In this document: positions 1 through 64,000 of the stretch, one piece after another | Layout: each line of letters opens with the position of its first letter | Position numbering within the stretch: the stretch's first letter is position 1 | Assembly: GCF_020171525.1 (NCBI RefSeq) | Contig: NZ_JAIVAI010000001.1 | Span: 1,302,001-1,366,000, forward strand | Origin: Halobacillus yeomjeoni | GTDB taxonomy: Bacteria > Bacillota > Bacilli > Bacillales > Halobacillaceae | Direction of reading: 5' to 3' | DNA: 64,000 nt | The notes under the pieces: model-generated | What the model was told of the DNA's origin: nothing | Database searches by the model: none | The model's input: only the letters and a program-made list of their open reading frames with translations | Program-made: the position numbers and the translations under genes

Positions 1-685
1 CTCCAGCTTCGATCGACATATTACAAACTGTCATTCTTTCTTCCATTGAGAGGTTACGAACCGCTTCCCCGGTATATTCAATAACGTGACCGGTGCCGAA
101 CCTGACCCCATACCGGCCGATGACGGCAAGAATCAAGTCCTTCGCTGTCACGCCGGCACCCAGTTTCCCGTCAATGTGAACTTGAAGTGTTTTAGGACGT
201 GCCTGCCAAAGAGATTGTGTAGCAAGGACATGTTCGACTTCACTCGTTCCAATACCGAAAGCAAGAGCACCGAACGCTCCGTGCGTGGACGTATGGCTGT
301 CTCCACAAACAATGGTTTTCCCTGGCTGGGTAAGGCCAAGATCAGGACCGATGACGTGGACAATACCCTGATCCGGATGATCGATATCCGCTAAACGGAC
401 TCCGAATTCTTCACAGTTTCTTTTCAATGTTTCCATCTGCTTTTTGGAAACCAAGTCTTTGATGACGTGGCGATCCTTTGTCGGGACGTTGTGGTCCATC
501 GTCGCAAACGTCCGGTCTGGTCTGCGGACGTTACGCTGTTTCATCCGCAAACCTTCGAACGCCTGAGGAGAAGTCACTTCATGCACCAGATGAAGATCTA
601 TATATAACAAATCAGGCTTTTCCTCTTCTTTATGAATCACATGTTTATTCCAAATTTTATCTACAATCGTTTGTGGCTGACTCAA
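1..685 (-). CDS. leuC: 3-isopropylmalate dehydratase large subunit, partial
   Basis: Isomerises 2-isopropylmalate to 3-isopropylmalate in leucine synthesis as the [4Fe-4S] large subunit with LeuD. About 228 N-terminal codons are present; the C-terminus, including most cluster cysteines, lies beyond the left edge. Reads in one frame as a typical LeuC start ([12 protein letters not shown], then [15 protein letters not shown], then TMDHNVPT and [13 protein letters not shown]). The start is a TTG at 683-685, preceded by GGGGAGGAG; no ATG fits the family N-terminus. It lies 25 bp after leuB and is the last gene of the ilv-leu operon seen here. leuD is expected next, outside the window. Confidence 0.95.
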
Positions 686-710
686 TGGCTCCTCCCCCTT
701 CTTTCATACC

Positions 711-1817
711 TTACACATAGCAACGCATGATGTTTTCAGTCGTGTCACTTGTACTCAACTGTTCGACTACTTTTTTCGCAAGGACGCTTCCGCTCACCTT
801 TACTCCATTACTTATAGATAGATCTGATGTATGGAACCTTTCAGCCAAAACATCGGCCACAGCTTTTTCCACTTGTTCTGCTTCCTCTTCCATTTGGAAG
901 GAATGTTTCAGCATCATGGCTACTGAAAGGATGGCGGCAAGAGGATTCGCTTTGTCCTGCCCTGCAATATCAGGTGCAGAACCATGGACCGGTTCATAGA
1001 GTCCTACGCCGTCCGTGCGGATACTGGCAGATGGCAGCATCCCGAGCGAACCTGTAAGGACAGATGCTTCGTCACTCAAAATATCACCGAACATGTTCTC
1101 CGTTACAATGACATCAAAAGCTGTCGGATTCGTAACCAGCTTCATGGCCGCTGCATCGACGAGCATGTGTTCCACAGTAACTTCAGGATAATCATGTTTT
1201 TTCTCTTCAACGATTTCACGCCACATACGGCTTGATTCAAGGACATTGGCTTTATCGACAGAAGTTAGATGCTTTCGTCTGACTCTTGCACTTTCAAACG
1301 CTTTTTCTACGATTCTTTCGATTTCATGTTTTTGATAAGCAAGGGTGTCCACCACTTGTGTGCCATTGTTCTTCCTTTCGCTCGGTTCCCCGAAGTAGAG
1401 ACCACCTGTCAATTCGCGGACGATAAGAAGATCGCTCCCTGCCACGACTTCCGGCTTTAATGGAGAAGCGTGCAGAAGCTGTTGGAATGCTTTGACCGGA
1501 CGCAGGTTTGCAAACAATTCCATCTGCTTCCGAATTCCAAGCAATCCTTTTTCAGGCCTCATATGACCCGGGAGATGATCCCATTTCGGGCCGCCTACGG
1601 CTCCGAGGAAAATCGCATCCGCCTTTTTACAAGCTTCAATAGTATCTTCTGGAAGAGGAGTGCCTTGAGAATCGATGGCACTTCCTCCGATTTCCTGGCT
1701 TTCAAAAGTAAACGTATGCTGATAACGTTCTGCTACAGCCTCTAACATTTTCTTGGCAGCTTGTGTCACTTCAGGTCCAATTCCATCCCCCGGCAAAAGA
1801 ACGATATGCTTTTTCAT
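711..1817 (-). CDS. leuB: 3-isopropylmalate dehydrogenase
   Basis: NAD-dependent oxidative decarboxylation of 3-isopropylmalate in leucine synthesis; 368 residues, the usual length. The N-terminus HIVLLPGDGIGPEV, the substrate region RELTGGLYFG and the C-terminal nucleotide-binding stretch around PVHGSAPDIAGQ are family hallmarks. The open frame extends 25 codons further upstream, but the ATG at 1815-1817 follows AAGGGGGAG at good spacing and matches the family start. It is 16 bp downstream of leuA and 25 bp upstream of leuC in the same operon. Confidence 0.97.
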   Translation of the reverse strand: MKKHIVLLPGDGIGPEVTQAAKKMLEAVAERYQHTFTFESQEIGGSAIDSQGTPLPEDTIEACKKADAIFLGAVGGPKWDHLPGHMRPEKGLLGIRKQMELFANLRPVKAFQQLLHASPLKPEVVAGSDLLIVRELTGGLYFGEPSERKNNGTQVVDTLAYQKHEIERIVEKAFESARVRRKHLTSVDKANVLESSRMWREIVEEKKHDYPEVTVEHMLVDAAAMKLVTNPTAFDVIVTENMFGDILSDEASVLTGSLGMLPSASIRTDGVGLYEPVHGSAPDIAGQDKANPLAAILSVAMMLKHSFQMEEEAEQVEKAVADVLAERFHTSDLSISNGVKVSGSVLAKKVVEQLSTSDTTENIMRCYV

Positions 1818-1833
1818 TGGATCTCCCCCTTTT

Positions 1834-4408
<2,575 letters not shown>

Positions 4409-4414
4409 CTAACG

Positions 4415-4936
4415 TTATTTAAGTAGAGAATATGATTTCATTTCTGCCACCTGCGGCTGATGACCACGAGTGAAGGCCGTCAAGCCGGTCCGTGCCAGTT
4501 CCTTGATTCCATAAGGCCTGAGAAGTTCGATGAGCGCATCGACCTTGTCAGATTTACCTGTAACTTGTACGGTGATGCTGTCTTTGCTTACATCGATGAT
4601 CGATGCCCGGAACGGTTCGATGATCCCTTGAATTTCATTTCGTATTTGCGGGTTGCTGATCACCTTCACCATCGCGAGTTCCCTTGCCACAATTGCTTTA
4701 TCGGTAATATCGGATACCTTCAGGACATCGATTTGTTTATTCAACTGTTTGGTGAGCTGCTCAAGCTTCCTGTCGTCTTCCACTTCAACGACGAAGGTCA
4801 TTTTGGAAACCCCTTCAGTTTCAGTTCTGCCGACAGATATGCTTTCAATGTTGAACTGCCTCTTTGCTAAGAGTCCTGTCACCCGGTTCAATACACCACT
4901 TCGGTTATGGACAATCGCTGTTACAATTCGTTTCAT
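4415..4936 (-). CDS. ilvN: acetolactate synthase regulatory (small) subunit
   Basis: Regulatory subunit of acetohydroxyacid synthase (called ilvH in B. subtilis); confers activation and valine feedback on IlvB. 173 residues: N-terminal ACT domain ([19 protein letters not shown]) followed by the small-subunit C-terminal domain. ATGA overlap with ilvB (4933-4936) shows translational coupling, and GGGGTGAAACC provides the RBS. Confidence 0.96.
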
Positions 4937-6648
4937 GGTTTCACCCCGATCATTTCGTGAAGCCCTTTTCCTGGGGCGATCATTGGATATACATTTTCTT
5001 TCTGAAGTACACGGCAGTCGATGACAGCCGGCTGGTCATCAGCCAGAACTTCTGGTAGTACGCGCTCCAAAGTTTCCTGAGAATCTATGAAATATCCTGG
5101 AACCTGATAACTTTCTGCCAATTTCACAAAATCGGGCTGTGTATCAATGATGGATTCTGAATAGCGTTCGCTGTAGAATTTCTCCTGCCACTGGCGAACC
5201 ATTCCAAGTGCCTGATTGTTGACGATCAGTATTTTAACGGGCAGTCTCCGTTCCTGAAGTACAGAAAGTTCCTGGAGGGTCATTTGGAAGCCTCCATCCC
5301 CGACTATTGCTACACAAGTAGAATTCATATCAGCAAGCTGGGCTCCGATGGCGGCAGGAAATCCATAGCCCATCGTGCCGAGGCCTCCTGAGGTTACCCA
5401 TCGGTTCGGGCGGTTGAAATGGTAGTATTGGGCCGCCCACATTTGATGCTGCCCTACATCGGTCGTGACGATCGCTTCCCCTTTTGTATATTCATAGACT
5501 TTCTGCATCAGCCACTGAGGTACGATGTCTTTTTCCGGCTGCTCATGCCAGAGCGGATATTCTTTCTTGTTGTTTTGAAGACGCTCCATCCACTCGTGAT
5601 AGTCCCCCGCTTCCACATTTTGTTCATTCAGTTTTTGAAGAGCGGCCTTTGCATCGGAAACAATAGGAATAGCTGTCGGGACGTTTTTCCCGATTTCTGC
5701 AGGGTCTACATCAATGTGAGCCACTTTCGCAGATGGCGCAAAATGTTTGAGATTTCCCGTCAGCCGATCATCGAATCGGGACCCGATATTGATTAATAAA
5801 TCACATTCATACAACGCCATGTTTGCGGAATATGTTCCATGCATCCCTGCCATCCCTAAGGAAAGTGGATCGTCTCCCGGGTAGGCACCCAAACCAAGAA
5901 GAGTTGTAGTAACAGGTAGTTTGTATTGATGAACGAATGTCTTCAAGTCTTCCGATGCGCCTGCATGAATGACACCAGACCCTGCCAGAACCACAGGCTT
6001 TTCAGCTTCTTTCAAAGCCTCATGAAGCTTACCGATCTGCAGAGGGTTCGGCTTTAACGTCGGCTGATAGCCAGGCAGATCGAACGAATCATCGATATCC
6101 TTTTGATAGACAGATGATGAAATATCTTTTGGTATATCGACTACGACAGGTCCAGGACGCCCGGTTGTGGCAATATGAAACGCTTCTTTCACGATTCTCG
6201 GAAGTTCCTCGATTTCCTGGACTTGATAGTTATGTTTGGTAATCGGCGTCGTGATTCCCATGACGTCCGATTCTTGGAAAGCGTCTGTGCCAATGACTCC
6301 TTTAGCTACCTGCCCCGTAAATACGACAATTGGAATCGAATCCATCATAGCGTCAGCAATTCCAGTAACTAAGTTCGTGGCTCCAGGTCCTGAGGTTCCG
6401 ATAACAACTCCCGCTTTTCCAGAAACTCTTGCATACCCTTCGGCTGCGTGAATAGCGCCTTGCTCATGTCGTGGAAGGACGTGGTCAAAACTTCCCTTCG
6501 CTCGATAGATGGCATCGTAAATTGGAAGAACAGCTCCACCCGGGTAACCGAATAACGTGTCTACACCTTGGTTAATTAATGCTTCCACCAACAGATCCGC
6601 TCCCGTTTTTGTGGCCGCTTGTTCTTTCAAACTTGCCTGTGCCTTCAT
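4933..6648 (-). CDS. ilvB: acetolactate synthase catalytic (large) subunit
   Basis: ThDP-dependent condensation of pyruvate with pyruvate or 2-oxobutyrate, first common step of valine, leucine and isoleucine synthesis. 571 residues in three domains. The catalytic Glu lies in the [20 protein letters not shown] region (about residues 57-76), FAD-type middle domain after residue 190, and the ThDP/Mg motif [15 protein letters not shown] near residue 450. RBS AGGAGGGA. First gene after the T-box leader, so its transcription depends on tRNA charging. Confidence 0.97.
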
Positions 6649-6699
6649 TTTTTAATCCCTCCTGCACGTAATGGTATTGAACTTGTAAGTCCATTGTTG

Positions 6700-7000
6700 A
6701 ATAAAAAAAGACCTCTTCCTCCCTCTACTTCCTCACACACTTCGGTATAAGAAAAGAGAGGGGTGAAAAGGTCTAGATCTTCACGGTACCACCCTCATTC
6801 ATGGAGCCTGCAGCTCCACCTCATGGAATTCAATTGAATTCCTTTTGATAACAGGTGCGGCGAAACACCCGGTCCTGCCTACTTCGTAAAGGTTCAGCAA
6901 GGACACTCAAGGATGATGTCAGAATAAGATGTATTTCCGGGCTTCCAGCAACCCCGGCTCTCTGGGAATACAAGAACTTATTCCTTTATTCCTTTCATCG
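6700..7000 (-). promoter_or_regulatory. T-box riboswitch leader between ilvE and ilvB
   Basis: On the minus strand this has the T-box layout: a stem I distal hairpin with AGAGAGCCGGGGTTGCTGG, a specifier region, the T-box AGGGTGGTACCGTG (6782-6795) and a terminator. Placing it beside the Trp leader at 52.6 kb, the specifier triplet falls the same distance after the distal hairpin and reads ATC (6915-6917, within GACATCATCC). That would sense tRNA-Ile; B. subtilis ilv-leu uses a Leu specifier. T-box identity is firm. The specifier is my manual alignment, and the next triplet is also ATC. Confidence 0.9.
6703..6775 (-). terminator. T-box-controlled transcription terminator
   Basis: Minus-strand arms AGACCT and AGGTCT enclose a pyrimidine/purine stem (CCCCTCTC against GAGGGAGG) and are followed by seven U residues. 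The 5' side follows directly on the T-box, so the antiterminator competes with it. Ends about 55 bp before ilvB. Confidence 0.85.
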
Positions 7001-7029
7001 TTTTGAATGGATTCAATTTTTTTACTTGT

Positions 7030-7932
7030 TCAACTCACATTAGCTTTGTTTTCAGCATACACTTTGTATCCATCTGTGGTGGTGATCTTTCTGAACTCGC
7101 TTAACAAATGATTGGTGACAACACCTGGAGAACCATCTCCGACTTTTCTTTGGTCGACTTCGACAACGGCAATGACTTCAGCTGCTGTACCTGTCAGGAA
7201 TACTTCATCTGCCACATACACATCATGTCGGGTAAAAGGTTGTTCCTTCACTTCATATCCTTTTTCTTTCGCCAGATCGATGATGGCATTTCTTGTAATT
7301 CCTTCAAGCGCACCAAGGTAGGTTGGCGGTGTGAAGACTGTGCCATTTTTCACAATGAAGATGTTATCTGCTGACCCTTCAGTCACATACCCCTGATCAT
7401 TCAACATGAGGGCTTCATCAACCCCCGCCTGATTGGCCTCCATCTTCACTAAAATGTTATTCAAGTAATTCAATGATTTCACCTGCGGTGGAAGCACATC
7501 CGGTCGGTTTCTGCGGCTTGAAACCGATGCAAGTCTAACGCCGCGCTCATATAATTCTTTTGGAAACAAAGCGAGTGCTTCAGCAATGACAACCACTCTA
7601 GGGTTTGAACAGCTGGCTGGATCCAAACCTAAATTACCAGCACCCCTAGATACGACGACTCGAATATACGCGGTTTCGAGTTGATTCTTGCGGACCGTTT
7701 CCGCGATGATTTGTTCCAGCTCCTCCTTTTCATAAGGGATTTGAAGCATGATCGATTTTGCTGAATCGTATAAGCGATTCAAGTGCTCATCCAGTTTGAA
7801 GATGTTGCCTTCATAGACACGAATGCCTTCGAACACCCCATCTCCATAAAGGAAACCATGATCATAAACTGAAACAACGGCCTCATTTTTGTTCACGTAT
7901 TCGCCGCCTAAATAAATCCATTGGCTGCTCAT
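7030..7932 (-). CDS. ilvE: branched-chain amino acid aminotransferase (class IV)
   Basis: PLP-dependent last step of Val/Leu/Ile synthesis; 300 residues, bacterial class IV length. Fold-type IV features: VYDHGFLYGDGVFEGIRVY near the N-terminus, the PLP lysine in QVKSLNYLNNILVK (about residue 155), and the cofactor loop around TEGSADNIFIV. The ATG at 7930-7932 follows AAAGGAG by eight bases. In B. subtilis ilv-leu begins with ilvB; here an aminotransferase leads, outside T-box control but presumably on the same transcript. Confidence 0.93.
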   Translation of the reverse strand: MSSQWIYLGGEYVNKNEAVVSVYDHGFLYGDGVFEGIRVYEGNIFKLDEHLNRLYDSAKSIMLQIPYEKEELEQIIAETVRKNQLETAYIRVVVSRGAGNLGLDPASCSNPRVVVIAEALALFPKELYERGVRLASVSSRRNRPDVLPPQVKSLNYLNNILVKMEANQAGVDEALMLNDQGYVTEGSADNIFIVKNGTVFTPPTYLGALEGITRNAIIDLAKEKGYEVKEQPFTRHDVYVADEVFLTGTAAEVIAVVEVDQRKVGDGSPGVVTNHLLSEFRKITTTDGYKVYAENKANVS

Positions 7933-7996
7933 TCTCAGCACTCCTTTCTTTTATGGTTTAATGTTTAAAATGGTTAAAGAACATTGGGAATTAGGG

Positions 7997-8037
7997 GACC
8001 CTGGAAAGTAAGTGTGCAATCTTACATTTTCAGGGTC
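7997..8037 (-). other. hairpin in the ilvE 5' leader
   Basis: Arms GACCCTG/CAGGGTC with an inner GTAAG/CTTAC and near-matched A/T stretch form a long hairpin between the promoter and ilvE. No U tract follows on the minus strand (CCCCTAATT comes next), so it is not an intrinsic terminator. It might stabilise the mRNA or be a decayed attenuator; nothing in the sequence decides. Confidence 0.5.
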
Positions 8038-8109
8038 ACAAGGTCCTTCCACATGAAACCAACCACCGCCGGCGATCTATTTCCGTTTGCGTTTAGTTGA
8101 TTGAGGACT

Positions 8110-8138
8110 ACTTTAAACCGATTTTCAGAGAAGGTCAA
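8110..8138 (-). promoter_or_regulatory. sigma-A promoter for ilvE and the ilv-leu operon
   Basis: Minus-strand TTGACC (8133-8138), 17-bp spacer, TAAAGT (8110-8115). Good agreement with the vegetative consensus, about 180 bp before the ilvE start. A second weak CodY-like match (11 of 15) covers 8120-8134. The AT-rich stretch 8210-8460 upstream has no gene that I can see. Confidence 0.7.
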
Positions 8139-8151
8139 CAGGTTTTAAACA

Positions 8152-8166
8152 AATTTTCTGAACACT
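8152..8166. promoter_or_regulatory. CodY-like box upstream of the ilvE promoter
   Basis: AATTTTCTGAACACT agrees with the CodY consensus AATTTTCWGAAAATT at 13 of 15 positions and ends about 14 bp upstream of the -35. CodY represses ilv-leu in B. subtilis when branched-chain amino acids are plentiful, so the context fits. Confidence 0.55.
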
Positions 8167-8185
8167 CCGATTATTGAGAATCCAA

Positions 8186-8199
8186 ATGAAGCGCTTACA
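8186..8199. promoter_or_regulatory. candidate CcpA (cre) box
   Basis: ATGAAGCGCTTACA carries the AAGCGCTTACA core and right half of the palindrome TGTAAGCGCTTACA but departs from it in the first three bases. It is centred roughly 90 bp upstream of the inferred transcription start, close to where CcpA activates ilv-leu in B. subtilis. The position is the main argument; the left half is poor. Confidence 0.4.
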
Positions 8200-8468
8200 T
8201 CCATGACTGTCAAGAGTTTTGAGAGTTTTAACCTCTTTCTTTTTTTCTTTTTTATCTTTTTTTCCTACTTTTTTTAGAAAAAAACTCCTTCGTCACAACG
8301 TTGGAGAGAAACCAGGATCTCTTTTCATATTAAAAATAAAATGAGTTTTCATCACGGATGAAAAATAGGACAAAACCTAAATTTATTTTTTCGACTGGTC
8401 AAACGCCCTCCCGCAAGAACTTGTCTTCACATAATTTGAATGTATAGGAAAAAGAAGGTGGTGAAGAC

Positions 8469-8573
8469 ATGGGCTGTTATGGTGGATACGGCGGATACCG
8501 CGGTAACTCGTTCGTATTGATTGTCGTTTTGTTCATCCTTTTGATTATTGTAGGCGCTTCTTTCTACTACTAA
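8469..8573 (+). CDS. YjcZ-family sporulation micropeptide
   Basis: 34 residues: a Gly/Tyr-rich head (GCYGGYGGYRG), then one hydrophobic helix of about 18 residues (FVLIVVLFILLIIVG) and an aromatic end. This is the layout of YjcZ/YtrI-like sporulation peptides found in many copies in Bacillaceae. RBS AAGAAGGTGGTG precedes the ATG. Stands alone with its own terminator at the edge of the spore-surface island. The precise role is not established; it is probably inserted in a spore membrane. Confidence 0.8.
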   Translation: MGCYGGYGGYRGNSFVLIVVLFILLIIVGASFYY

Positions 8574-8623
8574 AAAACAGACCGTGTGAATCGCCGCTAC
8601 CCGTTCTGAGTGATTCACACAAA

Positions 8624-8662
8624 AAACCAGAGGAGGTCCTTCCCCCTCTGGTTTATTTTTTT
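8624..8662 (+). terminator. terminator after the YjcZ-like gene
   Basis: Stem AAACCAGAGG/CCTCTGGTTT followed by ATTTTTTT. A separate perfect stem GTGTGAATC/GATTCACAC (8584-8619) just upstream lacks a U tract. Confidence 0.8.
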
Positions 8663-8799
8663 ACATCATTTGCTATGATCATAAATACATTCAAAATATG
8701 TCTGATCGTTAGAGAAACTTAAATGAATGTCTTTCATTAAGTGCTGGACTGAGTTTCAAAAAAAGACGGACAAAGGCTGAACGGCTCGTATAACCTATT

Positions 8800-8838
8800 G
8801 ATAAAATAAAATATCCAAGAGGAATAATCCTCTTGGAT
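8800..8838 (-). terminator. terminator after the FbpA-like gene
   Basis: Perfect stem ATCCAAGAGGA/TCCTCTTGGAT with a TATTTTATTTTAT run on the minus-strand side, about 40 bp after the stop of the small gene upstream. Confidence 0.75.
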
Positions 8839-8876
8839 TCAACATGTACTTTATGAGTGCATTATACATTCCTAAA

Positions 8877-9065
8877 TTAAGGATGAATTTCTTCTTTATA
8901 CTGATACTCTACATTAATGAAAATCTGCTCAAGCTCTGTGAGTGTCATGTCGCTTGTCCTTTTTCCGACCCGATCCTGAGTATAACCCATGTCTTTCAGT
9001 TTATTGATCAGATGACTCCTTCGATTCTCTACTCCTCTGGAAAGATAAGTAGGTTCTATAGTCAT
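8877..9065 (-). CDS. FbpA-like small protein (Fur-regulated basic protein family)
   Basis: 62 residues. The central part GVENRRSHLINKLKDMGY followed by DMTLTELEQIF resembles the FbpA family core (a basic RR-x-xLI-x-KL helix, then a LTLSELE helix). In B. subtilis FbpA is one of three Fur-controlled small proteins linked to the iron-sparing response. GGAGGTGAT precedes the ATG. I see no Fur box in the short upstream region, so iron control is not shown here. Confidence 0.6.
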   Translation of the reverse strand: MTIEPTYLSRGVENRRSHLINKLKDMGYTQDRVGKRTSDMTLTELEQIFINVEYQYKEEIHP

Positions 9066-9281
9066 AGAATCACCTCCATTATCAGATCAGTTTGTCCACT
9101 CTACTTATTACTAACCATACCCTTATGTTGCGAATGTTAACCTGTAATATAAAAAATCGCTTCAGGACACTTGAAGCAGTTTTAAACCAGTCCCCAAAAA
9201 AAGATAGAAACTAATACCAATTTGTTTGTATCAGTTTCTATCTTAACTCTCCAATATATGGGAATTTCTTCAGGTTTCATT

Positions 9282-9635
9282 TTAGTAGTAGTATTCTTTC
9301 TTGATCGCCTTCAACTTATAATCCAAACAGTATTTCCCGACACATGGCTTCAAATTGGAACAGTGCGGACAGGAAAGCTGGATTTTGACGAAGTCATCCA
9401 CTACGAGTGTACGAGTGCTTCCTTCGTTGACAGTAAAGACCAGCTGACAACTTTTACTGTCTTCTATTACTATTTGCAAGTGGTCTGAGCACCCCGTATC
9501 AAAAAAGATCGTGATGGAGCCCGTCGCTTTCTTCTTATTTCCTACAATATTGAAGATATCAATCAATCCAGAATTACAAGGAAGACGGAAGTTTCCACAA
9601 ATATCACTGGAACCATTCGCACTACAACTACTCAT
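9282..9635 (-). CDS. DUF3992/Ena-like spore appendage subunit (short N-terminus)
   Basis: 117 residues, no signal peptide. Shares a pattern with the divergent neighbour at 9819: DICGNF-x3-C, a predicted beta stretch GSITIFFDTGCSD, then STRTLVVDDFVKIQL and a closing GKYCLDYKL. From memory this order (Cys after about 12-24 residues, beta-rich core, FxxV-F-x-V/I strand, final F/Y-C-x3-Y) matches the endospore-appendage proteins Ena1A/B of B. cereus. Its head has one Cys (C4) rather than a Cys pair, so it may cap or branch the fibre. The ATG at 9633-9635 follows AAGGATGTG; an upstream in-frame ATG has no RBS. Confidence 0.65.
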   Translation of the reverse strand: MSSCSANGSSDICGNFRLPCNSGLIDIFNIVGNKKKATGSITIFFDTGCSDHLQIVIEDSKSCQLVFTVNEGSTRTLVVDDFVKIQLSCPHCSNLKPCVGKYCLDYKLKAIKKEYYY

Positions 9636-9818
9636 AACGCTCACATCCTTATACATAGTACATGTATTATTAGATGCTAAAAACCTTAGTATTGATACAA
9701 GGCTGGTTCATCAATTATCCATTTTCTATTAATTTTAACCATAACTAGTCATTGGTTTAGTCAATGCTTCTCCTTCTGCATTTACTATTATTAACCTAAC
9801 TACAAGGAGGAAAAAAAT

Positions 9819-10250
9819 ATGGGAAATTGTTGTTGTTGTCCAGATAGAGGCGGCGCGGGAGATTTTCTGACAGATGAGATATGTGGTAATTTTACGATTG
9901 CATGTGGTAATGAAGTGGGAGAGGTAGTATGGACTTCCAATCCTACAGATGCAATGGGAGCACCAATCGGTCCGGCCCAACCTGTAATTGGGACAGTTAG
10001 TGTCTATTTTGATCGCGGGTGTGGAGATACCGTAACTGTACAAATAATTGATGACTCTGGTGATACCGATGTTGTTGTTTCTACTTTCAAAGTTCCTGAT
10101 GCACCACAGAGCTCTACTGGAAATACACGTGCGCAAACTATTACTAAACCATTCACTAAAGTAGTAATTTTTTGTGATGATGATTTAGTTGAACCGAACG
10201 AATTTTGCACAGGAAAATTCTGTATTACTGCTCATTACAACGTAAGATAA
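9819..10250 (+). CDS. DUF3992/Ena-like spore appendage subunit
   Basis: 143 residues, no signal peptide. A flexible head with four consecutive Cys (C4-C7) and Gly-rich linker is followed by DEICGNF (C22), a beta-rich core (VIGTVSVYFDRGCGD), TRAQTITKPFTKVVIF and a C-terminal FCTGKFCITAHY (C130, C135). In Ena1B the head cysteines cross-link to cysteines placed like C22 and C135 in neighbouring subunits to staple a helical fibre; the same positions occur here. RBS AAGGAGGAAA. Divergent from the shorter homologue, sharing a 183-bp intergenic region. Family call is by pattern, not by search. Confidence 0.7.
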   Translation: MGNCCCCPDRGGAGDFLTDEICGNFTIACGNEVGEVVWTSNPTDAMGAPIGPAQPVIGTVSVYFDRGCGDTVTVQIIDDSGDTDVVVSTFKVPDAPQSSTGNTRAQTITKPFTKVVIFCDDDLVEPNEFCTGKFCITAHYNVR

Positions 10251-10256
10251 TAAATT

Positions 10257-10292
10257 AAAAGAAAGGCACGTTTTCACGTGCCTTTCTTTTAT
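10257..10292 (+). terminator. terminator after the Ena-like gene
   Basis: Perfect 14-bp stem AAAAGAAAGGCACG/CGTGCCTTTCTTTT with a six-base loop, immediately after the stop codon. Confidence 0.85.
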
Positions 10293-10391
10293 ATAAACCA
10301 ATAAATATTCATGATTGGTAGTTATATGCCGGCACTTCATACATAGAAGTTTCTTATAATATAGAAATGAAAAATAAGGGGGGGATAAAAA

Positions 10392-10958
10392 ATGAGTTGT
10401 AACGGATGTGGTTGTTGTGGTTTTTGTTGTCCAGACGAGGAACCTCAGCAACAGGGGTTTTGTCCATGTTGTACGCGTACGTTAGTTGATATACTCCAAG
10501 CCATTATAGATCAATCTCCAGGTGAAGCAATCCGCATAGACCTTCCTGGCCCAGCTAATTTTATAGGTGATGCCGTTCCTATCCAAATCAGAAGCGGCTT
10601 CACACTCCAAATTGCTGTCGGACAAAATGAAAACCAAAGTATTGTTAACATCTGTGATATCGTGGCTTTAACTGGAGACCCGGTTGACGATGTTGACTTA
10701 TCCTCAATCCCTGGACAAGAAAATTGTGAATGCTGTGAAGAAGCATTGACAGAAGTCATGGAAGAGATAGCTTCTGATCCTACGAGATCTTTCAATATGA
10801 ATACTCAAGGGCAAAATGCTATGATGTTTAGTAGTGGAAAAAACCCTACTGAAGTTTTTGACGGCGTCGTTCGGTATACAAGCGGAAATATGGGTCAAAA
10901 AGCTATCGTTTCCCTCTGCCAAGTATCTAGTATCGATTTAATTAAACCTCAACTTTAA
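10392..10958 (+). CDS. Cys-rich protein with an 88-residue internal duplication
   Basis: 188 residues, no signal peptide, no family I can name. The head is very Cys-rich (C3, C6, C8, C9, C12, C13). Two units follow in the same register: CPCC at 24-27 and CECC at 112-115, each followed by an amphipathic helix (TLVDILQAIID; ALTEVMEEIAS), then a beta-rich part ending QSIVNIC (C88) or KAIVSLC (C176). All paired cysteines are exactly 88 residues apart. It lies directly after the Ena-like gene, same strand, with its own terminator, so a connecting or anchoring part of the appendage is plausible but unproven. RBS AAGGGGGGGA. Confidence 0.7.
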   Translation: MSCNGCGCCGFCCPDEEPQQQGFCPCCTRTLVDILQAIIDQSPGEAIRIDLPGPANFIGDAVPIQIRSGFTLQIAVGQNENQSIVNICDIVALTGDPVDDVDLSSIPGQENCECCEEALTEVMEEIASDPTRSFNMNTQGQNAMMFSSGKNPTEVFDGVVRYTSGNMGQKAIVSLCQVSSIDLIKPQL

Positions 10959-10974
10959 TAATACCCCTTTTATA

Positions 10975-11010
10975 CCTTTTTGACAGTTGAACTGCAAAAA
11001 GGTTTTATTA
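10975..11010 (+). terminator. terminator after the duplicated Cys-rich gene
   Basis: Stem CCTTTTTG/CAAAAAGG with a 12-base loop and a TTTTATTATTTTC tail, 16 bp after the stop. Confidence 0.75.
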
Positions 11011-11208
11011 TTTTCAAACAAAGTTCAATAGCATATGATGTATAACCGCTTCTCATTATTGTGTTAGAAATCATCCACCTCAAGTAGTGCCGCCACCAAA
11101 GTATACTGTATGTACGTCATAGATTCACTCTCCTTTGATTAATATTTAACAGAGCTCTTGCATATCTTTCATAGAGACGATCACAAAAGACGGACAAGGA
11201 GTGATTTC

Positions 11209-11541
11209 ATGATACCGAGGGGCTTTGATGACATCCAAATAGATAAAGCAGATGTGACAAAGACTATTGATCACATGCTGGAAGCCATTATGACAGAAGA
11301 AAAAGCTTTAGCTGAAATATTAGAATCCCATGCTTGTCATATTCAAAGTTATGTGGAAGAATCACTCCATTCCTCATGCCTATCAGGCGATTCAGATCTG
11401 TACATGCTCAGCCAGTCCCTGAAACGGATTGCCGATCAAATCCTTTTAAAAGAATGGTTGATATTAAAGAAAGTCGAAGTCGTAATTCAATTAAAACAGA
11501 AGTCCTTAGAAACCGAGGGATATCATGCCAATAAAGAATAG
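11209..11541 (+). CDS. helical spore-island protein, distant SFPNIP-family relative
   Basis: 110 residues, mostly predicted helix. DVTKTIDHMLEAIMTEEKAL lines up with the DDVVNLLLASIAFEELGLAH helix of the SFPNIP proteins in this island, and SQSLKRIADQILLKEWLILK with their NKTLKTALKTQMLLQFK helix, so I read it as a diverged paralogue without the N-terminal SFPNIP tag. The start is the ATG at 11209 after ACAAGGAGTGATTTC; the open frame continues upstream without an RBS. Ten bases separate it from the next gene, so the two are probably cotranscribed. Confidence 0.6.
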   Translation: MIPRGFDDIQIDKADVTKTIDHMLEAIMTEEKALAEILESHACHIQSYVEESLHSSCLSGDSDLYMLSQSLKRIADQILLKEWLILKKVEVVIQLKQKSLETEGYHANKE

Positions 11542-11551
11542 GGTGTAAATC

Positions 11552-12016
11552 ATGGGGGCACAACGTAATTTATCCGCTGTTCTATCCGACTTGCTTATTG
11601 CAGCTAATCATTGCAGTTCTTCCATTCACCAGGTCTTGAACGCACTCCAATCAGAAACCCATATGAGTGAGGTTCAGAGACATATGAATAGAAAAACAAC
11701 GAAATACTTCATCGAAGCCCTCGATAGTTTACAAGAAATCCGGAAACTATCTCTAAGAAAAAAAAGTTTATATGATTTAGATGGGTTACTTAATTTAGGA
11801 AATTCAGAAGAGTATGATTCACTGCAACCTGTTTTTTCAGAATTTGAACATTTCGATCTTCACTATGGTGGTATAAAGATTACCACACCTTCTTCAGAAG
11901 CTTGCAATTACGAGTATATAGTAAATAGACAGTTGCATCATACTTATATAAACAAGAGTCTCCCCGCTTCCCCTTGGTTATCCAAGAGGGTCAAAGGCAG
12001 AAAAGAGTCTGGCTGA
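11552..12016 (+). CDS. hypothetical protein of the spore island
   Basis: 154 residues, not recognised. The first 80 residues are predicted helical (SAVLSDLLIAANHCSSSIHQ; FIEALDSLQEIRKLSL) and the rest looks less structured, with many Tyr/His/Ser and a basic end. No membrane segment, signal peptide or catalytic motif. Follows the helical gene at 11209 by 10 bp; the shared helical character suggests a partner role. The stop lies inside the left side of a terminator stem. Confidence 0.5.
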   Translation: MGAQRNLSAVLSDLLIAANHCSSSIHQVLNALQSETHMSEVQRHMNRKTTKYFIEALDSLQEIRKLSLRKKSLYDLDGLLNLGNSEEYDSLQPVFSEFEHFDLHYGGIKITTPSSEACNYEYIVNRQLHHTYINKSLPASPWLSKRVKGRKESG

Positions 12017-12065
12017 TCATTCATCTCTAGAGATAAATGACTAATGTCCAGACTCTGTTTATTTT
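12004..12065 (+). terminator. terminator after the 11209-12016 gene pair
   Basis: Outer stem AGAGTCTGG/CCAGACTCT with an inner TCATTCATCT/AGATAAATGA, then GTTTATTTTAT. The following 240 bp to 12307 hold no gene that I can see. Confidence 0.75.
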
Positions 12066-12307
12066 ATATATAAAATAAGTTTGTGATACCTTAGATTTAT
12101 AAGAGGTTAAAAAACTATATACAAGCAGGTCCGGCCAATATCCTGGTCATTATTTTATTAAGGTTCTCATCTCCAATAGTCTCATTATATCTTTATTTCA
12201 ATTATGTATCCTCCAATAACAAAGAGACTTCTTCACCCAAAGACAGATTCTAGCAATACCATTCTTATTTTCTCCCCCCTCTACAAGCCCCTACCTAGCT
12301 TTTTTAC

Positions 12308-12342
12308 AAAAAAAAGAAGGGAGTGATTTTTCACCCCTCTTC
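12308..12342 (-). terminator. terminator of the minus-strand SFPNIP gene
   Basis: Minus-strand stem GAAGAGGGGTGA/TCACTCCCTTC followed by eight U residues, about 100 bp after the stop at 12441. Confidence 0.75.
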
Positions 12343-12440
12343 CTTCCTCCCTCTCCTTGTTCTAATTTCATATATCTGATTAGAAAAAGGAGTACAATAT
12401 GTTGTTTTTCTTCATTCAATCAATATAAGTAAAATAATAT

Positions 12441-12749
12441 TTATTCACAAGGGTCTGGAGGACAACAATCATCTTCAGGTATGTCCAACACATCTTCCAG
12501 CTTGAATTGTAATAACATCTCTTTCTTGATCACTGTACGCAGCATCCTTTCTACACTTTTATTCACTTTTAAGAGCTCATTCACATCACAGGATTTCTGT
12601 ATACCTTTTTGCAGTTTTTCTCCTTCTGCATTCAGTATATGAGCTAAACTCAATTCTTCGAAAGCTATGGAAGAGAGCAGTAGATTGATGACATCATCCC
12701 GGCATAGCTCTATTTTCGGGTTAACATCGGGAATGTTCGGAAATGACAT
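12441..12749 (-). CDS. SFPNIP-family helical spore-surface protein with Cys tail
   Basis: 102 residues. Starts [15 protein letters not shown], then [20 protein letters not shown], a second helix, and [15 protein letters not shown]. This small family occurs in many copies in spore formers, alone or fused to collagen-like repeats, and lacks a named function as far as I know. This copy ends in a Cys/Pro tail ([10 protein letters not shown]) absent from the other copies, suited to disulphide or metal cross-linking. RBS AAAAGGAGGAAGG. Divergent from the 12959 copy. Confidence 0.7.
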
Positions 12750-12799
12750 GATGATCCTTCCTCCTTTTAATTGTGCTTATCCTCATATATATGTGTATG

Positions 12800-12852
12800 A
12801 GACAGGTTTAGTACAACTCTCCCGTATACGGGGAGTTGTACTAAACCTGTCT
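12800..12852. repeat. 53-nt near-perfect palindrome between divergent genes
   Basis: Arms of 20 bp (12800-12819 and 12833-12852; left arm begins AGACAGGTTTAGTACAAC) are perfectly complementary. The 13-base centre is a single T plus the perfect palindrome CCCGTATACGGG, giving about 26 paired bases per arm. It lies between two divergently transcribed SFPNIP genes, where a terminator would make little sense, and neither side has a U tract. Confidence 0.9.
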
Positions 12853-12958
12853 AAATTATTTCTCTCTTAAAAGCAGTAGATTTATGGGGACTCATCTCAC
12901 ACAAAGTACACGTTGAAATCATAAACTAGTAATAAAAGTAGAAATGAGGTATAAATCT

Positions 12959-13363
12959 TTGAGTTTTCCTAACATTCCGAATGTAACACCCTCATTCAAC
13001 CTTTCGAGAGACGATGCCGTGAATTTATTATTGGCTTCGATCGCTTTTGAGGAACTCGGGTTAGCTCACATGATCAACGCTGAAGCCGAGAAGATCCAAG
13101 GTGCATTGGGTTTGTTGCCGGGGTCAAGTGTGCCTGCTGCCCGTTCCTTTTCTGAAGTTCTGGAAGCTAACGAAAGCGCCAATAAAACACTGAAAACCAT
13201 TCTAAAAACCCAAATGCTTCTTCAATTCAAGTTGGAAGATGTCATCGATATCATCAATCAAAAAATTCAAGTCTTTGAAAACACTGCAACTGCCACTGGA
13301 ACTTTTGAAGGCCAGACCGTATCAGATTCTGATAGTGCCTTTTACCACATAAATGTGGCTTAG
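12959..13363 (+). CDS. SFPNIP-family protein fused to the end of a DUF11-like repeat
   Basis: 134 residues. Residues 1-100 are the helical SFPNIP module ([36 protein letters not shown]). The last 27 (NTATATGTFEGQTVSDSDSA and on) match the end of the 119-residue repeats in the next gene, such as NVATATGTGENSGVEVDDTD. The start is a TTG at 12959-12961 after GAGGT; the in-frame ATG 15 bp upstream overlaps that RBS. Thirty-four bases separate it from the repeat protein, so the two are probably one transcript. Confidence 0.7.
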   Translation: MSFPNIPNVTPSFNLSRDDAVNLLLASIAFEELGLAHMINAEAEKIQGALGLLPGSSVPAARSFSEVLEANESANKTLKTILKTQMLLQFKLEDVIDIINQKIQVFENTATATGTFEGQTVSDSDSAFYHINVA

Positions 13364-13397
13364 GAAAAATTTAAAAATACTAAAGGATTGATTTCAT

Positions 13398-15281
13398 ATG
13401 CCTGTAATAGGTGGTATCAATTTAGGTAATTTAACCGATTATCTGTTTTTCTTCGCTGATGGACGTATTGATGCGAACTGGCAGGGGGCTTCGAAAGGAT
13501 ATGTGGGAGATGTAGCCGTTGACGGCTTACAAGCCGACTTGAGAACCTCGGGAACCGTTCCTTATGCTGGTACAATTTTCACGAATGCTAATACTCAAGG
13601 TGCTTGGCAGGACATCATTGATGATAACCCAGGTCAGGCGAATGGTGTGACGAATCAAGCAGCGCTCATATCCGCGTTGGAGGCCGATTTGATCAGTTCC
13701 ATACAACAAATCAACGCCCTCCCCGCTACACCGGGTTTTGAAAGCGTCTCATCCACTTCCCTCAATGGTTTGGATACGACCAATGGAATGAATGAAACGT
13801 TCGTTATCAATGTGACGTCAGGATTCAATTACTCCACTAAAATCAATATTACCGGGGATCCCGGGGATGTTTTCATATTAAGGTGGGACACAGATGCAGA
13901 CCCAAGCAACGGATATCAGGGCCAGGTAAAACCCCAAAGTGGCGGGGCCATCGTTCCTCACGGCGGACTGACTGCGACGAACTTCATTCATGTCGCCGGT
14001 GATATCAATGCTTCCGGTGGAGGAAGTACGCCTGCCCCCCCTTACCCTCAAGGACCAAGATTCGATGACGGGCAAGGAGCGCTCATCAACGGTGGAAGCG
14101 ATTTTAGCGGAGGAGGATTTTTTACGGGGTACTGGCTGACTACAGGAGCTCCCACTTCTCTTCTGCCGGGAACCGAAATGGATCCGATTTACTTTGGTGA
14201 AACCTCTTCTTTCAGCAATGCCATATTCGTGGGAGGTTGGTATACCCTCACTACAAAATTCAGTATGACTTCTGGAACGAGTGGTGTGTACGTGTCGCCT
14301 AACCCAGCCACCATAGAAGAGAATGAACCTGCAATTGATATAGAAAAGTTTGTATCCGTTGATGGAGGTACCACTTTCTTTGATGCAGATACCCCTCCAG
14401 GACCTATATTGGATACATCCACCTACCCTAATGTTCACTTTAAATATGTCGTTACGAATATTGGTAATGAACAGTTGGTGGACATTGATGTGACGGATAA
14501 TATATACAGTAACATCATTTTGAACCAGACACTGGACCCAGGTGAATCGTTCCAACAATTCCTGGTGGTCCCTGGAGTTTTAGGGAACAATCAAAATATA
14601 GGTACGGTAACCGGTGAAGGTGCGATTAGTGGGACCCCGGTGTCGGACAATGACCCGGCGAATTACATCGGAGTCGCAGAGTCCATCTCGATCGATGTGG
14701 AGAAACTGGTTTCCCCTGATGGTGGTATGACCTTTTTCGATGCTGATAATCCTCCAGGTCCTAACGTCATTTTCCCACAGGATCCTCAATTCAAATTCAT
14801 CGTGACGAATACGGGCGACGAAACGTTGGTAGATGTTGAAATTACTGACAACGTGTTCGGCACTATCGCAAGTGGCCTCACTTTACTATCCGGCGAATCT
14901 CATGAAGTCACAATTGTAGGTTCATGGATGCTTGGACAGCAATCCAATGTCGCTACTGCCACAGGTACTGGTGAAAACAGCGGTGTGGAGGTTGATGATA
15001 CAGACCCAGCCTATTACTTTGGAGTTGAAGCTGGTGCCATCCCTTCTATAAAGATTGAAAAATTAGTTTCTGTCAATAATGGCCAATCATTCTCAAATGC
15101 TGATGTCTCACCAGGACCATTACTTCCGCCGGGGGTCACTCCTCAATTTAAATTCATCGTGACGAATAATGGAGAAACCCCGCTGCAAAACGTATCGGTC
15201 GTGGATAACATTTATGGGTTCATCGGGTTCATTCCAAACATGGTCCCAGGTGAAGTCCAAGAATTCATTCTTGCCCCTTAA
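13398..15281 (+). CDS. large surface protein: beta-rich N-terminal domain plus three DUF11-like repeats
   Basis: 627 residues, no signal peptide or sortase/anchor motif. Residues 1-310 are Gly/Ser/Thr/Asn-rich, with GDPGDVFILRWDTD and FIHVAGDINASGGG; they weakly resemble ice-binding-like (DUF3494) beta-helical domains. Repeats of 119 residues begin at about 312 (AIDIEKFVSVDGG), 431 (SIDVEKLVSPDGG) and 550 (SIKIEKLVSVNNG), each with a V/IVTN-x-G core as in DUF11. The third stops after 78 residues, lacking its final strands. Probably an adhesive or stalk protein on the spore surface, exported by mother-cell assembly rather than secretion (inference). RBS AAAGGAT. Confidence 0.7.
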   Translation: MPVIGGINLGNLTDYLFFFADGRIDANWQGASKGYVGDVAVDGLQADLRTSGTVPYAGTIFTNANTQGAWQDIIDDNPGQANGVTNQAALISALEADLISSIQQINALPATPGFESVSSTSLNGLDTTNGMNETFVINVTSGFNYSTKINITGDPGDVFILRWDTDADPSNGYQGQVKPQSGGAIVPHGGLTATNFIHVAGDINASGGGSTPAPPYPQGPRFDDGQGALINGGSDFSGGGFFTGYWLTTGAPTSLLPGTEMDPIYFGETSSFSNAIFVGGWYTLTTKFSMTSGTSGVYVSPNPATIEENEPAIDIEKFVSVDGGTTFFDADTPPGPILDTSTYPNVHFKYVVTNIGNEQLVDIDVTDNIYSNIILNQTLDPGESFQQFLVVPGVLGNNQNIGTVTGEGAISGTPVSDNDPANYIGVAESISIDVEKLVSPDGGMTFFDADNPPGPNVIFPQDPQFKFIVTNTGDETLVDVEITDNVFGTIASGLTLLSGESHEVTIVGSWMLGQQSNVATATGTGENSGVEVDDTDPAYYFGVEAGAIPSIKIEKLVSVNNGQSFSNADVSPGPLLPPGVTPQFKFIVTNNGETPLQNVSVVDNIYGFIGFIPNMVPGEVQEFILAP

Positions 15282-15283
15282 AT

Positions 15284-15327
15284 AAAGAAGAAGGAGAATC
15301 GCTAATCTCGATACCTCCTTCTTCTTT
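15284..15327. terminator. bidirectional terminator between convergent genes
   Basis: Perfect 13-bp stem AAAGAAGAAGGAG/CTCCTTCTTCTTT with an 18-base loop, between the repeat protein and the convergent methyltransferase-glycosyltransferase. It is A-rich on the left and T-containing on the right, usable in both directions. Confidence 0.75.
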
Positions 15328-15353
15328 CATTAATGATGCTATATTATTTAGAG

Positions 15354-16976
15354 CTAACTTGGTTCCTCTCCTGCAACAAGTTTAAACAGGTAATCTTCTA
15401 GATTCTTGCTAGCTTCAGTGAACGAAAACGCCAAGGCTGTTTCTCTTCCTTTTTTGGAATAATAATTTCTCGCTTTTTTATCTTTCAAGAGGAAAATGAT
15501 ATGATCTTTTAGTTTCTCTACATCGCCGGGATCTGCAAGTAGAGCATTTTTTTCATTTTCCGCATATACCTCCACTCCTCCACACGCTGTCGTTACGACA
15601 GGAACTCCAGAAGCCATTGCTTCAAGAGGCGGCATTCCAAACCCTTCATACCAGGACGTGAACAAAAAGATGTCTGCTTCCCTATAACACTTTGCCAATT
15701 CTTCCTGTTCAGGCATGACCACATAATCAATAGGGAAAGGGAAAGGTACATTACCAAGGGATGGCATCGATTGACACGCCCACCTCACTTTGAACCTATG
15801 TCCTGAACGCCAGACCCGTACAAGCGTCTGGATCGCAACATCGAATCCTTTGAACAAAAGATTCGGGTTCCCTACTAACAAAATAGTGTTTGTATCAGGG
15901 GGAGAAGCAGGATAGTAAAACTCCGTATCGACACCATTTGTAATTACGTCAGATTCCCTCCCGAACCTTGCCCGGAGAATTTCAGCTATAACAGGGGATA
16001 CACTGGCTAATGATACAGGTTGCTTATAAAAATGGTTCAAATATCCACGTATAGTCTTGTTAAGGTTTTCACCGAATAAGAATTCATGTCCCTGCTCCCA
16101 ATAAACCATCGGGATGCCTGCATTAGAAAACTCCTCCATATTAGAAAACCACCCCACCACTCCTACGTCACACTTTGATAGTTGTGGCAGATAAGATTGA
16201 TTTTCCGGAATTACGATATTCTCATCCACCTCAACCTTCATCCAGGAAGGCAGAGCGCTTTTGTCTTTGTCACTTCTATAAAATGCGATGATCTTATGTC
16301 CTCTTCTCCTCAGGTGAATCATTTGCTGCAAAAGCATTTTCATTCCACCGGTCAAGTTTTTATGCGGGAGAAAATATCCAATCGTTAAACGTTCACGGTC
16401 TGCGATTTTGTCCGGTAATACATGTTTCACCTCCCCTTTCCCTTCCTTTTTTTCGGAAGGGTATAATACAAAAATCTGATGGCCATTTCTTCCTGTCCGG
16501 ACTAATTTATAATCAAAATCGAACTCACAAAAATCCAATTGATACCAGCGGCTCAAATTTGGCTCATTCGTAAAATCCACTTTTTTGGTTTCCGGATACA
16601 AAGGAGTAGATAAAATCAGTGCTTTCTTCGTTCGGGTTAATAGATATTCGACCACCCCTATCCCTTCTTCTTTTTTTACATGTTCCAGCACGTTCAGCAT
16701 CAAAACGACATCATAACTCCCCTTCCCTTCCATACAGTGGTGTAATTCACCCTCATATACTGAATGATAAGCATGTTGATGCAATGGATCGATCGCTTTA
16801 TTGTTGATCTCCACTCCTTCCACCCTGGAAAGTTGATTCTGGTTATTACATATAATTTCTTTCAATAGTCTTCCGTAATCCCCAAAGCTTGTTCCAATAT
16901 CTAAGATAGATTCAGGCTGCAGTTTCTCAATTTCTTCCAAAATATCTAATAAAACTTTGAACTTTTTCTCAGGCAC
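15354..16976 (-). CDS. SAM methyltransferase-GT4 glycosyltransferase fusion
   Basis: 540 residues in two enzymes. Residues 1-170 are a class I methyltransferase (motif I LDIGTSFGDYGRLL, later YDVVLMLNVLEHVKKEEG). Residues about 195-535 are a GT-B fold GT4 enzyme: TIGYFLPHKNLTGGMKML at the start of its N-domain, NGVDTEFYYP, GNPNLLFKGFDVAI, and the nucleotide-sugar E-x7-E motif EGFGMPPLEAMASGVPVV. A GTG start at 16974-16976 follows AGGGGGGAAAT. Likely builds and methylates a glycan; neighbours point to spore-surface glycoproteins, as glycosyltransferases accompany exosporium proteins in B. cereus. The acceptor is unknown. Confidence 0.85.
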   Translation of the reverse strand: MPEKKFKVLLDILEEIEKLQPESILDIGTSFGDYGRLLKEIICNNQNQLSRVEGVEINNKAIDPLHQHAYHSVYEGELHHCMEGKGSYDVVLMLNVLEHVKKEEGIGVVEYLLTRTKKALILSTPLYPETKKVDFTNEPNLSRWYQLDFCEFDFDYKLVRTGRNGHQIFVLYPSEKKEGKGEVKHVLPDKIADRERLTIGYFLPHKNLTGGMKMLLQQMIHLRRRGHKIIAFYRSDKDKSALPSWMKVEVDENIVIPENQSYLPQLSKCDVGVVGWFSNMEEFSNAGIPMVYWEQGHEFLFGENLNKTIRGYLNHFYKQPVSLASVSPVIAEILRARFGRESDVITNGVDTEFYYPASPPDTNTILLVGNPNLLFKGFDVAIQTLVRVWRSGHRFKVRWACQSMPSLGNVPFPFPIDYVVMPEQEELAKCYREADIFLFTSWYEGFGMPPLEAMASGVPVVTTACGGVEVYAENEKNALLADPGDVEKLKDHIIFLLKDKKARNYYSKKGRETALAFSFTEASKNLEDYLFKLVAGEEPS

Positions 16977-17243
16977 TAGATTTCCCCCCTATGACGGCAT
17001 AAATTCCACCTAAGTTCACCCGCCATCTTTGAAAGGCTTTTAATAAACCTAAATGTTTTGATATAACATAGAGATTTCTTTAGAAGAATACCCTTTCATA
17101 AATCTATAGAAGCATGAAAATGAACACCTTATTCAAAGGTTCTATTCTAGACAAGCAATACGTAATATAGAATGGTCGATACATAGATATCATATGGTAT
17201 GACAAAAAGTATCAGAATCCATGGAGGAAGATACATCAAATAA

Positions 17244-17372
17244 AAGCAACCAGGAAAATCAAACGCAAAGAACCAAGGAATCCAATCTTCAGACGGGATA
17301 TTTCTTGTATTCCATGATGCAGATGATGTTCCTATGCCGAATCGTTTCAGTATTCCACACAGTCACCTCTAA
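17244..17372 (+). pseudogene. remnant of a family 2 glycosyltransferase
   Basis: A 42-codon frame between two stops reads as the nucleotide-sugar-binding core of a GT2 enzyme: GKSNAKNQGIQSSDG, then IFLVFHDADDVPMPNRF, where ARNxGI-x3-xG and DADD are family hallmarks. No start codon, RBS or remaining parts were found in the flanking frames, so this is a decayed fragment. The rest of the 930-bp gap (16977-17906) shows no other gene. Found by reading, not by alignment; a chance match is unlikely but possible. Confidence 0.55.
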
Positions 17373-17784
17373 GACCACCCCCAACGATCTCATTACTTAA
17401 CGCCTGAAATACCTGACACATATAATTATCAGCTAGATTTCCACGTCCAACCCAACCACAATATAAAATTGAAGTTTTGTGTAACTCTCCTCCAAATCCA
17501 ATATTTATTTCTTGATAATTTTCTGCTCCTGCATAATTATTATCTTATTTATACCTTTAATCATTTATTACTCTGGATCAGTCGTTTGACTATCCTTATA
17601 TGTGTAGTGATCCCACCCATTCATGGATAATCTCACCGAGCTGACCATTCGGCATTAAATGACTATTGTTCTCATAAAATAATCAGCAGTACCCTGGAAT
17701 ATTTATGAACTTCAGACATCACCTTCAGTCATGTCGTTTAGTGGAAGAGGTGAAGATTACTTTAAGGAGAAGAGCTGAACATGA

Positions 17785-17812
17785 AAGACCTCAGAAGCAC
17801 CTGAGGTCTTTT
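17785..17812 (+). terminator. hairpin with short T run upstream of the GT2-TPR gene
   Basis: Perfect stem AAGACCTCAG/CTGAGGTCTT, then TTTTCG. There is no intact gene directly upstream on this strand; it may be the old terminator of a lost gene in the gap. Confidence 0.55.
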
Positions 17813-17906
17813 CGAGTTCAACTTCCTCTTAAAGGTTTGTTGGAATTCTGCTCCAAACTGAATTCCTTCTAATGTTGAATTAAATACTAAGAAGGAGAGG
17901 AAAACG

Positions 17907-19088
17907 ATGAGAACATCTAAACTGTCTTTGTGTATGATTGTAAAGAACGAAGAAAATTGTATTGCCCAATGTTTGAAAAGTGTAAAGAACGTTGTTGATG
18001 AAATCATTATTGTAGATACGGGTTCCACCGATAAAACCATAGAAATCTGTCGTTCCTTTCAAGCCAAAACTTTTAAATTTGAATGGAACGGAAGTTTTGC
18101 AGATGCAAGGAACCATGCTGTTCAACAAGCATCTGGAGACTGGATATTATGGCTCGATGCTGATGAAGAACTGGATAGAGACGATCAACATCAACTGCTT
18201 GAGGAAAAACCCTTCGAGGATTATGACGCAATCAACATCCACCTGATCAACTATTATGGCAATTACGCGGATAAAAATCACTCTACAAATATCGCTCATA
18301 CCAGACTTTTCAGAAATAACGGGATTAAATTCATAAATAAAATGCATGAACGCCTCGTACTCGATCAAATTCTAAAGGAACGCATCGGTGAATTACCGGT
18401 CAAAGTTCATCATTATGGATACCTTGATGAATTTGTCAAAAATAAAGAAAAATCGAAAAGAAATATGCTTATGTTGGAGCAACAAATCAAGGACGGAGAA
18501 AACGTTCACTTTGCCCACTATTACATCGCGTTAGAACACTACAACCATAAACAGTACCCCCAGGCCTTACAGAGGGTCAATTTATCCATTTTATCTTTTC
18601 TTCTGGAAGACTTCCTTCCACCATCCATGGTTTATAAATTGAAATACTCCACTTTGATAACAATGGGGAGACTTCAAGAAGCCTCCCAAGGAATTGATAA
18701 AGTCATTAATCTCTATCCTGATTTTGTCGATCTGCATTTTTATAAAGGTGTGATTTTGTATTACTTGAAGGATTATGAAGAAGCAATGAAATGTTTTCAC
18801 CATTGCCTTGAGCTCGGAGAAGAGAACATGGATTACTTGGTCTTGAAAGGTGTCGGTTCATTTCAAGCCTGGTACTATATCAGCCTCTGCCAGAAAGAGC
18901 TGAAAAAACGAGAAGACAGCATCATCTCGATTATGAATGCATTACTAATCGCTCCAACGTATGAACAGGGAAGGGAACTCCTTTGTATATACCTGAAAGA
19001 TGAAGAGGATACCCCTGAGGTAGTGGCCGAAAATTTTAAAGGAAAAGATTTATCGAAATTAGAAAAAATCATTCAAGATTTAAAGTAA
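17907..19088 (+). CDS. GT2 glycosyltransferase with TPR-like C-terminal half
   Basis: 393 residues. GT-A domain, residues 1-220: LSLCMIVKNEENCIAQCL, EIIIVDTGSTDKT, FADARNHAVQQASGDWILWL and the metal/sugar motif DADEE. The remainder is helical repeats (YPQALQRVNLSIL; YKGVILYYLKDYEEAMKCFH) like TPRs. Same architecture as SunS-type and other peptide/protein glycosyltransferases of spore formers, where the TPR part binds the acceptor protein. RBS AAGGAGAGG. Probably glycosylates a nearby surface protein (inference). Confidence 0.85.
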   Translation: MRTSKLSLCMIVKNEENCIAQCLKSVKNVVDEIIIVDTGSTDKTIEICRSFQAKTFKFEWNGSFADARNHAVQQASGDWILWLDADEELDRDDQHQLLEEKPFEDYDAINIHLINYYGNYADKNHSTNIAHTRLFRNNGIKFINKMHERLVLDQILKERIGELPVKVHHYGYLDEFVKNKEKSKRNMLMLEQQIKDGENVHFAHYYIALEHYNHKQYPQALQRVNLSILSFLLEDFLPPSMVYKLKYSTLITMGRLQEASQGIDKVINLYPDFVDLHFYKGVILYYLKDYEEAMKCFHHCLELGEENMDYLVLKGVGSFQAWYYISLCQKELKKREDSIISIMNALLIAPTYEQGRELLCIYLKDEEDTPEVVAENFKGKDLSKLEKIIQDLK

Positions 19089-19167
19089 TACAAGGTAGTA
19101 CAAAGTACCCCTCTCAACTTCTTGAATATGATGTTCTTGTATCAAAAAAATTCAAGGAGTGGTTTTA

Positions 19168-19473
19168 ATGTCGTTCCCTAATATTCCAAACGTAACACCT
19201 AATATTGACATCAACAGAGACGATGTAGTCAATTTACTCTTGGCCTCTATTGCATTCGAAGAACTCGGTTTAGCTCACGTCATCAACGCGGAAGCAGAAA
19301 AGATCCAGGCCGTCATCGGTACATTGCCAGAATCTGATCTTCCACCTGTAACCAACATTGAAGAATTATTAGAGATCAATAACTCGGTAAATAAGACACT
19401 GAAAACAGCACTGAAAACACAGATGCTGCTTCAATTCAAAATGGAAGATATCCTTGAGGCAGACACTCCTTAA
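19168..19473 (+). CDS. SFPNIP-family helical spore-surface protein
   Basis: 101 residues, the plainest copy of the family: MSFPNIPNVTPNIDI, RDDVVNLLLASIAFEELGLA, a middle helix after a Pro-rich bend, and KTQMLLQFKMEDILE. Very similar to the first 100 residues of the 12959 protein and less so to the 12441 copy. The ATG at 19168 follows AAGGAG. Follows the glycosyltransferase by 79 bp on the same strand. Confidence 0.7.
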   Translation: MSFPNIPNVTPNIDINRDDVVNLLLASIAFEELGLAHVINAEAEKIQAVIGTLPESDLPPVTNIEELLEINNSVNKTLKTALKTQMLLQFKMEDILEADTP

Positions 19474-19487
19474 TTAACTAAGCCTAA

Positions 19488-19589
19488 ATGAAGAAGCCCT
19501 ATTTAAAAAGCAGCAGACCGGAACCTGACGTAGGAATCATTGAAGTAATATTGGCTTTACTTCTCATAGTCCTTTCCATACTTCGTTGA
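19488..19589 (+). CDS. possible small membrane peptide
   Basis: 33 codons: a basic, Pro-containing head (MKKPYLKSSRPEP) followed by a hydrophobic helix (IIEVILALLLIVLSIL) and a terminal Arg. The head-plus-helix layout is typical of real small membrane proteins, but no clear RBS precedes the ATG, so this is a tentative call. Confidence 0.35.
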   Translation: MKKPYLKSSRPEPDVGIIEVILALLLIVLSILR

Positions 19590-19717
19590 CGACTAAAGAT
19601 CAGGTTTGGAAAGCGGAATCCTCACAGGTTTTATATGCAGAAAAACACCAGTCTCGATAAAGAATATAGATATCAATCCATAAACTCTCTATAAAACCAA
19701 TTTCAAATTTATCCAAA

Positions 19718-19763
19718 AATGAAACGGCAAGGCTGAAGAAGGCCTACCCGTTTCATTTATTTT
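19718..19763 (+). terminator. terminator downstream of the small SFPNIP gene
   Basis: Stem AATGAAACGG/CCGTTTCATT with an inner GGC/GCC element and a TATTTTT tail. The stretch 19590-19717 shows nothing else. Confidence 0.7.
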
Positions 19764-19881
19764 TACGTTTATAATGACAGGCCCAAATTACATTGGGATA
19801 TTATAATCTGATTAAAATACGAAGCTGTCCTTTCTGACTTCCAATTTACATATCTTCAGCGACAAAAGGACTAAAAAAGTT

Positions 19882-19936
19882 CAAAAAAAAAAGAAATGAC
19901 GCGGCCTCCTTCTGGATAGGAAACCGCGCCATTTCG
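19882..19936 (-). terminator. terminator of the tRNA-Val gene
   Basis: Minus-strand stem GAAATGGCGCGG/CCGCGTCATTTC with a run of ten T after it, 15 bp after the tRNA 3' end. Confidence 0.85.
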
Positions 19937-19950
19937 GCACTTTGTATGGA

Positions 19951-20023
19951 TGATTCCGATTGGGCTCGAACCAACGACCTCCACCCTGTCAAGGTGGCGC
20001 TCTCCCAGCTGAGCTACGGAATC
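19951..20023 (-). tRNA. tRNA-Val (anticodon GAC)
   Basis: Folds as a full cloverleaf on the minus strand: acceptor GATTCCG/CGGAATC, D arm GCTC/GAGC, anticodon stem CCACC/GGTGG with loop TTGACAG (anticodon GAC), T arm with TTCGAGC, discriminator A. The CCA end is not encoded. Single tRNA with its own strong promoter and terminator. Confidence 0.95.
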
Positions 20024-20063
20024 ATATGTAAGATGTTGTCGCAATTTCTTGCTGACAAGTAAT

Positions 20064-20092
20064 AATATACAACGGATCAAAAAAAGTGTCAA
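20064..20092 (-). promoter_or_regulatory. sigma-A promoter of tRNA-Val
   Basis: Minus-strand TTGACA (20087-20092), exact 17-bp spacer, TATATT (20064-20069). Near-consensus, ending about 40 bp before the tRNA. Confidence 0.85.
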
Positions 20093-20274
20093 CAGATTTT
20101 AAGTAATTTCTAAAAACCATGTAAAATTCTCTTTTTTTCTCGTTCATTATTCTTCCAACGAATATCTGTTCCACTTTTTGCACAATTCTATGGTAAACTA
20201 TATATGTTATGTTTATGGAATTAGAACAGCGGGAATTTTGTTAATGAACTTCCTTGCGTGTTAGGAGGTGGTCG

Positions 20275-21003
20275 ATGATGGGTAGAGATGGATCCATGAA
20301 GGAATATAACATAGACAGTCGATACTTAGATGAAACCATGAAATTAAGAGTGTATACGCCGAAGAATTTCTCTCCATTGTATAAGTACCATTTCTGTATT
20401 ATGCAAGATGGAAATGATTATTTCCAAATGGGACGTGCAGCTACATTAAGTGATGAGCTTCACGCCGACCAGGAAATTGAAAATACGATTTTTATCGGCA
20501 TTCATTATAATGATAAGTATGATCGACTCGATAAGTACCATCCAGATGGAAAGAAACAAGCGGATTATGTGAACTTCCTGATCCGTGAAGTCGTTCCGTT
20601 CCTGGATGAGGAGCTTCCAGGATATTGTATGGGAAGAGGCCGTACACTTGTCGGGGATTCTTTAGCAGGAAGTCTGGCTTTGATGACAGCTGTCAAATTC
20701 CCGAACATTTTCGGCAATGTCATCATGCAGAGTCCTTATGTAGACCAACATGTCATGGAAGTCGTAGAGTCCGCAAAAGATTTATCCTCTTTGACGATTT
20801 ACCATACAATTGGTAATCAGGAGTATGATGTCGAAGCGACGAAAGGCGAAAGGAAGAATTTCCTTCAGCCCAATCGCGAGTTACGGGATTATTTGAATCG
20901 CCAGCCGCTTGCCTATACTTTTCATGAACTGGATGGGGATCATACATGGGGTTCATGGCAGAAAGATTTCAAGCGTGCTCTTTTAACGATGTTTGGAAAG
21001 TAA
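20275..21003 (+). CDS. yjcH: YjcH-like esterase (alpha/beta hydrolase)
   Basis: 242 residues of the Fes/YbbA esterase fold: CIMQDGNDYFQMGR, TIFIGIHYND, a nucleophile elbow VGDSLAGSLALM and a late LDGDHTWGSWQKDF supplying the His. Substrate unknown. Starts at ATG 20275 or 20278 after TTAGGAGG. It begins the yjcH-yjcG-yjcF cluster, which occurs in the same grouping in B. subtilis. Confidence 0.85.
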   Translation: MMGRDGSMKEYNIDSRYLDETMKLRVYTPKNFSPLYKYHFCIMQDGNDYFQMGRAATLSDELHADQEIENTIFIGIHYNDKYDRLDKYHPDGKKQADYVNFLIREVVPFLDEELPGYCMGRGRTLVGDSLAGSLALMTAVKFPNIFGNVIMQSPYVDQHVMEVVESAKDLSSLTIYHTIGNQEYDVEATKGERKNFLQPNRELRDYLNRQPLAYTFHELDGDHTWGSWQKDFKRALLTMFGK

Positions 21004-21039
21004 AGACATTTAGAAAAAGAAACAGGAGGGGTTTGTCCA

Positions 21040-21555
21040 ATGAGATACGGTATAGCAGTGTTTCCATCAAAAAAAGTACAGGACGTGGCCAATTCATATC
21101 GAAAGCGTTATGACCCGCACTATGCATTGATACCGCCACACATAACTTTGAAAGAAGCCTTCGAAGCTGATGAAGAGGAGATTGAAAGCAAAATCATCCC
21201 GGAACTGCATTCAATTGCTGAAAATACCCAGCCTTTTTCTTATGGAATGTATAAAGTCAGCTCATTTTCACCGGTGACCAACACGATTTATTTGAAAATC
21301 GATCCGTCAGAGGAAATCTTCGATTTGAACGAAAAACTGCACTCTGAAAAAATGCCTGGTGAAAAAGACTTTGCCTTTGTTCCACACATCACGATTGCAC
21401 AAAAGCTGTCAGACGAAGAGTTTTCTGATGTATACGGAAGCTTACGCATGCTCAAATTCGACATCCAGGACAAAGTGGACAGATTCCAGCTTCTCTACCA
21501 ACTTGAAAATGGAGCTTGGAGCGTTTATGAAACTTTCCGTCTAGGTGGAAAGTAA
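21040..21555 (+). CDS. yjcG: YjcG family 2H phosphoesterase
   Basis: 171 residues with the two H-x-T/S-x motifs of 2H (LigT-like) phosphoesterases: PPHITL near residue 32 and PHITIAQ near residue 112. Length and spacing fit B. subtilis YjcG. Substrate not established; the fold acts on cyclic or 2',5'-linked nucleotides in other proteins. Lies 36 bp after yjcH and 2 bp before yjcF. Confidence 0.9.
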   Translation: MRYGIAVFPSKKVQDVANSYRKRYDPHYALIPPHITLKEAFEADEEEIESKIIPELHSIAENTQPFSYGMYKVSSFSPVTNTIYLKIDPSEEIFDLNEKLHSEKMPGEKDFAFVPHITIAQKLSDEEFSDVYGSLRMLKFDIQDKVDRFQLLYQLENGAWSVYETFRLGGK

Positions 21556-21557
21556 AC

Positions 21558-21983
21558 ATGATCGAGCTTCACAGAGTCACTTCACAAAAAGAAAAAGACG
21601 ACGCCTTCCATGTACGAAGGGTCGTCTTTATTGATGAACAGAATGTGCCGGAAGAGATAGAAATAGACGCATATGATGATCACTCCATTCACCTGGTCGG
21701 CTATGAAAATGATAAACCTGTTGCCGCCGGACGTCTCAGATTTGTGGAAGGATACGGAAAGCTGGAACGCATATGTGTCAAAAAAAACTGTCGGGGACGT
21801 TCATACGGAAAAGAAATGATTCTCTTCATGGAGTCCATCGTCCGGAACGAAGGGTTCAATAAAACGAAATTGAATGCCCAGATCCAAGCGGAAAAGTTTT
21901 ATGAGTCCTTGGGATATGTCACAGTTTCTGAAGAATTCTTGGACGCAGGCATCCCGCATGTAACGATGACCAAATCACTATGA
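21558..21983 (+). CDS. yjcF: YjcF-like GNAT acetyltransferase
   Basis: 141 residues. Begins IELHRVTSQKEKDDAFHVRR, then FIDEQNVPEEIE, and has the acetyl-CoA-binding strand and loop LERICVKKNCRGRSYGKEM (R/Q-x-x-G-x-G/A type). Acceptor unknown. Two bases after yjcG, so translationally linked. Confidence 0.88.
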   Translation: MIELHRVTSQKEKDDAFHVRRVVFIDEQNVPEEIEIDAYDDHSIHLVGYENDKPVAAGRLRFVEGYGKLERICVKKNCRGRSYGKEMILFMESIVRNEGFNKTKLNAQIQAEKFYESLGYVTVSEEFLDAGIPHVTMTKSL

Positions 21984-21990
21984 TTCACCA

Positions 21991-22024
21991 GCTGTCTTCT
22001 TGACAAAAGAAGGCGGCTTTTTTA
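21991..22024 (+). terminator. terminator of yjcHGF
   Basis: Ten-base stem GCTGTCTTCT/AGAAGGCGGC (two G-U pairs) followed by TTTTTT, just after the yjcF stop. Confidence 0.8.
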
Positions 22025-22111
22025 TTAGCCTCTGTGAAAATCTATTGTCAGGTCACGGAAAATGATTCTTTTTTATAAGCCTCATCCACCCCAGGTCTCT
22101 CAACTAAACTT

Positions 22112-22123
22112 TAACAGAGCCTT
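22112..22123 (+). repeat. solo terminal repeat of the MITE-like element
   Basis: TAACAGAGCCTT is identical to the right ends of the elements at 32068 and 62869, and the preceding bases (TCAACTAAACTT) resemble their subterminal TCAACAACAGACTT. No matching left end was found within several hundred bases, so this looks like a leftover end. It lies 64 bp before the DUF421 gene. Confidence 0.5.
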
Positions 22124-22186
22124 TTGTTTAAATTTCCGCTCAGTTGTCTAGAATTAGATATAGACGTCTGACTGAGGGTGAGAACC

Positions 22187-22864
22187 ATGAATTTTGTTGA
22201 TATTACTATAGAATCCCTATTCGGATTCGCAGCTCTATTTGTCATGACCAAAGTTTTAGGAAAAACTCAAATCACCCAAATTACGGCCTTCGACTTTATT
22301 GCTGCTCTAGTTCTAGGAGAACTGGTCGGAAACGCCTTATACGATGATGAAGTAGGAATACTTCAAATCGGCTTTGCTGTCTTCGTATGGAGTGTCCTTA
22401 TTTATGTAACAGAAATCATTACGGAAAAATTCAAGGGGACGCGGAACCTTTTGGAAGGTCATCCATCTCTCGTCATTCATAAAGGTAAAATTGACAGGAA
22501 TCAGTTGAAGAAAAACAACCTTGATATAAATCAATTGCAGCACTTGCTTCGATCGAAAGATGTATTTTCCATGCGGGAAGTTGAATATGCTATCCTTGAA
22601 ACCGATGGAACGATATCCGTTTTGAAAAAAACACCGTATCAATCCGTTACGCAACTAGACCTGAACCTGCCCCCGGCACCTGTACCTCTCCCGACTACTC
22701 TAATTACAGATGGAGAAGTTTTGTGGGACAACCTTGAAGAGGCAGGGCTGAGCGAAAATTGGCTGAATCAACAACTCCAACTCCAAAATGTAAAAGATCC
22801 TAAAGAAGTCTTATTCGCAGAATATAAACATGGAGACACCGAGCTTTATATTCTCAATTTTTAG
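22187..22864 (+). CDS. DUF421 (YetF-type) membrane protein
   Basis: 225 residues: three membrane segments in the first 85 residues, with the conserved FDFIAALVLGELVGNALYD, then a soluble domain (LVIHKGKIDRNQLKKNNL; LLRSKDVFSMREVEYAILE) typical of YetF/YrbG/YkjA. Some members act in spore germination or membrane stability in clostridia and bacilli; this one is untested. The ATG at 22187 follows GAGGGTGAG. Its end overlaps the convergent MBL gene by 11 bases. Confidence 0.88.
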   Translation: MNFVDITIESLFGFAALFVMTKVLGKTQITQITAFDFIAALVLGELVGNALYDDEVGILQIGFAVFVWSVLIYVTEIITEKFKGTRNLLEGHPSLVIHKGKIDRNQLKKNNLDINQLQHLLRSKDVFSMREVEYAILETDGTISVLKKTPYQSVTQLDLNLPPAPVPLPTTLITDGEVLWDNLEEAGLSENWLNQQLQLQNVKDPKEVLFAEYKHGDTELYILNF

Positions 22865-23759
22865 GTGATGGAAAAAAAGTCCAACGAAAATCGGCAATCT
22901 TGTCGTAAACATGTTGGTCTTTTTTTAATCCCAACAAATAGGCAGTCACTGCCGTACGATAAAGCAGCCAATGGCCGAGTCCAGAAGCTTGGACATTGTA
23001 TGCTTGACACATATCGGAGACCACTTGTTCATGAGAAACCCCCTCCGAATAATTGGATAAGTAAACCTCAAGCCAATCCATTAAACTTGTATGATAAGTG
23101 ATGTTCTGGTTTATGGTTTCAGTAGGATCAGACTCAAAAATCCCATGACCGGGTACCGCACCCTCATGATCGATACTCAACAGCCTTTTTAAACTATTCA
23201 CTGTTTTTGTGGCATCCGTAATGTATGGGATTTTATGTTTTGTTAACGTTTCATTACTGAAATAACTATCTCCAGCGTACAAAATTCCATTGATCAATAA
23301 GGCAGCTTGTTGATAACTATGGCCTGGTAGGACAAATACTTCCGCTTCCATAGATCCTATTGAAACCTTTCCTTCTTCAACAACTTCATCGATATGTACG
23401 GCTTCTCCAAGTAGAAATTTATTATCCAGCTCTTCCACTGGATCGTTTCCTCCAAATAAATAAAGAGGTTCAAGCAACGGGTTACGTAAAATGGCTTCTT
23501 CAAATGGAGGAGCCATTGTATGTACAGAGTAGGTTTCCTGGATGTGCCGCGCTCCCCCATAATGGTCGGCATGGGCATGCGTAATAAAAAGGTGCGTCAA
23601 TGGAAGCTCCCGAATTTCGAGCTCCCTGAGCACCTTTTTAATGGAAGAGCGATCGAGTCCTGCATCAATCAACAGGCCGGTTGTCCCCTCTTTTACATAC
23701 CCGATGTTCACTGAACTATGATAGTAAAAACAATCTTCTTTGATATTTTGGAAAGACAT
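22854..23759 (-). CDS. metallo-beta-lactamase fold hydrolase
   Basis: 301 residues. Carries the MBL metal motif THAHADHYGG (about residue 61), the later metal His in LPGHSYQQAALL, the bridging Asp in YAGDSYF and a final PGHG. A C-terminal helical extension (from about residue 215) is like that of glyoxalase-II-related and YobT/YflN-type hydrolases. Substrate not predictable. Separated from the upstream gene by 17 bp. Confidence 0.85.
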   Translation of the reverse strand: MSFQNIKEDCFYYHSSVNIGYVKEGTTGLLIDAGLDRSSIKKVLRELEIRELPLTHLFITHAHADHYGGARHIQETYSVHTMAPPFEEAILRNPLLEPLYLFGGNDPVEELDNKFLLGEAVHIDEVVEEGKVSIGSMEAEVFVLPGHSYQQAALLINGILYAGDSYFSNETLTKHKIPYITDATKTVNSLKRLLSIDHEGAVPGHGIFESDPTETINQNITYHTSLMDWLEVYLSNYSEGVSHEQVVSDMCQAYNVQASGLGHWLLYRTAVTAYLLGLKKDQHVYDKIADFRWTFFPSPKN

Positions 23760-23776
23760 CCCAACACTCCCTCGTT

Positions 23777-24055
23777 TTATATGGTTTCGCTGAAATGCTT
23801 CCCTTTTCCTGTAATTTGGGAGTATATTTTTTCTGCCATACTGGAATGACTCTGCATTTGTTTCTTTCCAAGGTTCAGTTTTGATGGTTCATCTGACTCT
23901 CCAGTTTTGTTTTGGTATGCTTTACGTTCTTCCAGCTTGGTTTTCAATTCCACTTTGTGAATTTCATCAAGTATAAAAGGAGAGCGCTCTGTCTGAATAG
24001 TCCTGTTCTTATAATCATCATATTGATAGTGGTTAAACGGCAGAATATAGCCCAT
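23777..24055 (-). CDS. conserved hypothetical protein (MGYILPFNHYQY type)
   Basis: 92 residues, soluble, charged, likely partly unstructured (many Lys/Glu/Ser). The opening MGYILPFNHYQYDDYKNR is Tyr-rich and looks conserved; similar openings occur in unnamed Bacillaceae proteins as I recall. RBS AAAGGAGGAGTG. Lies in a minus-strand run with the spore-related DUF1360 gene, so a spore role is possible but not shown. Confidence 0.6.
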   Translation of the reverse strand: MGYILPFNHYQYDDYKNRTIQTERSPFILDEIHKVELKTKLEERKAYQNKTGESDEPSKLNLGKKQMQSHSSMAEKIYSQITGKGKHFSETI

Positions 24056-24124
24056 CGTCCACTCCTCCTTTATTGACTTATACCCGCTTTCTTCGATATA
24101 TATACTTCACAAGCTTTCTACACC

Positions 24125-24337
24125 TCACTCAAAGAAACGCTCCACCTTAGTCATTTGCTTATTCAAAAACTTCTCCATTCCTGCCATTCGCTTAGTAAAA
24201 CTGTGATCCCATTTTTGAAAATCCTTTTCCCAAGCGGTGAATTTATTTTCAGGCTTTTGTATAATTCCATTCATTTTCGACGTTTCTTCAAAAATCTCCT
24301 TCAGGATTTGGTGTAAGCCTTTGTCGTTCCGCCTCAT
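24125..24337 (-). CDS. small helical protein coupled to the DUF1360 gene
   Basis: 70 residues, basic, predicted helical (GLHQILKEIFEETSKMNGII; FTKRMAGMEKFLNKQMTKVE), with no membrane segment. Its ATG overlaps the stop of the upstream gene (ATGA at 24334-24337), indicating translational coupling. Not recognised; likely works with the DUF1360 protein. Confidence 0.55.
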   Translation of the reverse strand: MRRNDKGLHQILKEIFEETSKMNGIIQKPENKFTAWEKDFQKWDHSFTKRMAGMEKFLNKQMTKVERFFE

Positions 24338-24669
24338 AAATAACGGTCGCTTCCACCAAAGAGCAAGGATTGCAATCCGGCAACTGCTAAAAGAAGAACG
24401 AGTAAACTCCCAAAAGGGACAAAAATGTACAGAAAAATCATAATGCCTGCAGACCACACTCCAACACACCAATGACAACTGAGACCTTCCCCAATCCACC
24501 CTGTCGGTTCGAGCCACTGCTCTTGTTCCCCTTTATCATTGAGTTCTACTTTTGTTTTAATAAATGGCTTTCTTAACCATTCCATAATAAGGTCTTTCAC
24601 AATTAATCGTGTAAAACGAAAACTGGCTAAGCCAAGAATCAATAATTCTAACCAGGTAATCGTAGGCAA
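24334..24669 (-). CDS. DUF1360 (YjcA-like) sporulation membrane protein
   Basis: 111 residues. Two hydrophobic segments flank a charged loop; the conserved FRFTRLIVKDLIMEWLRKPF and the motif LSCHWCVGVWSA (C-x2-C next to W) define DUF1360, which includes B. subtilis sporulation protein YjcA, located near the cotXYZ genes as here. Starts with TTG at 24667-24669 after GGGGGAGAT. Probably a membrane protein of the developing spore. Confidence 0.8.
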   Translation of the reverse strand: MPTITWLELLILGLASFRFTRLIVKDLIMEWLRKPFIKTKVELNDKGEQEQWLEPTGWIGEGLSCHWCVGVWSAGIMIFLYIFVPFGSLLVLLLAVAGLQSLLFGGSDRYL

Positions 24670-24686
24670 CTTGATCTCCCCCTAGA

Positions 24687-24716
24687 GAAAAAGCCACTAC
24701 TTTTTCTTGTAGTGGC
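24687..24716 (-). terminator. terminator after the Ser-rich coat-cluster gene
   Basis: Perfect 9-bp stem GCCACTACA/TGTAGTGGC (minus) followed by TTTTTCTC, ending 17 bp before the DUF1360 start; it separates the two transcripts, at least partly. Confidence 0.75.
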
Positions 24717-24735
24717 CTGACTGAATCATGATTTC

Positions 24736-24987
24736 TTAAAACCAAGAAAATCCTCTGCGACGGTCTGACGATTCGTCACCATGGCGACCTCTTGAACTGC
24801 TGGAGCTACTGGAGCTGCTTTCTTCTGCTCCTGCAACATCATCGTCCCTCCGGTGACGTAGACCACCGAAGAATGGATCTACACGACTATCTCTGTCATC
24901 TCGCCCCCTGCGTCTAGGCTCTATGAACACGTTATCTGCTTCAATGAAGAGGTCATTCACCCGGATGACTCTTTTTCTCTCAGACAT
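24736..24987 (-). CDS. Ser/Arg/Asp-rich protein of the coat cluster
   Basis: 83 residues. An ordered-looking head (RKRVIRVNDLFIEADNVFIE) is followed by a strongly charged RRRGRDDRDSR part, PFFGG, and a run of nine Ser before an RG-rich end. Low complexity and charge resemble spore coat proteins. The ATG at 24985-24987 follows GAAGGAGATG, and a sigma-K-like promoter lies just upstream, so mother-cell expression is likely. No named family recognised. Confidence 0.65.
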   Translation of the reverse strand: MSERKRVIRVNDLFIEADNVFIEPRRRGRDDRDSRVDPFFGGLRHRRDDDVAGAEESSSSSSSSSRGRHGDESSDRRRGFSWF

Positions 24988-25017
24988 AAGATTCATCTCC
25001 TTCTTAAAGTTCATTGT

Positions 25018-25046
25018 TAATCTATGGTCAAACTTCCGCACAGGTA
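25018..25046 (-). promoter_or_regulatory. sigma-K-like promoter (leftward)
   Basis: Minus-strand TACC (25043-25046), 16-bp spacer, CATAGATTA (25018-25026), matching the sigma-K pattern mACm-N15/16-CATAnnnTA. It lies 31 bp upstream of the Ser-rich coat-cluster gene. Confidence 0.5.
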
Positions 25047-25107
25047 TAGTCATCCGCCTACACGGGTTGAAATACTTATCGATTATTAGAAAACAGACAT
25101 ATGCCCA

Positions 25108-25135
25108 CACCGACATAGGTCACTTACATATTCTA
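25108..25135 (+). promoter_or_regulatory. sigma-K-like promoter (rightward)
   Basis: CACC (25108-25111), 15-bp spacer, CATATTCTA (25127-25135), again fitting mACm-N15/16-CATAnnnTA. It lies 43 bp before cotY/cotZ. Two divergent matches in one intergenic region flanking a known coat gene strengthen both. Confidence 0.55.
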
Positions 25136-25178
25136 TTAAAGACAATACGTCAATTCGTATGGAAAGGGGAAAATATAA

Positions 25179-25679
25179 ATGAGTTGTGGTAAAAAATTCG
25201 ATACGGGCTCCTGTGTGATCGATATTCTTAAAGATATCGTCGATGCTCAGAATGATGTACTCCATGACTGTTTGACGAGTTGTGAACAGTCTATTGCCGA
25301 CCTTCTCGGAGATACAGGTGGAGGATCAGGGTTTGATACGGTCCCAGTAATCCTTTACAACAAAGATGGAAGTCCATTTAAAGGCTACGGCACAAAAAGA
25401 GGCGACCATTGTAATGTAAAAGGCAGCTTCTACTTCCGAGTAAAATCTGTGGATGATGATGGCTGTGCAATTCTTGAATTGCTATTCAGCAATCGACCAC
25501 ATGTTCTTGAAGAAGAGGAAGAATCATCTTCGAGCAGCGAGTGTCACCACCACCGGTTTGACCCTAAATCTCCTGCTCAACAAAACTGCAGAAACCTGAG
25601 GGCATCAGGAATATGCATCACAGTCGACCTGGATTGCTTCTGCCATGTGACTTGCTTACCTGCGGCGGCAACATTGTAA
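25179..25679 (+). CDS. spore coat/exosporium protein CotY/CotZ family
   Basis: 166 residues with 14 Cys, no signal peptide. MSCGKKFDTGSCVIDILKDI, the middle VPVILYNKDGSPFKGYG and the closing ICITVDLDCFCHVTCL are the family layout (CotY/CotZ of B. subtilis, ExsY of B. cereus), which self-assembles into disulphide-linked sheets forming crust or exosporium. An acidic/Ser insert (EEEEESSSSS) lies near residue 112. RBS GGAAAGGGG. Next to cotO and fabI as in B. subtilis. Whether it is the CotY or CotZ counterpart cannot be decided here. Confidence 0.92.
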   Translation: MSCGKKFDTGSCVIDILKDIVDAQNDVLHDCLTSCEQSIADLLGDTGGGSGFDTVPVILYNKDGSPFKGYGTKRGDHCNVKGSFYFRVKSVDDDGCAILELLFSNRPHVLEEEEESSSSSECHHHRFDPKSPAQQNCRNLRASGICITVDLDCFCHVTCLPAAATL

Positions 25680-25683
25680 ACCT

Positions 25684-25716
25684 AAAAAACCGCGCCTCAG
25701 TAGCGCGGTTTTTTAT
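25684..25716. terminator. bidirectional terminator, cotYZ / cotO
   Basis: Stem AAAACCGCGC/GCGCGGTTTT with T runs on both strands, between convergent genes. Confidence 0.9.
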
Positions 25717-25720
25717 ATGT

Positions 25721-26233
25721 TTAAAATCCGATGAGGCGTATGTCTTTAATGGTTTCAAAAGGAACCTCACGTTCAAATGGTCTTTGAAATACCTTCATAT
25801 GGACGATTCCTTCTTCATATTTCGTTACATAACCTCTCAACTGACTCTCATCCTTTGTGGTTACTTCACACTTCATCTTAGGTACATGTGGAGATAACTC
25901 AAAGAAATAATTCACCTTTCCCTCCAAAGTCAATTCATGGAACCTTCTTCTGCGATCTCGTGATGATTTGTTCTGGGGTTTGGTTTCATCAGTATTGGAA
26001 GTATCCTCATTAATTATTTCCTTGTCTTCAACTGCTACGTTTTCAGTAGAATGGGCCTCTTGGTTTCTTATCCGGAGTTCTTTTTCATGCAGGGAAGAGT
26101 CTCCTGATGCGGAAACCTGAGATGAAGGACGTTGGGTACGGAAACTCGTCTGCATATGAACTTCTGCCTGTTTGAATTTAGGTTGAGCGATATACAGCAT
26201 CGGTTCTCTAGCTATCCGTTTTTTATCAGCCAT
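25721..26233 (-). CDS. cotO: spore coat protein CotO
   Basis: 170 residues (YjbX/CotO family). Low-complexity N-terminal half, then the conserved C-terminal domain: GKVNYFFELSPHVPKMKCEV, RGYVTKYEEGIVHMKV and the ending VPFETIKDIRLIGF. CotO is a coat morphogenetic protein acting with CotH and CotE in B. subtilis. Position between fabI and cotYZ is conserved. Confidence 0.88.
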   Translation of the reverse strand: MADKKRIAREPMLYIAQPKFKQAEVHMQTSFRTQRPSSQVSASGDSSLHEKELRIRNQEAHSTENVAVEDKEIINEDTSNTDETKPQNKSSRDRRRRFHELTLEGKVNYFFELSPHVPKMKCEVTTKDESQLRGYVTKYEEGIVHMKVFQRPFEREVPFETIKDIRLIGF

Positions 26234-26438
26234 AACAGATCTCTCCTTTATTAATGGTTCATCATTCTATGTATATGCCCAAGTCTCCAACCATGTACAT
26301 AAATCTCAACAACCTATCAAGGTTTCCGATTTATCCCTATATATATTCTGTTTTTCTTCCTATCAAACTTTCAAAATCGTCTTTTCAAAAGGTTGGGTAT
26401 AAGCTTTCAAACAGGGGTGGAGTACACAAGCCCTTCCA

Positions 26439-26477
26439 AAATAAAAACCGATCTCTGAATCTTTCAGAGATCGGTTT
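26439..26477 (-). terminator. terminator of fabI
   Basis: Perfect 13-bp stem AAACCGATCTCTG/CAGAGATCGGTTT with TTTTTATTTT on the minus strand, 8 bp after fabI. Confidence 0.85.
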
Positions 26478-26484
26478 ATTGAGA

Positions 26485-27264
26485 TTAATAAGAAACGATA
26501 TTGAAACCTGAGTCGACGTGGATGACTTCACCTGTCACTCCACGCGAAAGGTCACTCATTAAATAATAAGCGGTATCCCCGACTTCTTCTTGAGTCACCG
26601 GGCGGCGTAATGGAGCTCTCTCTTCAATAACCGAAAGGATCTGGTTGAAGTCACCGACACCTTTGGCAGACAGCGTACGGATCGGCCCGGCTGAAATCGC
26701 GTTGACACGGATATTGTGTTTCCCAAGGTCATTGGCTAAGTATTTCATGCTTGCATCCAGACTCGCTTTGGCGACTCCCATGACATTGTAGTTTTGAACA
26801 ACCTGCTCTCCACCAAGGTAAGTCAAAGTTACGATGCTTCCGCCCTCCGTCATCAAAGGCTTGGCTGCACGAGCGACAGCCGTCAAAGAGTAGGAGCTGA
26901 TATTATGTGCTGTCAAGAATCCTTCGCGACTTGTATTCAAAAATTCATCTTTTAACTCATCACGGTTAGCATAAGCGATACAGTGGGCCAACCCATGTAT
27001 GACGCCTACATCCTCTTGAATCTTTTCAAACGTTTGGATAATTGCTTCGTCCTCGGTGACGTCACATTCATAAAATAAAGACTCATGACCGCCTTCTAAC
27101 GTATCCGCCAAGTCTCTTACCGATTTTTCAAAACGCTCGGATGCATAGGTGAAAATCAATCGTGCGCCAGCCGCATGCATGGAGCGAGCGATTCCCCAGG
27201 CAATACTCCGCTTATTGGCTACACCCATGATGACATATGTGCGTCCTTCTAATGAAAAATTCAT
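26485..27264 (-). CDS. fabI: enoyl-[acyl-carrier-protein] reductase (NADH)
   Basis: Final reduction of each fatty-acid elongation round; 259 residues, SDR fold. VIMGVANKRSIAWGIARSM is the NADH-binding loop of FabI, and the catalytic Y-x6-K pair is in NYNVMGVAKASLD (about residues 156-163). RBS AGGAGGGC. A FapR-like site lies upstream, as expected for B. subtilis fabI. The triclosan/isoniazid-class target enzyme in other bacteria. Confidence 0.96.
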   Translation of the reverse strand: MNFSLEGRTYVIMGVANKRSIAWGIARSMHAAGARLIFTYASERFEKSVRDLADTLEGGHESLFYECDVTEDEAIIQTFEKIQEDVGVIHGLAHCIAYANRDELKDEFLNTSREGFLTAHNISSYSLTAVARAAKPLMTEGGSIVTLTYLGGEQVVQNYNVMGVAKASLDASMKYLANDLGKHNIRVNAISAGPIRTLSAKGVGDFNQILSVIEERAPLRRPVTQEEVGDTAYYLMSDLSRGVTGEVIHVDSGFNIVSY

Positions 27265-27285
27265 TCCATGCCCTCCTAATTATGA

Positions 27286-27302
27286 TTTGTTCCTAGTACC
27301 TG
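27286..27302. promoter_or_regulatory. possible FapR operator of fabI
   Basis: On the minus strand the core GTACTAGG matches the centre of the FapR palindrome TTAGTACTAGGTACTAA; about 12 of 17 positions agree. A TATAAT lies about 11 bp upstream on that strand, so the site would cover the transcription start. Weaker than the fabH site. Confidence 0.4.
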
Positions 27303-27342
27303 CTCTTATTTTATTATATCCTCCTCAGAAATACAATTAGCC

Positions 27343-27375
27343 TAAAAAAGGATCCCCCAAACTTGGGGGATCCTT
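27343..27375 (-). terminator. terminator of yjbQ
   Basis: Minus-strand stem AAGGATCCCCC/GGGGGATCCTT and a TTTTTT tail, seven bases after the yjbQ stop. Confidence 0.9.
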
Positions 27376-27381
27376 CGTCTT

Positions 27382-29244
27382 TTAACACCACTCACAATAT
27401 TCAAGCTCCATCTTCAACTCTTCAACATATTCACTGGATCCAGTTACGATAAGGCGGTCACCCATCAGAAGTTCTGTATCTCCGTGAGGCACGATTGAAT
27501 CTTTTCCTCTGAAGATACGGACCATGATGACATCACCTGTAAAAGGGAACTCCCGTAAATGGATTCCATTATAGACAGAGTTGTTCATATTGATTTGATA
27601 CAATGCGCTGTCCTGTTTTGTCAAAATATCAACGACGTTCGGAGCCTCGATCATCGCTTTCAGCAGTGCTTTCGATGAGAGGTAAACAGAGAATACACTG
27701 ATATTCAACTCTTTGAGCTCTTCAGCCAAGTCCGGAGATTCGACACGGGCGATGATCCGCTCGACACCCTGTTCTTTGGCAAACTTGGCAACTTCGGCAT
27801 TTTTCTCTTCGTCCCCTGTAGAGGCTACGACCAAGTCTACATCAAATACCCCGATTTCTTTCATCGTTTCAACATCATACCCGTCGAGTTCTTTGATATC
27901 AAAACAGGATCGACTGATTTTATCATCAATTTTATCAACTTTCGTGTGATACAGATGAGTCTCATATGCGTGAATATCCAATTCTCTCACAACTGGAAGC
28001 GTCATCCTGTTCGATCCAATGAAGGATACGACGACTTTATGGTCATCATCTTCGAATCGTCCATAAATCTTCTTGAAGACGATTGGTGCAATCAAACAGG
28101 TGAGCACGGCTACGAGAATCAATGCTCCTTCCATTTGGGCATCAATCATGCCTTCTCTTTCAGCGATCGTTGCCGCAGCGATGACGAGGGAAAGCGTAGA
28201 TGTCAAAATGAATCCTGTACTCAGGACAGTACGCATGTCATACCATTTTCGCAAAATCAGAGCAGGAACGATTTTTGAAATCAGTAAAGCAAATAAAAGA
28301 AGTGGGATCAGGATTACGACTCTCGTATCCGTGAACAATTCCCATATATTAATTTCAACACCGACCATGACGAAGAAAATCGGAATCAAAAAGCCGTAGC
28401 CGAAACTGTCCAGCCGCTTCACCATTTCCTGGTTAGGAGATAACAGGGAAACGAGTGTACCAGCTAAAAAGGCTCCAAGAATATTTTCTGCGCCGACCGT
28501 TTCTGATAGAGCTACAAGGACAATAATCAATGTGAAAACTGCTCGTGTATCGATTTGGATTGTCCCTTTGGCCATCGTTTCGACAAATGATTGGTGTCTG
28601 AATTGCTTCCCGATGAAATACAACAACACCCCGACTCCGAATAGAAGCAGCAGAAGCCACGTATTCCCTTCGGTTTCGCCGTATAAAGATACGAAAACGG
28701 CAAGCAGGATCATCGTCACCAAGTCTGCGATGACAGCAATCAATAAAATCGTCTGCCCTATTGTCGTCTTCATCATTTGGGCGTCTTTCAAAGTAGGAAC
28801 GACGACGCCGAGGGAGACAGTAGAAATGATCAGCGTCATCAAGAATGCATTTTCGATAAATCCGGCTAAAACAAATAAGTAAGATAGACCAAGGGATATG
28901 ACGAAAATTCCGCTGAAGACAATCAACGCCACCCATACAGGGTTCGGTGCCCCTGTCCCTTTGTTTTCCGGCTTCGCTTTCTTTTTACGGCTCGCAAAGA
29001 TGGAAAAATCAATTTCCAACCCACTTAAGAACATCAGGAAAATGAACCCGAGCGTAGATAATGTCTCGAGCCAGCTTCCTTGATGGACCAAGTCGAATCC
29101 ACTTTGGCCGATGATTAGTCCAACAATGATTTCAGCCACAACGACTGGAATCATGTTCAACTTGAATCGATGTAAAATTATTGGAGTAATAAATGCTGCG
29201 AGAATGACGATAACTAGTGATGTAACGGATGCACCGTGTTCCAT
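27382..29244 (-). CDS. yjbQ: CPA2 cation:proton antiporter with TrkA domains (YjbQ)
   Basis: 620 residues. About 12 membrane segments in residues 1-385 (Na/H exchanger fold; VVAEIIVGLIIGQSGFDL, LGAFLAGTLVSLLSP), then a TrkA-N (RCK) domain (KVVVSFIGSNRMTLPVVREL; VVASTGDEEKNAEV) and TrkA-C (final 80 residues). K+ or Na+ efflux coupled to protons, gated by a cytosolic ligand. Lies 18 bp after mgtE and probably cotranscribed. Neighbouring prpE/yjbO/fabI matches yjbQ in B. subtilis. Confidence 0.9.
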   Translation of the reverse strand: MEHGASVTSLVIVILAAFITPIILHRFKLNMIPVVVAEIIVGLIIGQSGFDLVHQGSWLETLSTLGFIFLMFLSGLEIDFSIFASRKKKAKPENKGTGAPNPVWVALIVFSGIFVISLGLSYLFVLAGFIENAFLMTLIISTVSLGVVVPTLKDAQMMKTTIGQTILLIAVIADLVTMILLAVFVSLYGETEGNTWLLLLLFGVGVLLYFIGKQFRHQSFVETMAKGTIQIDTRAVFTLIIVLVALSETVGAENILGAFLAGTLVSLLSPNQEMVKRLDSFGYGFLIPIFFVMVGVEINIWELFTDTRVVILIPLLLFALLISKIVPALILRKWYDMRTVLSTGFILTSTLSLVIAAATIAEREGMIDAQMEGALILVAVLTCLIAPIVFKKIYGRFEDDDHKVVVSFIGSNRMTLPVVRELDIHAYETHLYHTKVDKIDDKISRSCFDIKELDGYDVETMKEIGVFDVDLVVASTGDEEKNAEVAKFAKEQGVERIIARVESPDLAEELKELNISVFSVYLSSKALLKAMIEAPNVVDILTKQDSALYQINMNNSVYNGIHLREFPFTGDVIMVRIFRGKDSIVPHGDTELLMGDRLIVTGSSEYVEELKMELEYCEWC

Positions 29245-29262
29245 ACTCTCGCCCTCCTTCCG

Positions 29263-30627
29263 TCAAATCAGTAAGTTCATAAAAGCGGTTGCCATTCCGA
29301 AATAAATCAGAATGGAAATGATGTCGTTGATCGTGGTGATGAACGGTCCCGAAGCAACAGCAGGATCGATATTGAATCGGTGCATGATCAATGGGACAAG
29401 TGAACCAGCCAATGTCGCGACAATCAACGTCATTAAAATAGACAAGCCTACAAGCAGGCCTAAGAACAAATTCCCCTGCCAGAAATACACGATCAATGTA
29501 ATCAAAATACCGCACGAAACACCAGTAATGACACCGGTGCCTGCTTCCCTGAACATCATCTTCCACTTTCCTTGTTTTTCAATTTCTCCAGTGGCGATGC
29601 CGCGTACAGCCACGGCGAGCGCCTGTGTTCCTGTATTCCCAGCCATTCCGGCAATGAGAGGAATGAACACCGCTAAAATAGCTACTTTATCTAATGTATC
29701 TTCAAACCGGCCAATCAGACTGGCCGTCAAGCTCCCTAAAAACAATAAGATAATCAGCCATGGTAATCGTTTTTTTGCAGATGCAAAAGCATTTTCATCC
29801 GGACTATCAACATCCGAGATGGCAGCAAGTTTAGAGTAATCATCACTGGCCTCTTCCTGCATGACATCCATGATATCATCAACTGTAATAATTCCAAGCA
29901 AATGGTCTTGAAAATCGACAACCGGTAATGCGAGGAAGTCGTAATCTCGTACCATCCGGGCTACTTCCTCCTGGTCTTCCCCTACGCTGACCGATACGAC
30001 ACGCTCATTCATTACATCTGAAATCAGCCATTCGTCTTCAGATATAATGAGATCTCGTAAAGAGATGACTCCTACAAGCCGTTTATCTTCATCTATGACA
30101 TACGTATAATAAATCGTCTCTGCATCAGGGGCTTCTTTTCTTAGATGAAGCATAGCATCTTTGATGGTCATACCGGTAGTCACGACAACGAATTCTGTCG
30201 TCATGATCGAACCAGCCGTTTTTTCTTCGTAGTGCAGCAAATCCTTGATTTCTTCTGCAGACTGGTCATCCATGATCGTCAAAAAGCTGGCTACTTTATT
30301 TTTATCCAATTCGTTCAAAATATCGACGGCATCATCGGTCGACATTTCTGCAAAGACCTGGGCTGCAAATCGAGGATCCATTTCAGTAAAGAAGGGCTCT
30401 ATATCTTCATAGTCGATATGCTCCATGACATCAGCCACTTCTTCAGGAGAGAGATAGGTGTAGATCTGCAAACGGACATCAACTTCTAAATCTTCAAAAA
30501 TTCTAGCTTGATCATAAGGGTGAAGTTCTAAAAATTCAGCACGAAATTGATCGATATGATCATTTAACAATGCGTCCTCAATAGTGCTCCATACCTCTTG
30601 TCGCTTCTGGTCATCCAAGTGTTCCAT
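29263..30627 (-). CDS. mgtE: magnesium transporter MgtE
   Basis: 454 residues in the usual order: N-terminal superhelical MgtE_N domain (HPYDQARIFEDLEVDVRLQI), two CBS domains (about residues 130-255), a plug helix and five membrane segments (VFIPLIAGMAGNTGTQALAV is the pore signature). Gated by cytosolic Mg2+. The ATG at 30625-30627 follows AAGGAGGG. The short upstream region has no M-box riboswitch. Confidence 0.95.
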   Translation of the reverse strand: MEHLDDQKRQEVWSTIEDALLNDHIDQFRAEFLELHPYDQARIFEDLEVDVRLQIYTYLSPEEVADVMEHIDYEDIEPFFTEMDPRFAAQVFAEMSTDDAVDILNELDKNKVASFLTIMDDQSAEEIKDLLHYEEKTAGSIMTTEFVVVTTGMTIKDAMLHLRKEAPDAETIYYTYVIDEDKRLVGVISLRDLIISEDEWLISDVMNERVVSVSVGEDQEEVARMVRDYDFLALPVVDFQDHLLGIITVDDIMDVMQEEASDDYSKLAAISDVDSPDENAFASAKKRLPWLIILLFLGSLTASLIGRFEDTLDKVAILAVFIPLIAGMAGNTGTQALAVAVRGIATGEIEKQGKWKMMFREAGTGVITGVSCGILITLIVYFWQGNLFLGLLVGLSILMTLIVATLAGSLVPLIMHRFNIDPAVASGPFITTINDIISILIYFGMATAFMNLLI

Positions 30628-30690
30628 AAGCAACCCTCCTTGCCGTCCATATCGTCTTTGACCGTTTAATCTTAATTCTCTATATAGGGT

Positions 30691-30720
30691 TTGTCAACGA
30701 ATGTTGATGTTTTTTATAAA
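30691..30720 (+). promoter_or_regulatory. candidate sigma-A promoter of the rodA-like gene
   Basis: TTGTCA (30691-30696), 18-bp spacer, TATAAA (30715-30720), about 95 bp before the ATG. Reasonable but AT-rich surroundings make chance matches common. Confidence 0.4.
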
Positions 30721-30813
30721 TCATTAATGCATGACTTAAAATTATGCAGAGAATCATGTACACTTACAATTATACCGGAGTTTATCAGTTTGCTCGATAG
30801 AAAGGGACCCAAC

Positions 30814-31986
30814 ATGAATGATTACAAACAAACCTCACCTATAGATTTTACAATTATATTCGTTGTCGTCGCATTTGGTATTATCAGCTGTTACACCCTA
30901 TATACAATCAATCCTTATTTAGGTGCTGTTGAACAAGGCTCTTATATGAAACAAATTGTTTGGTATGTAATCGGTGCTGTAGGTGCCGGTTTTATGATGA
31001 TCCTTGATTATGACAGGCTTCACCAAATCGTTTGGGCAATATACGGATTCGGAGTCACCATGCTCCTTATGATTTTTTTCAAATTTCCTCCCGGCATCGT
31101 CCATTATTCAGGAGGAGCGTGGAGCTGGTTCAAGTTTCCGGGTATTGGTACGATCCAACCATCTGAATTCATGAAAGTCTTCCTAGTCATCACTCTTGCC
31201 CATGTGATTGTCAGGCACAATGAAAAAAATACCATAAAAACGATAAAATCAGATTTGCTGCTTCTACTTAAGATTGTCATCCTTGCTATCATACCAATGG
31301 CTTTGATTGCTGTGCAGCCGGACTTGGGAACATTTTTAGTCCTTGCTTCAATTACTGGATTCATGATTCTCATATCGGGCATCCAATGGAGAATACTTCT
31401 CTCCATTTTATCATCGATTCTGCTCGTTGTGGGTGTCGTAGCTTTAATGTTCATCTTCAATTTCACCAAAGTCACTACGTTCTTAGAAGAATCCGTATTC
31501 GCTCACGTAGATTCCCGCTTTTATGGATGGCTTCAGCCGGAAAAATATGAACAAAGTGCAGGGCTGCAGTTGATCAAGTCCATTACAGCGATCGGCTCGG
31601 GACAATTGACCGGAAAAGGCCCTGGAAATTTTGAGGTCATGGTGCCTGAAAGGCATACCGATATGATCTTTACAGCCATCTCTGAACAATTCGGTTTTGT
31701 CGGTTCAAGCATCGTCGTCACGTTATTTTTCCTCTTAGTTTACCGGATGATACAAATTGCCTTGGAAAGTAACGATGCCTTCGGCAGTTACTTGATTGTC
31801 GGAGTCGTAGCGATGATTGTCTTTCAAGTCTTTCAGAATATCGGGATGTCCATACAGCTCCTGCCTATCACAGGTCTTCCTCTTCCTTTCTTAAGTTATG
31901 GAGGAAGTTCGACTCTCGCCTACCTATTGGCGATCGGCATTGTGCTGAATATCAAATCCCGTACAAGAACGTACATGTTTGAATAA
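30814..31986 (+). CDS. FtsW/RodA/SpoVE-family SEDS peptidoglycan polymerase
   Basis: 390 residues, about 10 membrane segments. The SEDS signature appears as GPGNFEVMVPERHTDMIFTAI, with the catalytic Asp and later LPLPFLSYGGSSTLAYL. Polymerises lipid II with a class B PBP partner. More RodA-like (elongation) than FtsW by sequence feel, but the subgroup is not certain. The ATG at 30814 follows GAAAGGGAC; a longer open frame upstream lacks an RBS. Stands alone with its own terminator. Confidence 0.9.
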   Translation: MNDYKQTSPIDFTIIFVVVAFGIISCYTLYTINPYLGAVEQGSYMKQIVWYVIGAVGAGFMMILDYDRLHQIVWAIYGFGVTMLLMIFFKFPPGIVHYSGGAWSWFKFPGIGTIQPSEFMKVFLVITLAHVIVRHNEKNTIKTIKSDLLLLLKIVILAIIPMALIAVQPDLGTFLVLASITGFMILISGIQWRILLSILSSILLVVGVVALMFIFNFTKVTTFLEESVFAHVDSRFYGWLQPEKYEQSAGLQLIKSITAIGSGQLTGKGPGNFEVMVPERHTDMIFTAISEQFGFVGSSIVVTLFFLLVYRMIQIALESNDAFGSYLIVGVVAMIVFQVFQNIGMSIQLLPITGLPLPFLSYGGSSTLAYLLAIGIVLNIKSRTRTYMFE

Positions 31987-31993
31987 AGAGTCA

Positions 31994-32034
31994 AAAAGGT
32001 GGGGAAGCTTGAAACAGTCTTCCCCACCTTTTCT
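31994..32034 (+). terminator. terminator of the rodA-like gene
   Basis: Fourteen-base stem AAAAGGTGGGGAAG/CTTCCCCACCTTTT, 11-base loop, ending TTTTCTT. Confidence 0.9.
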
Positions 32035-32067
32035 TAGTAGTTTTTGATTCGGAGCATTCTTACTCAT

Positions 32068-32362
32068 AAGGCTCTGTTATTGCTTGGTGTTGTTATTTCA
32101 CATGTCAGCTCATATCATCTCTTTCTGTCCTGGGATTTGTGTGAGGTGGCCTTTTAGAATGGCGACCCTCCTGTGGGATAAAGGTACATCGTCAGACCCC
32201 GGAGAACGAAGTTCGAGGAGGCTCAAGCGTCCCCCCGCGGAAAGCGGACTGTTTTCCCTGACATCCCATGCTTTGAGCATATAACGGACCGGACACCCAA
32301 TCCCAGACGGGGACTAATTAGTAATCGTATAAGATATCAACAACAGACTTTAACAGAGCCTT
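32068..32362. mobile_element. MITE-like element, short copy (295 bp)
   Basis: Terminal inverted repeats AAGGCTCTGTTA/TAACAGAGCCTT, imperfectly extended to about 28 bp, flanked by the direct repeat TCAT (32064-32067 and 32363-32366). No coding capacity. Relative to the copy at 62869, this one has lost an internal block but keeps both ends and the GAGACCCCGGAGAACG-type GC-rich core (here CAGACCCCGGAGAACG). The core sequence is common in Bacillaceae intergenic regions. Inserted between rodA-like and prpE. Confidence 0.8.
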
Positions 32363-32401
32363 TCATAAAGATAGATGAACCTTTCATAAAGGAGAATGGA
32401 T

Positions 32402-33136
32402 ATGAACGTTGATATTATCGGAGATGTCCACGGCTGTCTGGACGAACTGAAAAACCTTTTCAACAAATTGGGGTATGATTGGAACGACGGAGTTCCCGAA
32501 CCCCCTGAAGGGCGTATGCCTGTCTTTGTAGGAGACATTACAGACCGCGGTCCTGATTCCATCGGATGTATCCGTCTTGTTTATCAGATGGTTATAGAAA
32601 AAAAGAACGCTCTTTATGTCCCGGGGAATCATTGTGATAAACTTTACCGTTTTTTTCTTGGAAACCCTGTTAAAGAAAAACACGGCCTTGAAACAACGAC
32701 TGCCGAATATCGGGCGCTTTCATCAAAAGAACAAAAAGAGGTACGGCATCATTTCATGAAGTTGATCGACGACTCTCCCCTTTATCATATCCTTGAAGAA
32801 GTAAATGCTGTGGTTGCCCATGCAGGAATTAAAGAGAAGGACATAGGTAGTGTTTCTAAGAAAGTACGCACCTTTGTTTTGTATGGCGATATAACTGGAG
32901 AAACATTACCTGACGGCCGCCCTGTAAGGCGCGATTGGGCGCAAAACTATGAGGGGAATCGGTGGATTGTTTACGGGCATACACCAGTACGTGAACCCCG
33001 GTTTGTCAATAAAACCGTCAACATCGATACTGGCTGCGTCTTCGGAGGTAAATTGTCAGCGTTTCGTCTACCCGAGGAAGAGATTGTCAGCGTTTCTTCA
33101 TCCATGCCTTTTGTGGAGGAAAAGTTCCGTTATTGA
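32402..33136 (+). CDS. prpE: bis(5'-nucleosyl)-tetraphosphatase PrpE
   Basis: 244 residues, calcineurin-like metallophosphatase with [14 protein letters not shown] and GNHCDK metal motifs and a late YGHTP/VNIDTGC. PrpE of B. subtilis hydrolyses Ap4A and has been reported to affect germination. The ATG at 32402 follows AAAGGAG. Neighbour of the pseudouridine synthase as in B. subtilis yjbO-yjbP, here convergent. Confidence 0.93.
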
Positions 33137-33177
33137 GTAGAAATAAAATCAGCACGAATTATGCATATATCCTAAAG

Positions 33178-33212
33178 AAAACAGACCGCCCCAAACGAGG
33201 CGGTCTGTTTTT
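33178..33212. terminator. bidirectional terminator prpE / rluD-like
   Basis: Stem AAAACAGACCGCC/GGCGGTCTGTTTT with T runs on both strands; its right end touches the rluD-like stop. Confidence 0.9.
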
Positions 33213-34083
33213 ATTTGTATTTCTCCCATATGGCAGGCGGATCAGAAGTGAAAGTCATTTCTTTCTTCGTCCAAGGGTGTATCAGTTTTAAGTAAGAACA
33301 ATGCAATGCCTGCCCTGACAACTCTGCTGCCTCAATTCCCCCGTACAAGGTATCCCCTATGAGTGGATGGCCGATGTGAGCCATATGTACCCGGATTTGA
33401 TGGGTTCTTCCTGTCATCAACTGCAAACGAACCAATGTGCAATCTGCATACCGCTCTTCTACTTCATACAAAGTCTTTGAAGGCTTGCCGATTTCAGAAA
33501 CGGTACGTCTGATAATCGACCCCTCCACCCGTGCGATAGGTTCCTCTACCGTTCCACAATCAGTTTCAAGGAGCCCTTGCACTAGAGCTTTATAGTGACG
33601 ATCGATCAGTTTTTCTTTTCTAGTTAACAACATATGCCCATAAGCATGTTTCGCGATCACCATTAACCCGGAAGTGTTACGGTCGAGCCTCGTAATGATA
33701 TGAACAGTGGATGAGATCCCCTGTTTATCGTAATGATGGAGAACCCTGTTGGCTATACAAGGCTGTGATTTATCAATTGAAGGAATGACGGCAATATCAG
33801 ACGGCTTTTCTATGACTAATAAATCTTCATCTTCATAAACGATGGTTAATGGTCCAGGTTCGGGTTGAATGTAAGAGCCTCTTTCTTCAAGAGGAAAAAA
33901 GACCGTCACTTCGTCGCCGGATTTCAACGGTTTCCACAATTCCACGTCTTCACCGTTGACCGTCACCTGCCCATCATTTTTCACTCGTTTAAAGATTTGT
34001 CTTGAGAATTGGGCTTCCTTCAATAAGAAATTCTTGATTGAACGCCCTTCACGTTCTTTTGATACGTGCCAAACTTTCTTCAT
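33211..34083 (-). CDS. RluA-family pseudouridine synthase (YjbO-like)
   Basis: 290 residues. N-terminal S4-like RNA-binding part (FSRQIFKRVKNDGQVTVNG), catalytic motif HIITRLDRNTSGLMVIAKH (Asp in RLDRNTSG), and the late MTGRTHQIRVHMAHIGHPLIGD. Modifies uridine in rRNA or tRNA; exact site unknown. Starts 5 bp after nadK; the start at ATG 34083 has a weak RBS, so it is probably coupled to nadK. Confidence 0.9.
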   Translation of the reverse strand: MKKVWHVSKEREGRSIKNFLLKEAQFSRQIFKRVKNDGQVTVNGEDVELWKPLKSGDEVTVFFPLEERGSYIQPEPGPLTIVYEDEDLLVIEKPSDIAVIPSIDKSQPCIANRVLHHYDKQGISSTVHIITRLDRNTSGLMVIAKHAYGHMLLTRKEKLIDRHYKALVQGLLETDCGTVEEPIARVEGSIIRRTVSEIGKPSKTLYEVEERYADCTLVRLQLMTGRTHQIRVHMAHIGHPLIGDTLYGGIEAAELSGQALHCSYLKLIHPWTKKEMTFTSDPPAIWEKYK

Positions 34084-34088
34084 GAGCT

Positions 34089-34895
34089 TCAATCTGAGTA
34101 ATCGTCTGAAACGAAGGAATCATGGACTCGTTTCCAAAATGGAAACGGACGGAACCTCGCAAAACGGACTTTTTCGCGTGCAACACGACATTGAATGGAC
34201 TTTACATCTTTGTACGTGCGTGTAATATGGTCGATAGTGAAGAGGAAACTACGATCATTCAAGGGCTTCAATAAGCATGTGTGATGACTCGGCAGAATGA
34301 GCGGTGAGCCGATAGTTCGGAAAACACGATTATTGATTGACGCCATTTCAGCGATTTGAAAAGCCTCAAGCGATGGATGAAGGATAGCTCCACCGAGAGC
34401 TTTGTTATAGGCTGTGCTTCCAGAAGGAGTGGAGACACACAATCCGTCTCCACGGAATGTTTCAAAATGATCGCCCTTAATTTCGATATCCAGCACGACT
34501 GAACCTTCCGAAGTTTTAATCGTGCATTCATTCAAAGCTAAATACCGATCTTCTTCGCCACCGTTTTTTGGTCGGATCGTCACTTCAAGCAACGGATATT
34601 CCACTACTTGGTATGGAGTTCTTGCAATTTCAATGATCAGCTTTTCCAATTCGTCAGGCATCCAATCAGCGTAAAAGCCGAGATGGCCCGTATGGACTCC
34701 AATGAATGCTGTCTGGTCAAGCCGGTGGACATAAGTGTGAAAAGCCTCCAAGAGTGTTCCATCCCCTCCAACAGAGATGGCGAGATCCGGCTCATCTTCA
34801 TCATAGACCAAGTCGAACTCCGATAAATAACTCTTTATTTTGGAGCGGATTTCGTTGGATTTTTGATCTCCTTTAGATAATATTGAAAATTTCAT
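34089..34895 (-). CDS. nadK: NAD kinase
   Basis: 268 residues. ATP-NAD kinase motifs: [14 protein letters not shown] near residue 38, LNECTIK and the glycine/Ser-rich [18 protein letters not shown] near residue 155. Makes NADP. Equivalent to nadF (YjbN) of B. subtilis. The start at 34895 matches family MKFSI; AAAGGAG lies 12 bases upstream. Between the relQ-type gene and the pseudouridine synthase as expected. Confidence 0.95.
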
Positions 34896-34912
34896 AAGGC
34901 TTTTCAACTCCT

Positions 34913-35551
34913 TTAAGTACCTTTCGGCTCTTTCTTTTGATCCTCTTTGCGCATGAACACTTTTTGTGCTTCCTGTATTTCGTTTTTGATTTTAGACATT
35001 TCTTCATCCAGCTGGAATGCGGCCTCGGCTGCACTCTTCAGTCTTGCTTTGATTTCACTAGGTATTTTACCCGCATATTTATAATTTAACGAATGTTCAT
35101 TTGTCGCCCAGAAATTCATCGCAAGTGTACGGATTTGAATTTCTGCCAGAACGATTTTTTCACCGTGGATCGTTTCCACCGGGTAGTTGATAATGACATG
35201 GTAGGACCTATATCCACTGTCTTTTTTTTCGGTAATATAATCTTTCTCTTCGACGATCGTAAAATCGTGACGGTTCTTCAGCATATCGACGACTGCGTAA
35301 ATATCATCGACGAATTGTGTGACAACGCGGACCCCGGCAATATCCTGCAGTTCATTTTCAATATTTTCGGGGTTGATCGCTTTTCGGCGAGCCTTTTCAA
35401 TAATACTTGACTTAGGTTTTACCCTTCCTGTGACAAATTCAATCGGGGATTGCTCCATTTCATATTCGAACTGTTGACGCATCCCCTTCAATTTGACTTT
35501 CAGTTCTTCAACAACCTGCGCATATGGTGCTATAAAAATATCCCAATTCAT
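34913..35551 (-). CDS. relQ: small alarmone synthetase RelQ/SAS1 (YjbM)
   Basis: 212 residues, single synthetase domain making (p)ppGpp without a hydrolase domain. Conserved [35 protein letters not shown] and [13 protein letters not shown] (nucleotide and pyrophosphate handling). A C-terminal helix forms the tetramer in B. subtilis SAS1. Seventeen bp upstream of nadK; likely one operon. Confidence 0.93.
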
Positions 35552-35717
35552 TCTGCGCCCACCTTTATGTATCCAATCTTATATAGTAAATATGTGCGTT
35601 TTCACTACCATTCATTGTATCATAAAAACAGCAGGTTTCTGAAATGAGATCAGCGTCCTAACTACCCTTCACTCAATTTCAGATGCACCAAGGTGCGATT
35701 ATTAAGGAGGATTTTCC

Positions 35718-36299
35718 ATGTCTCAAGAAATTGAAATTGAATACAAAAATTTGTTAATGATGGAAGAGTATGATCAGATTCACCGTTTTCTTCCTTTCAA
35801 CTCAGTTGAGTTGTTTGAGCAGACCAATTATTATTTTGAAACAGCAGACTTGAAATTGAGGGAGCAAGGATCAGCTCTCCGAATCAGAAAAAAGAATACC
35901 CGATGGACATTGACATTAAAACAACCTCATGAAGATGGCCTTTTGGAAACTCATGATACTTTAACTGACGAAGAGGCTAATCTTTGGATACAAAATAAAC
36001 CGATGGACAAACCTCACGTGAGCAGACAGTTGCAGGAATTGGGAGTTGACCTGGGTGATCTCGAATTCCTCGGTTCATTGACAACACGCAGAAAAGAACT
36101 CGAATATGAGGGAACGACAGTAGTTCTCGATCACAGCCTTTACTATGATCGGGAAGACTACGAGCTGGAAGTAGAGGCTCCTTCTCAATCAAAAGGTACA
36201 GAAGTCTTTCAAAAAATATTGAAGGAATGCAAGATTCCACAGAGGAAGACAGATAATAAAATCAAACGTTTTTACGATGCCAAGCTGCAATCAGATTAG
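35718..36299 (+). CDS. yjbK: CYTH-domain protein (YjbK-like)
   Basis: 193 residues. Opens with the E-x-E-x-K signature (EIEIEYK) of the triphosphate tunnel metalloenzyme fold, followed by alternating charged strands (LRIRKKNTRWTLTLKQP) and a late DNKIKRFYDA. Probably a triphosphatase or polyphosphate-binding protein; substrate unknown. RBS AAGGAGG. Starts a plus-strand run with yjbI and spxH. Confidence 0.92.
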   Translation: MSQEIEIEYKNLLMMEEYDQIHRFLPFNSVELFEQTNYYFETADLKLREQGSALRIRKKNTRWTLTLKQPHEDGLLETHDTLTDEEANLWIQNKPMDKPHVSRQLQELGVDLGDLEFLGSLTTRRKELEYEGTTVVLDHSLYYDREDYELEVEAPSQSKGTEVFQKILKECKIPQRKTDNKIKRFYDAKLQSD

Positions 36300-36353
36300 T
36301 TGCCGTCCTCCCATCCCATTGCTAAAATGAATGAACAGATAGGAAGGGATTTT

Positions 36354-36755
36354 ATGCAACAACCACCGAACACGATTTTCGATGCAATCGGAAAAGAAAA
36401 AATAGATGAACTTGTAGAAGCTTTTTATAAAAGGGTAAGCAAACACCCGGATTTGATTCCCATATTTCCAGACGACTTGAGTGAAACGATCCGGAAACAA
36501 AAACAATTTTTGACTCAATTCTTCGGTGGTCCTGCATTGTATATTGAAGAACACGGCCACCCGATGTTACGAGCTCGACACCTGCCATTCAAAATTACTC
36601 CTACACGCCGGGACGCATGGTTATCTTGTATGTCAGGAGCTTTAAGTGAGACAGGTATTGAAGAGCCGTACCGATCCTATATGTTCGAAAGACTTACCAT
36701 GACAGCGAACCATATGATGAATACACCAGACGATGAGAAAGGAGAATCGATGTGA
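36354..36755 (+). CDS. yjbI: truncated hemoglobin (group II, YjbI)
   Basis: 133 residues. [19 protein letters not shown] opens the fold; Phe/Tyr near B9-B10 and the proximal His in [18 protein letters not shown], a group II signature with the Trp at G8. In B. subtilis it is reported to act with the SpxH system. The ATG at 36354 follows GGAAGGGA. Its last codons overlap the GTG of spxH. Confidence 0.92.
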
Positions 36756-37636
36756 GTTGGAACAGCCTGAGCAGCAATAAAGAAACAGAAGGTACAGCCA
36801 GCGGGTTTTTCAATTTATTGAAGCGCCCCATTGAAATCTATGTTTTCATAGATCCACTTTGTCCTGAATGCTGGTCGCTTGAACCTTTCTTAAAAAAGCT
36901 CACAATCGAATATGGACGCTTTTTCACTCTTCGTCCGATCATCAGTGGAAATTTAGCTTCTTTACACCAGAATAAAGTGAAAAAACCGGAAAATTTGAAA
37001 GAAGCCTGGGATAAAACAGGTTCAAGAACCGGCATGTGCTGCGATGGGGACGTTTGGCTTGAAAACCCTATTTCTTCTCCGCTTGCTACGTCACTTGCCG
37101 TAAAAGCAGCCGAGTTGCAAGGGAAAAAAGCAGGCATGCGCTTCCTGCGTAAAGTACAAGAATATGTCTTCTTAGAAAAACAGAACATTTCAGATGAAGA
37201 AGTCCTCATTGAATGCGCCCAAAAAAGCCGCTTGGATGTCGAAGAATTCAAACGGGACTTACATTCTGAAGCCGCACGTAAAGCTTTACGCTGCGACTTG
37301 AAGCTGACTCATGAAATGGAAGTAGACACAACACCTACCATTGTACTATTCAATGAATCAGAAGAGGATGCAGGCTTGAAGATCACAGGCCTTTATTCTT
37401 ATGAGGTGTATGTGAAAGTCTTGAAAGAGATGTTGGAAAAAGATCCCAAGCCTGCAATTAAGCCTGAGCTGGAAGACTTTTTGAAACATTATCGCTTCGT
37501 AGCCAATAAAGAGGTTGCAGTTGTATATGACTGGAGCGAACAAAAAGCGAAAAGCGAAATGAAAAAACTCGTACTGCGTCAAAAAGCAAGAGAAATCCCA
37601 GTTAAACACGGTGCCTTTTGGGAATATTTAGACTGA
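36752..37636 (+). CDS. spxH: ClpXP adaptor SpxH (YjbH)
   Basis: 294 residues, DsbA-like thioredoxin fold with the CPEC active site in [18 protein letters not shown] (about residues 34-51) and a second Cys pair MCCDGD. Delivers Spx to ClpXP for degradation; spx itself is at 42.8 kb. Starts with GTG at 36752 after AAAGGAG, overlapping the end of yjbI by four bases, so coupled. Confidence 0.93.
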
Positions 37637-37644
37637 CAACTCCT

Positions 37645-37670
37645 CCTCCCTTATCATAGGGAGGTTTTTT
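37645..37670 (+). terminator. terminator of yjbK-yjbI-spxH
   Basis: Stem CCTCCC/GGGAGG, 8-base loop, six T. Confidence 0.85.
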
Positions 37671-37811
37671 AATGACTTTAATAATCAGCCAGAACTAGTT
37701 AAGGGATATATGCTCAAGGGGAAGCGGTTATTGAGCGATTTTGATTAGTTGGACTCACAGGAATTTTTCTTTCTTCCTCTCATAAACATGAAAATAGAGG
37801 AGGAATGTCCG

Positions 37812-37985
37812 ATGAAGCGATTGATGCTCCTGGTTTGTGCCCTTCTGATTTTAATTATCGGTTTGTTTCATCTTTTCGCTTTGATGAGGTTATACCCCTT
37901 GTATATCACCTCACCCCTGCTGTTTGCGGTCATTTATATGACAATCGCTATTTTTTCTCATCGGAAAACATTCCGAGGATTTTAA
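37812..37985 (+). CDS. small membrane protein (two segments)
   Basis: 57 residues with two hydrophobic helices (LMLLVCALLILIIGLFHLFA; YITSPLLFAVIYMTIAIF) and a basic end (HRKTFRGF). GAGGAGG lies eight bases before the ATG. No named family recognised. Ends in a terminator shared with convergent pepF. Confidence 0.65.
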   Translation: MKRLMLLVCALLILIIGLFHLFALMRLYPLYITSPLLFAVIYMTIAIFSHRKTFRGF

Positions 37986-38018
37986 AAGCCGACGTGAATG
38001 ATCACGTCGGCTTTTTCT
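37984..38018. terminator. bidirectional terminator, small membrane gene / pepF
   Basis: Perfect 13-bp stem AAAGCCGACGTGA/TCACGTCGGCTTT with T runs on both sides. Confidence 0.9.
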
Positions 38019-39824
38019 TTATTTCAGCAGATCTTCCATTTCTTTCAGCTTTTCTTCGAATACATCAAGGGCTGCGTTAATTGGATCTTTTGAGGTCATA
38101 TCGACACCCGCGCGCTTCAGCACCTCGATCGGGTAGTCACTGCTCCCTGCTTTCAAGAAGTTTTTATACCGATCGACCGCTGCATCACCTTCTGTCAGGA
38201 TCTGGTCCGCCAGTGCAGTAGCAGCTGCATACCCGGTAGAATATTGGTATACATAGTATCCCATGTAGAAGTGCGGAATTCTGGCCCACTCCAAGCCAAT
38301 CTTTTCATCAATCACAATGTTCTCTCCAAAATATTTCTTGTTCAAATCATAATAGATTTCCGTAAGCTTATCCGCTGTCAAAGCTTCTCCGTTCTGAGCC
38401 TGAATATGGATTTCATGCTCAAATTCAGCAAACATCGTCTGACGGAAAACTGTGCCTCTAAAACCTTCCAGGAAGTTGTTCAACAAGTAAAGCTTTTCTT
38501 TGTCACTTTCAGTCTTTTTCAACATGTAATCATTCAATAATGCTTCGTTACAAGTAGAAGCTACTTCAGCCACGAAGATGGAGTAGTTCCCATAGCGGTA
38601 AGGCTGGTTTTGGTGTGTATAATAGCTGTGCATGGAATGCCCTAGTTCATGAGCTAACGTGAACAAATTATTTACGTTATCCTGCCAGTTCATCAGAATG
38701 TATGGGTTAGTCCCATAATGGCCGGAAGAATAGGCACCACTCCGCTTCCCTTTGTTCTCTTCTACATCGATCCAGCGGTTTTCAAAACCTTCTTTTACTG
38801 TATCTACATAATCTTCACCCAATGGAGACAATGACTCCAAAACCAGTTCTTTCGCTTCGTCATAAGAAATTTCCATTTCTGCATCTTTGACAAGAGGAGT
38901 GTATATATCATACATATGAACTTCGTCTAACCCAAGAACTTCCTTCCTCAGCTCTATATAACGATGAAGCAGTGGAAGTCGCTCATTGACAGCTTCAACC
39001 AAGTTATCATATACCGTTTCAGGGATATTGTTGCTGTCCAACTTCGCCTGACGGGCACGGTCATAATTTCTTACTGATGCGTTGAAATTGTTTTTCTTTA
39101 CGTGTCCACTCAGAGTAGAAGCGAAAGTATTTTTAAAAGAACCAAACGTATCATACATCGCATTGAATGCTGACTTTCGAACTTCCCTGTCATCAGACTT
39201 CAAAAATCCGACGTAACGTCCGTGCGTCAAATCCACTTCCTCTCCATCTTCATTTTTGATGGTTGGGAATGTGAGGTCCGCATTATTCAAGGCCCCGAAC
39301 GTCTGTGAAGGATTTGCCCCGATCTCTGAAAAACCAGCCAGCAGCTTCTCTTCTTTTTCACTAAGGACATGGGCTCTTTGACGATCGATCTGGTCCAAAG
39401 TGTGCTTATACAACTTCAAAGGCTCGTATGACTCAATGAATTCGTGAATCTTTTCCTCAGGTAGTTTTAATATTTCCGGGACGATAAAACTCATCGCAGA
39501 AGCAATTTTCGTATATAGGTTTTCTGCTTTAGCATTCATTTCCTGATAATAAGAGTTTGTCGTGTCCTGATCGTTCCGCATGTGGGCGTATGTATATAAC
39601 AGCCCTATTTTATTCGAGATTTTATCCTGGAAATCTAATAATTCATATAGTTGCTCCGCTGATTGTCCAAGCGTCCCCTGATATTTTTCCAATTCAGGCA
39701 ACAGCTTTTCTGTTTCCTTGAACTCTTGATACCATTCTTCGTCAGTAGCAAAAACCGCTTCCAAATCCCACGTTTTTTCTACTGGTACTTCTTCTCTTTT
39801 AGGTAGCTCTTTGTTAGGTGCCAT
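38019..39824 (-). CDS. pepF: oligoendopeptidase F
   Basis: 601 residues, M3 family zinc metallopeptidase with AHELGHSMHSYYTH (HExxH) near residue 388 and the third ligand Glu in SIFVAEVASTCNEALL. Cleaves oligopeptides in the cytosol; fits peptides imported by the Opp system encoded nearby. Neighbour of coiA as in B. subtilis (yjbG). Confidence 0.96.
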   Translation of the reverse strand: MAPNKELPKREEVPVEKTWDLEAVFATDEEWYQEFKETEKLLPELEKYQGTLGQSAEQLYELLDFQDKISNKIGLLYTYAHMRNDQDTTNSYYQEMNAKAENLYTKIASAMSFIVPEILKLPEEKIHEFIESYEPLKLYKHTLDQIDRQRAHVLSEKEEKLLAGFSEIGANPSQTFGALNNADLTFPTIKNEDGEEVDLTHGRYVGFLKSDDREVRKSAFNAMYDTFGSFKNTFASTLSGHVKKNNFNASVRNYDRARQAKLDSNNIPETVYDNLVEAVNERLPLLHRYIELRKEVLGLDEVHMYDIYTPLVKDAEMEISYDEAKELVLESLSPLGEDYVDTVKEGFENRWIDVEENKGKRSGAYSSGHYGTNPYILMNWQDNVNNLFTLAHELGHSMHSYYTHQNQPYRYGNYSIFVAEVASTCNEALLNDYMLKKTESDKEKLYLLNNFLEGFRGTVFRQTMFAEFEHEIHIQAQNGEALTADKLTEIYYDLNKKYFGENIVIDEKIGLEWARIPHFYMGYYVYQYSTGYAAATALADQILTEGDAAVDRYKNFLKAGSSDYPIEVLKRAGVDMTSKDPINAALDVFEEKLKEMEDLLK

Positions 39825-39904
39825 AAAACATCCTCCTTAAAAAATCTTCCTCTATGAAAATTCTCGACTTAATATTAAATCCCTGCATTGGAAGTAAAAA
39901 CCAC

Positions 39905-41032
39905 TCATTTTTTTAAAATATTTAATAACATTTTATCATTTTTGATAGCTTCTTCTGAATTATTATAAAAACCGACATGTTTCAGCTTCACCCATTCATT
40001 ATGACTATTTCTGCGGACATACCTAAGTTCACTCAGGATTTTCAAGTAATCAGAGACAAGATCCGGCTTAAAACCATTGATTGTCGGACGATTGTAAACT
40101 GCATTCAAACGCACCGTCTCACCAACATCAGCATCTAGAAAATGATTTACCAAAAGCTTCGTCTGCCAATTGTAAAGAGGCTGTTCGCTTGTTATTTGTC
40201 CGGGTAGAGGGATAAAGCAAATCGATGGAATCAATGAAAAATGGAGGCCTTTTAAATACAGGAATTGACGAAACTCTCGTTCTTCTGCATTTACGTGAGC
40301 ACGGTACTGAGTTCTATGTGTATACATTAGCTTTTCCCAATACCGCCAATTAGAATTCACAAAGGGAATTTTCTTAAAAGAGAAAAGGTCAGGAAGCCGA
40401 AGGTTCTTCAGGGAACGGTCATGAAGGTAAGTGGTAGTATAGGATGGAGTTAAGGAATGAAGATTAGAGGCTATTTTCATGCGATTTGTATTTGTGTCGA
40501 AAAAATAGAGAAGGTAGTGGTCCTGGAAGTAATATAAAAATGTGCGGAGGAAAGAATTCATAGGCATTGATGTAGAGGTTTTAGGATTGAAGTGTTTCAT
40601 TCCGAGGACCCAAAGTGGATGGATTCCAGAAGCCTTGTATGACTCAGTGCGGGATTCAACCTGACGTATTGGTATAGTGGAGCATTGATACTCAATCGCC
40701 ATTCGTTTTTGGTTAATCTCCAAATAAATATCAGGTCTCTGCTGGATTTCTTTCAAGTAGTGTTCCATTCGAACACTATATCCCTGCCTTTTCAACCATT
40801 GAAAGAGAAGCAGCTTACCTTTTTCATGTTCCCATGTTTCACCTCGACTCTGAGAACAATTACTTTTAGGATAGTGGGCGAAGTGTGGAATGACTTTTTT
40901 CCCTACACGGACTTGAAGTCGCTCATTACAAATTGGACAAAAATAAGGCTCATCTCTTTTCTTTTCAAGGGCTTCCAATGTGTAGGAATATAAAGAAATA
41001 AGCTTCCCTTGATGATTCAGTGCACATAACAC
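39905..41032 (-). CDS. coiA: competence protein CoiA
   Basis: 375 residues. CoiA family: a CxxC pair in FCPICNERL (about residue 31) with HFAHYPKSNC following, and a nuclease-like core in EHEKGKLLLFQWL and DIYLEINQKRMAIEYQCS (restriction-endonuclease-like D-x-E-x-K). Needed for recombination of incoming DNA in competent streptococci and bacilli. Starts with GTG at 41030-41032 after GGGGAGGTGG; an upstream in-frame ATG lies at that RBS. Next to mecA and pepF as in B. subtilis. Confidence 0.9.
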   Translation of the reverse strand: MLCALNHQGKLISLYSYTLEALEKKRDEPYFCPICNERLQVRVGKKVIPHFAHYPKSNCSQSRGETWEHEKGKLLLFQWLKRQGYSVRMEHYLKEIQQRPDIYLEINQKRMAIEYQCSTIPIRQVESRTESYKASGIHPLWVLGMKHFNPKTSTSMPMNSFLRTFLYYFQDHYLLYFFDTNTNRMKIASNLHSLTPSYTTTYLHDRSLKNLRLPDLFSFKKIPFVNSNWRYWEKLMYTHRTQYRAHVNAEEREFRQFLYLKGLHFSLIPSICFIPLPGQITSEQPLYNWQTKLLVNHFLDADVGETVRLNAVYNRPTINGFKPDLVSDYLKILSELRYVRRNSHNEWVKLKHVGFYNNSEEAIKNDKMLLNILKK

Positions 41033-41082
41033 GGCACCACCTCCCCTAAACAACATTCGACAAAAACCACTTTTTTCCTTCT

Positions 41083-41115
41083 AAAACAAAAAATAAGCAC
41101 ACAGATGTGTGCTTG
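41083..41115 (-). terminator. terminator of mecA
   Basis: Minus-strand stem AAGCACACA/TGTGTGCTT, then ATTTTTTGTTTT, nine bases after mecA. Confidence 0.85.
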
Positions 41116-41124
41116 TGACATTGA

Positions 41125-41823
41125 TTAATCAACTGGAAAATATTCTTTGACTGCCATCAGCGCTCGCTCATCAAATATGGCCTTACCATACTCCTCCAAG
41201 CGATGAATGGTCACAGGGGACTCGTGTCCGTACTCCATTAGTTGACTGAGAATATTTTCTTGTTCATCATCACTCATATTTTCATCAGTGAATTGAATAT
41301 ATAAATAGTAGTTATCTTCAAAATGGAATAAACGCTGTAGCATACCTTCATCGTAAGACAAGTAGTGGCTTAACTGGATCACATCTTCAAATTCCTTGAA
41401 TTTCAGTGTGAATGCCAGCGGTTCATCAGACGTATCATCGCTTTCAGAGTCGTCATCTTCATCCGTAGAATTGGAATGAGCCTGGTTGAATTTATCATCC
41501 AGCAAAGATTCCAGCTTTTCATCTACAGGTACATCAAGTGATTTACCATCTTCAGGAAGTTCAAGCTTTTGACCGTCTTGAGAAACTTGTGCTTTTGTAA
41601 CGATCACTTCCAAACCTTTGTCCATAGCCTGGACTTGGATCCAAAGTGGTCCATCGGCATGAAAGTTTTCTTGATCATTCACTTCATCCATCATTTCCCA
41701 AAATAGTTGTTCGCTTCGTTCACGGTTATACCAAATCTCTTCGCGGTCGAAACCACGTTGTTCTACATCCTGATAAGAAACATAAAATTTAACTGTGTTT
41801 TCATTAATGCGTTCGATTTCCAT
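41125..41823 (-). CDS. mecA: adaptor protein MecA
   Basis: 232 residues. N-terminal target-binding region (MEIERINENTVKFYVSYQDV), acidic linker (DEDDDSESDDTSDE) and C-terminal ClpC-binding domain (FKEFEDVIQLSHYL onward). Targets ComK and others to ClpCP. The ATG at 41821-41823 follows AAGGGAGAGAG. The 298-bp gap to yjbE shows no gene and no recognisable Mn2+ (yybP-ykoY) riboswitch. Confidence 0.95.
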   Translation of the reverse strand: MEIERINENTVKFYVSYQDVEQRGFDREEIWYNRERSEQLFWEMMDEVNDQENFHADGPLWIQVQAMDKGLEVIVTKAQVSQDGQKLELPEDGKSLDVPVDEKLESLLDDKFNQAHSNSTDEDDDSESDDTSDEPLAFTLKFKEFEDVIQLSHYLSYDEGMLQRLFHFEDNYYLYIQFTDENMSDDEQENILSQLMEYGHESPVTIHRLEEYGKAIFDERALMAVKEYFPVD

Positions 41824-42121
41824 ACATCTCTCTCCCTTCTTAATATGTTTTAAGGGGGAAGGGAACACTCACCCTTTTAGCTGCTTATATGAACCTTACC
41901 CGTTAGGCCAAAGCTTCAACCATCCTGATGCGTAGTATTAAGGGTTGATGTACTTCTATTGTATGATAGTCTAAGCCAAATGGAAAACAAATTGCTTTAA
42001 TTCAGCATTTGACCCTGTTAAAGCAGGAATGCCCCAGAAAAACAGGTACATAAACCTTTGTTGAGTTCCCATTTTAGCTTAAAAAAAAAGGTTTGTCACT
42101 AGAAAGAAGGTGAAATATTAT

Positions 42122-42784
42122 ATGACATGGGACATGCTTGAGCCGATCCTTATCATCATCAGCATTGATATCATTTTAGGTGGTGACAACGCCGTTGTCA
42201 TTGCATTAGCTAGTCGCAATCTTCCTGAAGAACAAAGGAATAAAGCGATATTATTCGGGACAGGTTTAGCGATCGTAGCAAGAATTTTATTAACCACCGT
42301 AGCTTTGTATATGCTGCAAATTCCTTTTCTTCAACTCATTGGTGGCATACTTTTGTTTTTCATTGCATTGAAACTGCTGTTAGACACAGGCGAAGATCAG
42401 CATATTACCCCGGGTGACAGCCTCATCGCTGCAGTGAAAACCATAGTCTTCGCTGATATCGTAATGGGGTTCGATAATGTCCTTGCAATTGCGGGAGCAT
42501 CGCATAATAACATTGTTTTGGTGATCATCGGTTTATTAGTGTCTGTTCCTATTATTGTCTGGGGAAGCCGTTTTATCCTCATGTTAATGGATCGATTCCC
42601 ACTGCTTATTTATTTCGGAGCTGGACTGCTTGCTTACACAGCAGCTGAAATGATTACTGAAGACAGCTATGTACTGCATTTCCTTTATGAGTTTCCAAAA
42701 ATCAACCATTGGCTGCCTTTATTCTCCGTTATGTTCGTCGTGCTCTTAGGCTATATCCTCAATAAGAGAAAATTGAAAACATAA
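42122..42784 (+). CDS. yjbE: TerC-family membrane protein (YjbE)
   Basis: 220 residues, seven membrane segments. DIILGGDNAVVIAL and VMGFDNVLAIAGA carry the conserved Asp residues of the TerC family, which includes manganese exporters of bacilli. The ATG at 42122 is used; a GTG four codons upstream lies within the AAGAAGGTG RBS. Its place between spx and mecA matches yjbE. Confidence 0.88.
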   Translation: MTWDMLEPILIIISIDIILGGDNAVVIALASRNLPEEQRNKAILFGTGLAIVARILLTTVALYMLQIPFLQLIGGILLFFIALKLLLDTGEDQHITPGDSLIAAVKTIVFADIVMGFDNVLAIAGASHNNIVLVIIGLLVSVPIIVWGSRFILMLMDRFPLLIYFGAGLLAYTAAEMITEDSYVLHFLYEFPKINHWLPLFSVMFVVLLGYILNKRKLKT

Positions 42785-42822
42785 AAAAAGCTGTGGTTCA
42801 CCTATGTGATTCCACAGCCTTT
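42785..42822. terminator. bidirectional terminator yjbE / spx
   Basis: Stem GCTGTGG/CCACAGC extended by weaker pairs, with AAAAAAA on the left and TTTCT on the right. Confidence 0.8.
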
Positions 42823-42826
42823 CTCA

Positions 42827-43222
42827 TTAGTTAACTAGGCGTTGCGCTTCTTTCAATTGGTACGTACGAACACTTCGTGGCAAGAAACGACGAATTTCAT
42901 CTTCGTTGTACCCCACCTGCAGACGTTTGTCATCAATGATGATCGGACGACGCAAGAGACCTGGATTTTCTTGAATCAGATCGAATAGCTCCTGCATCGG
43001 AAGCTGATCGAAATCCACTTTAAGCTTTTGGAATACTTTTGAACGTGTAGAAATGATTTCTTCCGTTCCATCTTCAGTCATTCGAAGAATTTCTTTGATT
43101 TCATCTAAAGTCAAAGCTTCAGAAAAAATATTCCGTTCTGTGTATGCTATGTTGTGCTCCTCCAGCCATGCTTTAGCTTTGCGGCATGATGTACAACTTG
43201 GTGAGGTATAAAGTGTGACCAT
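42827..43222 (-). CDS. spx: transcriptional regulator Spx
   Basis: 131 residues, ArsC-like fold with the redox CxxC (C10/C13 in [14 protein letters not shown]) and the RRPIIID motif. Binds the RNA polymerase alpha subunit and switches on thiol-stress genes. Degraded via SpxH-ClpXP (spxH is 5 kb away) and MecA lies nearby, as in B. subtilis. RBS GAGGAGTG. Confidence 0.96.
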
Positions 43223-43459
43223 AAAGAAACTTCACTCCTCAATATTTTTATAGTAATGATTTTTTATCTCTTATTACTTTAAAATGACTATAATCTAGTC
43301 TTGATTTCACTATAACACACTTGTCAAGCAATATCTATATTTGGTATGTCATAACCTTGAAATTGAAAGGCTGTGCTCGATACCTAATACAATACCACGT
43401 GAAGTTCATGACTAAACCTAAAAACAATATTTTTTTGATTTTCAGTTTATACTTTTCAT

Positions 43460-43490
43460 TGAAAATACCCACCATTTTACAGGTGGGTAT
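43460..43490 (-). terminator. terminator of the GNAT gene yjbC
   Basis: Minus-strand stem ATACCCACC/GGTGGGTAT with TTTTC, seven bases after the stop. The 275-bp gap between here and spx shows nothing else. Confidence 0.75.
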
Positions 43491-43497
43491 GAAACGG

Positions 43498-44094
43498 TTA
43501 ATTTTTTTGCTTGTCTAATGCATCTATGATGTTTTCTGTGTCGCGGTCTTCTTCAAGTGATAAAACTTCTTCAACCGGCTGGTATGATGCACCATAAAAC
43601 TCTTCATCTTTATAAGTATGGATTTCTTTATACATTTCCTTCATCTGTTCATAAATCTGTTCTTCTGAAGCGTCTTCCGGGGACCAGTATAAAATCTCCA
43701 TCTGGTTAATCTCATTGGTTGCTAACGATCGTCTGGTATATCCAATTGATTGTGCATGCTTAAATCCTTCGCGTTGATAAAAGCGAAGGCGTTTTTCTGT
43801 ATCCGTTTCTTCATAGTCTACCGGCTCGACTTCCAAAATAATCGGTTTGCCCTTCGCCTTCATCTTCTCGATCAATTTATGACCAAGCCCCTGACCTCTG
43901 GCCGCAGAGGACACATAAACGTAGTCGATAAAAATGAATGTAGGAAATTCTGCATACATAAGAACATGGTTTTCTCCTTCATCTTTATAGTAAAGATGAC
44001 TCTTCTCTTTAAGAAGCGCTTCCATATGCTCTTTTGATTTCATTTCCTCTACAGGAAAGTATTCATTCAACTTCTCATACCAATTCATTGACAT
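43498..44094 (-). CDS. yjbC: GNAT acetyltransferase YjbC
   Basis: 198 residues. Acetyl-CoA-binding motif ARGQGLGHKLIEKM (residues about 65-78) in a GNAT fold, preceded by MYAEFPTFIFIDYVYV, and a long acidic C-terminal helix region. Next to spx as in B. subtilis, where yjbC-spx are cotranscribed; here a terminator-like gap separates them. Acceptor unknown. Confidence 0.88.
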   Translation of the reverse strand: MSMNWYEKLNEYFPVEEMKSKEHMEALLKEKSHLYYKDEGENHVLMYAEFPTFIFIDYVYVSSAARGQGLGHKLIEKMKAKGKPIILEVEPVDYEETDTEKRLRFYQREGFKHAQSIGYTRRSLATNEINQMEILYWSPEDASEEQIYEQMKEMYKEIHTYKDEEFYGASYQPVEEVLSLEEDRDTENIIDALDKQKN

Positions 44095-44202
44095 TGATCT
44101 ACTCCCTCTTCTTTAGTACTTTCTATTATACCTAATATTGGTTATTTTGTTAAATCGTCAGAAATTTTTCTATAGTTATATCTTCCCTTACTTCTTGTAA
44201 AA

Positions 44203-44235
44203 TAAACAAAACGTGGCGGTCTAAACCGCCACGTT
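44203..44235 (-). terminator. terminator of the DUF4015 gene
   Basis: Minus-strand stem AACGTGGCGGT/ACCGCCACGTT and TTGTTTATTTT tail. Confidence 0.9.
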
Positions 44236-44241
44236 CGTTTC

Positions 44242-45462
44242 TTAATTCATAGGTGTATAGTCGACATTCGGCGTATAATTGTTTCCAGCATTCCAAAGTA
44301 AGTATTCATGGATTCCATTCTCTTGCAGCGCTTTGATCTGTGTTTCCACTTCCGCCTTACCATATTGTTTAGTCGGACCGGAATACAACCAAGGAGCTTC
44401 AAAATCTTGCAGCCAAGGTCTTGATGTCGGTTTGTTCTCCAGTTTGCCAAGTACCTCATTTTCCACTTTTGCATATTCACTCACTAAACGGTAAGGTTCA
44501 GCATCGGGCTTCGATATACCGAAGTATGGCCCCCAGTGGCTTGGATAAATCATTGATGATATGACATCCACATTGCTCGATATTTTAGAGAAGTTTTGAC
44601 CGATATTCGGAGCTTCCGGAATCGTGGCAGAATAACCGAAGATATCAACGGATACATCCACATCGTACTTCTCTAACCCTTTTCTGGCATAGGCAACGAA
44701 ATCAGTCACTGCCTTCACTCGTTTTTGTACATTTTCGAGTTCAAGGTCTGCGTAATCTCCTTGACCATATTGCAGAATTTCGTCTCTATTGCCGAAGCCT
44801 TCAGGGAATCGCACATAGTCGAACTGAATTTCCTGGAATCCAAGTTCTGCAGCCATTTTAGCGATTTCAAGGTTATAGTCCCACACTTCCTTCATGAAAG
44901 GATTCACAAAAGCTTCTCCGCGTCCATTGACCCAAACTTTGCCGTTTTCTGTGTACGACAGGTCCGGTCTTTTTTCAGCTAATAGGGAGTCCTTGAATAC
45001 GACCACCCTTGCTATAGGATATATTCCTTTTTCCTCTAATGTTTCAAGCATTTCCCTTGGGTCTTTTATGTACGACTCGGAAATGTCCTCATATTTAGAT
45101 CCTTCTTCAGGTTTGAATGTAAGGTTCCCATGATCCTCTTTCACGTCAATGACCATAGCATTCAAATCTGTGTCTTCCACAAGTTTTGTCAGTTCAGCCA
45201 TTTTCTTACCGCCGGCAGATGGACCTGTAACATAAATTCCTCTGACCGCGTCCGGGTATTCAAAATTCAAGCCTGTGTCGTAAACAAAACGAGCCGCAGG
45301 ATTTGGCACTTCCAGTTTTTTTATACCGCTTTGTTTTTTTGAAAGCATTTGAATTTGCTTTGTGCTTTTTTCTCCTTCTGCTCTTACATCATTATCAGGA
45401 AATGCTGCAGCAATCAAAAGGAAACTTGCGAATACCGCTATCCATAGTTGTCTTTTCCCCAT
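44242..45462 (-). CDS. secreted putative glycoside hydrolase (DUF4015)
   Basis: 406 residues. A signal peptide (basic MGKRQ, hydrophobic WIAVFASFLLIAAAF, cleavage near VRAEG) precedes a TIM-barrel-like domain: VRGIYVTGPSAGG, LNAMVIDVKEDHGNL, GFQEIQFDYVRFPEG and DVDVSVDIFGYSA. Acidic residues at the strand ends suggest a retaining glycosidase; substrate unknown, perhaps cell-wall or exopolysaccharide. No counterpart in this position of the B. subtilis map that I recall. Single-gene unit. Confidence 0.82.
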   Translation of the reverse strand: MGKRQLWIAVFASFLLIAAAFPDNDVRAEGEKSTKQIQMLSKKQSGIKKLEVPNPAARFVYDTGLNFEYPDAVRGIYVTGPSAGGKKMAELTKLVEDTDLNAMVIDVKEDHGNLTFKPEEGSKYEDISESYIKDPREMLETLEEKGIYPIARVVVFKDSLLAEKRPDLSYTENGKVWVNGRGEAFVNPFMKEVWDYNLEIAKMAAELGFQEIQFDYVRFPEGFGNRDEILQYGQGDYADLELENVQKRVKAVTDFVAYARKGLEKYDVDVSVDIFGYSATIPEAPNIGQNFSKISSNVDVISSMIYPSHWGPYFGISKPDAEPYRLVSEYAKVENEVLGKLENKPTSRPWLQDFEAPWLYSGPTKQYGKAEVETQIKALQENGIHEYLLWNAGNNYTPNVDYTPMN

Positions 45463-45714
45463 CTACATCCTACTCCCATTCATTTTTTCTAATCTCTATT
45501 ATATAAGACGGTGATTTTTTATCATAGGTTTATCAACAAATTTTTCCTTTATCATTGCATATTGTTACCAATTGCCCATGAATATTTGTTTCGGGGCTTA
45601 ATACCATAAGAGTGTGTCCGTATATCCACTTTTCTACGAATCATTTATTAGATTGCATTGAAAACGCACATTTAACACATCAACTTCATGAAAATGATAT
45701 TCTCCGCACGTACC

Positions 45715-45752
45715 ATAAAGAAAAGACCTTGCTTTTCATAAGCAAGGTCTTC
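45715..45752 (-). terminator. terminator of the opp operon
   Basis: Perfect 12-bp stem AAGACCTTGCTT/AAGCAAGGTCTT followed on the minus strand by TTCTTTATGG. The 45463-45714 gap holds nothing I can identify. Confidence 0.85.
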
Positions 45753-45767
45753 CTCTTTATTGTGAGC

Positions 45768-46706
45768 TTAATTTTTCACGCCATGCTCTCTTTTATAATG
45801 TTCGAATTCCTTTGTCGTGCAAAGAACCCAGTGACCTGGTCGTACTTCTCTGAACTCAGGCTCTTCACTAGTATCATGTTGACTAGGGTCATATGTGAAA
45901 CGCTCACGCGAACGTTCATAATCAGGGTCCGGAAGTGGAATTGCAGATAATAACGACTGCGTATATGGATGAATCGGGTGATTGTATAAATCATCCGCAT
46001 CCGCCAATTCCACCATTTTACCAAAGTACATAACGCCGATTCGATCACTGATATATTTAACCATTGAAAGATCGTGGGCGATGAAGAGATAGGTCAATCC
46101 TTTCTCTTCCTGTAATTTCTTCAGTAAGTTTACTACCTGCGCTTGGATAGATACGTCCAAAGCTGAGATCGGTTCGTCGGCAATGACGAAACTTGGATCA
46201 ACAGCAAGAGCACGTGCAATTCCGATACGCTGACGCTGCCCTCCACTAAATTCGTGTGGGTAACGGTTCGCATGTTCTTTGTTCAAACCGACTGTTTCTA
46301 ACAATTCATGTACTTTGGCCTTACGCTCTTTATCTGAGCCGGCTAGACCGTGGATATCCATTCCTTCTGCAATGATATCTTCAACCTTCATACGAGGGTT
46401 AAGAGAAGCATAAGGATCTTGGAATATCATTTGCATTTCACGGTTGAATTTTTTCATTTGATCACGGTTCTTTTTGCCGTGTACATTTTCTCCATTAAAG
46501 AGGACTTCGCCGTCTGTCGCATCATACAAACGAATGATCGTACGACCTGTCGTAGATTTTCCACAGCCGGATTCTCCAACGAGACCGAATGTTTCCCCTT
46601 TGTAGATATCGAAATTCAGACCGTCAACCGCTTTGACAACACTATGGCGGCCAGTTTTAAAATGTTGTTTAAGATTTTTGATTTCTAAAAGCTTTTCTTG
46701 ACTCAT
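45768..46706 (-). CDS. oppF: oligopeptide ABC transporter ATP-binding protein
   Basis: 312 residues. Walker A GESGCGKSTT, signature FSGGQRQRIGIARAL, Walker B FVIADEPISALD, and the C-terminal oligo_HPY part with VLCTTKE. Pairs with OppD to drive import. Overlaps oppD by four bases (ATGA). Last gene of the operon. Confidence 0.95.
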   Translation of the reverse strand: MSQEKLLEIKNLKQHFKTGRHSVVKAVDGLNFDIYKGETFGLVGESGCGKSTTGRTIIRLYDATDGEVLFNGENVHGKKNRDQMKKFNREMQMIFQDPYASLNPRMKVEDIIAEGMDIHGLAGSDKERKAKVHELLETVGLNKEHANRYPHEFSGGQRQRIGIARALAVDPSFVIADEPISALDVSIQAQVVNLLKKLQEEKGLTYLFIAHDLSMVKYISDRIGVMYFGKMVELADADDLYNHPIHPYTQSLLSAIPLPDPDYERSRERFTYDPSQHDTSEEPEFREVRPGHWVLCTTKEFEHYKREHGVKN

Positions 46707-47761
46707 ACACGCTCACCTTTCGACTCGCTGGATGTATTCGCCATACCCTCCATACGTTTTTTGATGGATGCAGGCGGTTCAATGTCAGGTGCATGCTCAT
46801 GAAGCAACCAAGTTGCCGCATAATGTGTGTCTGAAACCTTGAACATTGGAGGCTCTTGCTCCAGATCGATTTGAAGTGCATATTCGTTACGCGCTGCAAA
46901 AGCATCTCCTTTAGGAGGATCCAATAGATCTGGTGGTGAGCCTGGAATAGCATATAACTCTTCATCAGCACTATCAAGAGACGGCATAGAACCTAAAAGT
47001 CCCCATGTGTAAGGATGTTTCGGGTTATAAAAAATATCATCGACTGTTCCGATTTCAACAATTTTACCTGCATACATAACAGCTACACGGTCTGCAACAT
47101 TTGCAACCACACCTAAATCGTGCGTGATGAAGATTGTTGCGGAATCCGTCTTTTTCTGGATATCTTTCATAAGCTCCAAAATCTGCGCTTGAATGGTTAC
47201 ATCCAGTGCAGTCGTTGGCTCGTCGGCAATCAACAGCTTTGGATTACAAGCCAGGGCAATCGCTACGACGACACGTTGTCTCATCCCGCCTGAAAATTGG
47301 TGCGGATATTGTTTCATCCGGTTTTCTGGATCAGGGATACCTACAAGATCAAGCAGTTCTACTACGCGCTTGCGAGCCTGTGATTTATTCATCTTTTGGT
47401 GCTTAATAAGACCCTCCATGATTTGGTTTCCGACTTTCATGGTAGGGTTAAGAGAAGTCATAGGATCCTGGAAGATCATTGAAATCTCTTTTCCTCGGAT
47501 TTTCTGCATTTGTTTTTCATTCATTTTTGCCAGGTCTCTTCCCTCAAAAAGGATTTCTCCTTCTTTGATTCGACCAGGCGGCTTCGGTATCAACTGCATG
47601 AGAGCTTTCGTAGTTACCGATTTACCGGAACCTGACTCTCCTACAATTGCAAGAGTTTCCCCTTTTTTCAAATCGAAATTGACCCCACGTACAGCTTTGA
47701 CTTCACCGCCGTAGGTGTCAAATGAAACGTGTAAGTTTTTAACATCTAGAAGTTTGTCCAT
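46703..47761 (-). CDS. oppD: oligopeptide ABC transporter ATP-binding protein
   Basis: 352 residues. Walker A GESGSGKSVTTKAL, signature FSGGMRQRVVVAIAL, Walker B LLIADEPTTALD, and a C-terminal oligo_HPY domain. The ATG at 47759-47761 fits better than the GTG three codons upstream, which almost touches the AGGAGG. Confidence 0.95.
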   Translation of the reverse strand: MDKLLDVKNLHVSFDTYGGEVKAVRGVNFDLKKGETLAIVGESGSGKSVTTKALMQLIPKPPGRIKEGEILFEGRDLAKMNEKQMQKIRGKEISMIFQDPMTSLNPTMKVGNQIMEGLIKHQKMNKSQARKRVVELLDLVGIPDPENRMKQYPHQFSGGMRQRVVVAIALACNPKLLIADEPTTALDVTIQAQILELMKDIQKKTDSATIFITHDLGVVANVADRVAVMYAGKIVEIGTVDDIFYNPKHPYTWGLLGSMPSLDSADEELYAIPGSPPDLLDPPKGDAFAARNEYALQIDLEQEPPMFKVSDTHYAATWLLHEHAPDIEPPASIKKRMEGMANTSSESKGERV

Positions 47762-47777
47762 TTTGTACACCTACCTC

Positions 47778-48911
47778 CTATTCACGCATCTTCGGATCGA
47801 ATGCATCACGAAGACCATCTGCTAAGACGTTAAAAGCAATCATGATTAGAGAAATTACAATTGCCGGGAATAATAAAATGTGTGGATAGATCTGCAATGA
47901 CTTGAATCCATCATCAATCAGCGTACCTAATGACGCGATTGGTGTCGGCAAACCTAATCCGATGAAACTCAAGAATGCTTCAAAGAATATCGCAGCAGGG
48001 ATAGTGAACATCGTATTGATGATAATTAACCCTAACACGTTAGGCACTAAGTGTTTCCGTAAAATGCGATTGTCTTTTGAACCCAATGTCCGAGATGCCA
48101 GCACGAATTCTTGGTTCTTCAGCTTCAACACTTGTCCCCTGACAATCCTCGCCATCGATATCCAGCCGGTTATCGTCAACGCTATCGTAATTGATAATAT
48201 TCCGGGCTCTAGTATCAAAATCATCAAGATTACTATGACCAAGTTCGGGATACCTACTAAAATTTCAATGATACGCTGCATGTAGTTATCGACTCTTCCA
48301 CCGTAATAAGCGGAGATTCCACCATAGGCTACACCGATGATCATATCAATAGTTGCAGCCAATAAAGCGATGTATAGGGAAATACGAGTCCCCATCCAAG
48401 TACGTGTCCACAGGTCACGCCCCAGTCCGTCTGTACCAAACCAGAACGATTGGTCTTCCATACCTTTAGCTGCATACACGTCGTATTCAGCTTCCACTTC
48501 TGCCGGTTGACCATTAGAACCATCATTCAATGTTTGCAGAGTAATGAACTCTTCTTGATTATTAAAACGCATGTAAGCTTTTTGTTCAGCTTTTTCCAAT
48601 GTATCAGCGGTTTGGACAGAAGAAAGTGTTCCATCCATTCCAAGCCAGCCTAAGCCCTCAACTTTTGGTGGCATTTTGGCTCTGGATAAATCCTGTTCAA
48701 ATTCACCGTATGAATTCATATAAGGTCCGAAAATTGCCATAACCCCTAATGCAATCAATACGAACAAGCCTATCATCGCACCTACGTTTTTACGCAGACG
48801 GATGAAAGAGTCCTGCCAGAAAGAAAGACTCGGGCGATTTATTTTTTCGCTATCATTGTCTGTCCGCTCTACTGGAACGAACAAATCTTTTGACGGTTTG
48901 TGATTTTCCAT
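47778..48911 (-). CDS. oppC: oligopeptide ABC transporter permease (extended)
   Basis: 377 residues against about 305 in B. subtilis. A first membrane segment (VGAMIGLFVLIALGVMAIFG) is followed by an extra block of about 70 residues (around 70-140, rich in Glu/Asn/Gln) before FWFGTDGLGRDLWTR and the five-segment permease core with EAA-type loop AASRTLGSKDNRILRKH (here ASRTLGS). The insert would face outward and might contact OppA or peptide. Six bases after oppB. Confidence 0.93.
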   Translation of the reverse strand: MENHKPSKDLFVPVERTDNDSEKINRPSLSFWQDSFIRLRKNVGAMIGLFVLIALGVMAIFGPYMNSYGEFEQDLSRAKMPPKVEGLGWLGMDGTLSSVQTADTLEKAEQKAYMRFNNQEEFITLQTLNDGSNGQPAEVEAEYDVYAAKGMEDQSFWFGTDGLGRDLWTRTWMGTRISLYIALLAATIDMIIGVAYGGISAYYGGRVDNYMQRIIEILVGIPNLVIVILMILILEPGILSITIALTITGWISMARIVRGQVLKLKNQEFVLASRTLGSKDNRILRKHLVPNVLGLIIINTMFTIPAAIFFEAFLSFIGLGLPTPIASLGTLIDDGFKSLQIYPHILLFPAIVISLIMIAFNVLADGLRDAFDPKMRE

Positions 48912-48917
48912 TTGTTA

Positions 48918-49844
48918 CTACTCTCCTTCAGCTAGTCGAATTCTTGGATCAATGACTCCGTATAGAAGGTCAATGACCAGGATGATGAAGATGAAAAGGA
49001 ATGCGATTAGTAACGTAGTTCCCATGATGATTGGAAAATCATTGGTGTTAATCGCTTTTACGAACTGTTCACCTATCCCTGGAACGGCAAAGATATTTTC
49101 AATAACCAGCGTACCTGTCATCAAGCCGATTGCTAATGGACCGAGTACAGTGATCAATGGAATCAACGCATTACGCAATCCGTGTTTGAAAACGACTCCG
49201 AATTTGTTGACACCTTTTGCACGTGCCGTCGTAATATAGTCAGACCCTAAAACTTCCAACATTTCTGTTCTCATAAAGCGGGCTGCAATTGCAATTGGGA
49301 AGATGGCCAACGCAACCGTTGGTAATACCGTATACTCCCAGCCTTCCCACAGGGCAACTGGGAACCAGCCTAACTTTACCCCGACGAAGTATTGTAAAAT
49401 ACCTGCGAATACGAAGGACGGAATAGATTTACCGACTACTGCGATGAATGTAGAACCGTAATCCAGGAAGCCGTTATGATATATGGCTGAAATTAAGCCT
49501 AATAACATTCCCAAAATTGTCCCTATTACCATTGCTTGAAAACCTAATGTCATGGAAGGACCGATTCTTTCCAAAATGATGGTTGTAACTTCTCTGTTGT
49601 CGAATTGGAATGAAATACCCAAGTCACCTTGAGTTAGATTGACCATATAGTTGAAGTATTGAACTGGAACTGGATCATTCAATCCATACTTTTCTAACAC
49701 TACCGCCTGCTGTTCTTCTGACAATTTATCTGCAGCACTTAGGGGAGTTCCTGGTAAGAACTTCATCAAGAAGAACGTAAAGGTAGCAATCAAGAACATC
49801 GTTATAATCATGTAGCCTAAACGTTGAAGTATATAACGTGTCAT
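48918..49844 (-). CDS. oppB: oligopeptide ABC transporter permease
   Basis: 308 residues, six membrane segments. N-terminal RYILQRLGYMIITMFLIA, the EAA loop region ITTARAKGVNKFGVVFKHGL, and the C-terminal segment ending DLLYGVIDPRIRL. Inner-membrane half of the channel with OppC. Downstream of oppA after an intercistronic terminator. Confidence 0.94.
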   Translation of the reverse strand: MTRYILQRLGYMIITMFLIATFTFFLMKFLPGTPLSAADKLSEEQQAVVLEKYGLNDPVPVQYFNYMVNLTQGDLGISFQFDNREVTTIILERIGPSMTLGFQAMVIGTILGMLLGLISAIYHNGFLDYGSTFIAVVGKSIPSFVFAGILQYFVGVKLGWFPVALWEGWEYTVLPTVALAIFPIAIAARFMRTEMLEVLGSDYITTARAKGVNKFGVVFKHGLRNALIPLITVLGPLAIGLMTGTLVIENIFAVPGIGEQFVKAINTNDFPIIMGTTLLIAFLFIFIILVIDLLYGVIDPRIRLAEGE

Positions 49845-49932
49845 AACAACACCTCCTATAATTTTGAAACCTGCATCTCTATCATAATGGAATTGACAGA
49901 AATTTGTCTATACTTTGAAAAATTTGTTTACA

Positions 49933-49972
49933 GGGAAAAAGAGAGTATACGCCAACTCGGACATATACTCTC
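49933..49972 (-). terminator. intercistronic terminator between oppA and oppB
   Basis: Minus-strand stem GAGAGTATA/TATACTCTC followed by TTTTTCCC, in the 173-bp gap. Likely a partial terminator leaving more oppA than oppBCDF message, the usual way to make excess binding protein. Confidence 0.75.
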
Positions 49973-50017
49973 TCCCCTATTAGCTAGCTTATATGTGGTT
50001 AGAATGACTAACGACTA

Positions 50018-51715
50018 TTATTTGCCTTCGATATAAGCGTGCTTGTAAGTGAAATCAGGACCCATAGGGTTCACGATTACGCCTTTAACATAAGGCTTCC
50101 AAAGTTGTGCTTTTGCACGCTGGTAAAGAGGTGCAAGAACAGCATCTTGTTCGATAAGCATTTTTTCTGCTTCTAGGAATGTTTCGAAACGTTTCACTGG
50201 ATCTTTAGCAAATTCAGTATTCGCTTTCTCGATCAAAGCGTCATATTCTTCGCTGGAATAGCCAGTGTGGTTATTTCCGCCACCAGTTACCCACATGTTC
50301 AAGAACGTGTTTGGATCGATGTAGTCAGGACCCCAACCAGCGAATTGGATTTCATAATCCATCTTCTTATCGCGGTCGATACGCTCTTTAAATGGTACAG
50401 CTTGTACTTTTACAGTCAAGCCTTCAAGTTGCTCAAGCTGATCTTTCAAGTAAGCATCAAGGTTTTTAGCAGTTTCACTGTCGCCACCTAGGTAGCCAAG
50501 CTCAACTGTGTCTTGTCCGACTTCTTGCTTCGCTTCGTTCCAAAGCTTCTTAGCTTCTTCAACGTTTTTCTCAACTAGCATACCATTGATATCACGGAAG
50601 TCTTCTCCAGTTTCTGGGTGGGAAACGAAGTTCTTAGGAACATCTCCACCAGATGGAATAGAACCGTTGTTCAAGATAACGTCAACCATGCTTTGACGGT
50701 CGATAACCATTTGCATTGCTTTACGAGCTTTTACGTTAGCAAGAATCTCGTTAGCTTCTTGGTTGAACTTCAAGTAGAACAATACAGGCTCTTCTAAGAT
50801 ACGGAAATCATCAGAAGAACGGTACTGGTCAACGAATTCTGCAGATAAACCTGCACGATCGACTTCACCAGTTTCATACAAGTTCACACCTGTAGCAACG
50901 TCTTTTACAACTTTAACATTGATTTGCTCAAGCTTAACTGCTTCAGCATCCCAGTAATCTTCGTTCTTTTCCAGTGTCCAGCCTTCACCGTGTTTCCATT
51001 CAGTCATCTTGAATGGTCCGTTGTAAACTAGAGTGTCTGCTTCAAGAGCATACTTGTCGCCTTGCTCTTCAACAAACTTTTGGTTCAACGGTAGGAATGT
51101 ACCGAAAGTAGTAAGGGACTTGAAGTAAGGAACTGGTTTCTCAAGAACTACTTCAAATGTATACTCGTCAACAGCTTTAACACCTAGCTCTTCGACTGGT
51201 GTATCACCATCAGCGATAGACTGAGCGTTTTTGATAACTCCACCCATCATGTATGGACCGTACTCAGATCCAGTTTCAGGATTTACAGCGCGCTGCCAAG
51301 CATAAACGAAGTCGTTAGCTGTAACAGTTTCACCGTTTGTCCACTTAGCGTCTTCACGTAGAGTGAATGTCCATGTAAGGCCATCTTCACTTACAGTATG
51401 TTCTTTAGCAATACCTGGTTCAACTTCTCCGTTCTCACCTAGACGATAAAGCCCGTCCATTGTGGAACCAAGGAATTGGAATGCAACAGCATCCGTCGCA
51501 AGAGATGAATCCATTGTCGGGATTTCTGCTGAATCCATAATGTTAAGTACTTGTTCACTATCTTGTGAATCTGCTTTTTCTTCTTTCTTTTCTCCCCCAT
51601 CGCTGCTTCCTTCGCCTTCGGAGCTAGTGCCTTCGTCTCCGCCGCCGGAACATGCAGCTAGGAACATGCTTAGTACTAGTGCTAGTACTAGCAGTAGCCA
51701 ATTTGTCTTTTTCAT
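50018..51715 (-). CDS. oppA: oligopeptide-binding lipoprotein
   Basis: 565 residues, SBP family 5. Lipoprotein signal with lipobox LAAC (hydrophobic LLLVLALVLSMFLAAC), then an acidic Ser/Gly linker (about 40 residues) and the binding lobes (TWTFTLREDAKWTNGE; FVYAWQRAVNPETGSEYG). Captures peptides outside the membrane; also an entry route for signalling peptides in bacilli. First of the operon, with a CodY-like box in the leader. Confidence 0.95.
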   Translation of the reverse strand: MKKTNWLLLVLALVLSMFLAACSGGGDEGTSSEGEGSSDGGEKKEEKADSQDSEQVLNIMDSAEIPTMDSSLATDAVAFQFLGSTMDGLYRLGENGEVEPGIAKEHTVSEDGLTWTFTLREDAKWTNGETVTANDFVYAWQRAVNPETGSEYGPYMMGGVIKNAQSIADGDTPVEELGVKAVDEYTFEVVLEKPVPYFKSLTTFGTFLPLNQKFVEEQGDKYALEADTLVYNGPFKMTEWKHGEGWTLEKNEDYWDAEAVKLEQINVKVVKDVATGVNLYETGEVDRAGLSAEFVDQYRSSDDFRILEEPVLFYLKFNQEANEILANVKARKAMQMVIDRQSMVDVILNNGSIPSGGDVPKNFVSHPETGEDFRDINGMLVEKNVEEAKKLWNEAKQEVGQDTVELGYLGGDSETAKNLDAYLKDQLEQLEGLTVKVQAVPFKERIDRDKKMDYEIQFAGWGPDYIDPNTFLNMWVTGGGNNHTGYSSEEYDALIEKANTEFAKDPVKRFETFLEAEKMLIEQDAVLAPLYQRAKAQLWKPYVKGVIVNPMGPDFTYKHAYIEGK

Positions 51716-51738
51716 GTTTGAAAATGACCTCCCCTAAA

Positions 51739-51753
51739 AATTTTCTGAAATTT
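51739..51753. promoter_or_regulatory. CodY-like box in the oppA leader
   Basis: AATTTTCTGAAATTT agrees with the consensus AATTTTCWGAAAATT at 14 of 15 positions. It lies between the candidate promoter (51780-51808) and the oppA start, where bound CodY could block elongating polymerase. opp genes are CodY targets in several Firmicutes. Confidence 0.65.
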
Positions 51754-51779
51754 GTCGTGGCTTAGCGGCCACATATCGA

Positions 51780-51808
51780 ATTATACAAGTTTTCTAACTA
51801 TTTGGCGA
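51780..51808 (-). promoter_or_regulatory. candidate promoter of oppA
   Basis: Minus-strand TCGCCA (51803-51808), 17-bp spacer, exact TATAAT (51780-51785), about 65 bp before oppA. The -35 is only 4 of 6. The AT-rich 51809-52100 stretch upstream contains no gene. Confidence 0.5.
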
Positions 51809-52118
51809 TACCTTTTTTTATGCAAATTTTAGAGAATCCTGCCATTATTACGTTTCTGTAACATAAAAAGGGACTTTTTACCTAGTTTATTTTACAAAAT
51901 TTTCGTTTTAAAATTATTAAATATAAGGTCAAATGTATAAAAAAAAGAGGACTCCAGCACCCTACATTTGATTCAACACATTCATACGTTAAAGCACTTG
52001 CATACGACATGCAATTTTTATTTAATGCAGAATTTTCTGTTTATTAATGATTCACCATTCACTCAATAAAGAAAACGTGATATACTGTCATAGAGTTTAT
52101 TAAGGGATGTGTAATGCT

Positions 52119-52490
52119 ATGAACTTAATGAGAAATAAGTGGATGATGCTGACCTTTAATGTTGGAATAGTAACTCTGCTGTTCGCAGTACTTGCTCCGG
52201 TATACGATCTATTCCACTACATCAACCAACTCTTTTATATCGCTTATTTTTATTTATTTGTCGGTATTCTACTATGGGTGATTCGTGGCGGTTTCTTTGA
52301 TGCCATCACTTATAGTTTCAGAAGGTTTACGAACCGGGTCTCCAAGCAAAAGGACTATATGGATGATTGGAAAGAGAAACCGATGCCATCAGAAACTGTA
52401 GAAAAAAGCTGGCTCAAGTTCTTCTTATTTCACGGTGGACTTCTTACAATAGGAGTACTTACCCTGCTGGTCGTTTATTACAACCTCTAA
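52119..52490 (+). CDS. DUF3899 membrane protein
   Basis: 123 residues. Three hydrophobic segments (MLTFNVGIVTLLFAVLAP; LFYIAYFYLFVGILLWVI; LFHGGLLTIGVLTLLVVYY) and a cytosolic loop with RRFTNRVSKQKDYMDDW, fitting DUF3899. Function unknown. The ATG at 52119 is preferred because an upstream ATG at 52107 overlaps the AAGGGA RBS; spacing is then long. The trpS promoter starts five bases after its stop. Confidence 0.7.
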   Translation: MNLMRNKWMMLTFNVGIVTLLFAVLAPVYDLFHYINQLFYIAYFYLFVGILLWVIRGGFFDAITYSFRRFTNRVSKQKDYMDDWKEKPMPSETVEKSWLKFFLFHGGLLTIGVLTLLVVYYNL

Positions 52491-52494
52491 CTTC

Positions 52495-52523
52495 TTGCAA
52501 TTTGTCAGTCGGTCCTATATAAT
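52495..52523 (+). promoter_or_regulatory. sigma-A promoter of trpS
   Basis: TTGCAA (52495-52500), 17-bp spacer, TATAAT (52518-52523), immediately before the T-box leader. Confidence 0.8.
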
Positions 52524-52529
52524 TTCTTT

Positions 52530-52770
52530 ACTAATTCAATACGTAAAAGCTTAGATGAAGATAAAGTACTCTTTATTGTTACCTTTTCAGAGAGGCTGTG
52601 GTCGCTGCGAACAGCTGAGGGCAATCGGAGGAATTGGGGCTTCGGAGCTTCTTTTGACGTAGATCGGCGTTAACGATATACAAGATGACTTTACTTATTT
52701 GTAAAGTAACTAGGGTGGCACCGCGGAATCATTCGTCCCTTCCAACAGGAAGCGATGAATGATTTTTTTA
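52530..52770 (+). promoter_or_regulatory. T-box riboswitch of trpS (Trp specifier)
   Basis: Stem I with AGAGAGGCTGTGGTCGCTG, specifier TGG at 52635-52637 in GAATTGGGGC, T-box AGGGTGGCACCGCGG (52712-52726) and a terminator with arms ATCATTC/GATGAATGAT and a run of T (52728-52768). Uncharged tRNA-Trp promotes readthrough into trpS. Confidence 0.95.
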
Positions 52771-52771
52771 A

Positions 52772-53797
<1,026 letters not shown>

Positions 53798-53811
53798 TAA
53801 AGAAACAAAAC

Positions 53812-53857
53812 AAACAGCCAGAATTGGGATAATAATCCTCAATTCTGGCTGTTTAGA
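53812..53857. terminator. terminator trpS / yjbA, overlapping yjbA coding end
   Basis: Perfect 15-bp stem AAACAGCCAGAATTG/CAATTCTGGCTGTTT with a 12-base loop. The right arm (53839-53853) encodes the last codons of yjbA on the minus strand. Confidence 0.85.
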
Positions 53858-54600
53858 TGATGAGATTTATCAAGGTTTTCCCCCTGCCAAATCGTCTCGA
53901 AAAAGGCCTGCCCCTTTACCATCTTCCCGCATAAGTCCTCATGGAATGGTGTCCATCCATTTCGTGTTCCTTCATATAAACGTTCCCAAGCTTCATCAAT
54001 AGACAACTGTTTGATGTAAGGATATTGTCCCGGGTCCCATTCGGTAAGCCAATATCTGACTTCTTCCGGATGATCAGAATGCTTCAATTGATCCAAAGCC
54101 ATCATCAACAGCTGCTTCAATTGACGCTCTCTTCTAGTCAAACCTGACATATGAGCTGGTTCCAAAGATAGAATATGATGTTCTTTTTTTGTACTTTCTT
54201 CTATTAAGTATGATTTCGGCTTTTTCCCTTGAACCATTTCAAATACAAGCCTTTCCTGCCTGGGGATCAATCTGCTCTTTTTGACCGGTAGTGTATAACC
54301 GAGTGTGTCAAACACGATGACATCTTGTCCGTCTGTTACTACTGCTGCATATTCTACGGTGTGTCGTTCTTGATTTTTCTTCATATACGTTTTGCGATGA
54401 ATTTCCTGCAGAAAAGATGGCGGCAGATCCTGCAAATCATTTTCGATAAAGTTGAACATATCTTCTGTCACCAGTAAAAGCGGAATTTGATCAATCAGCT
54501 CAATCCCATCTTCTTTTCTCCACTCATGAAATCGACATACGTTGTACCCATTCTCTTCACCTTCAAACCAGTTCACCCATAGATCATGCATGTATAACAT
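53839..54600 (-). CDS. yjbA: YjbA-family protein
   Basis: 253 residues of the YjbA (DUF3603) family: LHDLWVNWFEGEENGYNVC-like start (here YMHDLWVNWFEGEENGYNV), LIDQIPLLLV, and a helical C-terminal half with MSGLTRRERQLKQLLMMAL. Function unknown. Conserved neighbour of trpS and opp. Confidence 0.9.
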   Translation of the reverse strand: MLYMHDLWVNWFEGEENGYNVCRFHEWRKEDGIELIDQIPLLLVTEDMFNFIENDLQDLPPSFLQEIHRKTYMKKNQERHTVEYAAVVTDGQDVIVFDTLGYTLPVKKSRLIPRQERLVFEMVQGKKPKSYLIEESTKKEHHILSLEPAHMSGLTRRERQLKQLLMMALDQLKHSDHPEEVRYWLTEWDPGQYPYIKQLSIDEAWERLYEGTRNGWTPFHEDLCGKMVKGQAFFETIWQGENLDKSHHLNSQN

Positions 54601-54691
54601 GTCGGCCCCTCACTTTCATTTCAGTGATCTCTTTAGGTTACATTATGACCAATACTGGCTTTTTTATTCTATAGAACCAATTTTTACTAAA

Positions 54692-54892
54692 CTAATCTTT
54701 CATCAGAGAAATGGCGGTCAAGATCATCAATATTCCAAATGGAAAAAAGTAACACTCTACTCTTGAGCGGATTAAAATAGCGAATTCCCACCAGCTTAAA
54801 CCTGCAGGTACTAAGTTCAAATATGTGATGGTCACTGTGCCGCCTGCAACTGCAAGGCCAAAACCAGTCAATAACAACATCCAGCACCACAT
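54692..54892 (-). CDS. small membrane protein
   Basis: 66 residues, two hydrophobic helices (WMLLLTGFGLAVAGGTVTIT; FFPFGILMILTAISL) separated by YLNLVPAGLSWWEFAILIRS-like loop with RVECY. The sequence resembles small unnamed Bacillaceae membrane proteins. GGAGGGG lies nine bases before the ATG. An overlapping frame of similar length (54687-54899) has no RBS and no membrane pattern. Confidence 0.65.
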   Translation of the reverse strand: MWCWMLLLTGFGLAVAGGTVTITYLNLVPAGLSWWEFAILIRSRVECYFFPFGILMILTAISLMKD

Positions 54893-55037
54893 CCTGCATC
54901 CCCTCCGGCCTGTCCTCCTACTGTTATCTTATGAAAAGTGATTCTCTCTCATGCGTCGGAATCCCCTTTTCTCCCTCTTTACTTACCAAGCTTTTACAGG
55001 TAAATTAAGAGACAGGATAGTTGAAAGGATGATCAGT

Positions 55038-56036
55038 TTGGGTAGTTCACGATCTCAAAGAAACAGCCGGAAGCAGCTGCAGAGAATGAAAGCATTCTTA
55101 GCTGTCTTATCTTTGCTGCTATTGTCTTTTCTTGGGTACCAAGGTTATGAATATATCGTTGGTAAAAGAGAAGCGATTGGAAAACAATACAGTACGTCCA
55201 CCGGGAATCAAAATGATGAATATTTGGCAGAAAGTAAATACGCTGAATCTTTCGAAGGAGTAGACAATGGAGATGACATTCTATATGCTCTTCTCTTAGG
55301 CGTGGACCAACGAAACGAGGAAACCCCAAGGACAGATACGATCATGATTGCCCAATATGATGAAAAAAAGAAATCTGTAAAAATGGCCTCTATCATGAGA
55401 GATACATATGTGGAGATCCCCGGGCATGGGTATAACAAAATTAATGCAGCTTTTGCTTTTGGAGGGCCGGAGTTACTACGGCAGACCATTTCACATAATT
55501 TCGGGCTTGATATGGAGTATTATTCAATCATCGACTTCCAGGCATTCACAAGGGCTGTCGATACATTGGTACCTGAGGGGCTTGAGATTACTATTGAAAA
55601 AGATATGTACTATAAATCTGCCGGAGGCAGTGTTGAAATTGACTTAAAAGAAGGCACCCATCTCTTAAAAGGTGAAGAATTACTTGGATATGTCCGCTTC
55701 AGAAGCGATAATCAAGGTGATTTTGGTCGAGTCGATCGACAACAAAAGGTAATTCATCTTTTGAAAGAAGAGATGACATCCATCAACGGGTTGATGAAGG
55801 CCCCGAGAATGATCGGAACAATCCAGCCATATATTGATACAAATGTAACGAAACAGAAAGTCATCTCTATCGGAAAAGATTTTTTGTTGAATCCTTCAGA
55901 GGATATGGAAACAATTAAAATTCCGACCAACGATAATGTAAGGAATGAACGAAAGCCTTATCCCGTCGGACTTGTTCTTGCTCACGATGAAGATAAAACA
56001 AAAGAGACTCTTCAACAATTCTTCCAATATCAATAA
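55038..56036 (+). CDS. LytR-CpsA-Psr (LCP) family ligase
   Basis: 332 residues. A short basic N-terminus (RSQRNSRKQLQRMKAF), one membrane segment (LAVLSLLLLSFLGYQGYEY) and the extracellular LCP domain: ALLLGVDQRNEETPRTDTIM, SIMRDTYVEIPGHGYNKINA and VRFRSDNQGDFGRVDRQQ, whose Arg and Asp residues bind the polyprenyl pyrophosphate. Attaches wall teichoic acid or other polymers to peptidoglycan. A TTG start at 55038 follows GAAAGGATGATC at ideal spacing; ATG at 55029 sits on that RBS. Confidence 0.9.
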   Translation: MGSSRSQRNSRKQLQRMKAFLAVLSLLLLSFLGYQGYEYIVGKREAIGKQYSTSTGNQNDEYLAESKYAESFEGVDNGDDILYALLLGVDQRNEETPRTDTIMIAQYDEKKKSVKMASIMRDTYVEIPGHGYNKINAAFAFGGPELLRQTISHNFGLDMEYYSIIDFQAFTRAVDTLVPEGLEITIEKDMYYKSAGGSVEIDLKEGTHLLKGEELLGYVRFRSDNQGDFGRVDRQQKVIHLLKEEMTSINGLMKAPRMIGTIQPYIDTNVTKQKVISIGKDFLLNPSEDMETIKIPTNDNVRNERKPYPVGLVLAHDEDKTKETLQQFFQYQ

Positions 56037-56064
56037 AAAAACCCGGTGCTGAGCACCGGGTTTT
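56036..56064. terminator. bidirectional terminator LCP / fabF
   Basis: Stem AAAACCCGGTGC/GCACCGGGTTTT with a three-base loop. Confidence 0.9.
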
Positions 56065-56067
56065 ACT

Positions 56068-57312
56068 TTATTCACCCTTATATTTCTTGAAAACAAGCGT
56101 GGCATTGTGACCACCAAAACCTAAGGAGTTACTAAGAACGGCATTCACTTCTTGTTCACGTGCCTTATTTGGTACATAGTCTAGATCACACTCTGGGTCT
56201 GGAGTTTCATAGTTGATCGTTGGAGGCAGGATGCCATCATTGATCGCTTTCAGTGAGATGACCGCTTCCATTGCACCAGCAGCTCCTAATAGGTGTCCAG
56301 TCATAGACTTGGTAGATGAAATGGCCAGTTTATTGGCATGTTCTTGGAACACAGTTTTCACAGCATGTGTTTCATATTTGTCATTCAATTCTGTGGAAGT
56401 TCCGTGCGCGTTCATATAATCGATTTCAGATGGTTGCATCCCTGCATCTTCAATGGCTTGTTTCATAGCTCTTGCAGCACCGTCTCCTTCAGGTGCAGGA
56501 GATGTGATGTGATAGGCATCACCTGTAGAACCATAGCCAGCAAGTTCACCATAAATTTTAGCTCCGCGCTTTTTAGCAGATTCCAATGATTCCAGGATCA
56601 GGATTCCAGCTCCCTCACCCATTACGAAACCATCTCTGTTTTTATCAAACGGACGGCTTGCAGTTTTTGGATCTTCGTTAAGGGACATGGCACGGGCAGA
56701 AGCGAATCCTGCAAAGGACATTTTAGTCATTGGTGCTTCTGTTCCGCCGGCGATCATGACATCAGCATCCCCTCTTTGGATGACTTTGAATGCATCACCG
56801 ATGGAATTTGCACCGGATGAACATGCCGTCACTGTACAGGAGTTGATTGCTTTTGCTCCAAGTGAAATAGAAACCTGCCCAGCGGCCATGTCTGGAATCA
56901 TCATCGGAATGAAGAATGGGCTTACTCGACGATAGCCTTTTTGCTGGAACGTCTCGAATTGTGACTCATACGTTCCCATTCCACCAATTCCGGATCCGAT
57001 CCATACACCGGTTCTTTCGGCATTACTTTCGTTGATTTCAAGACCTGCATCTTCAACAGCCATGTGTGAAGCGACCATAGCGTACTGTACGAATGGGTCC
57101 ATACGACGAGCATCCTTGCGATCGATATAATTGGATGGATCGAAGTCTTTTACTTCAGCTGCAACACTGACAGGATAATCATCTTTATTCACTTTTGTAA
57201 TTTCTCCGATGCCGGATTGGCCGGAACGGATGTTTTTCCACATTTCTTCTACTGAATTTCCGACTGGAGTCACGGCTCCCATGCCGGTAATGACAACACG
57301 ACGTTTATCCAT
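56068..57312 (-). CDS. fabF: beta-ketoacyl-ACP synthase II
   Basis: 414 residues. Catalytic Cys in [12 protein letters not shown] (about residue 165), His in [11 protein letters not shown] (about 304) and His in [14 protein letters not shown] (about 341). Elongates acyl-ACP, and is the temperature-adapting condensing enzyme. Eighteen bases downstream of fabH in one operon. Confidence 0.97.
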
Positions 57313-57330
57313 AATTCTATTCCTCCTTGG

Positions 57331-58263
57331 TTACTTACCCCATCGAAGGGCAACGGCTCCCCATGTGAGTCCGCCACCGAATCCGACAAGAACAACTAAA
57401 TCGTTATCTTTTATTTTACCTGCCTTTACGTCTTCTGACAAAGCAATTGGTATAGATGCGGATGAAGTGTTTCCGTAGCGTTTGATTTGAGTAGACATTT
57501 TATCCTCTGAAATGCCTAAGCGCTGCCTTGCAGCTTCCATGATTCGGATATTCGCTTGGTGTGGGACAAGGTAATCCACATCCTGTTCGCTTAAGCCGAT
57601 TTTTTTAACGACATTCACGGAAGACTCAGGCATCTGCCTTACTGCAAATTTGAAAACTTCGCGACCATTCATGAACAAAGTATCATCTTGATAGAGATAC
57701 TCTCCCCCGCTGCCGTCTGAGCCTAGTTCAGAAGAAAGAATCCCTTTATCCTCACTGACTGGTCCGATGACAGCAGCACCAGCGCCATCACCAAACAATA
57801 CACATGTATTACGGTCTTTCCAGTTCGTAATTTTAGAAAGTTTTTCAACACCAACTACAAGAATATTCTTGTAAGCATTATTTGAAATGAATTGTTGTGC
57901 AGTAATGACACCGTACATGAATCCCGCACATGCTGCACTTACATCCATTGCAGCCACTTTATTGGCTCCTAAACGGTGCTGCAGCATCGTAGCTACAGAA
58001 GGGAATGGTGTATCTGGTGTTACAGTAGCAACTAAAATCATGTCCAGATCTTCAGCCTGCATGTCGGCATCTTCCAATGCATTTTTCGCTGCCTCATAGG
58101 CCATGTCACTCGTATCCATATCATCAGACGCTATTCTGCGCTCTTCAATCCCTGTACGGGTACGAATCCATTCATCACTTGTATCGACCATTTTTTCCAA
58201 GTCTTGATTGGTAAGGACTTTTTCCGGGGCGTAGTGACCTACACCTAATATTCCTGCGTTCAT
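57331..58263 (-). CDS. fabH: beta-ketoacyl-ACP synthase III
   Basis: 310 residues. Starts fatty-acid synthesis by condensing acyl-CoA with malonyl-ACP; Cys in [12 protein letters not shown] (about residue 112), His in [11 protein letters not shown] and Asn in [12 protein letters not shown]. Corresponds to fabHA beside fabF, med and yjaV in B. subtilis. RBS AGGGGATG. Confidence 0.97.
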
Positions 58264-58298
58264 ATATTCATCCCCTTAGGTTTTTCTTATATCAATTC

Positions 58299-58315
58299 TT
58301 ATGACTTGGTACTAA
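58299..58315. promoter_or_regulatory. FapR operator of fabHF
   Basis: On the minus strand TTAGTACCAAGTCATAA matches the FapR palindrome TTAGTACCTAGTACTAA at 14 of 17 positions and overlaps the end of the -10, so it should block initiation. FapR senses malonyl-CoA and represses fabHA-fabF in B. subtilis. Confidence 0.75.
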
Positions 58316-58343
58316 TTTTAATTCATCTATCCCATTTCTGCAA
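58315..58343 (-). promoter_or_regulatory. sigma-A promoter of fabHF
   Basis: Minus-strand TTGCAG (58338-58343), 17-bp spacer, TAAAAT (58315-58320), followed directly by the FapR site. Confidence 0.75.
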
Positions 58344-58427
58344 GTGGAGTACTTTTACACAAAACTCTTCTCTCAGCCCACAATAGCGAGGGTCTTATAC
58401 ATACAATACCATAGAGGAGGTGTAGAA

Positions 58428-58616
58428 ATGTCCCGAAAAAAGTCTTCTCCATTTGATGATTTTTGGTCATTTCCTCGACAAGAAGATACGGAAGAACAGC
58501 AGGAAGAACAATCACCCCAGCCCATGGATTGGTCTGATCTCTTCTCAGAAATGTCTAAGACATGGAAAGCAGTCGAACCAATGGTAAAACCCTTCATGGA
58601 TAAGTTCAAAAAATGA
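58428..58616 (+). CDS. small acidic protein upstream of fabH
   Basis: 62 residues: basic head (SRKKSSPFDDFWSF), acidic Gln/Glu-rich middle (DTEEQQEEQSPQ) and a helical end (LFSEMSKTWKAVEPMVKPFM). Not recognised; it sits where B. subtilis has comZ/yjzB between med and fabHA but does not look like ComZ. AGAGGAGGTG precedes the ATG. A terminator stem CTCTGAAGC/GCTTCAGAG (58623-58648) follows and also ends med. Confidence 0.6.
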   Translation: MSRKKSSPFDDFWSFPRQEDTEEQQEEQSPQPMDWSDLFSEMSKTWKAVEPMVKPFMDKFKK

Positions 58617-58655
58617 AAAAGACTCTGAAGCTGGTGAATGCTTCAGAGCCTTTAT
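58614..58655. terminator. bidirectional terminator, small acidic gene / med
   Basis: Stem CTCTGAAGC/GCTTCAGAG, loop TGGTGAAT, with TTTATT on the plus side and CTTTTTC on the minus side. Confidence 0.75.
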
Positions 58656-59605
58656 TCGTTCGGGAGCTTGCCGGTCTCAATATATTTTTCTACCGCCCGC
58701 TCTATTTCCTTCCGGAATGGATCAGGAACTTCAGGGCTGAATTCGCCCAATTCAATGGCCCCCTGCTGAAAATCGAAGTGTAATGCCTTCCCAGGCAGGT
58801 CGTCCTGGACATAACGCTCCATTGCCAACGTATAAACCACAGGTACTTTTTGTACAGTACTGGTCAATACTGTATTTTCAGCGACGCCTGATTGGTCCGA
58901 TACATAGCCGATTGCATAATGCTGATCTTTTTGGACCTCATGGATGACCGGAATATTGAAAATGTCTCCGGCAGGGAAATAGACATCCACACCCTTTTCC
59001 TCCATCTGTTCATATAACATCAATGCTTTTTCTGTACCTTCCCAATCATTTGTATATGAGATATGAACTTCCGATTCAGGGTTTTGATACATGACTCCTT
59101 CATAGAATCCTTCGACTTCAGGCTGCCATTCATATGCAGCTATAATTCCAATCTCATTGGTTTCTGTCATTTCACCAGCTACCATGCCTCCGAAAAAGCC
59201 CATGGCGGTGGCACTGAAGTTCAAACTTGTTACATTTTCAGCAGAGAATTGACCATTAAAATAAATGAAATGAATCTCCGGATATTGTTTGTGTATACTT
59301 TGAAAATGTTTTCCATATATATTGCTATGACCAAAAATGACTTGTACGCCTCGTTCTGCAAGTTGATTTACAGCTTGAACCGTATCTGCATAGCTTTTGA
59401 TACCTTCTTTGAAATAAATATCTACGCCGTATTCATCCTGGATGCTTTGTAATCCCATGTAGCCCTGCTGGCCCCACGCTTGATCGTGAATCGTAGTTTC
59501 TACAAGCATTCCCACCTGTTTCTGTTCACCTGTTTTAGATATATAGTTACATCCGGATATGATGATGAGTATAATCATTAGTAAGAAAAGATTGATGATT
59601 TTCAC
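58652..59605 (-). CDS. med: Med-like BMP-family lipoprotein
   Basis: 317 residues. Lipoprotein signal (KIINLFLLMIILIIISGC), then a BMP/PnrA-type periplasmic binding fold: VGMLVETTIHDQAWGQQGYM, GVQVIFGHSNIYGK and AMGFFGGMVAGEMTETN. In B. subtilis Med positively affects comK expression; the family otherwise binds nucleosides. Starts with GTG at 59603-59605 after GGGAGTG; an upstream TTG in frame has no RBS. Next to fabHF and yjaV as in B. subtilis. Confidence 0.88.
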   Translation of the reverse strand: MKIINLFLLMIILIIISGCNYISKTGEQKQVGMLVETTIHDQAWGQQGYMGLQSIQDEYGVDIYFKEGIKSYADTVQAVNQLAERGVQVIFGHSNIYGKHFQSIHKQYPEIHFIYFNGQFSAENVTSLNFSATAMGFFGGMVAGEMTETNEIGIIAAYEWQPEVEGFYEGVMYQNPESEVHISYTNDWEGTEKALMLYEQMEEKGVDVYFPAGDIFNIPVIHEVQKDQHYAIGYVSDQSGVAENTVLTSTVQKVPVVYTLAMERYVQDDLPGKALHFDFQQGAIELGEFSPEVPDPFRKEIERAVEKYIETGKLPNE

Positions 59606-59691
59606 GAAAAAGCACTCCCAATACAACGCTACTTGTTACCTATCTTATTTTACCTTGTAACCTGACCTAAAGTAAATGTGAATGTGCATTT

Positions 59692-60225
59692 CTAATCCAT
59701 AGCTTTTGAACAATGAATGTTTTTCCAAGTCGCATGTATATTTTTTTCTTCTTTTTCATTATCGAAGACAGGGGCGAATGAAAAACCCCGATTGTTCCCA
59801 CGCTCCAATAAATACGGAATGAAAGACTCCAAAAAATCACCGATGTAAACAGCTTCGGAATGCTGAATCCATTGCTGGAATTCCCTCTCAGTTTCCACTT
59901 CAGTCTGGGGAATATCCATCCACTCCCCATATAGCTGGGGCAGATCTATCGATTCTCTCCATCCTCCCTGATCAGTTTCAATGATCAAATTCTTACCATC
60001 ATACTTTACCGTTTTCTCCCCATCATTATGATGAATATGATTTTCTTTGTCCTCTATATGGTAGAAATGCTGAAAGTTGCTGTTTCTACCTATATACATA
60101 TACAATTCATCACTTAAGCAGTTTTCCATCCTGTCAATCCCTACGACATGAACACCTTCTTGAAGCAGTGCAGAGCATATATGATAACCGATCCAATGAA
60201 AGCAAGGCTTTACAGTAACCAGCAT
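59692..60225 (-). CDS. YjaV-like protein with a degraded Rossmann motif
   Basis: 177 residues. The opening MLVTVKPCFHWIGYHICSAL and GVHVVGIDRMENC is laid out like an NAD-dependent epimerase (VTG-x2-GFIG-x-HL, VVGIDR), but the Gly-x2-Gly-x2-Gly loop is replaced by KPCFHWIG and no Tyr-x3-Lys catalytic pair is evident. The rest is divergent. Probably a non-catalytic relative. Position upstream of med fits yjaV. Confidence 0.6.
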   Translation of the reverse strand: MLVTVKPCFHWIGYHICSALLQEGVHVVGIDRMENCLSDELYMYIGRNSNFQHFYHIEDKENHIHHNDGEKTVKYDGKNLIIETDQGGWRESIDLPQLYGEWMDIPQTEVETEREFQQWIQHSEAVYIGDFLESFIPYLLERGNNRGFSFAPVFDNEKEEKNIHATWKNIHCSKAMD

Positions 60226-60355
60226 TTGTCCTCCCCCTTCATCATCTCTTCATTTTATTCAATAAATTCAAAGATGATGAAGCGATTCCATATTTCTTTT
60301 TCCTTTTAAGTCTGATAATATAGACATAGATTGTGTAAAAATGAGGTGAGTAACG

Positions 60356-60532
60356 ATGCGGATCATTTGGACATTGATTTGGGCTTTCTTATTAAGCTCA
60401 ATGACAGCCTATGTCATTAGTAATATGGCTGGTGGTAGTTTCCATCTTTCACAAGTCATCATCATGACCATTCTATTCACTGTGGTCGCAGCAGTTCTGG
60501 GTGAAGGAATCATTAAAGAAGAAGAAGCATAA
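60356..60532 (+). CDS. yjzD: YjzD-like DUF2929 membrane protein
   Basis: 58 residues, two membrane helices (IIWTLIWAFLLSSMTAYVIS; VIIMTILFTVVAAVLG) and a short acidic tail. Layout and the opening MRIIWTLIWA fit DUF2929 (YjzD). GAGGTGAG lies before the ATG. Divergent from the yjaV-like gene. Confidence 0.8.
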   Translation: MRIIWTLIWAFLLSSMTAYVISNMAGGSFHLSQVIIMTILFTVVAAVLGEGIIKEEEA

Positions 60533-60544
60533 ACATTATTTTAG

Positions 60545-60577
60545 AAACGTTGCTGTCAAGTGATGGCAACGTTTTTT
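60545..60577 (+). terminator. terminator of yjzD
   Basis: Stem AAACGTTGC/GCAACGTTT with TTTTTT overlap. Confidence 0.85.
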
Positions 60578-60705
60578 CTTGATGAAAAACGGATACATAT
60601 TATATTTGACACAAATGATCATCTTGACTGATTGCACATCAAAATCGATTAAAGATATAGTGTCAACACGACCTATTTTGCATGTACACATAGGGGGAAA
60701 TGGAT

Positions 60706-61521
60706 ATGGAAGAGATTTGGATTTTGATCAAGTATTTATTTTTAGGGTTATTTCAAGGGTTCACTGAACCTATCCCTATTTCATCAAGCGGCCACTTAGT
60801 TTTAGTGCAGGACTTGATCGGTTTTGAATTCGACGGACTCGGATTTGAAGTGCTCGTCAACTTCGGTTCTCTGATTGCCGTATTGATCATTTACCGTAAT
60901 GACTTGATACGCCTTATCAAAAACGGAATCGGCTACATACTTACGAAGGATGACCGCCAAAAAAACGACTTTGATTTTATTCTTTATTTGATTATCGGTA
61001 CGATTCCAGCCGGTGTTATAGGAATTTTACTAGGGGATGCCATTGAGGATTTATCTACTACACAAACTGTCGGAATTACGTTGATCATTACCGGTGTCGC
61101 TTTATGGCTGATCAGAAACTTGCGCGGGAGAAAAAGTGACGGGCAATTGAACTGGAAAGATGCCATAATCGTCGGGTTCGCTCAAGCTATCGCTCTTATA
61201 CCGGGGATCAGTCGATCTGGAGCTACGATCGTGGCTGCGATGTTTTTAGGTATGAAGCAGGAAACAGCCTTACGATTTTCTTTCTTATTGTATATTCCAG
61301 TCAGCCTGGGAACGATGCTGCTTTCTATCGACGAATTGATTGGTAGTGCGAAATCCCCTGATGTTTGGATGGGCTATATCATAGCACTATTGGCTTCAGT
61401 GGCAGCTTCCTATGCAGCATTGAAGTGGTTTATGAATATTATGGCTCAAGGGAACCTGAAGTATTTTGCCTATTACTGCTTCATTGTGGGTGGTATTGTT
61501 TTATTGATCGTATTAACATGA
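60706..61521 (+). CDS. uppP: undecaprenyl-diphosphatase
   Basis: 271 residues, BacA/UppP family, about eight membrane segments. Active-site motifs E-x-P-I-SSSGHL ([17 protein letters not shown], about residues 17-33) and [13 protein letters not shown] (about 167). Regenerates the lipid carrier and gives bacitracin tolerance. The second ATG (60706) is used; the first overlaps the AGGGGG RBS. Confidence 0.95.
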
Positions 61522-61553
61522 TGGTCCGTTATATCAGCAGACACTCAATAGAA

Positions 61554-61583
61554 AAACTCCGAGCCTTTACTCGGAGTTTTTTT
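61554..61583 (+). terminator. terminator of uppP
   Basis: Stem AAACTCCGAG/CTCGGAGTTT with a six-base loop and T run. Confidence 0.9.
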
Positions 61584-61634
61584 GTGCACATTAATGTTGG
61601 AACCGATACATACACACCATAAGTACTACCGTAT

Positions 61635-61868
61635 TCACCCTCCACTTACAGGTGGTATGAAGGCTACTTTGTCTCCCTCACGAACCACGGTTGTTGAGGA
61701 GGCGAATTCTTCATTGATCGCAACCATGGCTTCGTTAATTTTAATCAGCTCATATTCATCGATTAGTACTTGCTTCACTTCTTGGACATTCATTCCTGAA
61801 ACGTCTCTTTTTAAAAGCTCTTTTCCCATTTTTTCTCTTAATTCTGCAAAGAAGAACAACTCATTCAT
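61635..61868 (-). CDS. moaD: molybdopterin synthase small subunit
   Basis: 77 residues, beta-grasp fold ending in GG (AFIPPVSGG), the thiocarboxylated terminus that donates sulphur to precursor Z (cPMP). MNELFFFAELREKMGKE and VREGDKVAF are typical. Overlaps moaE by four bases. Partner of MoaE. Confidence 0.94.
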   Translation of the reverse strand: MNELFFFAELREKMGKELLKRDVSGMNVQEVKQVLIDEYELIKINEAMVAINEEFASSTTVVREGDKVAFIPPVSGG

Positions 61869-62323
61869 TTGAATTCCTCCTCTGTCGGAGCACCTTCAAC
61901 AGTCTCCTTCTGATTACCGATCCATTGTTCTCCATTCTCCCAATGTTCTTTCTTCCATATAGGGACGATTTCCTTTATACGTTCAATTGCGTAACGACTG
62001 GCTTCAAAAGAATCAGCTCGGTGAGGGGTGGAAACCGCTATGATAACCGCTATGTCTGAGATTTCTAAATGACCGATCCTATGAACGATAGCAGTCTCTG
62101 CATCAGGCCATCGTCTTTCTATTTCCTGTCCGATTTCAGCCAGCTTCTTTTCAGCCATTGGACGATAAGCCTCATACTCTAAATATAATGTTTTCTTATC
62201 TCCCGTCCACTCTCTTACTGTACCGATGAACGTATTGATGGCACCGGCGCTTCTTCTCGTCACTATTGTTACCACTTCTTGAACATCGAGCTCGCTTTCA
62301 GTAATCCAATAGTTGCGGCTCAT
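61865..62323 (-). CDS. moaE: molybdopterin synthase large subunit
   Basis: 152 residues. GAINTFIGTVREWTGDKKTL, IVHRIGHLEISDIAVIIAVS and the catalytic Lys region PIWKKEHWENGEQW. Forms the heterotetramer with MoaD. Overlaps mobB by one base and moaD by four. Confidence 0.95.
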   Translation of the reverse strand: MSRNYWITESELDVQEVVTIVTRRSAGAINTFIGTVREWTGDKKTLYLEYEAYRPMAEKKLAEIGQEIERRWPDAETAIVHRIGHLEISDIAVIIAVSTPHRADSFEASRYAIERIKEIVPIWKKEHWENGEQWIGNQKETVEGAPTEEEFK

Positions 62324-62841
62324 TACACTCCCCCTGTAACAACTTGATATACTTCAGGCACTTGTCTTCTCCAATCATCCAAATGATAAACAGGGAAATC
62401 AAGGCCTTCCGTCAATTTCAAATCCCAAGTGATGACAAATTTGATATTGGATAGTTCCAGTAAATCCAGGTCTTCTGAACGCTTGATTACAACAGCTTTA
62501 GGATAGGGTTCATTTTTGAACCCTTCGATCACAATCAAGTCAGGGTTAAAGAAACGATATAGTTCTACCAGGCGTTCTAAAGACAATGAATCCCTGTGAT
62601 CAAGTTCCAGTTGAAATCTGCGCGCGCTGTCCACTCCTGTCATAAACGCTCCTGATTCATGCAGACGATAGCTGTCTGTGTCATGATGCATCACTTTCAG
62701 CGGTTCATCGTGGCCATGATGTTTGATGGCAGCTATTTGCTCCCCTTTGCCCGTTCCGTAGGCAATCAACTCTTGCAACAGTGACGTTTTTCCACTGTTT
62801 TTGAAGCCTACAATTTGGAATACCGGTGCTTCCTTTACCAT
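62323..62841 (-). CDS. mobB: molybdopterin-guanine dinucleotide biosynthesis protein MobB
   Basis: 172 residues. P-loop GFKNSGKTSLLQEL near residue 12, KHHGHDEP and DLIVIEGFKNEPYPK. GTP-binding partner of MobA. First of a compact mobB-moaE-moaD run; the MITE-like element lies 27 bp upstream of its start and may have cut it off from an older promoter. Confidence 0.93.
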   Translation of the reverse strand: MVKEAPVFQIVGFKNSGKTSLLQELIAYGTGKGEQIAAIKHHGHDEPLKVMHHDTDSYRLHESGAFMTGVDSARRFQLELDHRDSLSLERLVELYRFFNPDLIVIEGFKNEPYPKAVVIKRSEDLDLLELSNIKFVITWDLKLTEGLDFPVYHLDDWRRQVPEVYQVVTGGV

Positions 62842-62868
62842 TGACCTCTCCCCTTTATTCGATTATGT

Positions 62869-63340
62869 AAGGCTCTGTTAAAGGCTGGTGTTGTTATCTC
62901 ACAAGTGAGCTCATATCAGCTCTTTCTGTCCTGGGATTTGTATGAGGCGGCCTTTTAGAATGACTCGCTTTCCGTGGGGTACCGTGAGCCTCCTCAGGCT
63001 GCGCCTTCCGGGGTCTCACGATGTACCTTTATCCCACAGGAGTCTCGCCATTCTAAAAGGCAGCCTCTTCAAGTAGAAGGGTCGAAAAGGCCATAATCGA
63101 AGTCCGGTACACCAACTACAGACGGGATGGCAGGGAAAACAGGTAGACTCCTGCGGGAAAAAGGAACAAGGTGAGACCCCGGAGAACGAAGTTCGAGGAG
63201 GCTCAGCGTTCCCCGCGGAAAGCGGACTGTTTTCCCTGCCATCCCATGCTCTGAGTAAATAACGGACCGGACACCTAATCATAGAAGTGGACTATTTAGT
63301 AATCGTTTAAAATATCAACAACAGAATATAACAGAGCCTT
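62869..63340. mobile_element. MITE-like element, long copy (472 bp)
   Basis: Same 12-bp terminal repeats as the 32068 copy, flanked by the direct repeat ATGT (62865-62868 and 63341-63344). The interior holds an extra block missing from the short copy, including the inverted pair GCCTTTTAGAATG/CATTCTAAAAGGC and two GC-rich modules related to GAGACCCCGGAGAACG. Open frames here are incidental. No transposase; it must be moved by one in trans. Confidence 0.85.
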
Positions 63341-63344
63341 ATGT

Positions 63345-63382
63345 AAAAACCCCTACCGATTCGAGCGGCAGGGGTTTTCGTT
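63345..63382 (-). terminator. terminator of the YitW-like gene
   Basis: Stem AAAACCCCT/AGGGGTTTT with a 15-base loop and TTTTTAC on the minus strand, five bases after the element. Confidence 0.85.
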
Positions 63383-63386
63383 TAAA

Positions 63387-63698
63387 TCAATCTGGAATTC
63401 CCAGTGCGATTTTCGCATAACGACTCATGCGATCTTTCGTCCAAGGTGGATTCCATACGATATTAACCTTCACTTCATTCAATTCCGGCAGATCTGCCAG
63501 GCAGCGCTTGACATCCTGCTCGATGTGACCAGCTAAAGGGCATCCCATTGCCGTCAATGTCATCGTTACAGTCGTGTTTCCCTCTTCATCTATGTCGACG
63601 CCATATACCAGGCCCAAGTTGACAATGTCGATTCCCAATTCAGGGTCAATGACATTCTCAAGGGCACCCATTGCATTTTCTTCAAGTGCAGTACTCAC
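63387..63698 (-). CDS. MIP18/YitW-like Fe-S assembly factor
   Basis: 103 residues, DUF59 (MIP18/PaaD-like) fold. VIDPELGIDIVNLGLVYGV and TLTAMGCPLAGHIEQDV (conserved Cys) followed by VKVNIVWNPPWTKDRM. Family members help mature Fe-S proteins (SufT/YitW type). Starts with GTG at 63696-63698 after AAGGGGGAAC. Followed upstream by the YitV-like hydrolase, as in the yitV-yitW neighbourhood of B. subtilis. Confidence 0.85.
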   Translation of the reverse strand: MSTALEENAMGALENVIDPELGIDIVNLGLVYGVDIDEEGNTTVTMTLTAMGCPLAGHIEQDVKRCLADLPELNEVKVNIVWNPPWTKDRMSRYAKIALGIPD

Positions 63699-63771
63699 AT
63701 TTGTTCCCCCTTCACTTATCTTCAAACCCTATTATAACCAAAATTCTCTTCAGAATAAAATACCAGGTTCC

Positions 63772-64000
63772 TTATAAGACTAATTCTAACCAGTTCACCA
63801 TTTCAAGGACAGCGAAACGGCTGACTTTGTGGTCTCGCCCTACCTCTCTGAAGAACCGGATATTTTCAGGATTTTTATATGATTTAAGAGCATCATTGTA
63901 AAAATCATAGGCGTGCTCAAAAGGAACGACCGGATCTGCATCCCCATGCCAAAAGAATATAGGGCGGCCTGCGAGCTTTTCTTGTTGAAGAGACAAATCG
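63772..64000 (-). CDS. YitV-like alpha/beta hydrolase, C-terminal part
   Basis: About 75 C-terminal residues; the gene enters from the right edge. GRPIFFWHGDADPVVPFEHA carries the Asp (HGDADPVVP) and GRDHKVSR the His of an alpha/beta-hydrolase triad; the Ser lies outside. Probable esterase of the YitV type. Confidence 0.8.
   Translation of the reverse strand, partial: DLSLQQEKLAGRPIFFWHGDADPVVPFEHAYDFYNDALKSYKNPENIRFFREVGRDHKVSRFAVLEMVNWLELVL

Follow-up and report, generated by a model that had tools for sequence, protein, structure and literature searches.

A putative spore-surface island with two classes of endospore appendage genes in Halobacillus yeomjeoni

Introduction

Does a cluster of small genes in Halobacillus yeomjeoni encode a spore appendage system and, if so, how might its parts fit together? 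The cluster (Table 1) lies in the window, by which we mean the whole 64,000-nucleotide stretch of DNA analysed, and a sequence-only reading had proposed it as an Ena-like appendage or spore-surface island. Matches to PF13157, to solved DUF3992 chains and to A-ENA fibres support this proposal. Our preferred reading is a spore-surface island of two appendage modules with a cap, a base and a means of loading an adhesin, to which we assign a probability of roughly two in three.

Table 1. Genes of the island, with predicted assignments and the evidence for each.
Coordinates	Strand	Predicted feature	Evidence
8469..8573	+	YjcZ-type small peptide, island neighbour	PF09680 E 7.3e-11
9282..9635	-	Ena/DUF3992 protein without CC connector; candidate base/anchor subunit	PF13157 52.5 bits; divergent from fibre-type gene
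9819..10250	+	Ena/DUF3992 fibre-type subunit, N-terminal connector MGNCCCCPDRGG	PF13157 63.2 bits
10392..10958	+	Cys-dup; candidate fibre cap/tip	CCPD N-terminus and two helix/small beta-barrel halves (model)
11209..11541	+	Distant SFPNIP-like helical protein	34% over 70 aa to L126 6215-6568
11552..12016	+	154-aa protein, no known family	No Pfam match over cut-off
12441..12749	-	A-ENA-type subunit with Cys-rich tail	9ihh E 4.2e-21
12959..13363	+	A-ENA-type subunit (TTG start), orphan DUF7507 hairpin at C-terminus	Hairpin 33.5 bits
13398..15281	+	Adhesin-like; N-domain and three DUF7507 cores, last without hairpin	PF24346 42.3 bits
15354..16976	-	Methyltransferase domain fused to GT4 glycosyltransferase	PF13489, PF00534
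17907..19088	+	GT2 glycosyltransferase with TPR repeats	PF00535, PF07719
19168..19473	+	A-ENA-type subunit	9ihh E 6.4e-23

Results

Ena-type and A-ENA-type genes

The two divergent genes at 9282-9635 and 9819-10250 had been read as encoding DUF3992 Ena subunits, with a profile search named as the check and the lack of a match as grounds for giving the idea up. Both proteins matched PF13157 ("Enas") over its curated cut-off of 22 bits, with E-values of 5.8e-14 for the minus-strand protein, scanned from 9656, and 2.8e-17 for the plus-strand protein. Judging from the sequence, an M at 9635, behind AAGGATGTGA, is a better fit for the start of the minus-strand gene than the ATG at 9656. The genome holds one more PF13157 match, of 26 bits, approximately 250 kb from the island. 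A profile of both island proteins and 12 relatives (14 rows) reached four solved DUF3992 chains, 9i0y, 7a02, 9t3p and 8pdz; phmmer searches with each island protein singly matched no PDB chain. Going by chain number and length, we would guess 9i0y and 9t3p to be S-ENA parts, the latter presumably Ena1C; 8pdz is, at a guess, probably from L-ENA.

The CC-type N-terminal connector of fibre subunits is present in the plus-strand protein and absent from the minus-strand protein, which has a single cysteine in that region (MSSCSANGSSDIC) but nonetheless contains the Enas domain according to the HMM. In a tree of few columns and open forks, from which seven rows (fragments or partial copies) had been removed beforehand, the minus-strand protein stands on a long branch beside Ena proteins of 196-197 aa that have no CC connector (L096 and L098; SH-aLRT 89), and the plus-strand protein is nearest by path to the CCPD-bearing Ena proteins of L008, L009 and L095.

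Several small helical proteins of the SFPNIP family had also been noted; three were recovered, all of the SFPNIP matches of this genome at E <= 0.001 lying in the island, together with a distant fourth at 11209. The latter, which had no PDB match at E <= 1, has a positional counterpart in Rossellomorea aquimaris (L126) that itself matches the family. The family profile matched PDB 9ihh, "Ex vivo spore-silk A-ENA fibers" (released 2026-03-04), at E 9.5e-30, the homology covering about 90 residues, the whole subunit, and two single proteins matched it on their own (Table 1). Compared with the SFPNIP part of a fold model that is poor overall, 9ihh gave a TMt of 0.79. By homology, the SFPNIP proteins are appendage subunits of the A-ENA class.

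Co-occurrence of the two fibre classes

On these assignments the window carries two ENA classes side by side, one of beta-sheet type and one helical, and whether they belong together is an immediate concern. Across the 328 genomes of the order, SFPNIP and Ena coincide in 11, no association beyond chance (Fisher p = 0.42); R. aquimaris (G111) has the SFPNIP/adhesin/glycosyltransferase block and no PF13157 match, while in seven other genomes of the genus Ena is present but SFPNIP yields no match at E <= 0.001. Such figures favour two unrelated spore-surface systems that lie together by chance in a hotspot next to a tRNA gene (tRNA-Val, 19947-20024), with no contact between the Ena pair and the SFPNIP/adhesin block. 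Only one of the 76 SFPNIP loci has an Ena domain within the DNA examined around them, but this locus (L144), from Paenibacillus cremeus, speaks for a connection, as a single protein there fuses the two domains, the Ena part at 20.5 bits being under the PF13157 cut-off of 22, and lies beside a fibre-type Ena gene. The fusion was seen once, with no further full-length match among the matches listed for 398 genomes of the class; in G152, Ena and SFPNIP genes also lie within a few kb of each other. We regard chance neighbourhood as a serious contender that falls a little short of even odds, and continue with two modules of one island.

Ena domains are joined to other spore proteins elsewhere, to CotZ in L125 and within the BMQ_0737 coat family in all four cases tested (L037, L035, L121 and L123). 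Because of these CotZ-Ena, BMQ_0737-Ena and SFPNIP-Ena proteins, a base role may be proposed for the minus-strand Ena protein. BMQ_0737 (NF052457) itself has no match in the H. yeomjeoni genome, and 26 of the 44 genomes of the family have one.

The Cys-rich duplicated protein

A Cys-rich duplicated protein, hereafter Cys-dup, was found as proposed. Its fold model (pLDDT 78.4) suggests, with low confidence, a probably flexible N-terminus with CCPD, followed by two halves of a helix and a small beta-barrel. Since a Foldseek search with this model gave 1030 matches at E <= 10 and none at E <= 0.001, the fold resemblance is generic.

Ena is carried by 11 of the 15 genomes with Cys-dup and by 55 of the 313 others (Fisher 7e-6; 328 genomes of the order); Cys-dup lies less than 2 kb from an Ena match in six of the 15 (G000, G006, G051, G161, G323 and G328), and four have no Ena. 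In the alignment of 17 proteins, which leaves out a second place in G109 (L120) and includes L043 (G005) from another search, nine have the domain as the head of a collagen-like protein, one of which (L124, in G328) adjoins an Ena gene. Of 7830 mechanical ORFs, 30 have CCP[DGPS] within the first 30 residues (21 Ena, four Cys-dup and five other proteins), and the solved chain 9i0y likewise begins CSGSALTCCPDKNYVQDKVC. The CCP connector is found in only half of the stand-alone Cys-dup proteins (4/8; 3/5 among those adjoining Ena), the stand-alone proteins of G161 and G323 having CCCAP, and L115 and L116 neither form.

Read from its Ena neighbourhood, the collagen-like heads elsewhere and the common CCP connector, Cys-dup is a candidate fibre cap. 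It might instead be a cross-linker of the coat or crust, with the cysteines and the small-barrel halves building a surface layer; we find this rather doubtful, given the enrichment beside Ena genes, the connector common to both and a fold likeness that stays generic.

Adhesin and split DUF7507 repeat

The protein described earlier as having DUF11 repeats and no signal peptide does contain DUF11-like (DUF7507) repeats, and none of its features suggests a signal peptide by eye. A whole-genome PF24346 search gave no match in this genome at E <= 0.001, though hmmscan of the adhesin itself scored 42.3 bits. The last repeat stops at model position 75 of 114, and a DUF7507 hairpin lies at residues 113-134 of the 12944 ORF, in the A-ENA-type protein whose gene is 34 bp upstream.

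This two-gene form recurs in L143 and L145 (gaps of 34, 33 and 37 bp in the window, L143 and L145, respectively), as well as in the Robertmurraya pair L148/L149, where 139 bp separate the two genes and the hairpin matches weakly; the adhesins of that pair, 99.9% identical to each other, were counted once, and the interrupted adhesin of G208 (L288) was excluded. By HMM, cores and hairpins are equal in number in five of eight loci (the window, L143, L145, L142 and L152). The L126 hairpin was detected by regex alone, a regex which misses L145, L148/L149 and L142, and two internal hairpins of L148/L149 fall below the model threshold.

We read the hairpin and the unfinished repeat as a split domain that would load the adhesin onto the fibre. 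They could also be a functionless relic of an ancestral SFPNIP-DUF7507 fusion, the window pair being a split gene, as single-chain SFPNIP-adhesins exist (L126 and L142), as does a fusion whose one repeat is near-complete (L152), and docking of the hairpin was not predicted by a fold model of the one-chain adhesin (pLDDT 39.2), which is uninformative on hairpin placement. A relic fits poorly with the recurrence of the two-gene form and with the retention of hairpin and truncation at 45-62% adhesin identity, while the wall-type DUF7507 controls L284 and L285, the only ones to align far enough, end in complete repeats (L281 and L282 look complete by eye, L283 is ambiguous). We thus put the relic on the less probable side, and retain the split domain.

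Neighbouring genes

The YjcZ peptide named in the sequence-only reading is present, and two of its three glycosyltransferase genes or remnants were recovered. For the third, tblastn at E 1e-3 over 8-20.5 kb, with the two island glycosyltransferases, one from Rossellomorea and the L130 ORFs of >= 200 aa as queries, gave no further piece. A homologue of the GT2-TPR protein occurs in 32 of the 76 SFPNIP loci. Sigma-K-like sites (<= 1 mismatch) precede four of 12 genes, with a perfect one before 12959 alone, and their density of 1.63 per kb in the island barely exceeds the 1.21 per kb in the rest of the window.

A phage or plasmid origin was rejected, as SFPNIP matched no phage and, among plasmids, a single record (Bacillus velezensis, 806,695 bp), and neither a Cys-dup relative nor the plus-strand Ena protein matched a plasmid. 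The 3' end of the tRNA-Val occurs once within the window, so that no flanking direct repeat, and hence no integration scar, is seen there.

Discussion

From the observed family memberships, gene order, shared connector and truncated repeat with its orphan hairpin, we infer the roles below and expression in sporulation. The first module (9.3-11.0 kb) would build a DUF3992 endospore appendage, with the CCPD-bearing plus-strand protein as fibre subunit, the divergent minus-strand protein as base/anchor or minor subunit, and Cys-dup, which has an Ena-like N-terminus on a different body, docking at the end away from the spore as a cap that does not polymerise. The second (11.2-19.5 kb) would build a helical A-ENA-type appendage from SFPNIP subunits, one of which may, through its hairpin, complete the last repeat of the next gene's adhesin, which would thus be loaded onto the fibre as a chain of its own. 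The two glycosyltransferases may glycosylate surface proteins. If the island proteins are made in the mother cell, as we assume for spore-coat parts in general, signal peptides would be unnecessary.

As a tentative generalization, which we hold at slightly under even odds, fibre parts may be interchangeable through two docking codes, a CCP connector for the cap and a split DUF7507 hairpin that captures the separately made adhesin, much as in donor-strand complementation or a natural SpyTag pair, with fibre classes joinable outright as in P. cremeus. Cys-dup as a cap, the split repeat and the P. cremeus A-ENA-Ena fusion go, in our reading, beyond known parts. The S-ENA tip genes are stated as unidentified in one report (PMC12921279). 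Beyond the B. cereus group, this locus and those related to it supply candidate genes for the tip, the base and the attachment of the adhesin. The island may reveal how spore hairs acquire their caps and their adhesive proteins, and its split-domain pair is accessible to purified-protein work. If the scheme is true, spore hairs would be a modular display system common to many Bacilli and some Clostridia.

Comparison with known appendage systems

S-ENA fibres of the B. cereus group (Ena1A/B/C; PDB 7a02 is Ena1B) consist, as in the island, of DUF3992 subunits, and their CC N-terminal connector is shared by the plus-strand protein. The account in PMC12921279 has ena1C oriented opposite to ena1B, and the island likewise has an oppositely oriented Ena neighbour. 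However, it has one connector-type gene, followed by that of Cys-dup, and not a tandem pair, and its minus-strand protein is without the Cys/Pro-rich N-terminal linker of Ena1C; the S-ENA layout of tandem enaA-enaB with an opposite, linker-bearing enaC is not found in the island. Ena1C-like proteins occur in a genus mate (L034, in G020) and in G339 (L093). According to a 2021 review (PMC8619143), the ena1/ena2 clusters are without homologues in other taxa.

The tip protein of L-ENA (Ena3A, L-BclA, ExsL) carries a CC connector, as described in PMC11952670, and serves as a model for Cys-dup, whose head fold differs. L-ENA is marked by a collagen-like tip gene beside ena3A, and reading the island ORFs revealed none that is collagen-like. 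The same source describes a like logic in F-ENA (DUF4183; F-Anchor, F-BclA), in which the subunit domain is fused to stalk or head proteins. Of the ten island proteins scanned, a set outside which the 19168 protein falls, none matched DUF4183 at E <= 1.

The SFPNIP subunits are homologous to the A-ENA "spore-silk" fibres (9ihh), on which a literature search found no paper, but include an extra Cys-rich tail or DUF7507 hairpin, and have adhesin and Ena genes adjacent. Another close known system is the locus of R. aquimaris AcN35-5 (L126/L141). Its adhesin is one chain with an SFPNIP domain and a T/S-rich stalk, its minus-strand glycosyltransferase is not similar, and it has one SFPNIP gene more and no Ena genes; yet it shares with the island the same order and orientation of an SFPNIP-like gene, a minus-strand SFPNIP gene, the adhesin, a minus-strand glycosyltransferase, GT2-TPR and a final SFPNIP gene.

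Two ENA classes in one island

The sequence-only reading had placed in the island two divergent genes whose products show the cysteine and strand layout of DUF3992 Ena subunits, and both products matched PF13157 "Enas" over its cut-off of 22 bits (Pfam HMM). Their N-terminal sequences are MGNCCCCPDRGG (plus Ena) and MSSCSANGSSDIC (minus Ena). Neither protein, searched against the PDB as a single sequence, found a match; a profile of the two proteins and 12 relatives recovered the solved DUF3992-named chains 9i0y, 7a02, 9t3p and 8pdz. As judged from sequence, the identification as a genuine ENA locus is strong. A third PF13157 match (26 bits) lies ~250 kb away in the same genome, in a Cys-rich protein of very divergent sequence.

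PF13157 was present in 9 of 44 genomes of the family, in 8 of 22 in the genus (own genome counted) and, order-wide, in 66 of 328 genomes and 38 of 121 genera. A 2021 review (PMC8619143) knows of no ena1/ena2 clusters beyond B. cereus s.l., and a literature search without most subscription journals and bioRxiv recognised no papers on other DUF3992 loci.

All three SFPNIP proteins of the genome are encoded inside the island. Two of them, scanned against Pfam, gave nothing over cut-off. The family profile matched PDB entry 9ihh, "Ex vivo spore-silk A-ENA fibers" (released 2026-03-04), at E 9.5e-30, two window proteins matched it singly (E 6.4e-23 and 4.2e-21), and it was the top Foldseek match of a model containing an SFPNIP relative (TMt 0.79; model poor overall). 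On these matches, the SFPNIP proteins are A-ENA-type subunits by homology, so that a second ENA class adjoins the Ena pair.

The family occurred in 44 of 328 order genomes and in at least 520 of 599 candidate stretches from named genomes; the 76 loci retained were, by record title, all from Bacillota (Bacilli and Clostridia), and 32 held a GT2-TPR homologue. Among their 169 SFPNIP ORFs, where any truncated at a locus end may be wrongly classed, 82 encode the domain alone; collagen-like repeats follow it in 56, T/S/P-rich stretches in 12 and other sequence in 19. In 162 of the ORFs it begins by residue 40. Two giant DUF7507 repeat frames of ~4,900 residues also match SFPNIP, in one case (genome G356) at the extreme C-terminus (residues 4803-4883 of 4886). 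PWL- or PWF-like ends, noted by eye, are common to three small SFPNIP-locus proteins.

Coordinates of the features discussed
Location	Coordinates	Strand	Feature
Window	9282-9635	-	Minus Ena; 52.5 bits
Window	9819-10250	+	Plus Ena; 63.2 bits
Window	10392-10958	+	Cys-rich duplicated protein (Cys-dup)
Window	11552-12016		PWL/PWF-like end
Window	12441-12749	-	SFPNIP
Window	12959-13363	+	SFPNIP with hairpin
Window	13398-15281	+	Adhesin: N-domain, three DUF7507 cores
Window	19168-19473	+	SFPNIP
Window	19947-20024		tRNA-Val (GAC)
Window	22178-22864		Gene right of island
Window	22854-23759		Metallo-beta-lactamase-fold gene
Own genome, locus L039 (G000:C1:1062832-1063089)	9752-10153		Third Ena-type protein
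Genome G051, locus L123	9004-10248		Homologues of window 22178-23759 genes
Robertmurraya, locus L148	8542-9321		Adhesin
Genome G012, locus L035	8152-8892		Choice-of-anchor L protein
Genome G009, locus L036	10765-11505		Choice-of-anchor L protein
Genome G356, locus L135	4999-19659		Giant DUF7507 frame
Genome G297	C1, about 1915-1930 kb		Giant DUF7507 frame
Locus L125	5333-5806		PWL/PWF-like end
Locus L129	4376-4879		PWL/PWF-like end

Chromosomal setting

Rossellomorea aquimaris AcN35-5 (G111; L126/L141) repeats the gene order and orientation of window 11.2-19.5 kb, namely SFPNIP-like (+), SFPNIP (-), adhesin (+), GT (-), GT2-TPR (+) and SFPNIP (+), with 34% to 80% identity wherever BLAST matches; its GT (-) has no similarity to that of the window. 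Because this genome has no PF13157 match, the SFPNIP/adhesin/GT block can be separated from the Ena block. Homologues of the two genes to the right of the island, ~55% identical, adjoin the Ena/Cys-dup locus of G051, a genome of a different family, and the Ena locus may therefore occupy an old chromosomal address. The tRNA-Val gene lies immediately right of the island; within the window its 3' end is present a single time.

A proposed split DUF7507 repeat in two adjacent genes

The adhesin N-domain recurs in four other loci at 72-78% identity. Complete DUF7507 repeats are 112-119 residues long, and the adhesin's last ends at 78 (HMM position 75 of 114), lacking a hairpin resembling NTATATGDYLGQTVSDTDPAYW. 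Such a hairpin, ENTATATGTFEGQTVSDSDSAFY (33.5 bits), terminates the SFPNIP protein whose gene lies 34 bp upstream. The same two-gene form occurs in L143, a MAG named Desulfosporosinus (gap 33 bp), and L145, a Bacillota MAG (37 bp), and less clearly in Robertmurraya (L148/L149; 139 bp, with a weak hairpin match of 9.5 bits); L142 (13.0 bits) and L126 (regex only) have a single-chain form. In all, seven adhesins, or six if the L148/L149 pair is taken as one, end at 75-77 of 114, each with a hairpin behind an SFPNIP domain; the two wall-type DUF7507 proteins open to judgement end in complete repeats. Cores equal hairpins in number in 5 of 8 loci (HMM); L126 falls short with its regex-only hairpin, and L148/L149 with two internal hairpins below the model threshold. 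A hairpin regex, which overlooks more diverged cases, hit 4 of 258 unique SFPNIP ORFs, all from split-repeat loci (L126, its partial copy, L143 and the window).

Adhesin loading through the split repeat is a plausible reading. Its main rival, that hairpin and unfinished repeat are relics of an old fusion, seems to us possible but rather doubtful: the two-gene form recurs, which disfavours simple breakage. Structure prediction for hairpin docking placed the hairpin uninformatively (pLDDT 39.2).

Over 626 aligned positions the L143 adhesin (JADQBO010000342.1, binned as Desulfosporosinus) shares 62% identity with that of the window, reflecting either transfer between distant spore-formers or misbinning. 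In the Robertmurraya adhesin the N-domain is an ice-binding-like adhesive one (PF20597, E 6.3e-53), the window's being unnamed; by this comparison, adhesive heads are swapped while the repeat stalk stays the same.

Candidate base and cap

We consider the architecture of the locus well supported; its mechanism is inferred, with plausible novel components for capping and anchoring the fibre and for loading the adhesin.

Relatives offer several candidate anchor architectures. L125 encodes a CotZ-Ena protein (PF10612 + PF13157), the BMQ_0737 morphogenetic coat family contains an Ena domain in 4 of 4 proteins tested, often encoded divergently from the fibre-type gene, and L034 and L093 encode proteins that resemble Ena1C and have Cys/Pro-rich linkers. 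One Ena protein of Paenibacillus cremeus, encoded next to a fibre-type Ena gene, has an SFPNIP domain where the CC connector would be; its Ena part scores 20.5 bits, below the cut-off, and is 68% identical to the neighbouring Ena, itself over it at 28 bits. BMQ_0737 had no match in the own genome. Set against these architectures, and as known anchors include Ena1C rings and the CotZ-Ena protein ExsL (PMC12921279), the minus Ena, divergent and without CC, is a candidate base; a tree groups it weakly with Ena proteins of 196-197 aa and similar look.

Cys-dup gave nothing over cut-off in Pfam or NCBIfam. Across the order, 15 of 328 genomes have its family; Ena is present in 11 of these (against 55 of 313 others; Fisher 7e-6), and in six Cys-dup and an Ena match are less than 2 kb apart. 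Nine of 17 aligned proteins are collagen-like and carry it as their C-terminal head; one of these nine adjoins an Ena gene (G328, L124). The predicted model (pLDDT 78.4, pTM 0.77) has a low-confidence Cys-rich N-terminus, then two halves, each a helix and small beta barrel; its structural neighbours are generic small barrels, including Hfq and CgeA.

CCP[DGPS] falls within the first 30 residues of 30 of 7830 mechanical ORFs, 21 being Ena and four Cys-dup (window, G006, G051 and G071). These four are half of the eight stand-alone Cys-dup proteins; among those adjoining Ena the share is 3/5. CCCAP stands instead in G161 and G323, and L115 and L116 have neither motif. The G051 proteins read MFCMGKGCCPDRPIVKDEL (Ena) and MGGKGCCPDRKFIKIIDRL (Cys-dup). 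Directly behind a CCPD-type Ena gene, two genus mates encode a choice-of-anchor L domain protein (NF038133, E 5.5e-19 in L035), a candidate for another tip module.

The N-terminal connector of S-ENA faces the spore (PMC12921279) and the CC connector of L-ENA is present on the tip protein L-BclA (PMC11952670). By the logic of both systems, a Cys-dup protein with an Ena-like connector should sit at the distal fibre end.
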